DNA of 64,000 nucleotides, from NCBI RefSeq assembly GCF_036322625.1, contig NZ_AP027266.1, forward strand, positions 499,001 through 563,000, in the 5' to 3' direction. The notes under the pieces were generated by a model. That model was not told the origin of the DNA. It worked only from the letters and a program-made list of their open reading frames with translations, and did not search any database. Positions 1-64,000 of this stretch are shown here, piece by piece (the first letter of the stretch is position 1; each line of letters starts with the position of its first letter). The DNA is from Roseicyclus marinus (lineage in GTDB: Bacteria; Pseudomonadota; Alphaproteobacteria; Rhodobacterales; Rhodobacteraceae). A program made the translations under genes and the position numbers.

Positions 1-43
1 GCACCCGTTCCAGAAGCGCCTCGGTGGCGTCATCGTAGGTCAT
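1..43 (-). CDS. 5' end of an unidentified gene (partial)
   Basis: Only the first 14 codons lie in the window (MTYDDATEALLERV), so the product cannot be named. The ATG at 43 is preceded on the minus strand by an AAGGA motif about 7 bases away, a good ribosome binding site. It runs in the same direction as the lactate dehydrogenase gene upstream but is separated from it by a terminator-like hairpin, so it is probably a separate transcription unit. Confidence 0.5.
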   Translation of the reverse strand, partial: MTYDDATEALLERV

Positions 44-131
44 GCATTTTTCCTTGCTGCGAGACCGGGGTTCTTCCCGCTTCGGGCGCTTTGCGCCGTC
101 GGTTTCCATGCAGGCCGAAATAGAAAAGACG

Positions 132-157
132 CCGCCCGCACTCAACAGCGCGGGCGG
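132..157 (-). terminator. Probable terminator of the lactate dehydrogenase gene
   Basis: An 8-bp stem (CCGCCCGC / GCGGGCGG) with a 10-base loop lies about 60 bases after the stop codon of the minus-strand gene ending at 216. On the minus strand it is followed by GTCTTTTCTATTTC, a T-rich tract, as expected for intrinsic termination. Confidence 0.65.
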
Positions 158-215
158 AAACAATCATTGCAAAACAATTGGTTAAAATGCGGCGGATAAC
201 GGCCGTTGATATGCC

Positions 216-1379
216 TTACGTCCAGCGGGTGGCGAAATTCTCGGGCAAGAGAAGGTTGTGCCGGCCAAGGTTGGCCACGTCCCGTTCCCCGCAAAGCGCC
301 ATGGTCGTGTCCAGTTCCTTGTGGATCACCTGCAACGCCTTGGTCACGCCCGCCTCGCCCATCGCGCCCAGACCATAGACAAAGGCGCGGCCGATCATCG
401 TGCCCTTGGCCCCGAGCGCCAGCGCCTTGAGCACGTCCTGACCCGAGCGGATGCCGCTGTCGAGATGCACCTCGATCTTGTCGCCCACCGCATCCATGAT
501 CTGCGGCAGCATCCGGATCGAGGACAGCGCGCCATCAAGCTGGCGGCCACCGTGGTTCGATACGACGATGGCATCGGCGCCGACGTCGAGCGCTTTCTTC
601 GCATCCTCGGGGTCGAGAATGCCCTTGAGGATGACGGGGCCGTCCCACCAGCTGCGGAATTCCTTGATCCGCTCCCAGTCGAGCGAGGGATCGAAGGCTT
701 CGGCGGTCCAGCTCCCCAGAGATGTCGGATCGGTCACGCCCTTGGCATGGCCCACGATATTGCCGAAAAAGCGCCGCTTGGTCTGCAGCATCTCGAGCCC
801 CCATGGAACCTTGGTCGCAAGGTTCAGGATCGAGGAGGGCGTCAGTTTCGGCGGCGCGCTGAGGCCGTTCTTCAGGTCCTTGTGCCGCTGGCCCAGGATC
901 TGCAGGTCGACCGTGATCACCAGCGCCGAACATTTCGCATCCTTGGCGCGGGCGAAAAGCCGCTTCATGAACTCGTCGTCTTTCAGCGTATAGACCTGAA
1001 ACCAGAAGGGTTTGGTGGTGTGGCTCGCCACATCCTCGATGGAACAGATCGACATCGTCGACAGCGTGAAGGGCACGCCGAATTTTTCCGCGGCCCGCGC
1101 GGCCTTGATCTCGCCATCGGCCGATTGCATCCCGCACAGCCCCACCGGGGCCAGCGCCACGGGCATGGTGTAATCCTGTCCGACCATCTTGGCGGCGGTG
1201 GTCCGTCCGGCCATGTCCACCGCGATGCGCTGGCGCAACCGGATCTCGTCGAAATCCGAGCAATTCTCGCGGAAGGTCTGTTCCGTCCAGCTGCCCGTCT
1301 CGGCGTAATCGTAGAACATCTTGGGCACGCGGCGCTTGTATATCCGCTTGAGGTCCTCGATCTCGGTGATGACGGGCAT
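216..1379 (-). CDS. lldD: FMN-dependent L-lactate dehydrogenase (quinone-linked)
   Basis: A 387-residue member of the FMN-dependent alpha-hydroxy acid dehydrogenase family, which oxidises L-lactate to pyruvate at the inner face of the membrane and passes electrons to the quinone pool. The motif SNHGGRQLDG gives the catalytic His276 and the substrate-binding Arg279. The C-terminal MIGRAFVYGLGAMGE motif is also typical. The ATG at 1379 (MPVITEIEDLKR) was chosen over a start 18 codons upstream because a GGGAGG motif sits just before it and family members begin near this point. The length fits E. coli LldD (396 residues). It is transcribed divergently from the aminotransferase gene at 1523. A related alpha-hydroxy acid oxidase such as mandelate dehydrogenase cannot be ruled out from sequence, but lactate is the likeliest substrate. 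Confidence 0.9.
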   Translation of the reverse strand: MPVITEIEDLKRIYKRRVPKMFYDYAETGSWTEQTFRENCSDFDEIRLRQRIAVDMAGRTTAAKMVGQDYTMPVALAPVGLCGMQSADGEIKAARAAEKFGVPFTLSTMSICSIEDVASHTTKPFWFQVYTLKDDEFMKRLFARAKDAKCSALVITVDLQILGQRHKDLKNGLSAPPKLTPSSILNLATKVPWGLEMLQTKRRFFGNIVGHAKGVTDPTSLGSWTAEAFDPSLDWERIKEFRSWWDGPVILKGILDPEDAKKALDVGADAIVVSNHGGRQLDGALSSIRMLPQIMDAVGDKIEVHLDSGIRSGQDVLKALALGAKGTMIGRAFVYGLGAMGEAGVTKALQVIHKELDTTMALCGERDVANLGRHNLLLPENFATRWT

Positions 1380-1522
1380 GTTCGGTATTCCTCCCCCCAA
1401 GGCGACCGGAAATTGGTCAGGTTTTTGTACCAATACCGGGGCGCGCGATGCAATGCGTCAGTTGCACCCGCCTGCGTGATCTGGGCAGATGGCGCGCGAC
1501 AAAGATGCTCGAGGAAATGGCC

Positions 1523-2632
1523 ATGACCAAGCCGCGTTACACCGATCTTGTCCTGTCGCTGCCCGCGACCGTTCCTTTCGTCGGTCCCGAAACGCAGGAG
1601 CGTGCGCGCGGCGCGGCCTTCGCCGCCCGTCTGGGCGCGAACGAAAGCGTTTTCGGCCCCAGCCCCCAAGCCGTCGCCGCCATCGCCAAATCCGCCTCCG
1701 AGGCGTGGATGTATGGCGACCCCGAGGTGTGGGAGCTGCGCGAAGCGATCGCTACGCATCATGGCGTCAGGGCGGCGAATGTCGTGGTGGGCGAAGGGAT
1801 CGACGGGCTTTTGGGCTATCTCGTGCGGCTTCTGATCGGGCCGGGCGATGCGGTCGTGACCTCCGACGGGGCCTATCCGACCTTCAACTACCATGTGGCG
1901 GGCTTTGGCGGCGCGCTGCACAAGGTCCCCTATCGCGGCGATCACGAAGACCCTGAGGCGCTTTTGGCCAAGGCGCGGGAGGTTGACGCAAAGCTCGTCT
2001 ATGTCGCCAATCCCGACAACCCGATGGGCAGCTGGCATGACGCCGCCACCGTGCAGGCCATGATCGATGCCCTGCCCGAGGGCTGCGTTCTTGCGCTGGA
2101 CGAGGCCTATGCCGATACGGCCCCCGCCAATGCCATCCCGCCGCTCGACATGACCCATCCCCGCGTGATCCGTCTGCGCACCTTTTCCAAGGCTTACGGG
2201 CTGGCCGGGTTGCGCGTGGGCTATGCGCTGGCCGAGCCGGATTTCATCGCCGCCTTCAACCGCATCCGCCATCATTTCGGTCTGGGCCGGGTGGCACAGG
2301 CGGGCGCGCTCGCGGCCTTGGCCGATCAGGATCACCTGCAGGCGACCGTGGCCCGCATCGCCGCCGCCCGCGACAAGATCGCCGCCATCGCGCGCGACAA
2401 CGGCCTGACGCCCCTGCCATCCGCCACCAATTTCGTCACCGTGGATTGCGGCCGCGACGGGGCTTTTGCCCGTGCTGTTCTGGCGGGGCTGGTGGGGCAG
2501 GGTGTCTTTGTCCGCATGCCCTTCACCGCGCCGCAGGATCGCTGCATCCGGATCTCCGCAGGCACCGATGCCGATCTCGCCCTCCTGGCCAAGGCTCTGC
2601 CCCGCGCCCTGGCCGAGGCCGGGTCACGCTGA
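1523..2632 (+). CDS. PLP-dependent aminotransferase, HisC-like (class I/II)
   Basis: A 369-residue fold-type I aminotransferase resembling histidinol-phosphate aminotransferases. The PLP-binding lysine is K223 in TFSKAYGLAGLRVGYA; upstream are NPDNPMG (cofactor ring contact) and LDEAYAD. The early LGANESVFGPSP matches the substrate-loop region of the HisC family. Start at 1523 is set by GAGGAA six bases upstream; earlier in-frame ATGs lack a binding site. No other histidine gene is nearby, so it may act on another amino or keto acid; the true substrate is not visible from the sequence. Confidence 0.8.
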   Translation: MTKPRYTDLVLSLPATVPFVGPETQERARGAAFAARLGANESVFGPSPQAVAAIAKSASEAWMYGDPEVWELREAIATHHGVRAANVVVGEGIDGLLGYLVRLLIGPGDAVVTSDGAYPTFNYHVAGFGGALHKVPYRGDHEDPEALLAKAREVDAKLVYVANPDNPMGSWHDAATVQAMIDALPEGCVLALDEAYADTAPANAIPPLDMTHPRVIRLRTFSKAYGLAGLRVGYALAEPDFIAAFNRIRHHFGLGRVAQAGALAALADQDHLQATVARIAAARDKIAAIARDNGLTPLPSATNFVTVDCGRDGAFARAVLAGLVGQGVFVRMPFTAPQDRCIRISAGTDADLALLAKALPRALAEAGSR

Positions 2633-2695
2633 TGTGACTTTCCTTCCCGCCGCTGGAACCCTCCATCCGACATCCCTCAACCGGAGATGACGATC

Positions 2696-3094
2696 ATGCG
2701 CTACCCGTCCCGCCCTCTCGCCATCCTCGCGGCCCTGCTTCTGACGACAGGGGCTGCCGTGGCGCAAATGAACCATTCCGATCATGGGGGCCACGCGGGC
2801 CACGGGGCGCATGGCATGCAGGGCGCCACACCCTCGACCGGCCCCGCCGAAGATGCCTTTCGTGCCGCCAATGACGCGATGCATGGCGGGATGGACATCA
2901 CCTATACCGGCGATGCCGATGCCGATTTCATCCGCGGCATGATCCCCCACCACGAAGGTGCGGTCGCCATGGCCCGCATCGTGCTGGAACACGGCGACGA
3001 TCCCGAAACCCGCGCCCTGGCCGAACAGATCATCGCCGCCCAAGAGGCCGAGATCGCCTGGATGCGTGACTGGCTGGCGCGGAACGGCTACTGA
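2696..3094 (+). CDS. DUF305-family exported protein (metal-associated)
   Basis: A 132-residue secreted protein. It opens with an Arg-containing leader and a hydrophobic core ending VAQ, a typical signal peptide. A His/Met-rich stretch follows ([15 protein letters not shown]), then the DUF305 domain with the hallmark [19 protein letters not shown]305 proteins are often found beside copper genes, and the His/Met-rich segment suggests metal binding, but no copper gene is adjacent here. The ATG at 2696 is preferred over the one at 2687: the GGAG at 2683-2686 directly abuts the earlier ATG and sits nine bases before the later one. Confidence 0.8.
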
Positions 3095-3159
3095 GCGGCC
3101 TTCCCCTGCGACAAAATGGCACTACCTGCCTTGGGGTGATGAACCCTCGGGGCTGCGCC

Positions 3160-3372
3160 ATGACCGCCTTTCGCCTGCTTTACACCTTGGCACTGGCCCT
3201 GACGGTCTTTGCGCTTTTCGTTCTCTGGGTCCTGACCGGCCTCTTGGGCGTGATCCTGGCCGCCATGCTCACCCATACGCTCCTGCGCCTTGCCGAACGC
3301 CAGCACGACGGCCAACTGGCCGCCGCCCGCAAGGCCGCAGAGGACGACAGGCTCCGCGCCTTCCGCCGCTAG
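3160..3372 (+). CDS. Small predicted membrane protein, unknown function
   Basis: A 70-residue protein with one long hydrophobic stretch (roughly residues 5-42, enough for one or two membrane helices) followed by a charged, Ala/Arg-rich cytoplasmic tail (RLAERQHDGQLAAARKAAED). I do not recognise a family. An alternative ATG lies at 3139, but neither start has a strong ribosome binding site. Its TAG stop codon is the first three bases of the palindromic repeat that begins at 3370, so the coding end may have been set by insertion of that element. Confidence 0.45.
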   Translation: MTAFRLLYTLALALTVFALFVLWVLTGLLGVILAAMLTHTLLRLAERQHDGQLAAARKAAEDDRLRAFRR

Positions 3373-3476
3373 AGCATGTCGCGCAAAAGTGGGACCCGGT
3401 TTTGTGCTTCCCGGACATGCGAAATCAAAAGGTTATAGTGCGGCGCGTGAATGCGGATGAACGCGGGCGGGCTCTA
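3370..3476. repeat. Dispersed palindromic repeat, copy A (107 bp)
   Basis: This segment matches 49624-49729 over its whole length with scattered differences. Both copies begin TAGAGCATGTCGCGCAAAAG and end with GCTCTA, so the outer 6 bases are inverted repeats. Inside, GCATGTC and GACATGC form the base of one hairpin and a second, weaker hairpin follows. It fills the space between a plus-strand gene ending at 3372 and a minus-strand gene ending at 3482. It resembles the short intergenic mosaic elements known from alphaproteobacteria, but the family assignment is by memory of form only. Confidence 0.85.
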
Positions 3477-3481
3477 ACGCC

Positions 3482-4678
3482 TCAGCCCTCGGCGATGACG
3501 TTGATGGCGGCTTCCAGCCCCGTGGGCCCGTGCGGGATCTGCAACGCGGCCATCCCCGCCTGAAGCCCCGCCAGAAGCCCCAGAACCATATGGGCGTTCA
3601 CATGGCCCATATGCCCGATCCGCAGGAAATCCTCTTTCTGGCCATCGGCGCCTTCGACCCCGCCCAGCGGGATGCCCAGCGTGACGCCTGCATTGGCCGT
3701 CATCCAGTCGCGCAGGCGCTGACCGTTGCCCGCGCCGAAATTCACCGTGGTCACGGCATGGCTGCGCCTGGTCTCGGCGGCGATGTTGGGGCGGGCGGGG
3801 CCTGCCTGACCCCAGACCTCGACCGCGGCCCAGACGGCGCGCGCCAGCGTCGCATGCCGGGCCCAGACGTTGTCCAGCCCCTCTTCCTTGATCATGTCGA
3901 GCGCCGTCCGCAGCCCATAGAGGTGATGGGTCGGTGCCGTACCGTTAAAATACTTGTAATATTCATCGGGCTCGACGCGCGGCCGCCAATCCCAATAGGG
4001 CGTCACGAGGTTAGCACGCCCCCGCGCCGCATCCGCCTTGTCGTTGAAAAAGACAAAGGCCATGCCGGGCGGTGTCATCAGCCCCTTCTGGCTGCCCGTG
4101 ACCATCACGTCGACGCCCCAATCGTCCATGTGGAATTCGTCGCAGGCAAGGCAGGCGATATTGTCCGAGAACAAGAGCGCGGGATGCCCCGCCTCGTCCA
4201 ACGTGCGGCGCAGCGCCGGGATGTCGTTTCGCACACTGGTCGAGGTATCGACCTGCACCGCCAGAACCGCCTTGATCTTGTGGCCCGTGTCGGCGGCCAG
4301 CGCCTCGGCCACGCGGGCCATGTCGATGTCCGAGCGTTGGCCGAAATCGATCACCTGCGCATCGACGCCCATGGCGGTCGCCATCTCGCCCCAGCCCAGA
4401 CAGAACCGCCCGGTGCCCAGGATCAGGATACGATCGCCCCGCGACAGCGTGTTGACCAGCGCCGCCTCCCAGGCCCCGTGGCCATTGGCGATATACATCG
4501 CGACATTATGCTTGGTGCGCGCCACGGCCTTCAGGTCGGGAACAAGGCTGTGGGTCAGCTCCACCATTTCGCCGGTGTAGATATTCGGCGCGGGGCGGTG
4601 CATCGCCTGCAGCACCCGGTCGGGCATGACCGAAGGTCCCGGAATCGCAAGATAATGGCGGCCATTGGCAAGGCTCAT
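3482..4678 (-). CDS. Alanine/serine-glyoxylate aminotransferase family protein
   Basis: A 398-residue class V aminotransferase. These enzymes transfer an amino group from alanine, serine or aspartate to glyoxylate. The N-terminal IPGPSVMPDRVLQAM and the PLP lysine K198 in VTGSQKGLMTPPG are diagnostic; GIPLGGVEG lies near the C terminus. The ATG at 4678 has GGGAG seven bases upstream, whereas the upstream in-frame start does not. The closest biochemical choices are serine-glyoxylate aminotransferase and the aspartate-glyoxylate enzyme BhcA of the beta-hydroxyaspartate cycle. None of the other bhc genes is nearby, so the donor amino acid is left open. Confidence 0.85.
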   Translation of the reverse strand: MSLANGRHYLAIPGPSVMPDRVLQAMHRPAPNIYTGEMVELTHSLVPDLKAVARTKHNVAMYIANGHGAWEAALVNTLSRGDRILILGTGRFCLGWGEMATAMGVDAQVIDFGQRSDIDMARVAEALAADTGHKIKAVLAVQVDTSTSVRNDIPALRRTLDEAGHPALLFSDNIACLACDEFHMDDWGVDVMVTGSQKGLMTPPGMAFVFFNDKADAARGRANLVTPYWDWRPRVEPDEYYKYFNGTAPTHHLYGLRTALDMIKEEGLDNVWARHATLARAVWAAVEVWGQAGPARPNIAAETRRSHAVTTVNFGAGNGQRLRDWMTANAGVTLGIPLGGVEGADGQKEDFLRIGHMGHVNAHMVLGLLAGLQAGMAALQIPHGPTGLEAAINVIAEG

Positions 4679-4808
4679 GTCGGGGGCTCCCTCGGTCACG
4701 GACGGATCAGGGGTAAATCGCGGCCGGGGCAGGGTCAATCGGCCCCGGCGGCTTGGCAGCGCCGCGCGGCATGATTAGCTGTGGGATGCGAATTCAACGG
4801 AGGTGATG

Positions 4809-5564
4809 ATGCCGGGCGAACGGGCGACAGACCGGGTGGTTCTCGGGATCGGCGGCGCGGATCGCGCCAAGTTCCTGCATGGCCTGGTGACCCGCGATGT
4901 GGGGCCGCCGGGCGCGGGCCTGACCTATTCCGCGATCCTGACGCCGCAGGGCAAGTACCTGGCCGATTTCTTCCTGCTCGACCGGGGCGATGACATCTTG
5001 CTCGACGTTCAGGCGGAGCTTGCCCCGAAACTGGCGCAGCGGCTGTCCATGTATCGCCTGCGCGCTGATGTGACGATCACCGACAGCGGGCTTTCGGTCG
5101 CCCGTGGCCTTGGCGATCCGCCCGAGGGAGCCTTTGCCGATCCCCGCGATCCGTCGCTGGGCTGGCGCGGCTATGGCATGGACGGGGGCGCGCCCGTGAT
5201 CGATTGGGATGCGATCCGCGTCGCCGCCTGCATCCCCGAGACGGGCATCGAGCTCATCCCCGACGACACCTATATCCTCGAGGCGGGCTTTGACCGTCTC
5301 TCGGGGGTCGATCACCGCAAGGGCTGCTATGTCGGCCAGGAGGTGACGGCCCGCATGAAGCACAAGACCGAATTGCGCAAAGGTCTGGTGACGGTCGCGG
5401 TCACAGGCGCGGCCCCGGTCGGCACGCCCATCATGGCCGGCGACCGCGAGGCGGGCGTGCTCTACACCCAGGCCGGCGGGCAGGGCATCGCCTATCTGCG
5501 CTTCGACCGGGCGGGGGAGCCGATGACGGCGGGCGATGCAAAAGTGACATGGAAACCGGCCTGA
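4809..5564 (+). CDS. ygfZ: YgfZ/GcvT-type folate-binding protein
   Basis: A 251-residue homologue of YgfZ, a tetrahydrofolate-binding protein that supports maturation of certain Fe-S enzymes. The signature K-G-C-Y-V-G-Q-E spans residues 171-178, with the conserved Cys173. The N-terminal LHGLVTRDV and the ILTPQGKYLADFF motif fit the GcvT fold. Three consecutive start codons (GTG 4803, ATG 4806, ATG 4809) follow one another; the ACGGAGG motif at 4797-4803 gives suitable spacing only for 4809. It converges with the DUF3253 gene across a short palindrome. Confidence 0.85.
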   Translation: MPGERATDRVVLGIGGADRAKFLHGLVTRDVGPPGAGLTYSAILTPQGKYLADFFLLDRGDDILLDVQAELAPKLAQRLSMYRLRADVTITDSGLSVARGLGDPPEGAFADPRDPSLGWRGYGMDGGAPVIDWDAIRVAACIPETGIELIPDDTYILEAGFDRLSGVDHRKGCYVGQEVTARMKHKTELRKGLVTVAVTGAAPVGTPIMAGDREAGVLYTQAGGQGIAYLRFDRAGEPMTAGDAKVTWKPA

Positions 5565-5631
5565 CCCTGTGGGCAAGCCTGTGAAGCGATCCGGTTTCTG
5601 AAAGCCTTTCCTCGCCGCCGGGGCCTGCACG

Positions 5632-5649
5632 GCAAACCTGCAGGTTTGC
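5632..5649. terminator. 18-bp perfect palindrome between convergent genes
   Basis: GCAAACCTGCAGGTTTGC is a loop-less perfect palindrome in the 88 bp between two genes that converge here. It ends three bases before the stop codon of the minus-strand gene. It has no clear T tract. It may act as a two-way terminator or RNA-end protector; similar loop-less palindromes recur near 45900 and 56880. Confidence 0.45.
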
Positions 5650-5652
5650 ACC

Positions 5653-5886
5653 CTATTCCGCCAGCCGCAGCCGGATCGGTCCCTTGGCGCTGCGCACATC
5701 CACCGCCACGCCGCCCTGTGTCGCCACCAGCGGCAGGTCTGCCGCCACACGCCGCACCTCTGCCATCAGGGGCCGCCAATCGGGCGACAAAAGCCGCGCG
5801 GCCTCCGACGGGCAAAAGCTGGCGCGCGGCCCCCGCCGATGCGCCAGCTCCATCAGGGTCGCCGCGATGGCCTCCTCGGGGATCAC
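5653..5886 (-). CDS. DUF3253 domain protein
   Basis: A 77-residue protein matching the small DUF3253 family, which is predicted to form a winged-helix-like fold; its function is unknown. Recognisable parts are the opening helix EEAIAATLMELAHRRG, FCPSEAARLL and WRPLMAEVRRVAADL. The GTG at 5886 is chosen because it overlaps the TGA of the preceding glutathione transferase gene (GTGA), the mark of translational coupling, and lies beside a GGCGGA motif. A longer reading from 5949 would overlap the transferase gene by 67 bases and is unlikely. Confidence 0.7.
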   Translation of the reverse strand: MIPEEAIAATLMELAHRRGPRASFCPSEAARLLSPDWRPLMAEVRRVAADLPLVATQGGVAVDVRSAKGPIRLRLAE

Positions 5887-6746
5887 TCCGCCGCCTTCAC
5901 CTTGTCTTGCGTCTTCAAGTCGAAATCCGACGCATCGTGGCGTTCCCACAGCTGCGTCTCGGGCGGGCCATAGGTCCGGTTCACCATCCGTCCGCGCTGC
6001 ACCGCGGGACGGGCAAAGAACCGTTCCGCCCAGGCGATCACATGGGGATAGTCCTGCACCGACAGGAATTCGCCCGCCTCATAGGCCTCCCCCAGCGCCA
6101 GCCGCCCGTACCAGGGGCAGATCGCGATATCGGCGATCGTGTAGCTGTCGCCCAGCATCCATTCCCGCCCCTCCAGATGCCGGTTCAACACGTCCATCTG
6201 GCGCTTGGCCTCCATCGCGAACCGGTTGATCGGATATTCCATCGGATAGGGCGCATAGGCGTAGAAATGCCCGAACCCGCCGCCCAGGTAGGGCGCGCTG
6301 CCCATCTGCCACATGAGCCATGACAAGAGCTCCGGCCGTTCCTCGGGCCGACCCAGGAAATCACCGAATTTCTCGGCCAGGTGCATCAGGATCGCCCCCG
6401 ATTCGAAGACGCGCACCGGCGTCTCGCCGCTCCGGTCCATCAGCGCGGGGATCTTGGAATTGGGGTTCACCTCGACAAAGCCGCTGCCGAACTGGTCGCC
6501 ATCCCCGATCCGGATCAGCCAGGCGTCGTATTCGGCGGCGTGCCCTGCGGCCAGCAATTCCTCGAACATCACCGTGACCTTCACCCCGTTGGGCGTGGCC
6601 AGCGAATACAGCTGGAACGGGTGCTTGCCGACGGGCAAGTCCTTGTCATGGGTCGCCCCCGCGATGGGCCGGTTCAGACCCGCCCATTTGCCGCCGTTCT
6701 CCTTGTCCCAGGTCCAGACCTTGGGGGGTGTGTAGCTCTCGGTCAT
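5883..6746 (-). CDS. yghU: Glutathione S-transferase, YghU-like
   Basis: A 287-residue protein whose length and opening (YTPPKVWTWDKENGGKWAG, then NRPIAGATHDKDLPVGKHP) match YghU, a glutathione transferase with disulfide-bond reductase activity toward organic hydroperoxides. The thioredoxin-like domain includes the NPNSKIPALMD and VFESGAILMHLAEKF motifs that bind glutathione; the helical C-terminal domain follows. The ATG at 6746 has AGGGAAG upstream. It is divergent from the aconitase X gene and coupled to the DUF3253 gene downstream. Confidence 0.88.
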   Translation of the reverse strand: MTESYTPPKVWTWDKENGGKWAGLNRPIAGATHDKDLPVGKHPFQLYSLATPNGVKVTVMFEELLAAGHAAEYDAWLIRIGDGDQFGSGFVEVNPNSKIPALMDRSGETPVRVFESGAILMHLAEKFGDFLGRPEERPELLSWLMWQMGSAPYLGGGFGHFYAYAPYPMEYPINRFAMEAKRQMDVLNRHLEGREWMLGDSYTIADIAICPWYGRLALGEAYEAGEFLSVQDYPHVIAWAERFFARPAVQRGRMVNRTYGPPETQLWERHDASDFDLKTQDKVKAAE

Positions 6747-6874
6747 CGCTGTCTTCCCTGTCGCTGCAAGTGCACGTTGCCCCACGACATAGGCGCGCCA
6801 CGGCGATTCCCCAACACGCAGGCTTGCACAACAGCCCTGCGCAGGTCAGCGTGCCGCAAAACAGGGGGGCGCAG

Positions 6875-8560
6875 ATGCAGGATATGGACAGGATCATCCT
6901 CACCGCAAAGGCCGAGGGCACGGTGCTTGTCTGCGCCGAAGGGCTCAGTTTCTGGGGCGGGGTCGATCCCGATACGGGCCGCGTGATCGATGCACACCAC
7001 CCGGCCCATGGCGCGGACCTTGCGGGGCGGATCGTCCTGATGCCCACAAGCCGCGGCTCCTGCTCGGGCAGCGGCGTCCTGTTGCAACTGGCGCTCTCGG
7101 GCCATGCCCCCGCCGCCCTGGTCTTTCGCGAGGCGGAAGAGGTTCTGACGCTCGGCGCGCTCATCGCCGCCCGCATGTTCGACAGGCCCCTGGCCGTTCT
7201 CCGCCTGACGCCCGACAGCTACGCCGCCCTTGCCCGCGAACCCCGCGCCACGATCACCGGCAACCGGCTGATCGCGGGCGCGCTCGATCTGCCGCTCACC
7301 CCCGTCACGCCGGACGATCTGGCGCTCGATGCAAACGATCACGCGCGCCTCTCCGGGGCCTCGGGCCGCGCCGTGCAACTGGCCCAAGAGATCCTGGGCA
7401 CCATGGCCGCCGCCCAAGGGGCCGCACGGCTCATCGACGTGACGCGCGGCCATATCGACGGCTGCATCCTCGCCCATGACGCGAACCTGATCTTTGCCGA
7501 AGCCATGGCCGACATGGGCGCAGGGGTCGCCATCCCCACCACGATCAACGCCATCTCGGTCGACCGGCAGGGCTGGCGCGACCAGGGCGTGCCGCCCCTT
7601 TTCGGGTCCAAGGCCAGCCGCCTGGCCGAGGCCTATGTCACCATGGGCGTCACCCCCACCTTCACCTGCGCGCCCTATCAGGGCGTGTCGGTCCCGAACC
7701 GGGGCGAGGTCATCGGCTGGTCGGAATCCAATGCCGTCATCTACGCCAATTCCGTCCTGGGCGCGCGCACGGCCAAGCATCCCGATTACCTCGACCTCTT
7801 CATCGCCATGACGGGCCGCGCGCCGGAAACGGGCGTCTATCTGGATGCCAACCGGGTGGCGCAGGTGGTGATCGAAATCGACGCGCCCGCAGGCGCGGAT
7901 GATGCGCTCTGGCCGCTTCTGGGTTGGCTTGCGGGCCTGCGCGCCCCCGACACCGTGCCGCTCTTGCGCGGTCTGGATGGCCTGTCCCCCACCCCCGACG
8001 ACCTGCGCGCGCTGTGTGCGGCCTTCGGCACCACCTCGGCTTCGGCACTTTTGCATGTCGCGGGCGTGACGCCCGAGGGCGATCTGCCGCCCCGCCCCGG
8101 CGCGCCGGTCCTGCGCATCACGAAATCCGACATCGCCGCCGCATGGGCCGAATTCAACCAGGGCCCCGAGGCGGTGGAGCTTGTCGCCATCGGCAGCCCC
8201 CATGCCTCCCTGTCCGAGCTTCGCGCCTTCGACGCAGCCCTTGCGGGCCGGTCCTGCGCGCCTTGTGTCGCGGCCATCCTGACCGTGGGCCGGGATGTGT
8301 TGGAGGCCGCGCGGGCCGAGGGTCTCCTCGACCGCCTGCAAGAGGCGGGCGTGCAGGTCATCCCCGACCTGTGCTGGTGTTCGATCACCGAGCCGGTCTT
8401 CCCGCCAGGCGCCCGAACGCTCATGACGAATTCCGGCAAATACGCCCATTACGCGCCGGGCCTCAGCGCGCGGGCGGTCCGCTTCGGCAGCATCACATCC
8501 TGCGCCGAGGCGGCGGTGACGGGGCGCGCGGATGCAGCGCCCCCCGTCTGGTTGTCTTAA
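6875..8560 (+). CDS. Aconitase X, fused small and large domains
   Basis: A 561-residue protein joining the aconitase X swivelling domain (about residues 1-135) to the large catalytic domain (about 150-560), which are separate proteins in archaea. The conserved loop S59-R-G-S-C-S-G65 carries the catalytic serine region. The large domain shows LIDVTRGHIDGCILAHD, CAPYQGVSVPNRGE and SNAVIYANSVLGARTAKHPD. Characterised bacterial relatives dehydrate cis-3-hydroxy-L-proline. No hydroxyproline gene is next to it here, so the substrate is an inference. Start 6875 is set by an AGGGGGG motif; 6884 is an alternative. Its TAA stop overlaps the stop of the convergent ileS gene by two bases. Confidence 0.85.
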   Translation: MQDMDRIILTAKAEGTVLVCAEGLSFWGGVDPDTGRVIDAHHPAHGADLAGRIVLMPTSRGSCSGSGVLLQLALSGHAPAALVFREAEEVLTLGALIAARMFDRPLAVLRLTPDSYAALAREPRATITGNRLIAGALDLPLTPVTPDDLALDANDHARLSGASGRAVQLAQEILGTMAAAQGAARLIDVTRGHIDGCILAHDANLIFAEAMADMGAGVAIPTTINAISVDRQGWRDQGVPPLFGSKASRLAEAYVTMGVTPTFTCAPYQGVSVPNRGEVIGWSESNAVIYANSVLGARTAKHPDYLDLFIAMTGRAPETGVYLDANRVAQVVIEIDAPAGADDALWPLLGWLAGLRAPDTVPLLRGLDGLSPTPDDLRALCAAFGTTSASALLHVAGVTPEGDLPPRPGAPVLRITKSDIAAAWAEFNQGPEAVELVAIGSPHASLSELRAFDAALAGRSCAPCVAAILTVGRDVLEAARAEGLLDRLQEAGVQVIPDLCWCSITEPVFPPGARTLMTNSGKYAHYAPGLSARAVRFGSITSCAEAAVTGRADAAPPVWLS

Positions 8561-11481
8561 CCCAGCGCCTCGGCACAGCGTCCGCAGACGCCCGCATGCC
8601 CATGGCTGCCCACATCGGGCAGGATCTTCCAGCAGCGCTGGCATTTCTCGCCCTCCGCCTTGTGGAAGACCACGCCGATCCCCGGATCGTCGAGCCGGAA
8701 GGCATCGTCTTGCGGCTCCCCCTCCATCACGCTCAACGCCGATGTGATGCACAAATCATCCATGCCCACGCCCTTGATGGTCGCGGCCAGCGCCGGATCG
8801 GCGATCTGCACCAGCGGGGCCGCTTCCAGCGATGCACCGATCACCTTGTCCCGGCGCTGCACCTCCAGCGCGGCGGTGACGACACGGCGCACCCGCCGGA
8901 TATCGGCCCATTTCGCCGCCAGCGCCGCGTCGCGCCAGCTTGCCGGCGTTTCGGGGAAATCCTGCAGATGCACGCTCGACGCATCGCCCGGATGCCGGTC
9001 CAGCCAGACCTCTTCCATGGTGAACACCAGAACCGGGGCCAGCCACGTGGTCAGCCGCTCGAAGAGCATTTCCAGCACTGTCCGCGCAGCCCTGCGGCGC
9101 GGCGTATCCCCGTCGCAATAGAGCGCATCCTTGCGGATATCGAAGTAGAAGGCCGACAAATCCGTGGTGGCAAAGTTGAACAGCGCCTGGAACACGCCCT
9201 GGAAATCGTAAGCCGCATAGCCCTTGCGCACGACCTCATCCAGTTCCGACAACCGGTGCAGCACCCAGCGTTCCAGTTCAGGCATGTCCGCCGGATCGAC
9301 CCGATCCGCCGCCGTCACATCGCCCAGCGACCCCAGCAGGAACCGCATCGTGTTGCGCAGGCGGCGATAGCTGTCGGCCACGCCTTTCAGGATCTCGGGC
9401 CCGATCCGCAGGTCGACGGTATAGTCCGACTGCGCCACCCAAAGCCGCAGGATATCGGCGCCGTATTGGTCGATGACCTCTTGCGGGGCGACGGTGTTGC
9501 CGATGGACTTGGACATCTTCATGCCCTTCTCGTCCAGCGTGAAGCCGTGGGTCAGAACCCCCCGATAGGGCGCGCGCCCGATCGTGCCGCAGGCCTGCAG
9601 CATCGAGGAATGGAACCACCCCCGGTGCTGGTCCGTGCCCTCCAGGTACAGATCGGCGATCCCGTCTTCGGACCCGTCTTCCCGGTCGCGCAGCACGAAA
9701 GCATGGGTGGACCCGGAATCGAACCAGACGTCGAGGATGTCGAACACCTGTTCCCACTCCTCGGGGTCGTATTCGTTCCCCAAAAAGCGGGCTTTCGCCC
9801 CGGGCTTGTACCAGGCATCGGCCCCTTCGGCCTCGAAGGCGTCGAGGATGCGGGCATTCACGGCCGGATCGCGCAGCAGGAAATCGGGGTCGGTCGGCTG
9901 CGCGCCCTTCTTGATGAAACAGGTCAGCGGCACGCCCCAGGCGCGCTGGCGCGACAAAACCCAATCGGGCCGCGCCTCGATCATGGAATACAGCCGGTTG
10001 CGCCCTGTCTTGGGCGTCCATTCCACCAGTTGGTCGATGGAGGTCAGCGCGCGGGTCCGGATCGTCTCGCCGTATTGGTCCATCCCGTCGCCCAGCGGCT
10101 TGTCGATGGCGGCGAACCATTGCGGGCGGTTCAGGCGGATGACGGGGGCCTTGGACCGCCACGAATGCGCATCGCTGATCGTGATCCGCTTGCGGGCCAA
10201 GAGCTTGCCAAGGCTCACCAGCTTGTCGATCACCACCTTGTTGGCATCGCCGGGCTTGCCGTTGGGCTTGATGATCTGCTCGCCCGCAAAGAACGGCAGA
10301 TCGGGCCGGAAGGACGAGTCGTCGAGGATGTTGTAGGTCATGGCCAGGCCATGCTTGCGCCCGATCTCGAAATCGTCGTCACCATGACTCGGCGCGGTAT
10401 GCACAAACCCCGTGCCCGCATCGTCGGTCACGTGATCGCCGGGGAAAAGCGGCACGTCGTAATCCCACTCGCCCTGCGCCCCCTCGGCCCCGCGCAAGGG
10501 ATGCGCGCAGGTCAGCGCGGCCAGTTCCCCGGCCGTCACATCCCGCAGGCGGCGGTGCATCGTGGGCTCCAGCCGCATCGCCGCCAGCGCCTCGGGCGCA
10601 AGCTTGTCCGCGATCAGGTAGCGGTCGCCGGTCTTGGCCCAGCTTTCCGCAGGCGTGCCGGTGATCTCGTAAAGCCCGTAGGAGATGTCGGGCCCGAAAC
10701 AGATCGCCCGGTTCTGCGGCAGGGTCCAGGGCGTGGTGGTCCAGATGACGACCTTCGCGCCCTCCGTCTCGCCCGTCGCGCCGCTGACAATCGCAAACGG
10801 CACCCAGACCGCATCCGTCTGGCGGTCGTGATATTCTACCTCCGCTTCGGCGAGCGCGGTCTTTTCCACGGGCGACCACATCACGGGCTTGGAGCCCTGG
10901 TAGAGCGCGCCGTTCATGAGGAATTTCATAAACTCCTCGGTAATGACTCGCTCGGAATGGTAATCCATCGTTAAGTATGGCTTGTCCCAAGTGCCGGTCA
11001 CGCCCAGCCGCTTGAACTCCTCGCGCTGCACGTCGATCCAGCCCTCGGCAAAGCGGCGGCATTCCTGGCGGAAGTCGACGACATCGACCTTGTCCTTGTC
11101 CTGCCCCTTGGCGCGATAGGCTTCCTCGATCTTCCATTCGATGGGCAGACCGTGACAATCCCAGCCAGGGATATAGCGGGCATCGCGACCCATCATCTGC
11201 TGGCTGCGGACCACCATGTCCTTGAGAATCTTGTTCAAGGCATGCCCGATATGCAGGTTCCCGTTGGCATACGGGGGGCCGTCATGCAGCGTGAAGGGCT
11301 TGCGCGATCCATCCTTGGCCTTGTCGCGCAGGCGGTCGTAGACGCCGATCTCCTCCCAACGGGCCAGCCAGCCCGGTTCGCGCTGGGGCAGGCCCGCGCG
11401 CATCGGGAATTCGGTCTTGGGCAGGTTCAGCGTGTCCTTGTAGTCCACGGCATCGGAAGTGGCAGGGGTATCGGCGCACAT
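8557..11481 (-). CDS. ileS: Isoleucyl-tRNA synthetase
   Basis: A 974-residue class Ia aminoacyl-tRNA synthetase that charges tRNA-Ile. The HIGH motif is at residues 77-80 and KMSKS at 655-659. The editing (CP1) domain lies between them, and a C-terminal zinc-binding segment (CQRCW followed by CGRCAEALG) closes the protein, as in bacterial-type IleRS. GAGGAG precedes the ATG at 11481. It stands alone, with about 230 bp of DNA with no recognisable feature upstream (11482-11715) before the DMT permease gene ends. Confidence 0.97.
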   Translation of the reverse strand: MCADTPATSDAVDYKDTLNLPKTEFPMRAGLPQREPGWLARWEEIGVYDRLRDKAKDGSRKPFTLHDGPPYANGNLHIGHALNKILKDMVVRSQQMMGRDARYIPGWDCHGLPIEWKIEEAYRAKGQDKDKVDVVDFRQECRRFAEGWIDVQREEFKRLGVTGTWDKPYLTMDYHSERVITEEFMKFLMNGALYQGSKPVMWSPVEKTALAEAEVEYHDRQTDAVWVPFAIVSGATGETEGAKVVIWTTTPWTLPQNRAICFGPDISYGLYEITGTPAESWAKTGDRYLIADKLAPEALAAMRLEPTMHRRLRDVTAGELAALTCAHPLRGAEGAQGEWDYDVPLFPGDHVTDDAGTGFVHTAPSHGDDDFEIGRKHGLAMTYNILDDSSFRPDLPFFAGEQIIKPNGKPGDANKVVIDKLVSLGKLLARKRITISDAHSWRSKAPVIRLNRPQWFAAIDKPLGDGMDQYGETIRTRALTSIDQLVEWTPKTGRNRLYSMIEARPDWVLSRQRAWGVPLTCFIKKGAQPTDPDFLLRDPAVNARILDAFEAEGADAWYKPGAKARFLGNEYDPEEWEQVFDILDVWFDSGSTHAFVLRDREDGSEDGIADLYLEGTDQHRGWFHSSMLQACGTIGRAPYRGVLTHGFTLDEKGMKMSKSIGNTVAPQEVIDQYGADILRLWVAQSDYTVDLRIGPEILKGVADSYRRLRNTMRFLLGSLGDVTAADRVDPADMPELERWVLHRLSELDEVVRKGYAAYDFQGVFQALFNFATTDLSAFYFDIRKDALYCDGDTPRRRAARTVLEMLFERLTTWLAPVLVFTMEEVWLDRHPGDASSVHLQDFPETPASWRDAALAAKWADIRRVRRVVTAALEVQRRDKVIGASLEAAPLVQIADPALAATIKGVGMDDLCITSALSVMEGEPQDDAFRLDDPGIGVVFHKAEGEKCQRCWKILPDVGSHGHAGVCGRCAEALG

Positions 11482-11715
11482 CGGGGGCGCTCCTCATCTG
11501 TCGGGTCGGGTCGGGGAATAGAAGGGGCGGTGCGATAGCTCAAGCACCTATGTCCCGGCGGCTCAGGGTCAGAGCGCCGGGCGGCTAATTCGAATGATGA
11601 TGATCGAACGCTGTCCCATGCCCGGCGGTATAGGCCGACGGCGCGCCAAGCTCAATGTGCAAAGAAACCCCAGACCCATGGGGCCTGCCCGCCGCCATTC
11701 TTTTTGCGACTTGGA

Positions 11716-12657
11716 TCACCCCGCCGGCGGCGCGGGTGTCGTGACACGTGCCGCCCGGCTCAGGTTCCGCTCGCGCAGCACGATGTAAAGCCCCGAGGCG
11801 ATGGTGACCCCGATCCCGATCAGGGCCAGCCCGTTCGGAAACTCCCCGAAAATCGCAAGGCCAACCAAGGCCGCTGCCGGAATTTCAAGGTATTGCATCG
11901 GTGCAAGGGTCGATGCCGGCGCGAACCGCAGCGACCAGGTCATCAACAGATGCCCGAATGTCCCCGTCAGCCCAAGCGCCACCAAAAGCCACAAGGCCCC
12001 GGCATCGGGCGGGGCGATCCATCCGACCAGGGGCGGCGTGCCGCCGAATTCGGGCAGCAGCAACAGCGGCAACAGGATCGGCAATCCGATGATCCCGCCC
12101 AGCCCCTGCAAGGCGATGGGATCGATCTCCTTGGCGACCTGGCGGGTCACCAGCATGAAAAGCGCAAAGATCACCGCGACCGCCAGCGGCAAGAGCGCGG
12201 GCCAACCCACGGCGGCAAAGCTCGGTTGCACGACCATCAAGGTCCCCACGAAACCCACGGCACAGGCCGCCATCCGCCTTGGCCCCACCTCTTCCTTCAG
12301 CACGTAGTGTCCAAGGATCAGCATGATGAAGGGCATGACAAAGGCGATGGCCACCGCATCCGCCAAGGGCAGGAACCGCAGCGCCGAGAACATCATCCCG
12401 ATGCCCCCGATCTGCAACAGCGTCCGCGCCGCCGCCAGCCGCACCACCCGCGCCGAGGGAAAGATCACCGCCCCCCGCACAAGCGCAAGCGGTAGCAACA
12501 GCCCCGCCTGTGCGCCAAAGCGGACAAGGATCAGCTGCAACAGCGGAAAGACACCGCCCAGAAGCTTGGCCAGCGCATCGGAAAACGGGATCATGACGCA
12601 AAAGCCCAGCATCAAGAGGATGCCCAGCAGCGGTCGGTCGGTCTGGCTCTGGCTCAT
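11716..12657 (-). CDS. DMT-family permease (EamA domains)
   Basis: A 313-residue polytopic membrane protein with about ten hydrophobic segments arranged as two EamA repeats, typical of the drug/metabolite transporter superfamily. The second repeat contains the motif PMQYLEIPAAALVGLAIFGE, seen in this group. Such proteins export or import small metabolites; the substrate cannot be read from sequence. It lies 31 bp downstream of the ChaC-type gene on the same strand and is probably co-transcribed with it. Confidence 0.85.
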   Translation of the reverse strand: MSQSQTDRPLLGILLMLGFCVMIPFSDALAKLLGGVFPLLQLILVRFGAQAGLLLPLALVRGAVIFPSARVVRLAAARTLLQIGGIGMMFSALRFLPLADAVAIAFVMPFIMLILGHYVLKEEVGPRRMAACAVGFVGTLMVVQPSFAAVGWPALLPLAVAVIFALFMLVTRQVAKEIDPIALQGLGGIIGLPILLPLLLLPEFGGTPPLVGWIAPPDAGALWLLVALGLTGTFGHLLMTWSLRFAPASTLAPMQYLEIPAAALVGLAIFGEFPNGLALIGIGVTIASGLYIVLRERNLSRAARVTTPAPPAG

Positions 12658-12688
12658 GACCTCTCAATGCCGTGCCCGGCATCGCTTG

Positions 12689-13420
12689 TCACGCCCCCGA
12701 AATCCCTTCGCGATACGCCCGCACCTCCGCCAGAAGCGCGCTTGCCTCCCGGTCCTCGATGCCGACCTCGGCCAGATGCGCGACGGTGCTGGCCAGATAG
12801 TCGTAGCTCGTGCCCAGAAACCCCATACCCGTCGCCGCATAGCGGACCTGCATCGCGCGCGCGATATCGCCCTCCATCGACGGATCGTCGTGATCGGCAA
12901 GGAAACTCAGCGCCCGAACCTTTTGGCCCGCGATATCCACGGGGATGAAGCGTGCGTGATAGCCCGGCCCGATCATCTCGCGCCGGAACAGGATCTCGGT
13001 CTCGGTCTCGACCTTTTCCGCCGCGATGCGGAACGCGACCCCTTCGCAGCCGGGCCCGTGATCGAGCGCCGCCATCAGCCCCGGCGCCTCCGCCGTGCCG
13101 CGCCCGCCGTGCCGGTCGACAAGGATGAACCGCCGCGCATGCCCCGGCGCATGGGCGCGGCGCAATTCCGCGAAATCGAGCGCCGGGTCCCAGATGAGCG
13201 AGCCATAGGCAAAAACCCACAGATCGCCTGCGTGGCCGGTCAGCGCCTCCCGCCGCAATCCTTCCCGCAACGCGTCGGGATGAAAGGGAAAGCTCAGGGG
13301 CAAGCCCCGCTCGACCAGCGTGGCCCGGACACGTTCGGTGGTGATGGTCCGGAAATAGGATTCCGCAAAGGGCTTGATCCGCCCCCTCAGCCCCGGATGA
13401 TGCCGAAACGGATCGCTCAT
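12689..13420 (-). CDS. ChaC-type gamma-glutamylcyclotransferase
   Basis: A 243-residue protein of the ChaC family, which splits glutathione into 5-oxoproline and Cys-Gly in the cytoplasm. The glycine-containing substrate loop VFAYGSLIWD is at residues 69-78, with the partner motif GYHARFIPVDI near the middle. The ATG overlaps the TGA of the upstream DUF697 gene (ATGA), so the two are translationally coupled. A glutathione transferase lies a few kb away, but no operon links them. Confidence 0.85.
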   Translation of the reverse strand: MSDPFRHHPGLRGRIKPFAESYFRTITTERVRATLVERGLPLSFPFHPDALREGLRREALTGHAGDLWVFAYGSLIWDPALDFAELRRAHAPGHARRFILVDRHGGRGTAEAPGLMAALDHGPGCEGVAFRIAAEKVETETEILFRREMIGPGYHARFIPVDIAGQKVRALSFLADHDDPSMEGDIARAMQVRYAATGMGFLGTSYDYLASTVAHLAEVGIEDREASALLAEVRAYREGISGA

Positions 13421-14418
13421 GCGCCCGTCTGCCCGAAAAGTCCCGCCAGCGCCCGTTTGACCAGCGAGCCGACGCCGGGCCGCCGCCCCTCGCCAAAGGG
13501 CAATGGGCGGCAGACTTCCATCGCGGCCAGGCCCACCCGCGCCGTCAAGGCCCCGTTCACGACCCCTTCGCCGAACCGGCGGCTGACCTTGGACAGGATC
13601 GAACCGCCCGCGACCGACCCGATCAGGTCATCCCCGATCGCCACGGCCCCCGTCGCCACCAGATGCGTCAGAACCGCCCGGAGCAGGCGGACCGATCCCA
13701 TCATGCCCGACCGCCCGCCGTAGATCTCCGCGATGCGCCGGATCATCCGGATATTGGCGGTCAGGGCCGCCACCACATCGGCCAGCGCGATGGGCACCAG
13801 GGCCGTCACGGTGGCGACCTGCCGCGCCGCCGCCTCCACCTCGGCGCGTGCCATCGCGTCGAGCGGCGCCAGAAGATGCGCCTCGGCCAGTGTCAAAAGC
13901 GTCTCCGCCTCGAACACCTCCGCGCCTTGCCGCGCCAGCTCGGCCCGACCCAGCTCCAGCCGCGCCCGGCCCCGGTAAAGCGCGTCAAGCCGACCCACCA
14001 CCCGGCGGGCCGCCGCCAGATCGCCGGTGGATCGCGCCGCTTCCGCCTCCCGCCGCAAACCGTCAAGCCGCCCCAACCGGGCAAAGGCCGCCGCCTCGCC
14101 CAGCGCGATCAGGATCAGGGACAGCAGGACCACCCCCACCAATCCCGTGGCCACCCAGCCCAAGATCGGTCGCGTCGTCAAAAGACCTGTAACGAAATCC
14201 CAGGTCGCGAGCGACAGAACCAATCCCGAAAGCCCCAGAACGGCCCCCCAGAACAGCCGCCAAAGCCGGCTCGGTCGCCGCGCGCCCAGCGTCGCCATCA
14301 CCTGCATCGCCTGTCCTTGCGGCAGTCCCGGCGCATCGGGAACCGGCGGTGCATCCTGCGGCCCGGTGCCTTGCGCGCCCTCCAGCTCGATCAGGACGGG
14401 GCCTTTTCGCTCACTCAT
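13417..14418 (-). CDS. ycjF: YcjF-like DUF697 membrane protein (TIGR01620 type)
   Basis: A 333-residue inner-membrane protein. After a Pro/Ala-rich cytoplasmic N terminus come two hydrophobic helices (about residues 55-75 and 88-112), then a charged helical region and the C-terminal DUF697 part (TANIRMIRRIAEIYGGRSG). It is the usual partner of YcjX, whose gene lies immediately upstream on the same strand. In enterobacteria the pair is induced by envelope stress, but its role is unclear. The ATG at 14418 has GAGGG/GGAAG upstream and was preferred over 14442. Confidence 0.82.
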   Translation of the reverse strand: MSERKGPVLIELEGAQGTGPQDAPPVPDAPGLPQGQAMQVMATLGARRPSRLWRLFWGAVLGLSGLVLSLATWDFVTGLLTTRPILGWVATGLVGVVLLSLILIALGEAAAFARLGRLDGLRREAEAARSTGDLAAARRVVGRLDALYRGRARLELGRAELARQGAEVFEAETLLTLAEAHLLAPLDAMARAEVEAAARQVATVTALVPIALADVVAALTANIRMIRRIAEIYGGRSGMMGSVRLLRAVLTHLVATGAVAIGDDLIGSVAGGSILSKVSRRFGEGVVNGALTARVGLAAMEVCRPLPFGEGRRPGVGSLVKRALAGLFGQTGA

Positions 14419-14443
14419 CTTCCGGCCCTCTTTGCTTTCCAAA

Positions 14444-14488
14444 TACTCCGGGGAGTCGCCAAAGGCGACGGGGGGCAGCGCCCCCCTT
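14444..14488. repeat. Intergenic hairpin cluster
   Basis: Between the ycjX and ycjF homologues two hairpins stand side by side: GTCGCCAAAGGCGAC, and GGGGGG paired with CCCCCC around CAGCG. They are preceded by AAATACTCCGGGGAG. GC-rich double hairpins of this kind in an operon gap may shape transcript ends or stability. Only one copy is seen in the window. Confidence 0.4.
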
Positions 14489-14527
14489 TGTCCACAACGG
14501 GGCAGCGCCCCTTCGGCGGCACCCCCC

Positions 14528-15973
14528 TCATCCCAGCCGATCCCCCAGCAGGAACTGCGCCGCCCGGTCGAGCCGGATATGCGGTGGCCCCTCGCCGGGG
14601 CGCAGCGTCAGGGGCGCAGGCGCAAAGCGCATCACGCCGTAATCGCCGCCAAGCCACTGGGCCGCCCCGGACCGCGCCGGGTGCAGAAGGGCGGCGGGAT
14701 CCTCGGGCAGATCGCCCGGATGCAGCGCCGCCTGACGCCCCGTGTCCAGCAAGATGCCCCGCACCAGCCCCAGATCGACCCCGTCGACGCTGCGCCGTTC
14801 CTCGACCGTGGCACGCAAGGCGGCGATCGCCATGGCCTGTGTCCGGGCCCCCGCGAAATCGGCCCGCCTGCGCGCTTCGGCGACCAGTGCCGCCATGATC
14901 GCGGCAAGCCTGTCGTGCTGTTCGTGGTGCAGATGATCGGCTTTCGTCGCGGCAAACAGGATCCTGTCCACCCGCCGCGTCCCCAGAAGCGTCGACAAAA
15001 ACGCCGATCTCCCGGGCCGGAACGCGCCCAGGATGCCTGTCATCGCCTGCCGCAAATCCTCCAGCGCCGCGGGGCCTGCATGGATTGCGCCCAGAACATC
15101 CACCAGCACCACCTGCCGGTCGATCCGCGCGAAATGCGCGCGGAAAAACGGCTTCACCACCTGCGCCTTGTAGGCCTCGAAGCGGCGGGCGCATTCGCGG
15201 GCCAGCGATCCGCGCGGCGCTTGCGACGGGGGCAGCGGCGCGAAGGTCAGGACCGGTGACCCCTCCAGATCGCCGGGCAACAGGAACCGCCCCGGCGTGC
15301 AATCCGAATACCCCGCCTCCCGCGCGTCCTTGAGATAGGCGGTCCAGTCGCGCGCCAGCGCTGCGGCTTGCGGCTCGGACAGGGGGGCATCGGGGTCGAT
15401 TGTCGCCAGTCGCGCGCGAAACGCCTCGGCCTCGGGCCGCTTTTCCGCCCGTGCCAGCGCCTCGGCCGACCAGCCCGCGAAATCCTGTTCCAGAAGCCCA
15501 AGGTCCAAAAGCCATTCGCCGGGATAATCCACGATGTCCAGATGCACGGTCCTGAGGCCCGACAGCCCCCCGAGCATCCCCTTGGGCCGCACCTTCAGCG
15601 ACAGGCGCAATTCCGACACGCTCCGTGTGCTTTCGGGCCAATGCGGCGCGGGGCCGGTCAGGGCCGCCAGATGGGTTTCGAAGTCGAAGCGCGGGACGGT
15701 ATCGTCGGGTTGGGGTTGCAGATAGGCCGCCTCGATCCGACCCGATTGCGCGGCTTCCAGACCCGGCATCCGGCCCCGGTCCAGCAGGTTCGCCACGAGC
15801 GAGGTGATGAAAACCGTCTTGCCAGCCCGGCTCAGGCCGGTGACACCCAGCCGGATCACCGGCTCGAACAACAGGCCCGACACGCCGCGCGCCGCCCCTT
15901 CGATCTGTCGCCCCACGGCGTCGGCGATGGTTCCGATGACCAAACTGCGGTTCCTGTCCTGCACGGGGTCCAT
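14528..15973 (-). CDS. ycjX: YcjX-family P-loop NTPase (DUF463)
   Basis: A 481-residue protein of the YcjX family, predicted GTP-binding proteins related to dynamin-like ATPases. The Walker A motif G-L-S-R-A-G-K-T is at residues 46-53; [13 protein letters not shown] forms the following Walker B-like region; [15 protein letters not shown] resembles the nucleotide base-recognition motif. The ATG at 15973 ([10 protein letters not shown]) follows AAGG; a longer reading from 16180 overlaps truA on the other strand and is not credible. It is divergent from truA and forms a unit with the YcjF-like gene. Confidence 0.88.
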
Positions 15974-16077
15974 ACTTGCCTTCTGACAGTAAGCATCGGG
16001 GCAGGTCATTGCGAGGGGGCGAATGCCCCCGCGCTTCCCCCTTGGCGCGGAGGGGGCTTTGCGCCTATGTGCCCCCC

Positions 16078-16845
16078 ATGCCCCGCTATGCCCTGAAACT
16101 CGAATATGACGGCGCGCCCTTTGCCGGGTGGCAGCGTCAGGCCGACCAGCCCAGCGTGCAGGGCGCGGTCGAGGCGGCATTGGCCGCGCTCGAAGCTGAC
16201 GTTCCCTCCATCGCGGCGGCGGGGCGGACCGATGCCGGGGTCCATGCCACGGGGCAGGTGGCCCAATGCGACATGACCCGTGACTGGGATCCCTTTCGCC
16301 TGTCCGAGGCGCTGAACTGGCATCTGAAACCCGCCCCCGTCGCGGTGCTTGCCTGTGCCCGTGTTCCCGATGATTGGCATGCGCGCTTTTCGGCCATCGA
16401 ACGGCGCTACACCTATCGCGTGATCTGCCGCCGCGCGCCGCTTGTCCATGACCGGGGGCAGGCGTGGCTGGTCAAGCAGCCGCTCGACGTGGCGGCGATG
16501 CGCGCGGCCGCGCGGCACCTGGTGGGTCTGCATGATTTCACCACCTTCCGCGCCGTCCATTGCCAGGCCCAAAGTCCGGTCAAGACGCTGGACGAGGTGA
16601 CGGTCGAGGAGATCGCCCGCCCCGATGCGCAGGAAATCCGCTTTCACCTGCGCGCGCGGTCCTTTCTGCACAACCAGGTCCGGTCCATCGTCGGCACGCT
16701 CGAACGGGTGGGCGCGGGGGCATGGGCGCCTTCGGATGTCGCGACAGCCCTTGCCGCCGCCGACCGCGCGGCTTGCGGCCCCGTCGCCCCGCCCGAGGGG
16801 CTTTACCTGACGGGCGTGGGATATCCTCGGGACGTATTTGGCTGA
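16078..16845 (+). CDS. truA: tRNA pseudouridine(38-40) synthase
   Basis: A 255-residue TruA, which converts uridines 38-40 of the tRNA anticodon arm to pseudouridine. The catalytic Asp52 is in [24 protein letters not shown] and [13 protein letters not shown] are further family motifs. The ATG at 16078 gives the standard N terminus [12 protein letters not shown], although the sequence before it has no clear ribosome binding site. It is followed by icd on the same strand, 111 bp away. Confidence 0.93.
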
Positions 16846-16956
16846 AACATCCCGGCGCGGCATCTGGTCTCGCCCCCTCTGGCCCTGTCCACGCTGGACG
16901 GCGGGATTTCGGTGTACTATTGCATACCAAAATTCCTGAGCCTCCGGGGGACACCC

Positions 16957-19164
16957 ATGACCGACCAGAATACGCCCGACATCATCTACACCAAGGTCGA
17001 CGAAGCGCCCGAGCTCGCCTCGGCCTCGCTCCTGCCGATCATCCAGAGCTTTGCCGCTGCCGCCGGCGTCAGCGTCGGCATCCGCGACATCTCGCTCGCG
17101 GGCCGCATCCTGGCCGCTTTCCCCGAGAACCTGACGCCCGAGCAGCGCATCAGCGACGACCTCGCCATCCTTGGCGAACTGGTCAAGACGCCCGAGGCCA
17201 ATGTCATCAAGCTGCCCAACATCTCGGCCTCCGTGCCGCAGCTGGTCGCCGCGATCCGCGAATTGCAGGGGCAGGGCTATGCGATCCCCGATTACCCCGA
17301 AACCCCCGCGACCGAGGCCGAGAAAACCGCCCGCGCGCGCTATGACGCGATCAAGGGCTCGGCCGTGAACCCCGTCCTGCGCGAGGGCAATTCCGACCGC
17401 CGCGCTGCAACGGCCGTCAAGAAATACGCCCAGGCCAACCCGCACCGCATGGGCGAGTGGACCCGCGACAGCAAGACCCGTGTCGCCTCCATGGCGGGTG
17501 GCGATTTCCGCGCCAATGAAACCTCCGCCACACTTGGCGCCGCCGCCAAGGCGCGCATCGTCCTGACCGCCGCCGATGGCAGCGAACATCTGCTCAAGGA
17601 TGGCGTCAGCTACCCGGCAGGGACCGTGGTCGACGCAACCTACATGAGCGCCGCCGCGCTGTCCGACTTCCTCGCGCAGGAAATCGCCCGCACCAAGGCA
17701 GAAGGGACGCTCTTTTCGCTGCACCTCAAGGCGACGATGATGAAGGTCTCGGACCCGATCATCTTCGGCCATGCCGTGCGCGCCTTCCTCGCCCCCGTCT
17801 TCGAGGCGTTCGGGGATCGCATGGCGGCCCTGGGCGTCAACCCGAACTCGGGCCTCGGCGATCTGTTGGAGCGGGTGAAGGGCGAGGCCGACATCATGGC
17901 CGCCATCGAAGCCTGCATGGGCGAGCGCCCGCCGCTTTACATGGTCGACAGCGACCGCGGCATCACCAACCTGCACGTCCCCTCGGACGTGATCGTCGAT
18001 GCCTCCATGCCGGCGCTGATCCGGGCAGGCGGCAAGGGCTGGGGCCCCGACGGCAAGGAACATGATGCCGTCTGCGTGATCCCCGACACCTGCTATGCGC
18101 CCGTCTATGACGAGACGATCGAATTCTTCAAACAGAACGGCAAGCTGAACCCCGCCACGGCCGGCACGGTCCAGAACCTTGGCCTGATGGCGCAGAAGGC
18201 GGAAGAATACGGCTCACACCCCACCACCTTCGAAATCCCCGCCGATGGCGTGGTCCGCATGGTGCTGGAGGACGGCACGATCCTGCACGAGCACAAGGTG
18301 CAGAAAGGCGACATCTGGCGTTCGGCCAGCGCGCGCAAGGCGCCCATCGAGGATTGGGTGAACCTTGCCATCGAGCGGCAGGCGATCACCGGCTATCGCT
18401 CGATCTTCTGGCTCGACGAGACCCGCGCCCATGACGCGCAGCTGATCGCCATGGTCAAGCCGATCCTCGAGGCCCGTGGCGTTGCGGACAAGTTCGAGAT
18501 CATGGCGCCGCGCGAAGCGACCCGCGCCAGCCTCGAGACGATCACCAAGGGCGAGAATTGCATCGCCATCACCGGCAACGTCTTGCGCGACTACCTGACC
18601 GACCTGTTCCCGATCCTCGAGCTTGCGACCTCGGCCAAGATGCTCTCGATCGTGAAGCTGATGCAGGGCGGTGGCCTGTTCGAAACCGGCGCGGGTGGCT
18701 CTGCCCCCAAGCATGTCCAGCAATTGCAGGGCGAAAACCACCTGCGGTGGGACAGCCTTGGTGAATTCTGCGCGCTTGGCGAAAGCTTCCGCTTCCTCGC
18801 GCAGACCAAGGGCAATGCAAAGGCCAAGGTGTTGGGCGATGCGGTCGATACCGCGACCCAAGGCATCCTCGACCATGACCGCAGCCCGGGCCGCAAGGCG
18901 GGTGAGCCCGACAACCGCGACAGCCACTACTGGTTCGCGCGCTACTGGGCCGAAGCCCTTGCCGCCCAGACCGAGGATGCGGGCCTTGCCGCCCATTTCG
19001 CCCCGGTGGCCAAGGCGCTGTCCGATGGCGAGGCGGCGATTCTCGCCGAACTGCACGCCGCGCGCGGCCAGGCCGTGGATCAGGGCGGCTATTACCACCC
19101 CGATCCGGTCAAGACCGCCGCGATCATGCGCCCCTCGGCCACGCTGAACGCGATCATCGGCTGA
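16957..19164 (+). CDS. icd: NADP-dependent isocitrate dehydrogenase, monomeric type
   Basis: A 735-residue monomeric-type isocitrate dehydrogenase, about twice the length of the dimeric enzyme and unrelated to it in primary sequence. It oxidises isocitrate to 2-oxoglutarate with NADP in the TCA cycle. Typical segments are [14 protein letters not shown] at the start, [12 protein letters not shown] (substrate binding) and [19 protein letters not shown]. The ATG at 16957 follows a weak GGGGGA motif. The 2-oxoglutarate dehydrogenase and succinate genes that continue the cycle lie about 20 kb away in the same window. A strong terminator follows. Confidence 0.95.
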
Positions 19165-19181
19165 AAGACGATCTTTCCCAA

Positions 19182-19213
19182 AGGAAAAGCCCCGGCCATC
19201 GCCGGGGCTTTTT
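19182..19213 (+). terminator. Intrinsic terminator of icd
   Basis: GCCCCGGC pairs with GCCGGGGC around a four-base loop; the stem is extended by AAAA/TTTT on the flanks and is followed by a run of five T. It begins about 20 bases after the icd stop codon. The A-rich left side means it can also serve the convergent minus-strand gene at 19219. Confidence 0.9.
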
Positions 19214-19218
19214 CCGTT

Positions 19219-19674
19219 TCACGGGCAGTCCGTTGTGACCATTTCGCAATCCGTCTGCAGGGCCGCCACCAGATCGGCCACCTGCACCGTCATGGCGGCC
19301 ATGTCGCCAGTGTCGAACCCGCACAGATAGGCGCGGTGGGGCGCAAGCTGGGCCGCCACGGTGTCCCGCCAATCCTCGGGCGACAGGTCAAGCACCTGTT
19401 CGGCGGTGTAGAGCAGGTAATCGACATAGGCCTGATAGGCGCGCTGGCGCAGGGGATCGGTCGCGGGACAAGACTGCGACGCGGCCAGTTCCGGGCGCTG
19501 GATCGTGATGTTCAGGAATTCCCGGTAGATTTCCCGCGCGGCCTGCTCGCGGCTGGTGCGGTCGCTCGCGGCGATCTGCAGGGGCACCAAGATCGCGGCT
19601 GCAACGGCGGCCAAGGCCATGAGGATCGTGCCGATTGCCCCGATCGCTTCGGCATGACGCTTGAACCAGGCCAT
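19219..19674 (-). CDS. Hypothetical membrane-anchored protein
   Basis: A 151-residue protein with one N-terminal membrane helix (about residues 10-34, GAIGTILMALAAVAAAILVP) after a short basic cytoplasmic start, then a soluble region with several Cys residues (SQSCPATD, LCGFD, DCEMVTTDCP). I do not recognise the family. The ATG at 19674 has GGGAG nine bases upstream; an in-frame start at 19710 is less well placed. It is the last host gene before the left border of the integrated element. Confidence 0.6.
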   Translation of the reverse strand: MAWFKRHAEAIGAIGTILMALAAVAAAILVPLQIAASDRTSREQAAREIYREFLNITIQRPELAASQSCPATDPLRQRAYQAYVDYLLYTAEQVLDLSPEDWRDTVAAQLAPHRAYLCGFDTGDMAAMTVQVADLVAALQTDCEMVTTDCP

Positions 19675-19808
19675 CACACGCACTCCCTCACACAAAACAC
19701 GGCTCTCCACAGCCTAGCCGGACCAGTGCATCGGGCAAGCGCTCTTCACGTGCTCGGGCGCATCATGCCTGCCTATTTGCGTGGCTGGCTTTGGGGTGGT
19801 GGGAGTGA

Positions 19809-19835
19809 GGATTTGGTGGAGCCTAGGGGGATCGA
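19809..19835. other. attL: direct repeat of the tRNA-Ala 3' end
   Basis: These 27 bases are identical to 32244-32270. They copy the T-arm 3' half, acceptor strand and CCA of the tRNA-Ala gene plus five bases beyond, but lack the rest of the tRNA. They mark the far border of the element. Confidence 0.9.
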
Positions 19836-19893
19836 CACCAAACAATATGAATCATCTTTTTTGTTGAATAACAGTAAGTTCAAGATCATCCTT

Positions 19894-19917
19894 TGGTCAG
19901 AATGAAATGGTCAGAAT
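19894..19917. other. Putative left integrase arm-type sites
   Basis: TGGTCAGAAT occurs twice, at 19894-19903 and 19908-19917, with a 14-base period. The same word and two near copies occur at the opposite border (32177-32209), also with a 14-base step. Direct repeats near both att sites and next to the integrase gene are the usual form of arm-type binding sites; binding is inferred. Confidence 0.55.
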
Positions 19918-19932
19918 AGGGTTGATGCTGAA

Positions 19933-21321
19933 GTGCCGGGCAAGAGTAGCAAAGGCGGAGAGAGGCTTCTTACTCTCAAGGGTAACGTGTGGTGGTTTCG
20001 CCGAGAGGTCCCGAAGGCAGCCCGGTTTGCCAATGATGGCAAGTCTTGGTTGATGGTGAACCTTCACACATCCGATATCCTTCAAGCAAAGCGGCGACGA
20101 GACGAACTCGACCCCATTACCCGGATACAGTTTCGGCAGCTTGCAGAGGGCAAAAGAACAAGCTTCGCATTGCCTGGTTGGTGCCCGGTGAGGGTCAACT
20201 TAGAGGCCGCTGCTCGTGGAGCTTTATCAAGCGCCGCTCTGGCCTTGGCTGTTGATGAAGACGAGATTGACCTTATAGCGTTTGCTGCAGAGGCGGAGCG
20301 GGACTCTGTCATTCCTAGCCAGCGCCGTGCCTTCGATGATGCGTTCGTTGGTCGAGTAGACGTGGACCACTATCTCGAAGAGTATCTTTTAAAGGCCGAT
20401 CTAGCGCCGAAGACCGTTAAAGAGCAGCGCGGGTTAATTGGTCGATTTGCTGCGTGGTGCCGAGAGCGAGGGATCAAGCTGGACCGCATAAATAAAAGGA
20501 CTGCAGGAAAGTATGTTTCTGAGGTCATCGATGAAATGCATCCATCAACTCAGAAAAAACACCTTACGGCACTCCGTTCTTACTGGAGATTTCTTGCGCG
20601 TCGTGGCCACGTTACTCTCCCGGCGGGGGAGAAGATCAAGACCGGCTGGCCTTGGAATGACCAAGAGATGGAGCGCAATGGAAAGCGAGTTGAGCGTGGA
20701 TCGAAAGAGGAGCGAGAGCGTCCATTCACTGACGACGAGGTCATCACTCTGCTTTACGCTCAACTACCTGGGCGCAACAAATGGAACACGACGCTTCGGG
20801 ATGCCGTAAAAATAGGCCTTCTGTCTGGAATGCGACTTGCTGAAATATTGACACTCTGGGTTGAGGAAGTGCGCGACGAAGGGCCAGAGATAGGAATAGT
20901 TTTTGATATTCAGCAGGGGAAGACTGAAGCGGCAGCTCGGAAAGTGCCGGTACACTCTGAGTTGCAAGAGATCATTCAAAGGCGCATGAGGGGCAAGAAA
21001 GGGAAGGAATGGCTGTTTGATGAGTGTGCAAAGCTTGGGGACCCCGGCGATACGCTCGGAAAAGCCTTTGGCAGGTTCCGCAAAGCCTTAGGGGTGCATG
21101 AGAAACCAGAGGGCGTTCGGAGGTCGCTCGTCAACTTCCATTCTACGAGGCGGACATTTGCAACAAAGGCTGATCGAGCGGGGGTACGAGATGCGATTAT
21201 CAAGGATGTCTTGGGCCACGTTCCTGACAAAAAGGACACAACGCGCTCTTCCTACATAGCGAAGTCCTCAGGGCGACAAATGCGCGCTTGCGTAGAGGCT
21301 GTGAAGGTTCCCTCCCCCTGA
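19933..21321 (+). CDS. int: Tyrosine recombinase (integrase) of the element
   Basis: A 462-residue phage-type integrase that should catalyse site-specific recombination between the tRNA-Ala target and the element. The catalytic set is visible: R301 in GLLSGMRLAEIL, a lysine in QGKTEAAARK, H403-x-x-R406 in HSTRR, H429 in LGHV and the nucleophile Y441 in SSYIAK. The N-terminal part is a DUF6538-like/arm-binding region and the middle (about 145-235) is the core-binding SAM-like domain. No in-frame ATG exists before the GTG at 19933, which is taken as start; the ribosome binding site is poor. It sits about 100 bases inside attL. Confidence 0.92.
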   Translation: MPGKSSKGGERLLTLKGNVWWFRREVPKAARFANDGKSWLMVNLHTSDILQAKRRRDELDPITRIQFRQLAEGKRTSFALPGWCPVRVNLEAAARGALSSAALALAVDEDEIDLIAFAAEAERDSVIPSQRRAFDDAFVGRVDVDHYLEEYLLKADLAPKTVKEQRGLIGRFAAWCRERGIKLDRINKRTAGKYVSEVIDEMHPSTQKKHLTALRSYWRFLARRGHVTLPAGEKIKTGWPWNDQEMERNGKRVERGSKEERERPFTDDEVITLLYAQLPGRNKWNTTLRDAVKIGLLSGMRLAEILTLWVEEVRDEGPEIGIVFDIQQGKTEAAARKVPVHSELQEIIQRRMRGKKGKEWLFDECAKLGDPGDTLGKAFGRFRKALGVHEKPEGVRRSLVNFHSTRRTFATKADRAGVRDAIIKDVLGHVPDKKDTTRSSYIAKSSGRQMRACVEAVKVPSP

Positions 21322-21386
21322 GATACCAGCATCTTGGCAGTCAAATGCATTTTTAGCTTTTCAGACCCCTTGCGGAGGAACGGCCA

Positions 21387-22130
21387 TTGGAAATTTTTGT
21401 GGGTGACTTAAGGGTTACTGAGGATATTTGGGTTCCAATCGCTGCTACGCTGTTGGGTGGGATGTTGGCGCTTTTGGGCTCCTTTGGCGCGATGTGGTGG
21501 TCCAATCGTTTTGCGCTTCGGACGCGTGAGGCAGAGTTGGAACGCCTCCAAGCCGAGCGGGCCTTTGGCACCCTTTTCAAACTACTGCACGCGCACAATG
21601 CAGCGGCAAATCTTGACCAACAAATAAGTGAGATGTTTTTGGATGCAGCTCAAAATGGCGCTGAGGGGATGGACCCATGGGCTAAGGTAATGGAGTTGGT
21701 TGGTGCTCCAGATGAAATTCAAAGTATCGATCCAAGTGAAACCGCATTTTTAATACATATGAAAAAGTCAGATCTTCTAAATGATATACATCTAATCCAG
21801 ATGCGAATTGCCAATATAATGGGATCGGTTGAAAAATACTCAAGCCTGCGAGCGGAGATGCAAACATTTCTTAGCGCTAATATGGTGGAGGGAAATATTG
21901 AAGGGGGGACACAGATGCAGGCTGCGTTTCATGGTGGTGCCGCAGTTCAAGCGGAGCTGATGACTGCAAGGCTAAATAACTTGCTAGGTCAAATAATTGA
22001 AAAGCTAGACGAAGACATTCCTATTTCATGGGATATTTTATGCAAGTTTAAGGATGCTGCAATTCTTCGGTATGGAAAGCTCTTCCCTGAATTCGAACTA
22101 CGAAATGATGCAACCGGAAAAAAAGACTAG
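21387..22130 (+). CDS. Membrane-anchored protein with coiled-coil part, unknown function
   Basis: A 247-residue protein I do not recognise. One membrane helix (about residues 14-38, with GGMLALLGSFGAMWW) is followed by a long charged helix (FALRTREAELERLQAERAFG) and a mostly helical cytoplasmic domain. The start is TTG at 21387, eight bases after GGAGG; no ATG is better placed. The gene is AT-rich compared with the host and with the hsd genes, and follows the integrase by 65 bp. Its position between the integrase and the restriction operon makes a role in element upkeep or defence possible, but nothing in the sequence proves it. Confidence 0.65.
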   Translation: MEIFVGDLRVTEDIWVPIAATLLGGMLALLGSFGAMWWSNRFALRTREAELERLQAERAFGTLFKLLHAHNAAANLDQQISEMFLDAAQNGAEGMDPWAKVMELVGAPDEIQSIDPSETAFLIHMKKSDLLNDIHLIQMRIANIMGSVEKYSSLRAEMQTFLSANMVEGNIEGGTQMQAAFHGGAAVQAELMTARLNNLLGQIIEKLDEDIPISWDILCKFKDAAILRYGKLFPEFELRNDATGKKD

Positions 22131-22245
22131 CTGCTCGGAGTTATCGATATCGCCCTTGACGACGGCAGTCTGCTAAATCTGTTGCAGACGAGTTGCCATA
22201 AAGCGGCAGCCTGATACGCTATGGCGGATTATTGCTGGAAAAGAC

Positions 22246-25008
22246 ATGCTTGGCCCCGAACAGATCGCTCGCACCAAGATCGACGCGCTGCTTTCGGCAG
22301 CGGGCTGGGTCCTGCAAGACCGCGACCAGTTCAACAAGAGCGCCGCCCTTGGTGTGGCGGTGCGGGAGTTCTCCCTCCCTGCGGGACCCTGCGATTACCT
22401 CCTGTTCGTGGACGGCAAGGCAGCCGGGGTCGTCGAGGCGAAGAAGACTGGTGTCACCCTCAGTGGGGTCGCGGAGCAGTCCGAAAAGTACATGGCAAAA
22501 CTGCCTGACCACCTGGCCCGGTGGCAAGACACCCTGCGGTTCGATTACGAAAGCACGGGGGATGAGACCTTCTTCCGCGACATGGCTGACCCCAAGCCCC
22601 GCTCGCGTCGCCTCTTCGCCTTCCACCGGCCCGAGACGCTTCACGCCTGGCTGAAGGACACGGCAACACTCAGGGCCCGTCTTCAGGCCCTTCCACCTCT
22701 GGACACCAAAGGCCTCAGGGATTGCCAGGTTGAGGCCATCACCGGCCTTGAGGAGTCCTTCGCCAACGACCGCCCACGCGCCTTGATCCAACTGGCCACC
22801 GGCGCGGGAAAGACCTTTACCGCCTGTTCCTTCGCCTACCGCCTGATCAAGCATGGCGGGGCCAAGCGCATCCTCTTCCTGGTGGACCGCAACAACCTTG
22901 GTGACCAGACGCTTAAGGAGTTTCAGAACTTCCTCCCCCATGGTGCCGCCAATCGCTTCACGGACACATACATCGTCCAGCACCTGCACTCTCACAGGAT
23001 CGACCCCGACGCGAAGGTCGTGATCACCACGATCCAGCGCCTCTATTCCATGCTCCGGGGCCAGGAGCTGTTCGAGGAGGATGAAGAGGCATCCGGCTTC
23101 GAGACGTGGCAGGGCGAGGACGGCGAGCCTCTGCCGCTCGCCTACAACCCCGACATCCCCATCGAGACCTTCGACTTCGTGGTAACCGACGAATGCCACC
23201 GCTCGATCTACGGCCTGTGGCGGCAGGTGCTGGAATATTTCGACGCCTCGATCATCGGACTTACAGCCACACCCTCCAAACACACGCTGGGCTTCTTCAA
23301 CCAAAACCTCGTCGCGGAATACCCCTATGAACGCTCCGTCGCGGATGGCGTGAACGTCGGCTATGAAATCTACCGCATCCGCACCCGCGTCACCGAAGAA
23401 GGCGGCAAGGTCGAAACCGACGACACCGGCTTTCAGGTCCCCGTGCGTGACAAGCGCACCCGCAAGGTCCGCTATGAACAGCTCGACGCAGATCTGGAAT
23501 ACACCGCCAAGGAACTCGACCGCTCCGTCGTGAACCCCAACCAGATCAGGACCGTCCTGCAAACTTACAAGGACCGGGTCTTCACCGAACTGTTCCCCGA
23601 CCGCACCGGCGACTGGCTCCCCAAGACCCTGATCTTCGCCAAGGACGACAACCACGCTGAGGAAATCGTCCATGCCGTGCGCGAGGTCTTCAACGAAGGC
23701 AATGACTTCGCCAAGAAGATCACCTACCGAAACACTGGCGAAGACCCGAAGTCGATGATCAAGGCCTTTCGGGTCGACCCCTTCCCCCGCGTCGCAGTGA
23801 CCGTCGACATGATCGCCACGGGCACCGACATCAAGCCGGTCGAGGTGTTGATCTTCATGCGGGACGTGAAATCCGAAGGCTACTATGAGCAGATGAAGGG
23901 GCGCGGCGTCCGCACCATCCCTGATGCCGACCTGCAAGCCGTCACCCCCGATGCCAAGACCAAGACCCGCTTCATCCTGATCGACGCTGTCGGCGTGTCC
24001 GAGACGAAAAAGAACGCCTCCCAGCCGCTGGAACGCAAGAAGTCCTTCAGCTTCGACGCCCTGATCGAACAGATCGCCATGGGACGCCGGGATGAGGATG
24101 CGCTGTCATCCCTTGCCGCGCGCCTCGCCATTCTCGACCGCAAGCTGGGGGATGAGGACCGTGCCCGCATTGCCGAGGTCACGGGCGGCAAGACCCCGCG
24201 CGATCTGGCAAACGCGCTCCTCGACGCCATCGACATCGACAAGCAGCAAGCCGCCACCTGCGAACGTCACGGCCCTGCGCCCACGCCCGAGCAAGAACGC
24301 GCCGTGATCGAGGAGCTGACCGACACCGCCTGCCGTCCCTTCGACAACCCCGCTGCCCGAAATCTGCTCAAGGACATCAAGCAAAAGACCGACATCTTCA
24401 TCGACGAGATCACCACCGATGAGCTAACCGGCGCGGGCTTTGACATGAAGCGGGCCGAGGAAACCATCACCAGCTTCCGCGTCTTCATTGACGACAACCG
24501 CGATGAACTGACCGCGCTGCAAATCCTCTACAACCAGCCCTACGGCGCGCAGCGGCTGACCTATGCCGCCATCCGCGAACTGGTGACGGTGATGGGCGAA
24601 CGCCCGCCCTATCTGAATACCGCGACCGTCTGGCAGGCTTACAAACGCCTCGATGCCGCCCGTGTGCGCGGCGCGCCTGTCGATGAACAACTGACCGAGG
24701 TGGTCAGCCTTGTCCGCTTTGCCCTGGGTCAGACCGAGGTGTTGGAGCCCTTCGCAACCATCGTTGAACAGCGGTTCAACCTGTGGATGGGCCGCGAGAA
24801 GAAGGCGGGCCGCGACTACACCCAGGAGCAGGAAGATTGGCTACGAGCCATCGCGTCCTTCATCGCCGCCAATGCCGAGATCGCGCCGCGCGACTTCATG
24901 GAGGTGCCAAGCCTTGCCGACCGGGGCGGGATCGTGCAAGCCCGCAAGGTGTTGGGGACAGGGTTGAACGACATGCTAGAAGACTTGCAGGGGGCGCTGG
25001 TCGCGTAA
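22246..25008 (+). CDS. hsdR: Type I restriction enzyme, R subunit
   Basis: A 920-residue HsdR of the EcoEI-like group, the motor and nuclease subunit that translocates and cuts unmethylated DNA. The N-terminal PD-(D/E)XK nuclease has D50 and E64-A-K66 (DYLLFVDGKAAGVVEAKK). The SF2 helicase core has Walker A (residues 186-190, GAGKT), D315-E-C-H318, LTATPS and the C-terminal helicase motif YYEQMKGRGVRT. A helical EcoEI R-type C-terminal domain follows. The ATG at 22246 follows GGAAAAG. It begins an operon whose next gene starts two bases after its stop codon. About 115 bp of non-coding DNA precede it. Confidence 0.95.
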   Translation: MLGPEQIARTKIDALLSAAGWVLQDRDQFNKSAALGVAVREFSLPAGPCDYLLFVDGKAAGVVEAKKTGVTLSGVAEQSEKYMAKLPDHLARWQDTLRFDYESTGDETFFRDMADPKPRSRRLFAFHRPETLHAWLKDTATLRARLQALPPLDTKGLRDCQVEAITGLEESFANDRPRALIQLATGAGKTFTACSFAYRLIKHGGAKRILFLVDRNNLGDQTLKEFQNFLPHGAANRFTDTYIVQHLHSHRIDPDAKVVITTIQRLYSMLRGQELFEEDEEASGFETWQGEDGEPLPLAYNPDIPIETFDFVVTDECHRSIYGLWRQVLEYFDASIIGLTATPSKHTLGFFNQNLVAEYPYERSVADGVNVGYEIYRIRTRVTEEGGKVETDDTGFQVPVRDKRTRKVRYEQLDADLEYTAKELDRSVVNPNQIRTVLQTYKDRVFTELFPDRTGDWLPKTLIFAKDDNHAEEIVHAVREVFNEGNDFAKKITYRNTGEDPKSMIKAFRVDPFPRVAVTVDMIATGTDIKPVEVLIFMRDVKSEGYYEQMKGRGVRTIPDADLQAVTPDAKTKTRFILIDAVGVSETKKNASQPLERKKSFSFDALIEQIAMGRRDEDALSSLAARLAILDRKLGDEDRARIAEVTGGKTPRDLANALLDAIDIDKQQAATCERHGPAPTPEQERAVIEELTDTACRPFDNPAARNLLKDIKQKTDIFIDEITTDELTGAGFDMKRAEETITSFRVFIDDNRDELTALQILYNQPYGAQRLTYAAIRELVTVMGERPPYLNTATVWQAYKRLDAARVRGAPVDEQLTEVVSLVRFALGQTEVLEPFATIVEQRFNLWMGREKKAGRDYTQEQEDWLRAIASFIAANAEIAPRDFMEVPSLADRGGIVQARKVLGTGLNDMLEDLQGALVA

Positions 25009-25010
25009 CG

Positions 25011-26369
25011 ATGAGTTTTGGAGAGAATATCGACGAGCTCATCAAGAAGAGCACGAACGGTCTACATTCGGCACACCCGACATGGGAGCGTGTGCGGATT
25101 GGAGAAATTGCATCTCTAGTAAACGGCTTCGCGTTCAAGTCGAACGGCTTCAATGAAACAGAAGGGATGCCGATTGTAAGGATTCGAGACGTGACAAAAG
25201 GTGAGCCCGGCACCTTCTATCGCGGCTCAATTGACGACCCCAAAATGACTTTCATTGAGAATGGCCAAATTGCTATCGGGATGGACGGCGACTTCAATTG
25301 TCGAGTTTGGAGGGGTGGTCGTGCGCTGCTCAACCAACGAGTTTGCACTCTGGAGGCACATGAACAATTCTACTCGCAACAATTCTTGGCTTGTGCGCTT
25401 CCTGGCTATCTGAAGTTAATCAACGATCACACATCTTCGGTCACTGTGAAGCATTTGTCTTCGCTGACGGTGCGCGACATCGCGATGCCTCTCCCACCCC
25501 TCAACGAACAGCATCGCATCGTTGAGAAGATTGAGACGCTGTTCGCCCGATTGGACAAGGGCGAAGAGGCGCTGCGCGACGTGCAGAAACTGCTTGCCCG
25601 CTATCGCCAGTCCGTCCTGAAGGCCGCCGTCACCGGTAAGCTCACCGGCAGCGACCCGGCGACATGGAAGTCCGTAACGCTCGGTGACCTGCTCGAAGAC
25701 ATTCGCTATGGCACGGCGAAGAAATGCCGCGCGGACGTAGAAGGGGTTGCGGTTCTCCGCATCCCGAACGTTGCAAACGGCGAGATCGATCTGCGGGACC
25801 TGAAATACACCCAGCTGAATGATCGCGAGATAAGGACGTTGGGGCTCAAGAAAGGAGATCTGCTGATTGTCCGCTCAAATGGGAGCGCGAACCTGGTCGG
25901 ACGCGGTGCCGTTGTGAGCGACGACGCCGTCGGTTTGGCCTTCGCCGGATATCTGATCAGGTTGCGCTTGGACCGGAAGCGGTTGGTGCCGGACTTCCTG
26001 CAACTGGTTCTGAGTTCCCCGGTCGTGCGGGCGCGGATCGAGCGTCAGGCAAGGTCGACAAGCGGGGTCCACAACATCAACAGCGGAGAGGTTAAGGCCA
26101 TCGCCTTCGACCTTCCGCCTGTCGACGTTCAGGCCCAAATCATCGAGTTGGTCGACGAGCACATGGAGAAGACCGGCGACTTGGAAGCGTGGTGTCAAAC
26201 CGAACTCGCCCGCTCCGCCGCCCTTCGCCAGTCCATCCTTAAGGACGCCTTCGCAGGCCGCCTCGTCCCCCAGGACCCCACCGACGAACCCGCCGCCGCC
26301 CTGCTCGCGCGGATCAAGGAAACCCGCGCCGCCGCGCCTGGAAGAACAAGACGAAAGGCCCGAGCATGA
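25011..26369 (+). CDS. hsdS: Type I restriction-modification, specificity subunit
   Basis: A 452-residue HsdS, which recognises the two halves of the target DNA sequence. Two target-recognition domains (about residues 16-165 and 222-390) are each followed by a conserved helical region. The first contains LPPLNEQHRIVEKIETLFAR and TGKLTG; the second contains LPPVDVQAQIIELVDEHME and AGRLVPQDP. The two-fold repeat is the normal full-length layout, so the gene looks intact. The ATG at 25011 follows the hsdR stop at once. Its TGA overlaps the ATG of the next gene. The target sequence cannot be predicted from the protein here. Confidence 0.93.
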   Translation: MSFGENIDELIKKSTNGLHSAHPTWERVRIGEIASLVNGFAFKSNGFNETEGMPIVRIRDVTKGEPGTFYRGSIDDPKMTFIENGQIAIGMDGDFNCRVWRGGRALLNQRVCTLEAHEQFYSQQFLACALPGYLKLINDHTSSVTVKHLSSLTVRDIAMPLPPLNEQHRIVEKIETLFARLDKGEEALRDVQKLLARYRQSVLKAAVTGKLTGSDPATWKSVTLGDLLEDIRYGTAKKCRADVEGVAVLRIPNVANGEIDLRDLKYTQLNDREIRTLGLKKGDLLIVRSNGSANLVGRGAVVSDDAVGLAFAGYLIRLRLDRKRLVPDFLQLVLSSPVVRARIERQARSTSGVHNINSGEVKAIAFDLPPVDVQAQIIELVDEHMEKTGDLEAWCQTELARSAALRQSILKDAFAGRLVPQDPTDEPAAALLARIKETRAAAPGRTRRKARA

Positions 26370-26893
26370 TCGACGATTTTGTTGGAGCCGAACCATCTCC
26401 CCTGGCCCTTAAAACGGCGCAGATTGGTCGATGCGGTGAACTTCTGGTGCAGTTTCTTCTGTTGAAACTCGGGGTGGAGTCAGCGCCAATGACAACTGAC
26501 TCCGGTGTCGATCTGGTTGCCTTCTTGCCCGAAAGCGGTCAGTCGATCACGATTCAGGTCAAGTCGAACCTCCAGCCGAAACGAAACGGCAAGCGCGGTA
26601 AGCTTGAGCTGGTTTGGGCTTTGCCCAAGTCTTGCCCTGCCCAATTCATTGCCTTGACCGATCTGTCGCGGGAGAAGGTCTGGTTTTTTAGCAAGAACGA
26701 GTTTGCTGGTGTAGCTCAACAAGAGACGAAACAGGGCCTGTTGCGATTTTACATGCACTTGGAGAAAAGACAGCGGAAGACAGACCGCCCAGCGGATGAA
26801 CATGAATTCGAGGGCTTCCTGTTGGAGAACCGGCCTTTGCCGCTTTTGGCTTCGCAGGTCACATTAAGCGCATCGGAAACAGGGTCCCTTTAA
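26366..26893 (+). CDS. Predicted PD-(D/E)XK-type nuclease-like protein inside the hsd operon
   Basis: A 175-residue protein that is not a standard type I subunit. The first half shows an early helix with E25 (GRCGELLVQFLLLKLG), then D49 in SGVDLVAF and Q64-V-K66 in TIQVKSN: the spacing E...D...QxK is that of small PD-(D/E)XK nuclease folds such as DUF4365-like proteins. The second half is charged and unassigned. Its ATG overlaps the hsdS stop (ATGA) and its TAA overlaps the hsdM start (TAATG), so it is coupled on both sides and belongs to the operon. The nuclease reading is an inference from motif spacing. Confidence 0.75.
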   Translation: MIDDFVGAEPSPLALKTAQIGRCGELLVQFLLLKLGVESAPMTTDSGVDLVAFLPESGQSITIQVKSNLQPKRNGKRGKLELVWALPKSCPAQFIALTDLSREKVWFFSKNEFAGVAQQETKQGLLRFYMHLEKRQRKTDRPADEHEFEGFLLENRPLPLLASQVTLSASETGSL

Positions 26894-28335
26894 TGACCAA
26901 CGAACAGCTTGTCTCCAAGGTCTGGAATTATGCCCATGTTCTGCGGGACCAGGGCGTGTCCTATGGCGATTACATCGAACAGATTACCTACCTCCTCTTC
27001 CTCAAGATGGACCAAGAGCGCGAGGAGCTGTTGGGTGAAAGCTCGGCCATCCCCCCGAAATGGAGCTGGGCGCAGCTTGCTAACAAGGACGGCGACGCGC
27101 TGGAACTCCAATACCGCCACACGCTCGAGGCGCTGGCGCGCGAGGACGGACTGATCGGAACGATCTTCCGCAAGGCGCAGAACAAGCTGTCGGACCCGGC
27201 CAAGCTCAAGCGCGTGGTCAGCCTGATCGACAAAGAGGGCCCCTGGATTGGCCTTCAGGTGGACGTGAAGGGCGAGATTTACGAGGGCCTGTTGGAGCGG
27301 AACGCCTCGGAGGTGAAGTCAGGGGCCGGACAATATTTCACGCCACGCCCGGTGATCGAGGCCATGGTCGAATGCATCGACCCCAAGATCGGGGAAACCG
27401 TCTGCGACCCTGCATGCGGAACGGGCGGCTTCCTCCTTGCCGCTTACGACCACATGAAGACCCAGACGCAAGACCGCGAAAAGCTGCGCGCCCTGCGCCA
27501 CACGGCCTTCACCGGCGTAGATATCGTGGACGAGGTCGTCCGACTTTGCGCCATGAACCTCTATCTGCACGGCATCGGCAACGGCGGCAGTCCAGTGGTG
27601 CAAAGCGATGCTCTTGCCAGCGATGGTGGGGACCGTTTCAAGATCGTGCTGACCAACCCGCCCTTCGGCAAGAAGTCGAGCTACAAGGTCGTGGGCGAGG
27701 ATGGCACCGTCTCGACCGAGCGGGAGAATTACGAGCGCGAGGATTTCAAGTTCACCACCTCGAACAAGCAGTTCAACTTCCTCCAGCACATCATGACCAT
27801 CCTTGAGGCGAATGGGCGGGCTGGTGTGGTGCTGCCCGACAACGTGCTGTTCGAGGCCGGTCGGGCCGGTGAAGGCATCCGCAAGCGGCTTCTGGAGGGG
27901 TTCAACTTCCACACCCTCCTGCGGCTGCCGACCGGCATCTGGTATAGCCCCGGCGTGAAGGCGAACGTCCTGTTCTTCGACAAGCGCCCAGCGTCGCGCG
28001 AGGTGCAGACCAAGGTGCTGTGGGTCTATGACTACCGGACGAATGTCCACAAGACGCTGAAGACAAAGCGGTTAACCCGTGCCGATTTCGACGACTTCGT
28101 CACCTGCTATCGGGAGCGGAAGGAAACCGAACGGTTCCGGTGCTTCACCTACGAGGAACTTGTCGCGCGGGACAAACTGAACCTCGATATTTTCTGGCTC
28201 AAGGATGACAGCCTAGAAGACATCGACAGCCTGCCCGCTCCCGATGTTCTGGCATCGGAGATCATGGACAACCTCGAAGCCGCTCTCGAACAGTTCCGCA
28301 GCGTCGTCGGTGAACTGGCCGGCACCCCGGAATAA
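26893..28335 (+). CDS. hsdM: Type I restriction-modification, DNA methyltransferase subunit
   Basis: A 480-residue HsdM, the N6-adenine methyltransferase subunit that protects host DNA and forms the core complex with HsdS. The S-adenosylmethionine motif DPACGTGGF is at residues 172-180 and the catalytic N255-P-P-F258 follows. The N-terminal helical HsdM_N region (ISYGDYIEQITYLLFLKMD-like) is present, and the C-terminal tail ends in a helical segment. It is the last gene of the operon; about 90 bases without recognisable features follow before the convergent lipoprotein gene. Confidence 0.95.
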   Translation: MTNEQLVSKVWNYAHVLRDQGVSYGDYIEQITYLLFLKMDQEREELLGESSAIPPKWSWAQLANKDGDALELQYRHTLEALAREDGLIGTIFRKAQNKLSDPAKLKRVVSLIDKEGPWIGLQVDVKGEIYEGLLERNASEVKSGAGQYFTPRPVIEAMVECIDPKIGETVCDPACGTGGFLLAAYDHMKTQTQDREKLRALRHTAFTGVDIVDEVVRLCAMNLYLHGIGNGGSPVVQSDALASDGGDRFKIVLTNPPFGKKSSYKVVGEDGTVSTERENYEREDFKFTTSNKQFNFLQHIMTILEANGRAGVVLPDNVLFEAGRAGEGIRKRLLEGFNFHTLLRLPTGIWYSPGVKANVLFFDKRPASREVQTKVLWVYDYRTNVHKTLKTKRLTRADFDDFVTCYRERKETERFRCFTYEELVARDKLNLDIFWLKDDSLEDIDSLPAPDVLASEIMDNLEAALEQFRSVVGELAGTPE

Positions 28336-28427
28336 TCCGCCTCATAGATGCGAGAGCCGCAGATAGATTAGCAGGTCCGCGCTGTCCCCCCGGTGCGGGT
28401 AAGCCTTTCATCGAACCGACTCCGTTG

Positions 28428-28844
28428 TCACCACGTAACGTCGATGACGCGACCATCGCTGTGCTGGCAGAGTCCCACCCCCCCGAATGAGGTAAAGCCG
28501 GAACTGTCTGCGTAGTTCATCTGGCACCTCATCGTTGACCCCCGGTCGCCCATTAGAACCGCGACGAAGTTCCCGTTGGTGCTCGACATGAAAACCGTCC
28601 CGGTCCCGCCTCCGGCGAAGACAGTTCCAACCCCACTTGTTGCACCGGCGTTGATGGCCTGTCCGGAGAAGTTCTCACCATCAACTGTCGTTTGGTAGAA
28701 GTCGCGGTCGAACCCTTGCTCGTACTGAAACTGCACCGGAGTGCCCTCTCCTCGGATGACACCCTGCATGGTGCCACCGCAAGCAGCGATGCCGAGGCAA
28801 AGGGCAGAGAGAGCTAATGGGCGCAATTTCATTGGACTTCTCAT
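28428..28844 (-). CDS. Predicted lipoprotein, unknown function
   Basis: A 138-residue protein with a lipoprotein signal peptide: basic start, hydrophobic core and lipobox I-A-A-C (CLGIAACGG), so it should be lipid-anchored in the envelope. The mature part is Gly/Ser/Thr-rich with no known domain. Two ATGs fit, 28844 and 28832; neither has a strong binding site, and the longer form is listed. It lies inside the element, convergent with hsdM and divergent from the serine recombinase gene. An operator-like palindrome (28913-28923) lies between the two divergent genes. Confidence 0.6.
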   Translation of the reverse strand: MRSPMKLRPLALSALCLGIAACGGTMQGVIRGEGTPVQFQYEQGFDRDFYQTTVDGENFSGQAINAGATSGVGTVFAGGGTGTVFMSSTNGNFVAVLMGDRGSTMRCQMNYADSSGFTSFGGVGLCQHSDGRVIDVTW

Positions 28845-28912
28845 GTTCGATTTTTCTTGCGGCGAGTATGTCCTTCGCCACCGAAAGGGCAAGAAATTTG
28901 GGTCGTTCGATA

Positions 28913-28923
28913 GAGTATACCTC
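28913..28923. promoter_or_regulatory. Operator-like motif in the lipoprotein/recombinase divergent gap
   Basis: GAGTATACCTC, a near-perfect inverted repeat. Related words occur at 29726-29737 (GAGGTATACCTT) and 31493-31505 (GAGGTATATACTC). Its place between divergent genes suits a shared regulatory site; no binding protein is assigned. Confidence 0.3.
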
Positions 28924-29036
28924 AGGGGACACTTTGGGAGGTGGCCGATAGGGTGTCCGTAAGGGTTGACTTGGAATTTCGGACAGCACATCCAACGGAC
29001 ATAACCCGTTCGTACACCCTCCGAGGACACCATACC

Positions 29037-29672
29037 ATGACCGCGATCTTCTATGCCCGCGTCTCGACCTCCGACCAGACGCTTGACCACCAGGTGGCGC
29101 AGGCCCGGAAGGCAGGCTTCACGATTGATGAGGTGATCGCCGACCACGGGCAATCCGGCGTCTCCACCATCCTCTCGGAGAGACCCGAGGGGCGCAGGCT
29201 CTTCGACAAGCTCCGCCGTGGAGACACCCTAGTGGTGCGCTGGGTGGACCGCCTCGGGCGGAACTATCAGGACGTGACCGACACCATCCGGCACTTCATA
29301 CGGCAGGGGGTCACGATCAAGACCGTCATCAACAGCATGACCTTCGACGGCGCGACCACAGACCCCACCCAGCAGGCCGTCAGGGACGCGCTCATCGCCT
29401 TCATGGCGGCCACCGCTCAGGCTCAAGCCGAGGCCACCAAGGAGGCTCAGAGGGCAGGTATCGAGCATGCCAGGGAGACTAAGGCAGAGGCCTACCGGGG
29501 CCGGAAGCCGAGCTATGACCGGACGCAGCTTGCGCTTGTCAGGGACATGACGGGCACCGGAGCGGGCACCTCGGAGGTGGCCCGAGCGACGGGCCTGAGC
29601 CGCCAGACCGTCCTTCGCATCCGGGGAGACATGGCGGAGGCCGAGGCGGCACTTGCCCGCTGGGGTCTGTGA
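29037..29672 (+). CDS. Serine recombinase, resolvase/invertase family
   Basis: A 211-residue small serine recombinase. The nucleophile is S10 in FYARVSTSDQ; the active-site arginines lie in WVDRLGRNYQDV. The long E helix (roughly 105-140) and the C-terminal helix-turn-helix (TSEVARATGLSRQTVLRI) are complete, so the protein should be active as a resolvase or DNA invertase. The ATG at 29037 has GAGGA upstream; an in-frame start at 28941 lacks one. No inverted pair flanking a gene is obvious nearby, so its substrate is unknown; resolution of element copies is one option. Confidence 0.9.
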   Translation: MTAIFYARVSTSDQTLDHQVAQARKAGFTIDEVIADHGQSGVSTILSERPEGRRLFDKLRRGDTLVVRWVDRLGRNYQDVTDTIRHFIRQGVTIKTVINSMTFDGATTDPTQQAVRDALIAFMAATAQAQAEATKEAQRAGIEHARETKAEAYRGRKPSYDRTQLALVRDMTGTGAGTSEVARATGLSRQTVLRIRGDMAEAEAALARWGL

Positions 29673-30239
29673 CGCGGGCGAGGGTTCTTGTGAGATTAAC
29701 CCACACATCAGCCCCTATCTGATGTGAGGTATACCTTAAAGGTTATGCGACGGTTCTCTGCTCATTATGGCCATGAAGGGTATTACACCCCCATCACTCC
29801 CTTCATCAAACTCCTCAACAGGGGTGCCCACTTAGGCAATTCACACCCCAAATCATTGCGAACAGAGCGTCAGCCTTCCCGAACGCCCCCCTGAGTTTGC
29901 CACCAACAAGCTCCTGGGCTCCAGTCTTTAGCTTCCCCCAAGCCCCGCGAAGCAGGTGCATCCGAGAGGCCCTCAGCTATCCCTGGGGTCTTTCATAACA
30001 GTGGGGTGGGGTGAGGTGTCCCTGTGCAGAAGGCATGGCCTTGGCCACCGCCGGTCCCTTAACACGGGTGCCGGTTCTTTGCGCGCATGGATCGAGAAAC
30101 CCCAAGCCTCGCATTCTGCTCGTAGCCGGGGATACCCCGCAATCACCTCCCCGTCTTCGCTCCCTGATAGCCCCAAGCTTTCGCGTGAGTGGGGGTGTGG
30201 TCAGTTCGAAACGCACCTTCACACAAGGAATACAGGCAC
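29673..30239. other. 567-bp stretch without a supported gene
   Basis: After the recombinase there is a hairpin (ACATCAG / CTGATGT at 29705-29725) and the palindrome GAGGTATACCTT at 29726-29737. The rest shows only short overlapping ORFs on both strands with no ribosome binding site and no family resemblance. The minus-strand reading near 29973-30176 has a fairly natural composition and could be a gene remnant, but I cannot support it. Confidence 0.5.
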
Positions 30240-30617
30240 ATGACGAATGCAACCACCACCGCTACGGGGGTAGACGCGCAAGGCCGCGCCTTGGTCATCG
30301 AGATCAACAAGCGCCCGCCGAGGCGAACAGGGAGACCCATGGAGCTACGGTCCAAGTATCGTCATGACCTTTGCCGCACCATGGCCCGCGTCCTGCCCTC
30401 TGAGTTCACCGAAGACCACCTCAAGGGGCCCCAATGGGTCGCCATTCAGGTGCGCCCCGAGGTGGCCGCTCTGGCCCGCCTTCTCGCACAGCACCACACC
30501 GCCCACGCGGCGCGCTCCGAGGTCTCCGTCGCGGAGGTCATGAACGCGCTTGTTGAGGCAGGTCTCCCGGTCCTCCTCAGGCGGGACGGATGGCGGGTGC
30601 CGGGGGCGAGGGTCTGA
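30240..30617 (+). CDS. Small element-borne protein, unknown; possible ribbon-helix-helix part
   Basis: A 125-residue protein with a disordered Thr/Arg-rich start and a C-terminal half (VAIQVRPEVAALARLLAQ, then two helices) whose strand-helix-helix order resembles ribbon-helix-helix DNA-binding proteins. This is a weak structural hint only. The ATG at 30240 has AAGGA about nine bases upstream. It lies between the serine recombinase and the BRO-N-type gene and may belong to a small regulatory cassette. Confidence 0.5.
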   Translation: MTNATTTATGVDAQGRALVIEINKRPPRRTGRPMELRSKYRHDLCRTMARVLPSEFTEDHLKGPQWVAIQVRPEVAALARLLAQHHTAHAARSEVSVAEVMNALVEAGLPVLLRRDGWRVPGARV

Positions 30618-30758
30618 CATGCCGGGGACCGAAGCGAGTCTCTAGGGGCCCTTCTAGCGCGTCTGCGGGGCATCCTCGGACAGAGGCACCCTGCCCAGCA
30701 CTCTTTCACTTCCTCCATCACCATGACCACCGCCTCCACCAAAAGGGAATTGCCGACC

Positions 30759-31430
30759 ATGACCCCTATGGCCGACCACGACGGTTGCCCCCTCTTCGGG
30801 GAATCCTTTACCCATAAGGTCCTCGACTTCGAGGGTATCTCCATCGACGTCATCGAGTCCGAAGGTCGCCTTTGGCTCTCGGCCCCGTCAGTCTTCATGG
30901 CTCTTGGGTTCGAGGTGGACGGGGGCGGAGGAGGCTTCAACCGCCGCCTTCGTCGCGTCTGTCACCCCGACATTATCAAGGTCGAGGAGACCACCTTCCG
31001 GTTCACCGATGGTCGCCGCAATCGGAGCAGCCTCATCAGCCCGAGGGCTGTGACGATGTTTGCCGAGGCGAAGACCAAAGGCCGGAACCCGATAAAGGCG
31101 AATGCCTTCGTCGCGTGGATGGAGGCGACCCTGCTTAACGGTAAGACCGTGGAGGAAGTCTCACCGGCGAGAGCACCTCAGATCACTCTTGAGCCCACCT
31201 TCCGGGAAGTCACCAAGGTCGCCGACCAGGATGAAGCCGGAAGGCCTCTCGACCCTCTTCGACCTGATGGACCGTATTGGGGCTGTGGTCACTTCGGCCC
31301 GCTCATGGACGGAGAGATCAACTTCGAGGGAAAGACCCTCTGGTGGAATGATGCTACCGCGCAGATACCTCCCATCAACCTCGACGATGTCGATGACGTT
31401 TGCCTCATCGACGAGACAGATGTCTTCTAA
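30759..31430 (+). CDS. BRO-N / antirepressor-like protein
   Basis: A 223-residue protein whose first 130 residues resemble the BRO N-terminal domain of phage antirepressors and insect-virus BRO proteins: LWLSAPSVFMALGFEV, an FNRRLRRV segment, then SLISPRAVTMFAEAKTKGRNP and AFVAWMEATLL, which parallels the usual 'serious about antirepressor' end helix. The C-terminal part is acidic and unassigned. Start 30759 has AAGGGAA upstream and is preferred to 30723. The family binds DNA and often counteracts repressors; here the target is not evident. Other readings remain possible because the similarity is judged by eye. Confidence 0.55.
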   Translation: MTPMADHDGCPLFGESFTHKVLDFEGISIDVIESEGRLWLSAPSVFMALGFEVDGGGGGFNRRLRRVCHPDIIKVEETTFRFTDGRRNRSSLISPRAVTMFAEAKTKGRNPIKANAFVAWMEATLLNGKTVEEVSPARAPQITLEPTFREVTKVADQDEAGRPLDPLRPDGPYWGCGHFGPLMDGEINFEGKTLWWNDATAQIPPINLDDVDDVCLIDETDVF

Positions 31431-31492
31431 GCGGTCAAGGAAACAAGGGCTCCCTGGAGATACCCCGCACAAAATACCCCGCATTCCCTATA

Positions 31493-31505
31493 GAGGTATA
31501 TACTC
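31493..31505. promoter_or_regulatory. Palindrome GAGGTATATACTC
   Basis: A near-perfect inverted repeat about 60 bases after the BRO-N-type gene, similar to words at 28913 and 29726. The 248-bp gap in which it lies (31431-31678) holds nothing else recognisable. Confidence 0.25.
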
Positions 31506-31678
31506 ACGGGAGCGCCTGGTTTCCTCGACCTCGGCATCCGCCGAGATGACAACCCACCTCTAACTGCCTGTGGTCGCATCCCCATGAGGGACGCCTTCGT
31601 AACGAAGGTCCAACTCATCCTGCTCGGCTCGTGCAGCCCTGGCATCTCACCTCGACATTAGTCTTGCGACCATGGTCT

Positions 31679-31969
31679 TCAAGCCGGAGGTGATGCACCC
31701 CGGTGAACAAGACGCTGGGACATGCGGACATCGCGTTTCGCAGAAATGGTCGAACGGTCGTCGTCATCCCGCTGATCGGTCTCACGTCTCTTACGGAGTT
31801 GCATCGACCCAATGGCTGACCAGAGCACTCGCGCCTCACCATCTGTAATCCACACCGCTGGCTCGTCCCGACCTACTTTGCGGCGGCCAAACCAATCGGT
31901 TAAATCCACATTGGTCCAGTCCATGAAAGCGGGCTTAGAATGAAGGTTTAGATCACGGCAGGTGCTCAT
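31679..31969 (-). CDS. Small hypothetical protein, coupled to a membrane protein
   Basis: A 96-residue basic protein of unknown family (begins MSTCRDLNLHSKPAFMDWTN; later VWITDGEARVLWSAIGSMQ). Support comes mainly from its start: the ATG overlaps the TGA of the 65-residue membrane protein gene (ATGA), as in coupled operons. The C-terminal third is rich in Arg and Asp and looks less natural, so the frame may be disturbed there. Confidence 0.4.
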   Translation of the reverse strand: MSTCRDLNLHSKPAFMDWTNVDLTDWFGRRKVGRDEPAVWITDGEARVLWSAIGSMQLRKRRETDQRDDDDRSTISAKRDVRMSQRLVHRGASPPA

Positions 31970-32163
31970 TTGTTTGACTGGGTGATCTTTCTCCAGATGC
32001 CATTCAGGTCTGTGGCTGCAAAGAAGCCCACAACTGCCCCAAGGGGACCGAACAACCAGACTCCGTTTATGCCACCGCCGCCTCCAAAGACGACACCGGT
32101 GCCTGCTCCGAAGAAACAGCCAAGTAGGGCTCCAACAACCGCCCAAGCGAGTCTCGCCTTCAT
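31966..32163 (-). CDS. Small glycine-rich membrane protein
   Basis: A 65-residue protein made of two hydrophobic segments (AWAVVGALLGCFFGAGTGVV and VWLFGPLGAVVGFFAA) around a short Gly-rich turn, likely a two-helix membrane hairpin. GGAG/GAGGG precedes the ATG at 32163. It is the last gene before the right border of the element, with its promoter region overlapping the repeats proposed as integrase arm sites. Function unknown. Confidence 0.55.
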   Translation of the reverse strand: MKARLAWAVVGALLGCFFGAGTGVVFGGGGGINGVWLFGPLGAVVGFFAATDLNGIWRKITQSNK

Positions 32164-32176
32164 CGCCCTCTCCACT

Positions 32177-32209
32177 TGGTCAGAATAGCTAGGTCAGCTT
32201 GGTCAGGAT
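32177..32209. other. Putative right integrase arm-type sites
   Basis: TGGTCAGAAT (32177-32186), AGGTCAGCTT (32191-32200) and TGGTCAGGAT (32200-32209). The first is identical to both copies beside attL, and the step from first to second is again 14 bases. They lie 35 bases from attR. Confidence 0.5.
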
Positions 32210-32243
32210 GGCCAGCTAAGGCATTGATTTTAACTTGTATTGG

Positions 32244-32324
<81 letters not shown>

Positions 32325-32444
32325 ATCCTTGGGTCGATGGGGCGCGTACGCCCCGTCGAGTGGTCGGCGGTTTAAGCGAGGGCGGGGGGGCGCGCAAGGG
32401 AAAAACGCATCGTTTTCCGCCCCCGCGACCCGCCCTGTCCGCGG

Positions 32445-32786
32445 TCAGTCGTCGTCGTTTCCGGGCACGTCCGCCAGGTCGTCGAGCGCGACGGTATCGC
32501 CGTCATCGTCGTCGTCCAGAACGTCATCATCGTCGATATCGACATCGGCATCGTCATCATCGAGCTCGATGTCGTCGTCGAGGACCAGATCCTCGTCATC
32601 GGTCACAAGATCCTTGGCGGATTTCTTGTCGGCCTTGTCGGCCACGAGGCTGCGCCCACCCTTGCCGGTGTCGAGCGTCACGACCTCCCCGGTGTAGGGG
32701 CTGATGATCGGCGTGCGGCCAAGGTCATAGAACCGCTTGCCGGTGGTGGGACAGACGCGCTTGACGCCCCATTCCTCTTTGGGCAT
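32445..32786 (-). CDS. FYDLN-type acidic protein (TIGR02300)
   Basis: A 113-residue protein. The first 55 residues (GVKRVCPTTGKRFYDLGR, then PIISPYTGEVV) match the conserved TIGR02300 family of alphaproteobacteria, named from the FYDLN motif; the two-residue variant FYDL-G is seen here. The C-terminal half is a run of Asp with few other residues. Function unknown; the N-terminal Cys could be part of a metal site. It stands alone next to the tRNA gene, with 99 bp to the divergent metallopeptidase gene. Confidence 0.85.
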   Translation of the reverse strand: MPKEEWGVKRVCPTTGKRFYDLGRTPIISPYTGEVVTLDTGKGGRSLVADKADKKSAKDLVTDDEDLVLDDDIELDDDDADVDIDDDDVLDDDDDGDTVALDDLADVPGNDDD

Positions 32787-32885
32787 TGCACCCCCTCAAA
32801 ATAACTCTGCGGTATCGCTGGATGCGGTCGTCTGCCATAGTGCAGGGATGGTGTCAAACCCCGTCCGCGCGGGCCATGTCGCGGG

Positions 32886-33626
32886 ATGGAAAAGACGGGC
32901 AATCCGGTGTCGAAAACGCGCAGTCTCACCCATGTCCTGCCCGGCGATCCGCCGGTCGAGGTGGCGCTGCGCCGCTCGGCGCGGGCCACGCGCTACAGCC
33001 TGCGCGTGTCGCGTGCGGATGGCCGTGTCAGCCTGTCCCTGCCGGTCTGGGCCTCGGAGGCCGAGGCACTCGATTTCCTGCGCGCGCGCGAGGATTGGGT
33101 GCGCCATCACCTGGCCGCCGCACCCTTGCCCGCGCAGGCCCGCATCGGGGCCGACGTGCCCGTTTGCGGCGTGCCGCGCCCTGTCGTGGCTGGGGCGGGC
33201 CGCGCCGCGCGCTTTGCCGATGGCGTGATTTCCGTGCCGCCCGGTCCCCGCGAAGGACCAAGGATCAAGGCGCTTCTGACGGCGCTTGCGCGCGAGCGCC
33301 TGACGCGATCCGTGGCCACCCATGCCGCGGCCTTGGGGCGGGCCCATGGCCAGATCACGCTGCGCGATCCCAAGAGCCGCTGGGGCAGCTGTTCCTCCAG
33401 GGGCGATCTGATGTTCTCGTGGCGGCTGATCATGGCCCCGCCCGCCGTTCTGGATTACGTCGCCGCCCACGAGGTCGCGCATCTAGTCGAGATGAACCAT
33501 TCCGAGGCGTTCTGGCGGGTCTGCGCGCGCCTGCGCCCCGATTTCCGCGAGCATCGCGACTGGCTCAAGCGCAATGGCGCGGAGCTTCAGGCGCTGCGAT
33601 TCGATCTGGCGGACGAATGTCGCTGA
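32886..33626 (+). CDS. YgjP-like metallopeptidase domain protein (DUF45)
   Basis: A 246-residue predicted zinc peptidase. The HExxH motif H195-E-V-A-H199 is followed by H205 (MNHSEAFW), the expected third ligand. Preceding it is DPKSRWGSCSSRGDLMFSWRL, the hallmark of the YgjP/DUF45 family. No signal peptide, so it is cytoplasmic; physiological substrates are unknown. Its last 10 bases overlap the GntR-type regulator gene. Confidence 0.85.
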   Translation: MEKTGNPVSKTRSLTHVLPGDPPVEVALRRSARATRYSLRVSRADGRVSLSLPVWASEAEALDFLRAREDWVRHHLAAAPLPAQARIGADVPVCGVPRPVVAGAGRAARFADGVISVPPGPREGPRIKALLTALARERLTRSVATHAAALGRAHGQITLRDPKSRWGSCSSRGDLMFSWRLIMAPPAVLDYVAAHEVAHLVEMNHSEAFWRVCARLRPDFREHRDWLKRNGAELQALRFDLADECR

Positions 33627-34270
33627 ACCCGCGCCCGACCGAAACCGGCGCCGCCGTCGCCCATGACCGCGTCTATCGCGCGCTCCGGACCCGGATCATG
33701 CATGGCGAGGTGGGACCGGGCGAGGCGATGACCTTGCGCGGTCTGGGGCAGGAATTCGGCGTCTCGATGACGCCTGCGCGCGAAGCCGTGCGGCGGCTTG
33801 TGAGCGAGGGGGCGCTGTTTCTGTCCGCGTCTGGTCGCGCCTCCACGCCTGAGTTGTCCAACGAGCGGATCGAGGAACTGGCGGCGCTCAGGGCGCTTCT
33901 GGAACCCGAACTGGCCGCCCGCGCCCTGCCGCGCGCGCATCCCGCGCTGATCGAACGGATGGAGGCGATCAACGCCACGATCGGACAGGCGATCGCGCGG
34001 CGCGACGCCGTGGCCTATATCAAGCGCAACCTCGAGTTTCACCGCACGCTCTACCTGCGCGCGCAGGCCCCCGCGATGCTGGCCCTGACCGAAACCGTCT
34101 GGCTGCAGTTGGGGCCGACGATGCGGGCGCTTTACGGGCGGCTGAACCGGACGGAACTGCCGCAGCATCACCGGCTGATCGTGGCAGCACTCAAGGCCGG
34201 GGACGAGCCGGGGTTGCGGCTGGCCGTCAGGGCCGATGTGACGCAAGGCTTGCGGCTTTTGGCGGGGTAG
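33617..34270 (+). CDS. GntR-family transcriptional regulator, FCD subfamily
   Basis: A 217-residue regulator with an N-terminal winged helix-turn-helix (RVYRALRTRIMHGEV, then EFGVSMTPAREAVRRLVSEG) and an all-helical FCD ligand domain containing FHRTLYLRA and the metal-site type LPQHHRLIVAALKAGD. The FCD group usually responds to organic acids such as lactate, pyruvate or citrate. It overlaps the metallopeptidase gene by 10 bases and converges with lpd. Its sites are unknown; the TGTGATCACA pairs at the suc and sdh operons fit the TNGT...ACNA form of GntR sites, but no copy is seen near this gene. Confidence 0.88.
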   Translation: MSLNPRPTETGAAVAHDRVYRALRTRIMHGEVGPGEAMTLRGLGQEFGVSMTPAREAVRRLVSEGALFLSASGRASTPELSNERIEELAALRALLEPELAARALPRAHPALIERMEAINATIGQAIARRDAVAYIKRNLEFHRTLYLRAQAPAMLALTETVWLQLGPTMRALYGRLNRTELPQHHRLIVAALKAGDEPGLRLAVRADVTQGLRLLAG

Positions 34271-34370
34271 GACCGGGGGTCGTTCATTGTGCGCCATTGG
34301 TTCGAGAACAATGGACGACGCCCCCGGACCGCCGGGATATTTTTGAAACAGAGAAGGGGGTTAGCCCCGT

Positions 34371-35759
34371 TCAAGAATGGATCGGCCCATCGCCGCAGGC
34401 CAGTGCCGCCTCGCGCACCGCTTCGGAATAGGTGGGATGCGCGTGGCAGGTCATGGCGAGATCCTGGGCGCTGGCGCCGAATTCCATGGCGACGCAGATC
34501 TCGTGGATCAGGTCGCCCGCCATCGGGCCGATGATATGGGCGCCGAGGATGCGGTCGGTTTCCTTGTCGGCGAGGATTTTCACGAAACCGTCGCCTGCGA
34601 AATTCGCCTTGGCGCGGCCGTTGCCCATGAAGGAGAATTTGCCGACCTTGTAGGAACGCCCTGATTTCTTGAGGGTTTCCTCGGTTTCGCCGACATTCGC
34701 CACCTCGGGGTGGGTGTAGATCACGCCGGGGATGACGCCGTAGTTCACATGGCCATGCTTGCCTGCGACCACCTCGGCGGCGGCCATGCCTTCATCCTCG
34801 GCCTTGTGGGCGAGCATCGGCCCGGTGATGGCGTCGCCGATGGCGTATATACCCTTGATATTCGTGGCATAATGGCTGTCGGTCGCGATCTGGCCGCGGT
34901 CGGTCATCTTGACGCCGAGCGCCTCGAGGCCCAGTCCGTCGACATAGGGTTTGCGGCCCGTGGCGACGAGGACGGTGTCGGCTTCGACGCTGTGGGTGCT
35001 GTCGTCCTTGCGCAGTTTGTAGGTGACTTTCGCCTTGCCCTTGGCGGTTTCCACCGACTGGACGGCGGCCCCGAGGGTGAAGCCAAGCCCTTGTTTTGCC
35101 AGCAATCTCTGGAAATTCTTGGACACTTCGGCATCCATGCCGGGGGTGATGTGGTCGAGGAATTCGATCACCTGCACCTCAGCGCCCAAGCGGGCATAGA
35201 CGGAGCCAAGCTCGAGCCCGATGACGCCTGCGCCGATCACGACCATGGACTTGGGGATCTTGGGCAGTGAGAGCGCGCCTTCGGAGGTGACGACGATTTT
35301 CTCGTCCACCTCGATGCCCGGAAGGGTCGAGGGCGTGGAACCCGTTGCAATGATTATGTTTTTCGTCTCATAGGTGGTGTCGCCGACCTGCACCTTGCCG
35401 GGTGCGGGGATCGAGCCCCAGCCTTTCAGCCAGTCGATCTTGTTCTTTTTGAACAGGAATTCGATGCCCTTGGTGTTCTGGCCGATCACGTCGTCCTTGT
35501 AGGCGAGCATCTGTTTCCAGTCGACGGTGGGCGCCTTTCCCTTGAGGCCCATTTTCGCGAAATTGTGTTCCGCTTCATGGAGTTGGTGGGAGGCATGCAG
35601 GAGCGCCTTGGAGGGGATGCAGCCGATGTTGAGGCAGGTTCCGCCGAGCGTCTCGCGGCCCTCGACGACCGCGGTCTTGAGGCCGAGTTGCGCGCAGCGG
35701 ATGGCGCAGACATAGCCGCCGGGGCCGGAACCGATGATGATGACGTCATAGCTGGACAT
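34371..35759 (-). CDS. lpdA: Dihydrolipoyl dehydrogenase (E3)
   Basis: A 462-residue flavoprotein that reoxidises dihydrolipoyl groups with NAD. The FAD-binding GSGPGGYV opens the protein; the redox disulfide is C42/C47 in [13 protein letters not shown]; the NAD-binding [17 protein letters not shown] follows, and a His-Glu pair near the C terminus (CHAHPTYSE) completes the active site. It ends the suc gene run after sucB and the MAPEG gene, so it most likely serves 2-oxoglutarate dehydrogenase; pyruvate dehydrogenase or glycine cleavage use cannot be excluded. Confidence 0.96.
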
Positions 35760-35861
35760 GGGGTCCTCCTGTCGGGAAACGGCTGTCGTGATCCTGTCGT
35801 GAAGCCGTAGTGTATCTGTAGTGCTTGCGTAGTTACACCGGAGACCGGGGAAAAGGTGTCA

Positions 35862-36260
35862 TCAAGCCGCCCCGAAGAGCGCCGCGAGCAGCATGACGAG
35901 GGTGGCGATCCAGCCCACGGCCCAGATCAGGCTGCGCCATGGCGCGAGCCCCTGCGCATAGGCCGGGATGTAGAGGATGCGGGCGACGAGATAGGCGTGC
36001 GCGCAGAGTTGTGTCAGCGTGCTGGAGCTGTCCGACAGGGTGACGACCATGACCGCGATGCCGAAGAGGATGAGCCCTTCGAAATGGTTGTTCATGGCGC
36101 GCTGCAGGCGGCCCGCGACCCCGGTCAGTTCGATCTTGTCGTCGCGCGGGCCCATGGCGGCCTTTGACCCCGCCTGCGCATTCCCGGCGATGGAGTAGAG
36201 CACCATCTGCACCATCTGCAGGAGTGCGGCCAGGGTCAGGACGTAGAGCTCGGTGGTCAT
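35862..36260 (-). CDS. MAPEG-family membrane protein
   Basis: A 132-residue protein with four membrane helices. The motif ELTGVAGRLQRAMNNHFEGLILFG is that of the MAPEG family, whose eukaryotic members act in eicosanoid and glutathione metabolism; bacterial roles are mostly unknown. The ATG at 36260 has GAGG upstream. It lies between sucB and lpd on the same strand but is separated from sucB by a tandem repeat block of about 160 bp. Confidence 0.85.
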   Translation of the reverse strand: MTTELYVLTLAALLQMVQMVLYSIAGNAQAGSKAAMGPRDDKIELTGVAGRLQRAMNNHFEGLILFGIAVMVVTLSDSSSTLTQLCAHAYLVARILYIPAYAQGLAPWRSLIWAVGWIATLVMLLAALFGAA

Positions 36261-36292
36261 GGGGGGCCTCTTTTTGCGTGGTGCCGGGGCGC

Positions 36293-36455
36293 GGTGCGCC
36301 TGAAGGCGCACCCTACTCCAGTGAGGTCCGGGGCGGCGTGGTGCGCCTGAAGGCGCACCCTACTCCGGTGAGGTCCGGGGCGGCGTGGTGCGCCTGAAGG
36401 CGCACCCTACCCCAGTGAGGTCCGGGGAGGCGTAGGGTGCGCCTTCAGGCGCACC
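36293..36455. repeat. Three 47-bp tandem repeats with an inverted fourth arm
   Basis: Units at 36293-36339, 36340-36386 and 36387-36433 are almost identical. Each opens with a hairpin of GGTGCGCC and GGCGCACC around TGAA. At 36434-36455 the same hairpin arm occurs in the opposite direction, so the block has inverted ends. It fills the gap between the sucB stop codon and the MAPEG start. It looks like a repetitive extragenic palindromic element that has expanded; it may act on transcript ends or stability between sucB and lpd. Confidence 0.85.
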
Positions 36456-36466
36456 GCCAAACGCGA

Positions 36467-37972
<1,506 letters not shown>

Positions 37973-37976
37973 CTTC

Positions 37977-40937
37977 TTACCCTTCGATGGTCAGCGCATC
38001 GTTCACGAGCGCGGTCTGTTGGGATTTGTGCTGGCTGGCCAGACCCGTGGCGGGCGAGGCACTGGCCGCGCGCCCGGCGTAGCGGGGGCGGGTGTGTTTC
38101 GCGCCGATGCGGGACAGGACCCACTCGATATTCGGTTCGACGAAGGACCAGGCGCCCTGGTTCTTGGGCTCTTCCTGGCACCAGACGATCTCGGCCTTCT
38201 TGAAGCGCTCGAGCTCCTTGGTCAGCGCGAGCGCCGGGAAAGGATAGAATTGCTCGAGCCGCAGGAGGTAGACATCGGTCAGGCCACGGGCGTCGCGTTC
38301 CTCGAGCAGGTCGTAATAGACCTTGCCCGAGCAGATCACGACGCGGCGGATCTTGTCGTCCTTGGCGAGAACCGTGTCGGAGTGGCCCTTTTCGGCATCG
38401 TCCCACAGAACGCGGTGGAAGGAGGAGCCGGTGGTGAAATCCTCGTCATCCGAGATCGCGAGCTTGTGGCGCAGGAGCGACTTGGGCGTCATCAGCACCA
38501 GGGGCTTGCGGAAGGTCCGGTGGATCTGGCGGCGCAGGATGTGGAAGTAGTTGGCGGGCGTCGTGCAATTGGCGACGATCCAGTTGTCCTCGGCGCACAT
38601 CTGCAAGAAGCGTTCGAGGCGGGCGGAGGAATGTTCCGGGCCCTGACCTTCGAAGCCGTGGGGCAGGAGCATGACGAGGCCCGACATGCGCAGCCATTTG
38701 CGTTCGCCCGACGAGATGAACTGGTCGAACATGATCTGCGCGCCATTGGCGAAATCGCCGAATTGCGCCTCCCACATCACGAGCGCGTTGGGTTCGGCGA
38801 GGGAGTAGCCGTATTCGAAGCCCAGAACCGCATATTCGGAGAGCATCGAATCGATGACTTCGTAGCGCGATTGCCCCTCGCGGATGTGGTTTAGGGGGTA
38901 ATAGCGATCCTCGGTTTCCTGGTCGATCAGGCCGGAATGGCGCTGGGAGAAGGTGCCGCGCGTGCTGTCCTGCCCTGCGAGGCGGACGGGATAGCCCTCG
39001 GTCAGGAGCGAGCCGAAGGCCAGGGCCTCGGCGGTGGCCCAGTCGAAGCCTTTGCCGGAGGAGAACATCTCGGCCTTTGTCTCCAGCAGGCGGGCGACCG
39101 TCTTGTGGAGGTTGAAGCCCTCGGGCGCGGTCGTCAGCGCGCGGCCGACCTCGGCCATGGTTTCGGGTTTGATGGCGGTTTCGCCGCGCTGGTAATCCTC
39201 GCCCTCGCGGTTGAGGTGGGACCAACGCCCGTCGAGCCAGTCGGCCTTGTTGGGTTTGTAATCCTTGCCGGCTTCGAATTCGGTGTTCAGGCGGGCCTGG
39301 AAGGCGGCCTTCATGTCCTCGATCTCGCCCTCGGGGATCAGGCCGTCCTTGACCAGACGCTCGGTGTAGAGCTGGAGCGTGGTCTTGTGGGTCTTGATCC
39401 GCTTGTACATCACCGGGTTGGTGAAGTTGGGCTCGTCGCCTTCGTTATGGCCGAAGCGGCGGTAGCAGAAGATGTCGAGCACCACGTCCTTGCCGAATTT
39501 CTGGCGGAATTCGGTGGCGACGCGGGCGGCGTGGACGACCGCTTCGGGATCGTCGCCGTTGACGTGAAAGATGGGTGCCTCGACCATCAGGGCGATGTCG
39601 GTCGGATAGGGCGAGGACCGGCTGAAGTGCGGTGCGGTGGTGAAGCCGATCTGGTTGTTCACCACGATATGCATCGTGCCGCCGGTGCGGTGGCCGCGGA
39701 TGCCCGACAGCTGGAAGCCTTCGGCGACGACGCCCTGACCGGCAAAGGCCGCATCCCCGTGCAGGAGGACGGCCATGACGCGGCGACGCTCGGTGTCGCC
39801 GATCTGGTCTTGCTTGGCGCGGACCTTGCCCAGAACCACGGGGTTCACCGCCTCGAGGTGGGAGGGGTTGGCAGTGAGCGACAGGTGGACGGTGTTGCCG
39901 TCAAACTCGCGGTCCGACGAGGCGCCGAGGTGGTATTTCACGTCGCCCGAGCCGTCGACATCCTCGGGCTTGAAGCTGCCGCCCTGGAATTCGTTGAAGA
40001 TCGCGCGATAGGGTTTGCCCATCACGTTGGCCAGAACCGACAGGCGGCCCCGGTGGGGCATGCCGATGACGATTTCCTGCAGACCCAGCGCGCCGCCGCG
40101 CTTGATGATCTGTTCCATCGCGGGGATCAGCGCCTCGCCGCCATCAAGGCCGAAGCGCTTGGTGCCCATGTATTTCACATGGAGGAATTTCTCGAAGCCC
40201 TCGGCCTCGACCAGCTTGTTGAGGATCGCCTTGCGCCCGTTCTGGGTGAAGGCGATTTCCTTGCCGTAGCCTTCGATCCGCTCTTTCAGCCAAGCGGCCT
40301 GTTCGGGGTCGGAGATGTGCATGTATTGCAGGGCGAAAGTGCCGCAATAGGTGCGTTTCACGATCTCGACGATCTGGCGCATGGAGGCCATCTGCAGGCC
40401 CAGCACGTTGTCGATGAAGATCGGGCGGTCCATGTCGGCTTCGGTGAAGCCGTAGGATTTGGGCTCAAGCTCGGGGTGCTGCGTCTGGTCGCGCATGCCC
40501 AGCGGGTCGAGGTCGGCCACCAGATGGCCGCGGATGCGGTAGGCGCGGATCAGCATCAGCGCGCGGATCGAATCGAGCACGGCGCGCTGGATCTGGGTGT
40601 CGGTGACGGCGACGCCCTTTTCCTCGGCCTTGGCCTTGATCTTGTCGCCTGCGCCCTTGATCTCGGCGGCGGCGACGGGCCATTCGCCGGTCAGGGCTGC
40701 GGTCAGGTCATCGCCGGGAACCGGCGGCCAGTCGCGCCGCGCCCAGGAGGGGCCCTGCGCCTCGGCCTGCGCATCGGCGGCGCTGTCGCCCATGGCGGCG
40801 AAGAAGTCCCGCCAAGCCTCGTCGACCGCGTTCGGGTCGCGGGCGTATTGTGCCTGAAGCTGTTCGAGATACGCCGCGTTATGCCCCTGCATGAAGGAGG
40901 AGGCGTGGAACTGGTCGTTGGAGCTCTGGTCGGTCAT
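37977..40937 (-). CDS. sucA: 2-Oxoglutarate dehydrogenase E1 component
   Basis: A 986-residue thiamine diphosphate-dependent decarboxylase, the rate-setting subunit of the 2-oxoglutarate dehydrogenase complex. The N terminus carries the E1-type start ([16 protein letters not shown]), the central part has [19 protein letters not shown] and the ThDP-binding [14 protein letters not shown], and the C-terminal part has [22 protein letters not shown]. Length is as usual. It lies 72 bp after sucD, across a stable hairpin, and four bases before sucB. Confidence 0.97.
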
Positions 40938-40965
40938 GGGTGCGCACCTGACTGGGGTTGAGCAT

Positions 40966-40992
40966 CCCGGGCGGGGTCGTTCGCCGCCCGGG
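40966..40992 (-). other. Intercistronic hairpin between sucD and sucA
   Basis: CCCGGGCGG pairs with CCGCCCGGG around a nine-base loop, giving a nine-pair GC-only stem in the 72-bp gap. There is no T run. It may be a partial terminator or processing site that sets the ratio of sucCD to sucAB transcript. Confidence 0.5.
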
Positions 40993-41009
40993 AGAGGGGT
41001 GGGTTGGGA

Positions 41010-41891
41010 TCAGCCGATGGCCTTGAGCACGGCCTCGCCCAGGCCTGCGGGGCTGTCGGCCACGATGATGCCTGCGGATTTCATCGCCTCGATCTTGCTT
41101 TCGGCGTCGCCCTTGCCGCCCGCGACGATCGCGCCGGCATGGCCCATGCGGCGGCCCGGAGGGGCGGTGCGGCCCGCGATGAAGCCTGCGGTGGGTTTCC
41201 AGCGGCCCTTTTTCTTCTCGTCGGCGAGGAATTGCGCGGCTTCTTCTTCGGCGGAGCCGCCGATTTCGCCGATCATGATGATCGAATGCGTTTCGGGATC
41301 GCCGAGGAACATTTCCAGCACGTCGATATGTTCGGTGCCCTTGATCGGGTCACCGCCGATGCCGACGGCCGAAGACTGGCCAAGGCCCACATCCGAGGTC
41401 TGCTTGACCGCTTCGTAGGTGAGCGTGCCCGAGCGGGACACGACGCCGACCGAGCCGCGACGGAAGATCGAGCCGGGCATGATGCCGATCTTGCAGGCAT
41501 CGGGGGTCATGACGCCGGGGCAGTTCGGCCCGATCAGGCGGGATTTCGACCCTTCGAGGGCGCGCTTGACCTTCATCATGTCCAGCACCGGAATGCCTTC
41601 GGTGATGCAGACGATCAGTTCCATCTCGGCGTCGATCGCTTCGAGGATGCTGTCCGCCGCGAAGGGCGGGGGGACGTAGATCGCGGTGGCATTGGCCTGC
41701 GTCGCGTGCTTGGCCTCGTGGACCGAGTTGAAGACGGGCAGGTTGAGGTGGGTGGAGCCACCTTTGCCGGGGGTCACGCCGCCGACCATCTTGGTGCCAT
41801 AGGCGATGGCTTGTTCAGAGTGGAAGGTGCCTTGGGAGCCGGTGAAGCCTTGGCAGATCACGCGGGTGTTTTCATCGACGAGGACGGCCAT
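41010..41891 (-). CDS. sucD: Succinyl-CoA synthetase, alpha subunit
   Basis: A 293-residue subunit that carries the phosphohistidine intermediate: H251 in [11 protein letters not shown]. The CoA-binding Rossmann fold opens the protein ([22 protein letters not shown]). With SucC it converts succinyl-CoA to succinate with formation of a nucleoside triphosphate. It follows the 88-residue gene by 11 bases; sucC precedes that gene. Confidence 0.97.
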
Positions 41892-41902
41892 CGTCTTTCT
41901 CC

Positions 41903-42169
41903 TTAAATCTTGTGCGGGTCGGAGGGCAGGGCGCGCTCCGAGCTGGGGGATTGGGCCGCGCCCGCCCCGGTGGGGGACGGCGCGCTGTCGGGCTGGGCCT
42001 GTGCGAGATGCGTGATCATCGCCAGGACGAAGAGACCCGCGCCCAGAAGGTGCAGCACCGACCAGATCCGGGACCGACGCAGGCCCGCGGACAGGGGGCG
42101 GGCCAGTTCGGGCTGGCCTGCCGTGGTCCCGTCCTGCGGGTGTTCATCGCTGATCTGGCTCAGGCGCAT
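41903..42169 (-). CDS. Small membrane protein between sucC and sucD
   Basis: An 88-residue protein with one predicted membrane helix (about residues 37-56, [19 protein letters not shown]) between a polar N terminus and a Pro/Ser/Ala-rich tail. I do not recognise a family. It lies 16 bases after sucC and 11 bases before sucD in the same direction, so it must be carried on the suc transcript. The ribosome binding site is weak, leaving a possible low expression. It might anchor or tune the succinyl-CoA synthetase, but that is a guess from position. Confidence 0.65.
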
Positions 42170-42185
42170 CGCGGGTGTTCCCGGT

Positions 42186-43379
<1,194 letters not shown>

Positions 43380-43487
43380 GAAACTGTCCCGTCGTTGGTG
43401 GTGTTTCCATTGGCCTAAGCACAACCGAAGCGCGCAATAAACGGGCTTTGTGCCGCAGGACGGGGCTTTCCGGAAAAAAAGCGACAT

Positions 43488-43518
43488 TTGTGATCACAGT
43501 CTGAAAACGTGTGATCAC
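43488..43518. promoter_or_regulatory. Paired TGTGATCACA operator upstream of sucC
   Basis: Two perfect copies of TGTGATCACA (43488-43497 and 43509-43518) with centres 21 bp apart, two helical turns, so both face the same side of the DNA. The 11-base spacer contains TGAAAAC. The same arrangement with the same centre distance lies upstream of sdhC (53012-53042). The sites sit between the pepT stop and sucC, so sucC is the gene they can control. Confidence 0.75.
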
Positions 43519-43562
43519 AAGATTTTCATGTTAGCGGTATGCAGCGGTATGCCGGGGGCGAC

Positions 43563-44807
43563 TCAGGCCGGATCGGCCCCTGCCGCCCGCGCCGCGATGC
43601 GCAGCATCAGCTGCGTGGCGAGCGCCATGTCCTGCACCGAGACATATTCGAGCGGGCCGTGGACGTTCTGCATGCCGGTGAAGAGATTGGGGCAGGGCAC
43701 GCCCATTTCGGTCAGCCGCGAGCCATCGGTGCCGCCGCGAATGACCGCTTCGATGGGGTCGTGGCCCATGTCGCTGAGCGCGGCGCGGGCGAGATCGACG
43801 GGGGTCATGTCCTCCTCCAGCCAGTAGCGCATGTTGCGGTATTGCGGCGTGATCTGCACGTCGATCCGGGCGCGGGGTTCGGTGGCGGCGATGGCGGCGC
43901 AGACCTGGCGGACCAGATCGCCCTTGGCCGCGAGCCCGTCGCGTTCGAAATCGCGCAGGATCAGGCGCAGGACCATCTGGTCGGCGCTGCCCTTCATGTC
44001 GATGGCATGGATGAAGCCCTGCCGGTCGGCGGTGGTTTCGGGCGTCATCGTCGCCTGCGGCAGGGTTTCGACGATGCGGGAGGCGAGGTGGATCGCGTTC
44101 ACCAGCTTGCCCGTCGCCTCGCCGGGGTGGATCGAGACGCCGGTGACGGTGATCACGGCGAAATCGGCGGAAAAGGTCTCGTAGACGATCTCGCCCGCGT
44201 CGCCGCCGTCGAAGGTATAGGCGAAATCGACGGCCAGATCGGCGGGAAGCCGGGGATCGACACCGCGGCCGATCTCTTCGTCCGGGGTGAAGGCGATGCG
44301 GATCGTGGGGCGCGGCAGGTCGGGGTTGGCGATGAGGTGGCGGGCGGCGGTCATGATGATGGCGATGCCCGCCTTGTCATCGGCGCCCAGGAGCGTGGTG
44401 CCCGAGGCGGTCACGATATCCTCGCCGATCTTGGTGGCGAGATAGGGAAAATCCTGCGGCGACAGGGTCAGGTCGGGCGCGTCGGGAAAGCTGATCGCGC
44501 CGCCGTTGTAGCCCCGGATCACGCGGGGTTTGACGCCGGTGGCGTTGAACTGGGGCGCGGTGTCGACATGGGCCAGAAAGCCGATGGTAGGGCCGGGGGC
44601 ATTGCCGGGGATGGTGGCGATGACCGTGCCATAGGGGGTTTTCGTCACATCCGCCGCGCCGATCTCGGCCAGTTCGCGGACCATCAGGTCGAGCATCGCG
44701 TGTTGGATGGCGGTCGAGGGTTGGGCGGGGCTGTCCATGTCGGACTGGCTGTCGATGGCGGCATAGCGGCAGAGGCGGGTTTCCAGCTCATGGTCGAAAT
44801 CGCGCAT
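43563..44807 (-). CDS. pepT: Peptidase T (tripeptide aminopeptidase)
   Basis: A 414-residue zinc aminopeptidase of the M20 family that frees the N-terminal residue from tripeptides. Metal-binding motifs are visible: FLAHVDTAPQF, LGADDKAGIA, FTPDEEIGRG, the catalytic Glu pair, and AVIRGGTDGSRL near the C terminus. The ATG at 44807 follows AGGAGA. It is upstream of the suc operon on the same strand but separated by 183 bp that include the paired operator. Confidence 0.92.
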   Translation of the reverse strand: MRDFDHELETRLCRYAAIDSQSDMDSPAQPSTAIQHAMLDLMVRELAEIGAADVTKTPYGTVIATIPGNAPGPTIGFLAHVDTAPQFNATGVKPRVIRGYNGGAISFPDAPDLTLSPQDFPYLATKIGEDIVTASGTTLLGADDKAGIAIIMTAARHLIANPDLPRPTIRIAFTPDEEIGRGVDPRLPADLAVDFAYTFDGGDAGEIVYETFSADFAVITVTGVSIHPGEATGKLVNAIHLASRIVETLPQATMTPETTADRQGFIHAIDMKGSADQMVLRLILRDFERDGLAAKGDLVRQVCAAIAATEPRARIDVQITPQYRNMRYWLEEDMTPVDLARAALSDMGHDPIEAVIRGGTDGSRLTEMGVPCPNLFTGMQNVHGPLEYVSVQDMALATQLMLRIAARAAGADPA

Positions 44808-44952
44808 GGGGTTTCTCCTGTCGGGTTGGGGGGATGAGGGGCGGGGGCCGTGGCCGATGTCAAGCGGGGTGATGTTTCGCTTGCCGGGCCGTGCCGTGAG
44901 CCACAGACTTTGCCCCGATGTGCAAAGGTATCGAGTGGAGGCGCGTATCGTC

Positions 44953-45894
44953 ATGATCCCGAGACAGCTTTTGGTGGCGCTGGTCGCGCTGGGCCTGTTC
45001 CCTGCCGCTTCTGTCCATGCGCAGATGGATGGGTGGCAAACGATCCGTGATCCGTCGCGGCTGGGGCGGGGGCAGGCGGCCTGTTGGAGCCGGGGGGAGA
45101 ACAGCGCCTGCCTGGTGCTGAGTTGCCGCGATGGCGGAGCTTTCGAGATCGGGTTGATGGCCTATGGCGGCAATTTCGGGTTGGAGCCGATGTTGCCCGT
45201 TTTCATCCGTGTCGATGGTGGGCCGGTTCATGCGCTGTCGATGAGCGTTCTGAGTGTGGTCGATATCCAGCATGCGGCGGTGCCCTATGACCCCGCGCGT
45301 CATGCTGCGCTGCTTTCGGCGCTGCGCAGGGGGCAGGTTGCCGAGATCGCGGTCTACGATCCGGCGTCGAACCCGCTGCCCTATCGGCTTGGCAACAGGC
45401 CCGCTGCGGTGGATGCGGCCATGGCGGGATGCGGTGCCGTGCCCCCGGCTGCGGCGGGGATGGGTGGCGGCACGCCCGCACAGGATACGGCGCGCTTCGT
45501 GCAGATCGATCCGGGGCTCGCCCATGCGGAGGCGACGGCGCTGGCCCGTGGGCTCTTGGCGGAGGTGCTGGCCCGCGAACCGGGGACGGATGTGGTGGCG
45601 AGCATCGCATTGCTGCCCGATGGTCGGCGCATCCTGGTTGCGGAACATGGGGTGAGCACGGCCAGTTACGGGATCACGGGGGTGGGCACCTATGTCTTTG
45701 TCGCCGATCCGGGCGGGCCGTTCCGGCAGGTCTATGCGACGACGGGGGTGAGCCTGTGGCTGGACCTGGCGCAGCTGTCGGAGGGGTTTCCCGATATCTG
45801 GGTGCAGCAATACCGGGGGGTGGCGCAGCCCTATGGACTCTGGCGGCATCTGGGCGGGCGCTACCAGCATCAGCGCAACGTGCCTGCTGGGTGA
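44953..45894 (+). CDS. Exported hypothetical protein
   Basis: A 313-residue protein with an N-terminal signal peptide (IPRQLLVALVALGLFPAA, cleavage near VHAQ). The mature part has two halves joined by a Pro/Gly/Ala-rich linker around residues 155-175; the first shows CWSRGENSACLVLSCRDGG with three Cys. I do not recognise a family. The ATG at 44953 lies 12-13 bases after GGAGG, a rather long spacing. It is divergent from pepT and converges with the methyltransferase gene across a palindrome cluster. Confidence 0.7.
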   Translation: MIPRQLLVALVALGLFPAASVHAQMDGWQTIRDPSRLGRGQAACWSRGENSACLVLSCRDGGAFEIGLMAYGGNFGLEPMLPVFIRVDGGPVHALSMSVLSVVDIQHAAVPYDPARHAALLSALRRGQVAEIAVYDPASNPLPYRLGNRPAAVDAAMAGCGAVPPAAAGMGGGTPAQDTARFVQIDPGLAHAEATALARGLLAEVLAREPGTDVVASIALLPDGRRILVAEHGVSTASYGITGVGTYVFVADPGGPFRQVYATTGVSLWLDLAQLSEGFPDIWVQQYRGVAQPYGLWRHLGGRYQHQRNVPAG

Positions 45895-45973
45895 GGGGCG
45901 GAAAACGCGCGTTTTCCGTCTGGAAAAACTGCAGTTTTTCCAAGCGTTTTCCGCGAGGAAAACGCGCCCCTCA
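45892..45973. terminator. Nested palindrome cluster at convergent gene ends
   Basis: Three palindromes stand in a row: a 20-bp perfect one (45899-45918, CGGAAAACGCGCGTTTTCCG), a 22-bp perfect one (45921-45942, centred on CTGCAG) and a hairpin with nine pairs (45944-45965). They are framed by the outer inverted repeat TGAGGGGCG / CGCCCCTCA, whose ends are the stop codons of the two convergent genes (TGA at 45892, TCA at 45971). Likely a two-way terminator or a repetitive element lodged at the junction. Confidence 0.6.
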
Positions 45974-46630
45974 GGCGCGGAACAGCACCTGTCCGCGCGG
46001 CAGGCGGTCGGGTTGGCGGGTCAGGGACAGGCCAGCGGCATCGGCCATGGCGTGAAGCGCGGCTTGCGTCATGTGCCATGGCGGGCGGTCGGGGTGGGTG
46101 ACGACGCCATCGGGTTGGCGCAGGGCGGCGCCGTCCTGCCCCTCGGGGGCGAGAAAGACGGTGAACAGAAAAACGCGGGGGGCAGGCCAGCGGCGCGCGA
46201 TCTGTGCCAGCGCATGGGCTGTCTGGCCCGGCGGCAGATGGGTGAAGAGGCCAAAGGCCATCAGGTAATCCACGTGATCGGGCAGGTCGGGAAAGGAGAA
46301 ATCGGCATCCTCGACCAGATGATCCTCGGGCAATCTGCCCGGATCGGGCAGTTCGACGGCGCGGCCCCTGAGCATCAGGGCGCGGCTGGCATCGGTGGCC
46401 CAATACTGGCCGGGGGCGAGGTACAGCACCGCCTTGCAGCCCAGCCGCAGGGAGCCCGCGCCGATGTCGAGGAGGCGGTGGTGGGTCTCCATCCCATGGG
46501 CGCGCAGAAGCGCCAGTTGCAGGCGGCCGATTTCTTCCCACCGGCCGCCGACGATATCGCGGTGGCGACCGTCACTGAGCGCGCGGTCGTAGAAACCGGG
46601 GACGAGATATGGCGAAGGGGGACGGGTCAT
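45971..46630 (-). CDS. Predicted SAM-dependent methyltransferase
   Basis: A 219-residue class I methyltransferase fold. The S-adenosylmethionine loop is HRLLDIGAGSLRLGCKAVLYL and the next strand is YWATDAS; the DYLMAFGLFTHL segment fits the post-III position. The substrate is unknown. The ATG at 46630 lies eight bases after the stop codon of the glycosyltransferase gene on the same strand, so the two are almost surely co-transcribed and may act on the same glycan or small molecule. Confidence 0.75.
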   Translation of the reverse strand: MTRPPSPYLVPGFYDRALSDGRHRDIVGGRWEEIGRLQLALLRAHGMETHHRLLDIGAGSLRLGCKAVLYLAPGQYWATDASRALMLRGRAVELPDPGRLPEDHLVEDADFSFPDLPDHVDYLMAFGLFTHLPPGQTAHALAQIARRWPAPRVFLFTVFLAPEGQDGAALRQPDGVVTHPDRPPWHMTQAALHAMADAAGLSLTRQPDRLPRGQVLFRA

Positions 46631-46638
46631 CGGATCTG

Positions 46639-47598
46639 TCAGATAGATCCGGCGAGCGTCACGGCGCGCGAAAACTTGCGCTCCTTCAGGATGAAATGGT
46701 CCCCGACCTTTTTCATGTGATCTTGCATGAAGCGGGGGGCCTCTGCCGTGATGTCCGGCGCGCCTTCGACGCGGCCCTTGGGGTTGAGCAAGCTGTTCAA
46801 GGCGAATTTGTCCGGACTTGTCCGCCAATGCGCCCCTTGTTCGGGTGTCTGGGTGCTCGCATAGACGACATGGTTGCGACGTTCCTGCCGGAGAAGTGCC
46901 GTATCGCGGTCGACGAAACGCAGATGCATCGTGGCCAGATGGGGAACAACCGGGACATCGCGCCCTTTCAAGGTGTGCAATCCCGGCGTGAATTCCCCGG
47001 CCATGCCTTTCCAGATTATGGGTTTGGTCGACCCCCCGTGCAAGAAGCCCCAGCTGCGCTGTCCGGCCAGGGGTTCGGTGGGGTCGAAGGGTTTCTCGGT
47101 CGACCATTCATGCACGGGCAAGACGCCGATCGGGGAGACAAAGGGCGATGGGGCCGCTGCCAGCAGGTCGTCGAGCGGAACGGAGCGGGCCTCGCCGATG
47201 GGGGTGACGATTTCGTCCACGTCTGACGCGATCACCGTGGCGTGACGTTCCAGAAGTCCGGCGGCGATGGAGGAGAGCAGGCTGGCCTTGTATCTGTCGG
47301 AGAACGGCCCGGCAGGCAGGCGCAGCAGGCTGCAAAGGGGATCGAGCCCCGTCTGTCGGAGGATAGCGGCGGTATCGACCGCTTGGGAGGCGTCATCGAT
47401 GATGTAGAAGCGCGGATCGTCGAGGTGGCGCGCGTAATGCGTCAGCCAATGGATCAGGAAGCAGTCTTCGTCCTTGACCATCGTCAGGAGGCCGACGCTC
47501 TTGTTTGCGGCGTTGAAGGTCTTGCCGTTTGCAAGCGGCGCGAAGTCGGGCCTTGACGGGCGGAGGCGGCGTGCGAGGTTTTTTGCGAAGGTCAACAC
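46639..47598 (-). CDS. Glycosyltransferase family 2-like protein
   Basis: A 319-residue protein of the group annotated as glycosyl transferase family 2 (Glyco_tranf_2_4 type). It shows VGLLTMVKDEDCFLIHWLTHY at the start of the Rossmann-like domain, FYIIDDASQ, and the metal-binding DxD-like SDVDEIV. Later LATMHLRFVDRD and a basic tail occur. No signal peptide. Sugar donor and acceptor are unknown. It lies 143 bp after mdh, beyond the mdh terminator, and is paired with a methyltransferase gene. Confidence 0.75.
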   Translation of the reverse strand: MLTFAKNLARRLRPSRPDFAPLANGKTFNAANKSVGLLTMVKDEDCFLIHWLTHYARHLDDPRFYIIDDASQAVDTAAILRQTGLDPLCSLLRLPAGPFSDRYKASLLSSIAAGLLERHATVIASDVDEIVTPIGEARSVPLDDLLAAAPSPFVSPIGVLPVHEWSTEKPFDPTEPLAGQRSWGFLHGGSTKPIIWKGMAGEFTPGLHTLKGRDVPVVPHLATMHLRFVDRDTALLRQERRNHVVYASTQTPEQGAHWRTSPDKFALNSLLNPKGRVEGAPDITAEAPRFMQDHMKKVGDHFILKERKFSRAVTLAGSI

Positions 47599-47705
47599 TG
47601 TCGGGCAATCATCAAGACCAGAATACGCACGAGGACCCGCAGGGATGGATCGCAGGGACGGCAGGGTTCCACCGTCGCGCCCGGTGAAGTTCGGGCCGGA
47701 AAACG

Positions 47706-47730
47706 GCAGGCGGCACGGGGTGCCGCCTGC
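47706..47730 (-). terminator. Terminator of mdh
   Basis: GCAGGCGGCAC and GTGCCGCCTGC form an 11-pair perfect stem around GGG, 11 bases past the mdh stop. On the minus strand it is followed by CGTTTTCC, a short T tract. Confidence 0.75.
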
Positions 47731-47741
47731 GGTGGTTCATG

Positions 47742-49615
<1,874 letters not shown>

Positions 49616-49623
49616 AACGGGTC

Positions 49624-49729
49624 TAGAGCATGTCGCGCAAAAGTGGGAACCGGTCTTGCGCTCCCCGGACATGCGAAATCAAAAGGTTAGAGAGTGGCGC
49701 GTGACTGCGAATGAACGCGACGCGCTCTA
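49624..49729. repeat. Dispersed palindromic repeat, copy B (106 bp)
   Basis: Second copy of the element at 3370-3476, with the same ends (TAGAGC...GCTCTA) and the same internal GCATGTC/GACATGC hairpin. The right end here reads CGCGACGCGCTCTA. The last three bases (CTA) are the TAG stop of the minus-strand gene at 49727, mirroring the use of the left end as a stop in copy A. Confidence 0.85.
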
Positions 49730-50038
49730 GGTCGGTTCGCCCGGTGGCTGGGGGGCCGTGGCCTGGTAATTCTGGCCCGAGGCCATGAGGCAGGTGGTGC
49801 CGTCGACCGAGGTGACCGTGATCGTCCAGCTGCCCGTGGCGTCGGAGGCGAAAAGCTCGACGATGCGGGTCGGACCGGCAAGGCCGGTCGCCCGCAACTC
49901 CTCGCCGAAGCGGGTGCGCAGCTGGCCCAGGATCTGGTCGCGCTGGCCGCAGATGAGCGTGACACGGCCCTGCGCCAAGGCTGGCGCGGGCGGGATGGCC
50001 AGCAGGATGGCGAGGAGCGGAAAGACGAAGCGGGGCAT
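49727..50038 (-). CDS. Small exported protein, unknown function
   Basis: A 103-residue protein with a signal peptide (PRFVFPLLAILLAIPPAPALAQ) and a mature domain with two Cys (LICGQRD, TTCLMASG) that could form a disulfide. The TCLMASGQNYQ motif is seen in small periplasmic proteins of this bacterial family, but I know no function. The ATG at 50038 follows AAAGG. Its stop codon is supplied by the terminal bases of repeat copy B. Confidence 0.65.
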   Translation of the reverse strand: MPRFVFPLLAILLAIPPAPALAQGRVTLICGQRDQILGQLRTRFGEELRATGLAGPTRIVELFASDATGSWTITVTSVDGTTCLMASGQNYQATAPQPPGEPT

Positions 50039-50320
50039 CTTGTGACCTTTCCCTGTGCAAGGCGCAGGGGGTGATCGCGGCCCCGCTGAGCCGGTCTCGG
50101 ACATGGCGCGGCCGATCGGATCGGAGCCGCGCGACATTCACGATGCCGTGGCAGGGTTAACGGGTGATGAAGACGGCATTGGGTGGTTTTCTTGCGCGCG
50201 AGGGGCTGTCCGCGAAATTTTTTTGCTGCGATGCGGCGGGATCATCTTGCTTTCGCGGCAGAGTTGTGGTCCCCCATGCGGTCAAAGCCCCGTGCCAGCC
50301 CAAAGCCAAGGAGATGTGCC

Positions 50321-51187
50321 TTGACCCTTCGCGCCCGCCCCTACCGCTCCGTTCTCTATATTCCCGGATCGCGCGACCGTGCGCTGGAAAAGGCCAAGGA
50401 GCTGCCGGCCGATGCCATCATCTTTGACCTCGAGGATGCGGTGGCGGTCGAGGAAAAGGTCAATGCCCGCGCGCTGTTGGCCGAGCGGCTGGCCGAAGGC
50501 GGCTATGGCAACCGGGCGCTGATCGTGCGGATCAACGGGATGGACACGCCCTGGGGCGCGGAGGATCTGGCCGCGATGATGGAGATCGGGCCGGAGGCGA
50601 TCTTGCTGCCCAAGGTCGGATCGGCGGCGGATGTGGCGGCGGTGGCCGCTATGCTCGATGCCCATCCCAGGACGGCGGGCACGCAGATCTGGGCGATGAT
50701 GGAGAGCCCCGTGGGCATCCTGAACGCCGCCGAGATCGCGCGCGCGCCGCGCATGGCGGGCTTTGTCATGGGCACGAATGATCTGGCCAAGGATCTGGGC
50801 TGCCGGACGCGGGGCGCGATGCATATGGCGTTGCAGCATTGCCTGCTCGCGGCGCGGGCGGCGGGGATCGTGTGCGTCGATGGCGTCTACAACGCGTTCC
50901 GCGACGAAGAGGGCCTGGCGCGCGAATGCGCGGAGGGGCGCGATTTCGGGTTCGACGGCAAGACGTTGATCCATCCGGCGCAGATCGCCATCGCCAATGC
51001 CGCCTTTGCCCCGTCGGAGGCCGAGATTGAACTGGCGCGCCGCCAGATCGCCGCCTACGAAGAGGCCGTGGCGCGCGGTGAGGGCGTCGCGGTTGTCGAC
51101 GGGCAGATCGTCGAGAACCTCCATGTGGACACGGCACGCGCCACGCTGGCAAAGGCGGGCGCCATCGCCGGACAGGAGGCTGCGTGA
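50321..51187 (+). CDS. mcl2: CitE-like CoA ester lyase, probably (3S)-malyl-CoA thioesterase
   Basis: A 288-residue member of the CitE/malyl-CoA lyase superfamily. YIPGSRDRALEKAKEL, IFDLEDAVAVEEK (metal site), LIVRINGMDTPWG and FDGKTLIHPAQI are family motifs. In Rhodobacter sphaeroides a protein of about this size is a (3S)-malyl-CoA thioesterase that completes the ethylmalonyl-CoA pathway; the true malyl-CoA/beta-methylmalyl-CoA lyase is longer (about 318 residues). Start is TTG at 50321, seven bases after AAGGAG; the nearby ATG at 50314 is out of frame. Its last base overlaps nnrU, and the mesaconyl-CoA hydratase of the same pathway follows two genes on. Confidence 0.8.
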   Translation: MTLRARPYRSVLYIPGSRDRALEKAKELPADAIIFDLEDAVAVEEKVNARALLAERLAEGGYGNRALIVRINGMDTPWGAEDLAAMMEIGPEAILLPKVGSAADVAAVAAMLDAHPRTAGTQIWAMMESPVGILNAAEIARAPRMAGFVMGTNDLAKDLGCRTRGAMHMALQHCLLAARAAGIVCVDGVYNAFRDEEGLARECAEGRDFGFDGKTLIHPAQIAIANAAFAPSEAEIELARRQIAAYEEAVARGEGVAVVDGQIVENLHVDTARATLAKAGAIAGQEAA

Positions 51188-51741
51188 TGGGCTATATTCT
51201 TCTTATTCTCGGGATCGCGCTGTTCGCGGGGGGGCATTGGGTCAAGCGGCTTGCCCCGGAAAAGCGGGCGGCATGGGGCGACAAGGGCAAGGGCATCTTG
51301 TCGGTCGCCATGCTGGCCGGTGTGGTGCTGATGGTGGTGGGCTATCGCGGTGCGGGCTTTGTCAATGTCTGGGTGCCGCCCGCCTTCATGACGCATATCG
51401 CCAACCTGCTGGTGCTGATCGGGTTCTGGTTCTTTGCGCTGTCCAACATCAACGGGACGATGGCGGCGCGGGTGCGCCACAAGCAGCTGACCGGCGTGAA
51501 ATCCTGGGCGGTGGCGCATTTGCTGGTGAACGGCGATCTGGCCTCGATCATCCTGTTCGGGGGGATGCTGGCCTGGGCGGTGGTGTCGGTCATCCTGATC
51601 AACAAGGCCCAGCCGACGTGGGAGCGCCCGGTGCAGGTGAGCGTGGCCAAGGATGCCATGGCCTTTGGCGTCGGTGCGGTGCTCTATGGCATCGTCGCGG
51701 CGATCCACACCTGGCTTGGTTACTATCCTTTCCCGATGTGA
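51187..51741 (+). CDS. nnrU: NnrU-family membrane protein
   Basis: A 184-residue protein with five or so membrane helices and the NnrU family pattern (LFAGGHWVKRLAPEKRA; MTHIANLLVLIGFWFFALS; WAVAHLLVNGDLASIILF). NnrU was first linked to denitrification genes, and relatives are tied to heme or 15-cis-zeta-carotene isomerase (Z-ISO) chemistry. Its role here is open; no nitrogen-oxide gene is nearby. The ATG overlaps the preceding TGA (TGATG). Confidence 0.85.
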   Translation: MGYILLILGIALFAGGHWVKRLAPEKRAAWGDKGKGILSVAMLAGVVLMVVGYRGAGFVNVWVPPAFMTHIANLLVLIGFWFFALSNINGTMAARVRHKQLTGVKSWAVAHLLVNGDLASIILFGGMLAWAVVSVILINKAQPTWERPVQVSVAKDAMAFGVGAVLYGIVAAIHTWLGYYPFPM

Positions 51742-51748
51742 GGCTGGA

Positions 51749-51952
51749 ATGAAGATCTATCGCCTGCTGACCGAGGATGACACCTCGGCCTTTTGCCACA
51801 AGGTGTCCGAAGCGCTGTCGAAAGGGTGGGAGCTTTACGGCAGTCCGGCCATGTCCTTTGACGCGGCGCTTGGCGTGATGCGCTGCGCGCAAGCGGTCAC
51901 CAAGGAGATCGAGGCCCCCTATAGCCCCGAGATGAAGCTGGGGCAGCAATAG
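51749..51952 (+). CDS. DUF1737 small protein
   Basis: A 67-residue soluble protein of the DUF1737 family: KIYRLLTEDDTSAFCHKV, GWELYGSPAMSFD and MRCAQAVTKEI are the conserved parts. Function unknown. It lies between nnrU and the mesaconyl-CoA hydratase, one base before the latter, so all are one transcription unit. Confidence 0.8.
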   Translation: MKIYRLLTEDDTSAFCHKVSEALSKGWELYGSPAMSFDAALGVMRCAQAVTKEIEAPYSPEMKLGQQ

Positions 51953-51953
51953 G

Positions 51954-52994
51954 ATGGCCGGGACCAAGACGAATGCGGGCCGGTTTTTCGAGGATTACCG
52001 GCTGGGCGAGGTGATCGAACATGCCGTGCCGCGCACGGTATCGGGTGGGGAGCGGGCGCTTTACCACGCGCTCTACCCGGCGCGGCATGCGCTTTATTCC
52101 TCGGATGAATTCGCGCGGTCCTGCGGGCTGACGGCCAGCCCGGTCGATGACATGATCACGTTTCACACGGTCTTTGGAAAATCGGTTCCCGATATCTCGC
52201 TGAATGCGGTGGCAAATCTTGGCTATGCGGAGGGGCGGTTCCATCGCCCTGTCTGGCCCGGCGACACGCTGAGGGCTTCGTCGCGGGTGATCGGGCTGAA
52301 GCAGAATTCCAACGGCAAGACCGGTGTGGTCCATGTCCGCACCGAAGGGCGCAACCAGCGCGGGGAAACGGTGCTGGATTACGTGCGCTGGGTCATGGTG
52401 CGCAAAGGCGACGAGGGTGCCCCCGCGCCCGAGACCGTGGTGCCGGAATTGGCCAAGGTCGTGGACCCCGCCACGCTGATCCTGCCCGAGGGGCTGGATT
52501 TCAGCCGCTATGACCTGACGCTGGCGGGCGAGCCGCATCGCCTGGGCGATTACGCGGTGGGCGAGGTGATCGACCATGTCGATGGCGTGACCATCGAGGA
52601 GGCCGAACACATGATGGCCACGCGGTTGTGGCAGAACACGTCGAAGACCCATTTCGACGTGACCCCGCGCGCCGACCGGCGGCGGCTGATCTATGGCGGT
52701 CATGTCATGTCGATGGCCCGCGCGCTGAGCTTCAACGGGCTGGCCAATGCGCAGATGATCGTCGCGATCAACGGCGGCAGCCATGCCAATCCCTGTTTCG
52801 CGGGCGACACGCTGCGCGCCTGGTCCGAGGTGCTGGACACGGCCCCGACGGCAGCGCCCGGTGTCGGGGCGATCCGGCTGCGGCTGGTCGCGGTCAAGGA
52901 AGACGGACGGGCGGGCGAGCTGAAGGATGCGGAGGGCAAATACCTGCCGCATGTGTTGCTCGACCTTGATTACTGGGCGCTGATGCCTGTGTGA
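51954..52994 (+). CDS. mch: Mesaconyl-CoA hydratase (MaoC double hot-dog)
   Basis: A 346-residue enzyme of the MaoC family with two hot-dog domains (about 10-165 and 185-340). In the ethylmalonyl-CoA pathway it interconverts mesaconyl-CoA and beta-methylmalyl-CoA in acetate assimilation. Distinctive parts are FFEDYRLGEVIEHAVPRTV, ARSCGLTASPVDDM, and YGGHVMSMARALSFNGLANA. Length and motifs agree with the Rhodobacter enzyme. The malyl-CoA thioesterase upstream supports the pathway. Its TGA stop lies within the first, degenerate TGTGATCGCG word of the sdh regulatory region. Confidence 0.88.
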   Translation: MAGTKTNAGRFFEDYRLGEVIEHAVPRTVSGGERALYHALYPARHALYSSDEFARSCGLTASPVDDMITFHTVFGKSVPDISLNAVANLGYAEGRFHRPVWPGDTLRASSRVIGLKQNSNGKTGVVHVRTEGRNQRGETVLDYVRWVMVRKGDEGAPAPETVVPELAKVVDPATLILPEGLDFSRYDLTLAGEPHRLGDYAVGEVIDHVDGVTIEEAEHMMATRLWQNTSKTHFDVTPRADRRRLIYGGHVMSMARALSFNGLANAQMIVAINGGSHANPCFAGDTLRAWSEVLDTAPTAAPGVGAIRLRLVAVKEDGRAGELKDAEGKYLPHVLLDLDYWALMPV

Positions 52995-53042
52995 TCGCGA
53001 GGTGTGGATTTTGTGATCACGGATTTGAAAACTGTGATCACA
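52990..53042. promoter_or_regulatory. Paired TGTGATCAC operator upstream of sdhC, with a degenerate third copy
   Basis: TGTGATCACG (53012-53021) and TGTGATCACA (53033-53042) have centres 21 bp apart and a spacer with TGAAAAC, as at sucC (43488-43518). A weaker word, TGTGATCGCG (52990-52999), lies 22 bp further upstream and overlaps the stop codon of the previous gene. The sdhC start is about 140 bases downstream. Confidence 0.75.
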
Positions 53043-53180
53043 AAGCCCCGATCTGCGGCGTTTGGACCCAAGATGACGCATGGAATCGACAATCGTTGCA
53101 GGTGACAGCGTGGCAAAACCCGCTATTCATCGGGAAAGACAACCGCCAGACCTTTGAGAACAACCGGAAGGGTCCAAGCC

Positions 53181-53564
53181 ATGGCCGACGTGAACCGGGG
53201 AAACCGGCCGCTTTCCCCGCATCTGACGATCTACCGTCCGCAGCTGAATTCCATCACCTCGATCTTCGTGCGCATCACCGGCAACGGCTTGATCGTGGGC
53301 GCGATCGCCGTCGTGTGGTGGCTGATGGCCGCCGCAAGCGGTGCCGCCTATTTCGAGACGATCGACGGGCTGGTGACCTCGTTCCTCGGCGATATCGTGA
53401 TGGCGCTGTCGGTTCTGGCGCTGTGGTATCACGCGCTGGGCGGCGTGCGGCACCTGATCTGGGATACGGGCCGGGCGCTGGACGTGGAAACCTCGGACAA
53501 GCTGGGCTGGGGCATGATCATCGGCTCGGTGGTTCTGACCGCGCTGACGCTGATCGCGATCTGA
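53181..53564 (+). CDS. sdhC: Succinate dehydrogenase, cytochrome b556 subunit
   Basis: A 127-residue membrane anchor with three helices that, with SdhD, binds heme b and quinone. RPLSPHLTIYRPQLNSITSI is the family start; the heme ligand is H84 in LWYHALGGVRHLIWD. The ATG at 53181 has GGAAGGG upstream. It is the first gene of the sdh operon, preceded by about 140 bases that follow the operator sites. Confidence 0.95.
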   Translation: MADVNRGNRPLSPHLTIYRPQLNSITSIFVRITGNGLIVGAIAVVWWLMAAASGAAYFETIDGLVTSFLGDIVMALSVLALWYHALGGVRHLIWDTGRALDVETSDKLGWGMIIGSVVLTALTLIAI

Positions 53565-53576
53565 GGGGCTGAGACG

Positions 53577-53948
53577 ATGGCATATGTAACTGACCGCAAG
53601 CGCGTGACGGGGCTGGGGTCTGCCAAGACCGGAACGGCGCAGCATTGGACGATGACCGTCACCTCGGTCGCGCTGTTGATCCTGACGCCCTTTTTTCTTG
53701 CCATCATCGGCGGGCTTTTGGGCCAGCCGCACGAGGCCGTGGTGGCGAGCCTGTCGCGGCCCATCCCCGCGCTGATCGTGGGCGCCTTCCTGGTCGTGGG
53801 TCTGCATCACATGCGTCTGGGCATGCAGGTGCTGATCGAGGATTACACCCGCGGCCTGAGCCGCAAGATCGGTCTGATCGCGACGACCATCCTGTGTTAC
53901 GCGCTGGCCGCGGGCGGGGTCGTGGCGCTGGCACAGATTGCACTTTGA
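53577..53948 (+). CDS. sdhD: Succinate dehydrogenase, hydrophobic membrane anchor subunit
   Basis: A 123-residue three-helix subunit. [20 protein letters not shown] and [14 protein letters not shown] are typical; the HH in the second motif includes the likely second heme ligand. It follows sdhC by 12 bases and precedes sdhA by seven. Confidence 0.93.
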
Positions 53949-53955
53949 GGACGAG

Positions 53956-55776
53956 ATGAAAGACACCGTTTCCCCGAGCTACGATCTGAACACCCACAGC
54001 TACGACGTGGTCGTGGTGGGCGCAGGCGGCGCGGGCCTTCGGGCCACGCTGGGCATGGCCGAACAGGGGCTCAAGACTGCCTGCATTTCCAAGGTTTTCC
54101 CGACGCGCAGCCACACCGTTGCCGCGCAGGGCGGCATCGCGGCCAGCCTTGGCAACATGGGGCCCGACCATTGGCACTGGCACATGTACGACACCGTGAA
54201 AGGGTCGGACTGGCTGGGCGATACCGATGCGATGGAATACCTGGCCCGTGAAGCGCCCAAGGCGGTCTACGAGCTGGAACATTACGGCGTGCCGTTCTCG
54301 CGCACAGAGGATGGCAAGATCTACCAGCGCCCCTTTGGCGGCCACACGACCCAGTTCGGGGAAGGCCCGCCGGTGCAGCGCACCTGTGCCGCAGCCGACC
54401 GTACGGGCCACGCGATCCTGCACACGCTTTACGGTCAGTCGCTCAAGAACAACGCGGAATTCTACATCGAGTATTTCGCGACCGATCTGTTGATGAACGA
54501 CGAAGGGCATTGCGTCGGCGTCGTGGCCTGGAAGCTGGACGACGGCACGATGCATGTCTTCCGCGCCAAGATGGTGGTGCTGGCCACCGGCGGCTATGGC
54601 CGCGCCTATTTCTCGGCCACCTCGGCCCATACCTGCACCGGGGACGGTGGTGGCATGGTCGCGCGGCAGGGGCTGCCGTTGCAGGACATGGAATTCGTGC
54701 AGTTCCACCCCACCGGCATCTACGGTGCGGGCTGTCTGATCACCGAGGGCGCGCGCGGCGAAGGCGGCTACCTGACCAATTCCGAGGGCGAGCGGTTCAT
54801 GGAACGCTACGCGCCCACCTACAAGGATCTGGCGTCGCGCGACGTGGTTTCGCGCTGCATGACGATGGAGATCCGCGAAGGGCGCGGCGTGGGCAAGGAA
54901 GGGGATCACATCCACCTGCACCTGAACCACCTGCCGCCCGAAACGCTGGCGCTGCGCCTGCCCGGCATTTCGGAATCGGCGCGCATTTTCGCGGGCGTCG
55001 ACGTGACCAAGGAGCCGATCCCGGTTCTGCCCACGGTCCATTACAACATGGGCGGCATCCCCACGAATTACTGGGGCGAGGTGCTGAACCCGACCAAGGA
55101 CAATCCCGATGCCATCGTGCCGGGGCTGATGGCCGTGGGCGAGGCGGGCTGTGCGAGCGTGCATGGCGCGAACCGTCTGGGCTCCAACAGCCTGATCGAC
55201 CTGGTCGTCTTTGGCCGCGCCGCCGCGATCAAGGCGGGGCAGATCGTCGATCCCGACAGTGCCGTGCCCGATGTGCCCAAGGCCTCGCTCGATTTCGCGA
55301 TCTCGCGGTTCGACGATATCCGGCATGCGTCGGGCAATGTCTCGACCGCCGAATTGCGGCTTGAGATGCAGAAGACGATGCAGGCCGATGCTGCCGTGTT
55401 CCGCACCGACAAGACGCTGGCCGAAGGCGTGGAAAAGATGAAGGGCGTGGCGTCCAAGATGGACGACATCAAGGTGACGGACCGGTCGATGATCTGGAAC
55501 TCGGACCTGATGGAAACGCTGGAGCTGACGAACCTGATGCCCAATGCGATGGCCACCATCGTGTCGGCCGAGGCGCGCAAGGAAAGCCGCGGGGCGCATG
55601 CCCACGAGGATTATCCCGACCGCGACGACGTGGAATGGCGCAAGCATTCGTTGGCCACCGTCGACGGCGCGCAGGTGGATCTGTCCTATCGCCCGGTCCA
55701 TCTGAACCCGCTGATGGGTCACAACGAGGGCGGTATCGACCTCGAGCGCATCAAGCCCAAGGCGAGGGTCTATTGA
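53956..55776 (+). CDS. sdhA: Succinate dehydrogenase, flavoprotein subunit
   Basis: A 606-residue flavoprotein that oxidises succinate to fumarate. FAD binds at [12 protein letters not shown]53 in [15 protein letters not shown] is the covalent FAD attachment site; the active-site arginine region is [11 protein letters not shown], and [17 protein letters not shown] closes the FAD fold. The ATG at 53956 fits the usual N terminus. The next gene is a small lipoprotein, not sdhB. Confidence 0.97.
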
Positions 55777-55781
55777 TCCGC

Positions 55782-56057
55782 ATGCTGGCCGTATCCGTTC
55801 TGCTGTCCTTGGTGCTGACCGCCTGCAACAGGCCGGTCAGCGCCGAGCGCGCCTATGCGCAATGCAGCGAACAGGCGCGGCTGGCAGAGCGCCCGAGGGG
55901 ATCGGTCGGGATCGGTGGTGGAACGGGCGGGGCATCGGCCGCGTTCGATCTGACCGTGACCAGCGATTTCCTGCGCGGGCGTGACCCTTACGTCGTCTAT
56001 GACACCTGTTTTCGCAGACTCACCGGCGCGGGCCCGACGCGGCCCCTGATCCTGTGA
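55782..56057 (+). CDS. Small lipoprotein between sdhA and sdhB
   Basis: A 91-residue protein with a lipoprotein signal (LAVSVLLSLVLTAC), so it should be anchored in a membrane on the periplasmic side. The mature part contains YAQCSEQARLAERPRGSVG and a second Cys near the end. No family recognised. The ATG at 55782 lies five bases after the sdhA stop; a TTG nine bases earlier, overlapping that stop, is an alternative start. Because it sits within the sdh operon it is made with the complex; a role in it is unproven. Confidence 0.65.
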   Translation: MLAVSVLLSLVLTACNRPVSAERAYAQCSEQARLAERPRGSVGIGGGTGGASAAFDLTVTSDFLRGRDPYVVYDTCFRRLTGAGPTRPLIL

Positions 56058-56085
56058 CGATCTTCTGACCCGGAGGACATGATCC

Positions 56086-56865
56086 ATGGTCGAACTGACG
56101 CTTCCCAAGAATTCCCGCATCCGCACGGGCAAGACATGGCCCAAGCCCGAGGGCGCGACCAACCTGCGCAAGTTCCAGATCTATCGCTGGAACCCCGATG
56201 ACGGGGAAAACCCGCGCGTCGATACCTATTGGGTCGACATGGACAGCTGCGGCCCGATGGTTCTGGACGCGCTGATCAAGATCAAGAACGAGATCGACCC
56301 CACGCTGACCTTCCGCCGGTCCTGCCGCGAGGGGATCTGCGGGTCCTGCGCGATGAACATCGACGGGATCAACACGCTGGCCTGCATCTACGGCATGGAC
56401 GAGATCAAGGGCGACGTGAAGATCTACCCGCTGCCGCATATGCCGGTGATCAAGGACCTGATCCCGGACCTGACGCATTTCTATGCGCAGCATGCCTCGA
56501 TCATGCCCTGGCTCGAGACGAAGACGCAGCGCCCCGAAAAGGAATGGCGCCAGTCGATCGAGGATCGGAAAAAGCTCGACGGGCTTTATGAATGCGTGAT
56601 GTGCGCCTCCTGTTCGACGTCCTGCCCCAGCTATTGGTGGAACGGGGACCGCTACCTTGGGCCGGCGGCGCTGCTGCATGCCTATCGCTGGATCATCGAC
56701 AGCCGTGACGAGGCGACGGGCGAGCGGTTGGATGATCTGGAAGATCCCTTCAAGCTCTACCGCTGCCATACGATCATGAATTGCGCCAAGACCTGCCCCA
56801 AGGGTCTGAACCCGGCCAAGGCGATTGCCGAGATCAAGAAGATGATGGTGGAACGCCAGCTCTGA
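56086..56865 (+). CDS. sdhB: Succinate dehydrogenase, iron-sulfur subunit
   Basis: A 259-residue electron-transfer subunit with three clusters: [2Fe-2S] in [16 protein letters not shown], [4Fe-4S] in [12 protein letters not shown], and [3Fe-4S] in [22 protein letters not shown] lies before the ATG at 56086. It ends the operon and is followed by two palindromes and an intrinsic terminator. Confidence 0.97.
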
Positions 56866-56873
56866 GGCGTGCC

Positions 56874-56926
56874 GCCGAATTTTCGTACGAAAATTCGGCT
56901 CTGCGATTATTCGTACGAATAATCGC
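56874..56926. repeat. Two tandem perfect palindromes after sdhB
   Basis: A 26-bp perfect palindrome (56874-56899) and a 24-bp one (56903-56926) stand three bases apart. Both have no loop and the same centre, TTCGTACGAA, but different arms. They lie between the sdhB stop and its terminator. Confidence 0.85.
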
Positions 56927-56930
56927 GTGA

Positions 56931-56955
56931 CCCCGCCCCGAAAGGGCGGGGTTTT
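56931..56955 (+). terminator. Intrinsic terminator of the sdh operon
   Basis: CCCCGCCC pairs with GGGCGGGG around CGAAA and is followed by TTTT. It lies 66 bases after the sdhB stop. Confidence 0.9.
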
Positions 56956-57065
56956 GCATGTGCGCTCCGGGCAAGGCGGCGTTGCACAATCATGGGATGT
57001 GGCGGCCGTCGACTGTGACTAGCTTTCCCCGCAAGGGAGGCAGTGACCGTCAAGGAGACATCCCG

Positions 57066-57206
57066 ATGGCTGAGCAGCCGAAAACCCCCGCCTTCGACCC
57101 CGACTAGGCCCTGCGCCTGTTGGAGGAGGCATGGGCCTATTTCACCCCCGGGCCGAAGCCCGCGCCGCAAGACCATGCCTACGAGGATCTGCCGATCGCG
57201 GCCTGA
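57066..57206 (+). pseudogene. Small ORF with an in-frame TAG, paralogue of the next ORF
   Basis: Read from the ATG at 57066 (AAGGAG seven bases upstream), the frame gives 13 residues ending AFDPD, then TAG at 57105-57107, then ALRLLEEAWAYF and on to a TGA at 57204. The part after TAG matches ALRLLEESWAYF of the ORF at 57360, where the TAG position is GCA (Ala). So this is a 46-codon gene broken by one nonsense codon, or a sequencing error, or a gene with recoding. About 150 bp with a GC-rich stem (57231-57254) separates it from its paralogue. Confidence 0.6.
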
Positions 57207-57359
57207 TGCGCAGGGTGGATGGTGCCAAACCCCTCCCCCTCCGCTCGGGGAGGGGGTCACTCTGGCGGCATGGCGGGGTTGCAAAAAGAAAATGCCGCGA
57301 TGCAGCAAAATCCTTAAGATGAGTGGGTATGATTTTTTACACGTAAAAGGAGATTAACG

Positions 57360-57488
57360 ATGTCCAAATCATGCCCCAAGACCCATTTCGACGCCGATGC
57401 AGCCCTGCGCCTGTTGGAGGAAAGCTGGGCCTATTTCGGCAAGACCACCAAGCCACAGAAAACATCCAAGAGCGCTGGCGCGCGCTGA
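57360..57488 (+). CDS. Very small protein with ALRLLEE-WAYF motif
   Basis: A 42-residue ORF (starts MSKSCPKTHFDADAALRLLE) with a strong AAGGAG ribosome binding site and a short amphipathic helix followed by SWAYF and a basic Lys/Ser/Thr tail. The paralogous ORF 294 bases upstream shares the helix and WAYF part but not the tail, which argues that the segment is selected. Function unknown. It ends four bases before the stop of the convergent trpS gene. Confidence 0.6.
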   Translation: MSKSCPKTHFDADAALRLLEESWAYFGKTTKPQKTSKSAGAR

Positions 57489-57492
57489 CCGC

Positions 57493-58518
57493 TCAGCTGC
57501 GCAGCATCCCCACGATATCATAGGTCCGGGCCAGGATCGGGGCCGCGATTTCGCGCGCGCGTTCGGCCCCGCGGCCAAGGATGCGGTCGATCTCGGCGGG
57601 GTCGTCCATCAGGCGCGACATCTCTGTCGTGATGGGCGAGAGCTTTTCGACCGCCAGATCTGCCAAGGCCATCTTGAAATGGCCGAACAGCGCGCCCTGA
57701 TGCTGGTCGAGCACGGCCTGCGGCGTGATATCGGCAAGGGCTGCATAGATGTTCACGAGATTGCGCGCCTCGGGGCGGCTTTCGAGGCCCGCCAAAGCCT
57801 CGGGCAGGGGATCGGGGTCGGTCTTGGCCTTGCGGATCTTTTTCGCGATCTCGTCGGCGCTGTCTGTCAGGTTGATGCGCGTCTTGTCCGAGGGGTCGGA
57901 CTTGGACATCTTTTTCGTCCCGTCCTGCAGGTTCATGACGCGGGTGGCCGCCCCTTCGATCACGGGTTCGGTGATGGGGAAGAATTCCTGCCCGTAATCG
58001 TGGTTGAACTTGGCCGCGATGTCGCGGGTCAGTTCCAGGTGCTGTTTCTGATCCTCGCCCACGGGCACATGGGTCGCGTGATAAAGGAGGATATCGGCGG
58101 CCATCAGGGCGGGATAGGCGAAGAGCCCCAGCGAGGCGGCTTCGGCATTCTTGCCCGCCTTGTCCTTCCACTGGGTCATGCGGCCCATCCAGCCCATGCG
58201 CGCGACGCAGTTGAAGATCCAGGCCAGTTGCGCGTGTTCGGGAACCTGCGACTGGTTGAAGAGGATGGATTTTTCCGGGTCGATGCCGACCGCGATGAAG
58301 CCTGCGCACAATTCACGCGTGTTGCGGCGGAGCGTGTCGGGGTCTTGCAGGGTCGCGGTGATCGCGTGCAGGTCCACCATGCAATAGATCGTCTGGTGGG
58401 TGCCTGCATCCTGCATGGTGACGAAGCGTTTCATCGCGCCAAGGTAATTGCCCAGCGTCAGACCGCCCGAGGGCTGGATGCCCGAGAATACGCGCGGTGC
58501 GAAATGCGGTGCCGTCAT
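57493..58518 (-). CDS. trpS: Tryptophanyl-tRNA synthetase
   Basis: A 341-residue class Ic synthetase that charges tRNA-Trp. The HIGH-like motif lies in [17 protein letters not shown] and KMSKS occurs in [11 protein letters not shown]. Length is standard. It is divergent from the rhomboid-like gene, about 100 bp away, and converges with the small ORF. Confidence 0.96.
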
Positions 58519-58621
58519 GATCCTGCCCCTTGGCCTTTTGCGCCATGGCCGCCTCTGGCCAAGTGCCGCCGCATCGCTTACCCACGGGGGCAGATGGCGT
58601 CAACCAAGGGCAGGCCCCGCG

Positions 58622-59305
58622 ATGGATCGGCACAATGTTTCCCCCTTCAACGCGCTGCCCCCGGTGGTGGTGGCGCTGGCCGTGGTGATCTTTGGCCTCG
58701 AGGTCATGTTCCAGGCCGCGACGGCGGGGTTTCTGGGCGGTCAGGGCGGGATCGGTTGGCGGCTGAACGCGATCCGCGATTACGCCGTCTTTGACGAGAT
58801 CGCGCGGGCGATGTGGGTCAACAACATCTGGCCCGCGAGCGAGCTTTTGCGGCTTGTGACCTATCCGCTGATCCATACGGGCTTTGCCCATGCGGCTTTC
58901 GTCGTCGTCTTCATCCTGGCCATCGGCAAGATGGTGGCGGAGGTGTTTTCGCCCTTGGCCTTTGTCGCGCTGTTCCTTGGGTCGGCCATCATGGGGGCGA
59001 TCGGCTTTGTCGTGCTGATGAACAGCCCCTATCCGCTGGTGGGGGGATATCCCGGTGTCTACGGGTTGATCGGGGCCTTCACCTTCATCCTGTGGACGCG
59101 GGAACACCTGCGCGGGGGGCCGGGTTATCGCGCCTTTGGCCTGATCGGGATGCTTTTGGCGATCCAGCTTCTGTTCGGGCTGATCGGGGGGGAATTCGGC
59201 AATGTGGTGGCCGATCTGTCGGGTTTCGTCGCAGGCTTCCTGATGTCCTTTGTGCTCAGCCCCGGTGGCTGGCAGCGCGTGCTGTCGAAGCTGCGCAGCC
59301 GTTAA
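58622..59305 (+). CDS. Rhomboid-like membrane protein lacking catalytic residues
   Basis: A 227-residue protein with six or seven membrane helices in rhomboid order: VTYPLIHTGFAHAAFVV matches the His-containing helix 2, GGYPGVYGLIGAF matches the GxSG serine helix and ADLSGFVAGF matches the helix that carries the catalytic His. The Ser of GxSG is Pro144 and the catalytic His is Asp198, so proteolysis by the usual dyad is not possible. It is therefore better called a pseudo-rhomboid. The stop codon overlaps the stop of convergent murJ. The ribosome binding site is weak. Confidence 0.8.
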   Translation: MDRHNVSPFNALPPVVVALAVVIFGLEVMFQAATAGFLGGQGGIGWRLNAIRDYAVFDEIARAMWVNNIWPASELLRLVTYPLIHTGFAHAAFVVVFILAIGKMVAEVFSPLAFVALFLGSAIMGAIGFVVLMNSPYPLVGGYPGVYGLIGAFTFILWTREHLRGGPGYRAFGLIGMLLAIQLLFGLIGGEFGNVVADLSGFVAGFLMSFVLSPGGWQRVLSKLRSR

Positions 59306-60912
59306 CGCCGACGGAGCGCATCGCGGAATTCCGCAATCCGGAAGGCGCCGAGCGCCTGACCGGCAAGCCCGTAGACGGCCAGCCCGCCCAGAACCAGCGC
59401 GGCCAGCGCGAGGTAACGCAGACCCGGCGCGGCGAGGGCAGGGGCCAGAAGCGTCGCGCCGATGACAAGGGCCAGCCCCATCACCATCGCGGCCAGCACG
59501 ATCCGGCCAAGCCGCTGGCGGTAGCGGTCGTCGAACATCGCCACCTCGCCCATGCTGCGCCGCCCCCGCGCCAGCAGCCAGACCATCGTCCAGGCCGCAA
59601 CCGAGGTCGCAAGGGCCGCACCGACAAAGCCGATGACAAAGGCAAGGCCGATGGCCACGACGCCATTCACCACCATCGCCACAAGTGCGAAGCGGAACGG
59701 CGTTTTCGTATCCTCGCGCGCGAAATAGAGCGGTTGCAGCACCTTTTGCAGGACAAAGGCGGGCAGGCCGATCCCGTAGGCGGCGAGCGCCAGCGCCGTT
59801 TGGGCGGTATCGCTGGCCTCGAATGCGCCGCGTTCGAACAGGACCGACACAAGCGGCACGGGGATCACGCAGAGCGCTACGGCGGCAGGCACGGTCAGGG
59901 CCAGACAGATCTCGCCCGCGCGGCTGAGTGCATAGCGCCCGCCCGCCCCATCCCCAGCCCGCAGGCGGCGCGACAGGTCGGGCAGAAGCACGACGCCGAT
60001 GGCCACACCCACCACGCCCAGGGGAAGCTGGTAAAGCCTGTCGGCAAGGCTCATCCAGACGATGGCCCCTTCGAAGAAGCTGGCGACCTGGCGACCGACC
60101 AGAAGGTTGATCTGCACCACGCCGCCCGCCAGCATCGCGGGCAGCATGATGATCGCCAGTTGCCGCATCTCGGGCGTCAGGCGGGGCAGGCGCGGGATCA
60201 GGCGAAAGCCTGCGCGCGATGCGGCGGTCCAGACCAGGGCCACCTGCGCCAGACCCGCAAGCAAGATCCCCCAGCTGAGCAGCGTACCATGGCGCAGGCC
60301 CGTCAGGTCATCGCCCGGCCCTGCGCTGTCGATGGTGAAAGCCGCGCCTGCGGCAAGATCGGTTTCCGCGATCAAGAGCATCGCGATCAGCACGACATTG
60401 AGCAAGATCGGCGCGGCGGCGGCGGCAGCAAAGCGCCCCGTCGCGTTCAAGAGCCCCGACAGGAGCGCGGCCAGCGAGATGAAGAGGATATAGCCAAAGG
60501 CCACGCGCCCGAAATCGACGGCCAGTTCGAAACGCACATCGCCCGCAAAGCCCCCCGCCATGGCCAGAACCAGCCATGGCATGGCCAGTTGCGCCACCAG
60601 CGTCAGGACGATCAGGACTGTGGCAAGCGCCGCAAAGGCATCGCGCGCAAAGCCGAGCGCGTTTTCGCCCGCCTCCAGTTTCTTCGAGAACATCGGCACG
60701 AAGGCGGTGTTGAACGCGCCCTCGGCAAAGAAGCGGCGAAAGAGGTTGGGCAAGGAAAAGGCGATGAAGAACGCCTCGGCCACAGGTCCCGTGCCCATGA
60801 AGGCCGCGATCAGGATGTCACGCACGAAGCCCAGAAGCCGGCTGCCCAGCGTCCACATGCCGACCGTGATGAACCCCGAGATCAGCCGGATCGGTCGGGC
60901 GATGGCGGCCAT
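59302..60912 (-). CDS. murJ: Lipid II flippase
   Basis: A 536-residue MOP-superfamily protein with about 14 membrane helices that moves lipid II to the periplasm for peptidoglycan synthesis. The opening GMWTLGSRLLGFVRDILIAAFMG and the next segment FRRFFAEGAFNTAFVPMF are diagnostic, as is PLYFAREDTKTPFRFA. The ATG at 60912 starts one base after the glnD stop codon, so the two genes are coupled. Longer reading from 60993 would overlap glnD. Confidence 0.95.
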   Translation of the reverse strand: MAAIARPIRLISGFITVGMWTLGSRLLGFVRDILIAAFMGTGPVAEAFFIAFSLPNLFRRFFAEGAFNTAFVPMFSKKLEAGENALGFARDAFAALATVLIVLTLVAQLAMPWLVLAMAGGFAGDVRFELAVDFGRVAFGYILFISLAALLSGLLNATGRFAAAAAAPILLNVVLIAMLLIAETDLAAGAAFTIDSAGPGDDLTGLRHGTLLSWGILLAGLAQVALVWTAASRAGFRLIPRLPRLTPEMRQLAIIMLPAMLAGGVVQINLLVGRQVASFFEGAIVWMSLADRLYQLPLGVVGVAIGVVLLPDLSRRLRAGDGAGGRYALSRAGEICLALTVPAAVALCVIPVPLVSVLFERGAFEASDTAQTALALAAYGIGLPAFVLQKVLQPLYFAREDTKTPFRFALVAMVVNGVVAIGLAFVIGFVGAALATSVAAWTMVWLLARGRRSMGEVAMFDDRYRQRLGRIVLAAMVMGLALVIGATLLAPALAAPGLRYLALAALVLGGLAVYGLAGQALGAFRIAEFRDALRRR

Positions 60913-60913
60913 G

Positions 60914-63742
60914 TCAGGCCCCCGCGCGTTCTGCGACCCGCGCGATGGCGTCGCGCAGCTTGCGCTCCAACGCCTCTTGCCGGGATTTCGCATGGAGTTT
61001 CAGGCCGAACATATCCTTGACGTAGAAGGTATCGACCACCTGCGCCCCATAGGTCGCGATCACGGCGGACGAGATGTAGATGTTGGAGGCCGCCAGCGTC
61101 TTGGTCAGGTCATAGAGCAGGCCGGGACGGTCGCGGGTATCCACCTCGATGATCGTGTAGATTTCCGAGCCTTCGTTGTCGAAGGTGATGTTGGTCGGCA
61201 CCTTGAAGGGACGTTCGCGTTTCTTGATCTTTTCGCGGCTTTCCAGCGCGCGGGAGGCCACGACCTCGCCCTTCAACGTCTTGTCGATCATGTCGCGCAG
61301 GCGCGGCAGGCGGCGGGATTCGTAGGGGTTGCCCTCGGCATCCTGCACCCAGAAGACGGCGGTGGCATAGCCATCCTTGGAGGTATAGGTGCGCGCGTCG
61401 ACCACGTTGGCCCCGACAAGCGACAGGGCGCCTGCAAGCCGCGAGAAGATGCCGGGATGGTCGTTGAGCGCGAAACAGACGCGGGTCGCATCGCGGTCGG
61501 GGTCTTCGCGGGTGTCGATGCGGATCTCGTCCGCCCCGATGCCGCGCAGCATCTCGGCAAAGGTGACTTGCGTGGCAAGGTCGAGCCCTTGCCAATAGGG
61601 GCCGTAATGGCGGTCCATCTCGGCCTTGAGATCGGGTTTGGCCCAATCGGCCAGCGCATCGCGCAGCGCGCGCTTGGCCTCGCCCTCGAGGTTCTCGCGG
61701 TTGAGATCTTCGAGGCCGGTGTCGAGCGCCGTGGCCGTCGCCCGGAAAAGGCCGCGCAAAAGCGTCGCTTTCCAGTTGTTCCAGGTGTTGGGCCCGACGC
61801 CCCGGATGTCGCAGACCGTGAGCACGGTCAGCAATTCGAGCCTTTCGCGGGTTTTCACCGCCTTGGCGAAATCGCGCACCGTGCGGGGATCGGCGATGTC
61901 GCGTTTCTGCGCCATGTCCGACATCAGCAGGTGATAGCGCACCAGCCATTCGACCGTGTCGCATTCGGCCTGTTTCAGGCCCAGCCGGGGGCAGAGGCTG
62001 CGCGCGATGCGGGCACCCACGACGGAATGATCCTCTTTCCGTCCCTTGCCGATGTCATGGAGCAGGCAGGCGACGTAGAGAACCTTTCGGTTCACCCCGC
62101 GCTTGAGGATGTTCGAGGCGACCGGCAATTCCTCGACCAGTTCGCCGCGTTCGATCTGCGCCAGCGTCGAGATGACCTGGATCGTATGCTCGTCCACCGT
62201 GTAGCTGTGATACATGTTGAATTGCATCATCGCGACGATGGGCGCGAATTCGGGCAGAAAGGCCGAAAGCACGCCCAATTCGTTCATCCGCCGGAGCGCG
62301 CGTTCGGGATTTCCCTGTTTCAGCATCAGGTCGAGAAAGATCGCGCAGGCCTCGGGGTCGCGGCGCATCTCGTCATCGATCAGGCGCAGGTTGGCGGACA
62401 GCGCGCGCATCGTGTCGGGGTGTATCAGGTAGCCTGTGCGCAACGCCTCTTCGAAGAGGCGCAGGATGTTGAGCTTGTCGGTGAAAAACGCCTGTTCGTC
62501 GGCGATGGCGAGCCGGTTCTGTTTCAGCACGTAACCCGGTTTGAGCTTCTTGCGCCGGGTGCGCCCGCGCAGGAAGCCGAAGATGCTGGGTTCTTGCTTG
62601 ACGTGGCGCGCTTCCAGTTCGGTCAGGAAGATGCGGGTCAATTCGCCGACGCGGGTGGCGTGGCGGAAATAATCCTGCATGAAATGCTCGACCGCGCGCC
62701 GCCCGGAATGGTCGCGGTAGCCCAGCCGTTCGGCGACCGCGACCTGGTTGTCGAAGGTCAGCTGGTCCTGGGCCCGATCCGCGATCAGGTGCAGGTGACA
62801 GCGCGTGGCCCAGAGGAACCGTTCGGCCGCGTCGAAGGCGGCGAATTCCTCGGCGGTGAAGACGCCGAGGTCCACCAATTCGCCCGCGCGGTTCACGCCA
62901 TGTTCGTATTTGGCGATCCAGTAGAGTGTCTGAAGGTCGCGCAGGCCCCCCTTGCCTTCCTTGACATTGGGTTCGAGCACGTAGCGCTGGCCGCCCTGCT
63001 TGCGGTGGCGGGTGGCGCGTTCCTCGAGCTTGGCCTCGATGAATTCGCCGACGGTGCCGTGGAAGAGCTGCTCGCGCAGCGCGCGGCGCAGCTCGTCGGC
63101 GATGGCCTCCTCGCCGCTGAGAAAGCGCATCTCCAGCAGGCTGGTGCGGATCGTGATGTCCTGTTTGCCCAGCCGCAGGCAGTCGCGGATCGTGCGGCTG
63201 GAATGGCCCACCTTCATGTGCAGGTCCCACAGCATGTAGAGGGCGGATTCGATCACGCTCTCGGCATGGGCGGAGATCTTGCCCGATGTGACGAACAGAA
63301 GGTCGACATCGGAATAGGGTGCCATTTCGCCCCGGCCATAGCCGCCGATGGCCATGATTGCCATGCGTTCGGCCTGTGTGGGCAGGGCGTTGGGGTGCAG
63401 ATGGGTTTGCGCGACGTGCAGGACGCCGCGCACGAGGCCATCGGTCAGGTAGGTATAGGCGCGGGTGATGCGCCGCGCGGTCAGCGGGTTCGCGGCGATC
63501 CCCTCCTCGATGGCGCGGCGGCCCGTGGCCTGGGCCTCTTGCAGGATGCGGGTCGCCGCCGCGCGGATGGAAGCGGCCTCGGACAGGCCCGCCACGGCCT
63601 GATCCAGCCGCGCGCACAGCGCTGCTTCGTCGAGAATGACCTCGGCCGGTGCGATCAGCGCGCCGGGGGCGGAGGGTGTGGGCGGAAGGCTCGGGTTCCG
63701 GTCAGAAACCGAAACCGGCAAGGCGTCTTGGGGCGGGGTCAA
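60914..63742 (-). CDS. glnD: Bifunctional PII uridylyltransferase/uridylyl-removing enzyme
   Basis: A 942-residue sensor of glutamine that modifies and demodifies PII proteins and so sets nitrogen control. The nucleotidyltransferase site is GGYGRGEMAPYSDVDLLF; the HD hydrolase site is LLHDIGKGRKEDHS; two ACT domains fill the last 190 residues (near FALNDHPGIFSRLAGAL and VDTRDRPGLLYDLTKTL). No ATG exists near the start; TTG at 63742 has AGGTGG upstream and is listed, with TTG 63721 as an alternative. The start overlaps the end of the upstream gene by about 40 bases. Confidence 0.95.
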   Translation of the reverse strand: MTPPQDALPVSVSDRNPSLPPTPSAPGALIAPAEVILDEAALCARLDQAVAGLSEAASIRAAATRILQEAQATGRRAIEEGIAANPLTARRITRAYTYLTDGLVRGVLHVAQTHLHPNALPTQAERMAIMAIGGYGRGEMAPYSDVDLLFVTSGKISAHAESVIESALYMLWDLHMKVGHSSRTIRDCLRLGKQDITIRTSLLEMRFLSGEEAIADELRRALREQLFHGTVGEFIEAKLEERATRHRKQGGQRYVLEPNVKEGKGGLRDLQTLYWIAKYEHGVNRAGELVDLGVFTAEEFAAFDAAERFLWATRCHLHLIADRAQDQLTFDNQVAVAERLGYRDHSGRRAVEHFMQDYFRHATRVGELTRIFLTELEARHVKQEPSIFGFLRGRTRRKKLKPGYVLKQNRLAIADEQAFFTDKLNILRLFEEALRTGYLIHPDTMRALSANLRLIDDEMRRDPEACAIFLDLMLKQGNPERALRRMNELGVLSAFLPEFAPIVAMMQFNMYHSYTVDEHTIQVISTLAQIERGELVEELPVASNILKRGVNRKVLYVACLLHDIGKGRKEDHSVVGARIARSLCPRLGLKQAECDTVEWLVRYHLLMSDMAQKRDIADPRTVRDFAKAVKTRERLELLTVLTVCDIRGVGPNTWNNWKATLLRGLFRATATALDTGLEDLNRENLEGEAKRALRDALADWAKPDLKAEMDRHYGPYWQGLDLATQVTFAEMLRGIGADEIRIDTREDPDRDATRVCFALNDHPGIFSRLAGALSLVGANVVDARTYTSKDGYATAVFWVQDAEGNPYESRRLPRLRDMIDKTLKGEVVASRALESREKIKKRERPFKVPTNITFDNEGSEIYTIIEVDTRDRPGLLYDLTKTLAASNIYISSAVIATYGAQVVDTFYVKDMFGLKLHAKSRQEALERKLRDAIARVAERAGA

Positions 63743-64000
63743 TCATGGCCACCTGGTTCTGGGTCACTTGGGCGATGGCCATCGCACGCTGGTTCGTGCC
63801 ATCGGTGAGCAGTCGGAATACCCCGTTCGCGCCTTCGAAACCAGCGCTGGCCGTCAGGTCGGCCGCACCGAGCCGTCCGGAGGCCATCGCAGTCTCGCCC
63901 ACGGCGCGGATCGCGTCATAGCCAAGGGCCGCAAGGATATGGGGCGGGGTTGCATATGTGGCCTCGTAGCGACCGTTGAAATCGGCGGCGGCCTGCGGAT
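63702..64000 (-). CDS. C-terminal part of a periplasmic-binding-fold protein (penicillin-binding protein activator-like)
   Basis: The last 99 residues of a protein whose start lies beyond the window. PQAAADFNGRYEATYATPP, then HILAALGYDAIRAVGE and LTASAGFEGANGVFRLLTDG, fit the end of a type 1 periplasmic-binding fold such as LpoA-like penicillin-binding protein activators or branched amino-acid binding proteins. The tail reads MIDPAPRRLAGFGF. It runs into glnD, overlapping its TTG start. The activator reading is a family guess from the fragment. Confidence 0.55.
   Translation of the reverse strand, partial: PQAAADFNGRYEATYATPPHILAALGYDAIRAVGETAMASGRLGAADLTASAGFEGANGVFRLLTDGTNQRAMAIAQVTQNQVAMIDPAPRRLAGFGF

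Follow-up and report, generated by a model that had tools for sequence, protein, structure and literature searches.

A conserved sdhB-linked family of small proteins in Rhodobacteraceae and its tandem pair with one copy interrupted by TAG

Two short open reading frames downstream of sdhB, here termed ORF1 and ORF2, belong to a family of small proteins of Rhodobacteraceae that is real and apparently undescribed. The explanation that best covers our analysis of the 64,000-nucleotide stretch containing them (the window), and which we place slightly above an even chance, is a conserved sdhB-linked family with a docking helix and a degron tail, in which ORF1 would have suffered a loss and ORF2 would be a helix-only duplicate. 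A preliminary description had drawn attention to two ORFs of 46 and 42 codons with AAGGAG sites and a shared ALRLLEE-x-WAYF segment, all of which is confirmed in the sequence, whereas the sdhB linkage, the conserved promoter and the -AA tail were absent from it. ORF1 starts 200 bp downstream of sdhB on the same strand (Table 1). The SD-like sites tcAAGGAGacatcccgATG and aaAAGGAGattaacgATG before ORF1 and ORF2 are of the AAGGAG type and at normal distance, ORF2 having a strong AAAAGGAG site.

Table 1. Positions in the window of sdhB, the two small ORFs and the elements around them
Feature	Position	Strand or place	Remarks
sdhB, succinate dehydrogenase iron-sulfur subunit	56086-56865	+	259 aa ORF; identity to upstream protein at other loci
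Palindrome pair, core TTCGTACGAA, 28 bp apart	56875-56925	sdhB-ORF1 intergenic	both perfect
Terminator-like hairpin ccccgcccc-gaaa-gggcggggtttt	56930-56955	+	between sdhB and ORF1; read from the sequence
Conserved upstream motif of ORF1, GTGCGCTCCGGGCAAGGCGGCGTTGCACAATCAT	56960-56993	+	model from 65 upstream regions of other genomes
-10-like CTAGCTT, then conserved AAGGGAGG	57019-57040	+	spacing and sequence kept across loci
ORF1, orthologous copy of the small protein, 46 codons, ATG...TGA	57066-57206	+	reads MAEQPKTPAFDPD*ALRLLEEAWAYFTPGPKPAPQDHAYEDLPIAA
Premature TAG, codon 14 of ORF1	57105-57107	+	codon alignment with relatives and ORF2
Diverged copy of the upstream motif before ORF2	57257-57290	+	fourth-best motif match in the window
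ORF2, second copy, 42 codons, ends AGAR	57360-57488	+	reads MSKSCPKTHFDADAALRLLEESWAYFGKTTKPQKTSKSAGAR
trpS, convergent downstream neighbour	57493-58518	-	window ORF list and comparison

Homologues were searched for with ORF1 as the query, its TAG being treated as a residue. Orthologues were found in the same genus (Roseicyclus marinus, with 85% identity and without the stop, Roseibacterium persicicum and others), and a scan of GTDB contigs recovered 27 loci in Ruegeria, Actibacterium, Roseovarius, Seohaeicola and other Rhodobacteraceae, one of them in a record labelled just Alphaproteobacteria. Of 397 Rhodobacteraceae genomes searched with profiles, 64 had a match in the first search and 74 at E<=0.05 in a later one; a widened profile gave 79 at E<=0.1 and 70 at E<=0.01. 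The GTDB loci and the 70 genomes at the strictest of these thresholds bear out the earlier suggestion of a small-protein family in the intergenic DNA of Rhodobacteraceae. In 289 genomes of the class, just two matches fell outside Rhodobacteraceae; both are within long open frames, of 575 and 702 aa, and seem to be chance matches. Viral contigs and plasmids contained no relatives. No Pfam or NCBIfam model matches ORF1, ORF2 or the family members (47 members in the Pfam scan), and no description of the family was found in the papers searched, as had been suspected from the start. Sequence profiles recovered chance matches only in the PDB, and a PDB fold search with the one-helix model returned nothing, as expected.

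Pairwise dN/dS values (finite values only, ORF2 excluded) are 0.07-0.35 in 10 of 11 pairs. ORF1 versus Roseibacterium persicicum gives 0.65, a figure that carries the noise of estimates from 46 codons. At the level of sequence comparison, these values show the small gene to be protein-coding and under purifying selection, and the homologues with ribosome-binding sites to which the preliminary description had looked for support were also found. Family members have 31-66 residues (median 49). In their consensus, AxxALxxLEQAWAYYTP stands between a variable start and a variable linker, and the end is aromatic/acidic and finishes in AA; the core motif AL-x-x-L-[ED]-x-x-[WYF]-x-Y-[YF] is present in both window copies. 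AlphaFold2 predicts a single helix of residues 12-26, with a pLDDT of ~90 over residues 11-20 and lower values elsewhere. We propose that this helix, with A15, L16, L19, W/Y23 and Y25/Y26, would dock on a partner.

The protein end is the other conserved part. Two C-terminal alanines are found in 59 of 67 distinct family proteins, compared to 1 of 38 long genes in the window; some members, including ORF2, do not have this end. The AA tail of ORF1 (YEDLPIAA) is encoded behind the TAG, and ORF2 ends in AGAR. The tmRNA tag of the host, read from the genome as ANDNRAPAMALAA, ends in ALAA, and in Caulobacter two C-terminal alanines have been described as a common ClpXP degron (CdnL; PMC11034885). 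Given the frequency of the -AA end, the tmRNA tag and the Caulobacter degron, a signal for regulated degradation, that is a ClpXP-type degron, most likely explains why the tail is fixed. With such a degron, the amount of the peptide would track its regulated promoter.

SdhE/SDHAF2 and SDHAF4 (DUF1674) are small proteins tied to succinate dehydrogenase, and the family is like them in size class and in its proposed connection to this enzyme. It differs from them in being shorter, with one helix, a proline-rich linker and the -AA end, and none of 47 members matched the Pfam models of SDHAF4/DUF1674 or SdhE/SDHAF2 at E<=1. The DUF1127 proteins of Alphaproteobacteria are widespread small regulators, often of fewer than 50 residues (PMC12501420, PMC11707872). 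The DUF1127 Pfam model is matched by neither ORF1, ORF2 nor the 47 members, and the family is set apart from DUF1127 by its tie to sdhB and its aromatic/acidic tail. With CdnL and other alphaproteobacterial AA-degron proteins (PMC11034885) it shares the two terminal alanines but no sequence relation beyond the C-terminal end, and degradation of the small family is predicted. Finally, Pos19 of Rhodobacter sphaeroides, a small coding RNA, resembles the family in being a short gene of Rhodobacteraceae that is intergenic and contains a small ORF; its location between cxp and fadB on chromosome 2 (PMC5036791), and not at sdhB, led us to reject it as the same gene.

A tblastn analysis with SdhB places sdhB upstream of the small gene and on the same strand at 24 of 27 loci in a first set and at 29 of 30 in a second, whose remaining locus proved to be linked once the flank was extended. 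The third and fourth sets, which include the weakest profile matches, are sdhB-linked except for two loci. Counting each genome once, ~80 of 85 distinct loci, in dozens of genera, are linked, and at these the protein upstream of the small gene is 88-100% identical to the SdhB of the window. Linkage is missing at one contig end, in one lineage with two members and at two single loci. In one lineage, at L041 and L042 (~3400-4230), the small gene directly follows an apparent Lrp/AsnC-type regulator gene and is not at sdhB.

The adjacency might be inherited synteny only, the peptide being unrelated to succinate dehydrogenase, and we regard this as a serious competitor that falls somewhat short of an even chance. 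It would fit the promoter-like region that the small gene has of its own, the terminator-like hairpin between it and sdhB, the variable distance between the two genes (~125 bp to 3.5 kb), and the one lineage and two other loci in which sdhB was not found upstream. What speaks against it is that sdhB stays constant while the downstream neighbours change between genera; named by reading the sequences, these are trpS, BNR-type, decarboxylase-like, helicase, oxidoreductase and other genes. In the favoured explanation of an sdhB-linked docking peptide, the partner would probably be found in succinate dehydrogenase or in TCA-cycle control, and the likely role would be docking by a peptide that is turned over rapidly and has a link to the TCA cycle. 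The link to succinate dehydrogenase function is one we infer from gene neighbourhood only. Since about one in six of the sampled Rhodobacteraceae genomes has a match, the small protein is not needed for succinate dehydrogenase in general, or else the profile misses divergent members.

For the core of the palindromes between sdhB and ORF1, the expected number in the window is 0.04. The genome has ATTTTCGTACGAAAAT at 9 places and, at the four separate sites that were read, always as a pair; the palindrome pair is also found after sdhB in another Roseicyclus (L039).

The TAG of ORF1 has no counterpart, as no in-frame stop occurs in the other family members (~70 surveyed). Its position is occupied by GAA (Glu) in Roseicyclus marinus, GCG (Ala) in Roseibacterium persicicum and GCA (Ala) in ORF2. 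The preliminary description had the TAG opposite an Ala codon, which holds for ORF2 but not for the nearest relative. It had also noted that the frame stays open and alike after the TAG, and this part is indeed still constrained: relative to Roseicyclus marinus, ORF1 has a dN/dS of 0.12 (dS 0.74, dN 0.09; 15.5 synonymous and 8.5 other changes), and beyond the TAG most changes remain synonymous and the frame runs on to the retained tail YEDLPIAA. Because constraint continues beyond the TAG, the stop would be either recent or not real, the same two options, knockout or sequencing error, that had been raised before. We regard it as a local event, not a mechanism. Translation of ORF1 would stop after 13 residues, and the simplest reading is a recent loss-of-function allele. 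Stop codon usage in the 38 long window genes is 29 TGA, 9 TAA and 0 TAG, making TAG rare in the region.

A base-calling or assembly error, which would leave ORF1 intact and working, seems unlikely to us. It would agree with the intact and constrained state of the rest of ORF1, its SD site and its promoter, and with the lack of any stop in other family members; however, the genome is a single contig of 99.93% completeness, in which individual bases are seldom wrong, and the GAA of the nearest relative is two bases away from TAG, so that a single error needs a different underlying codon.

The 110 nt preceding the start codon are conserved across loci. A motif model fitted to 65 upstream regions from other genomes, with the window copies excluded, corresponds to WTGC-N7-GCATGGC-N5-TGC. 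When 127,932 window positions were scored, the region upstream of ORF1 came out best and that upstream of ORF2 fourth, the distance from motif to ATG being 72 nt and 69 nt, respectively. Moreover, GGGAGG is found 38-42 nt past the motif window in 56 of the 65 regions, although the spacing was not used in fitting. The motif upstream of ORF1 probably serves as a binding site for a regulator or as an element of the promoter, and the -10-like element with the conserved sequence behind it is the likely, predicted transcript start. The layout, with symmetrical TTGC-N7-GCA halves ~65 bp before this presumed start, would suit a LysR-type regulator. A GC-rich inverted repeat followed by Ts is found in the same place in Roseicyclus marinus; with such a hairpin between sdhB and the motif, the small gene is probably transcribed on its own, separately from sdhB.

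The other high-scoring motif matches in the window, at 36629 and 40317, fall within the coding regions of sucB and sucA. A genome-wide motif search for co-regulated genes gave unspecific matches and, with two mismatches allowed, failed even to recover the site in the window. We also considered whether GGGAGG could serve as the SD of an upstream ORF and rejected this, since the loci have no shared start codon there. In homologues (e.g. L044, L053, L089, L114) the leader contains a stem whose 3' arm ends right before the start codon, and changes that keep the pairing are seen in several genera, for example GGAGTGAT/ATCACTCC and GGAACTC/GAGTTCC. The leader hairpin is only moderately supported.

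The strong conservation of promoter, GGGAGG leader and spacing could also mean that what is conserved is chiefly an RNA, in the form of a short transcript whose leader is structured, the peptide being secondary. The leader hairpin is on average better than in shuffles (mean z -0.60), with a mean arm length exceeding that of every one of 200 shuffles, but it is weak in many members and in the first window copy (z -0.34), the locus has no Rfam match, constraint is seen at the codon level, and the protein core and end are conserved while the linker between them varies in length; we give this possibility little credence. Readthrough of the TAG, programmed or by a suppressor tRNA, would yield full-length ORF1 and agrees with the persisting constraint and with the fact that TAG ends none of the long window genes, but relatives have no stop at that position and a CUA anticodon is found in 0 of 39 tRNA genes (from an incomplete list in which, e.g., tRNA-Tyr is missing), so that we consider it highly improbable.

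ORF2 is the odd copy of the pair, a point that the preliminary description did not contain. The DNA of the two ORFs has 51 bp in common (82% identity, E=4e-12), and a profile built without the window copies recovers both ORF1 (E=4.1e-15) and ORF2 (E=2.9e-8); the likeness is therefore not chance. Beyond the core and the upstream block they are barely similar. ORF2 has kept the N-terminal part, the helix core and the upstream motif, is without the conserved C-terminal tail and -AA end, and carries a tail unrelated to that of the family. ORF1 and ORF2 are the only family copies in the window's own genome, whereas no second copy was detected at E<=0.05 in the other surveyed genomes. No ORF2 orthologue was found in 36 relatives, and ORF2 DNA used as query matches just the cores of ORF1 orthologues. 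At the silent sites of the ALRLLEE codons ORF2 is nearer to ORF1 than Roseicyclus marinus is, suggesting that a duplication or gene conversion took place in the window's lineage. In the compared Roseicyclus marinus genome, ~2 kb with a BNR-type gene lies between the small gene and trpS in place of ORF2, and thus the two lineages differ by a rearrangement here. In the explanation we favour, ORF2 would be a duplicate that carried its promoter block with it and kept the helix, the degron tail being gone, and its product, if made, would be a stable helix-only form; ORF2 would then be either a remnant or a partial substitute.

With this analysis, the TCA-cycle region of abundant marine bacteria gains a well-delimited microprotein family that Pfam and NCBIfam do not contain. 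The conserved promoter motif and the likely degron offer direct experimental handles, and the tandem pair would provide a natural loss of the main copy that can be compared with intact relatives. The most far-reaching version, in which succinate dehydrogenase assembly or activity in many Rhodobacteraceae is controlled by an undescribed microprotein that is separately regulated and rapidly degraded, and this strain has replaced the degradable form by a stable duplicate with the helix only, is in our view a long shot.

Finally, ~37 bp before ORF2 (57278-57314) are shared, at 86%, with a site elsewhere in the genome (L100, ~1501-1540), in the upstream region of an apparent sugar ABC transporter gene. 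This likeness may reflect a shared regulator site or chance.
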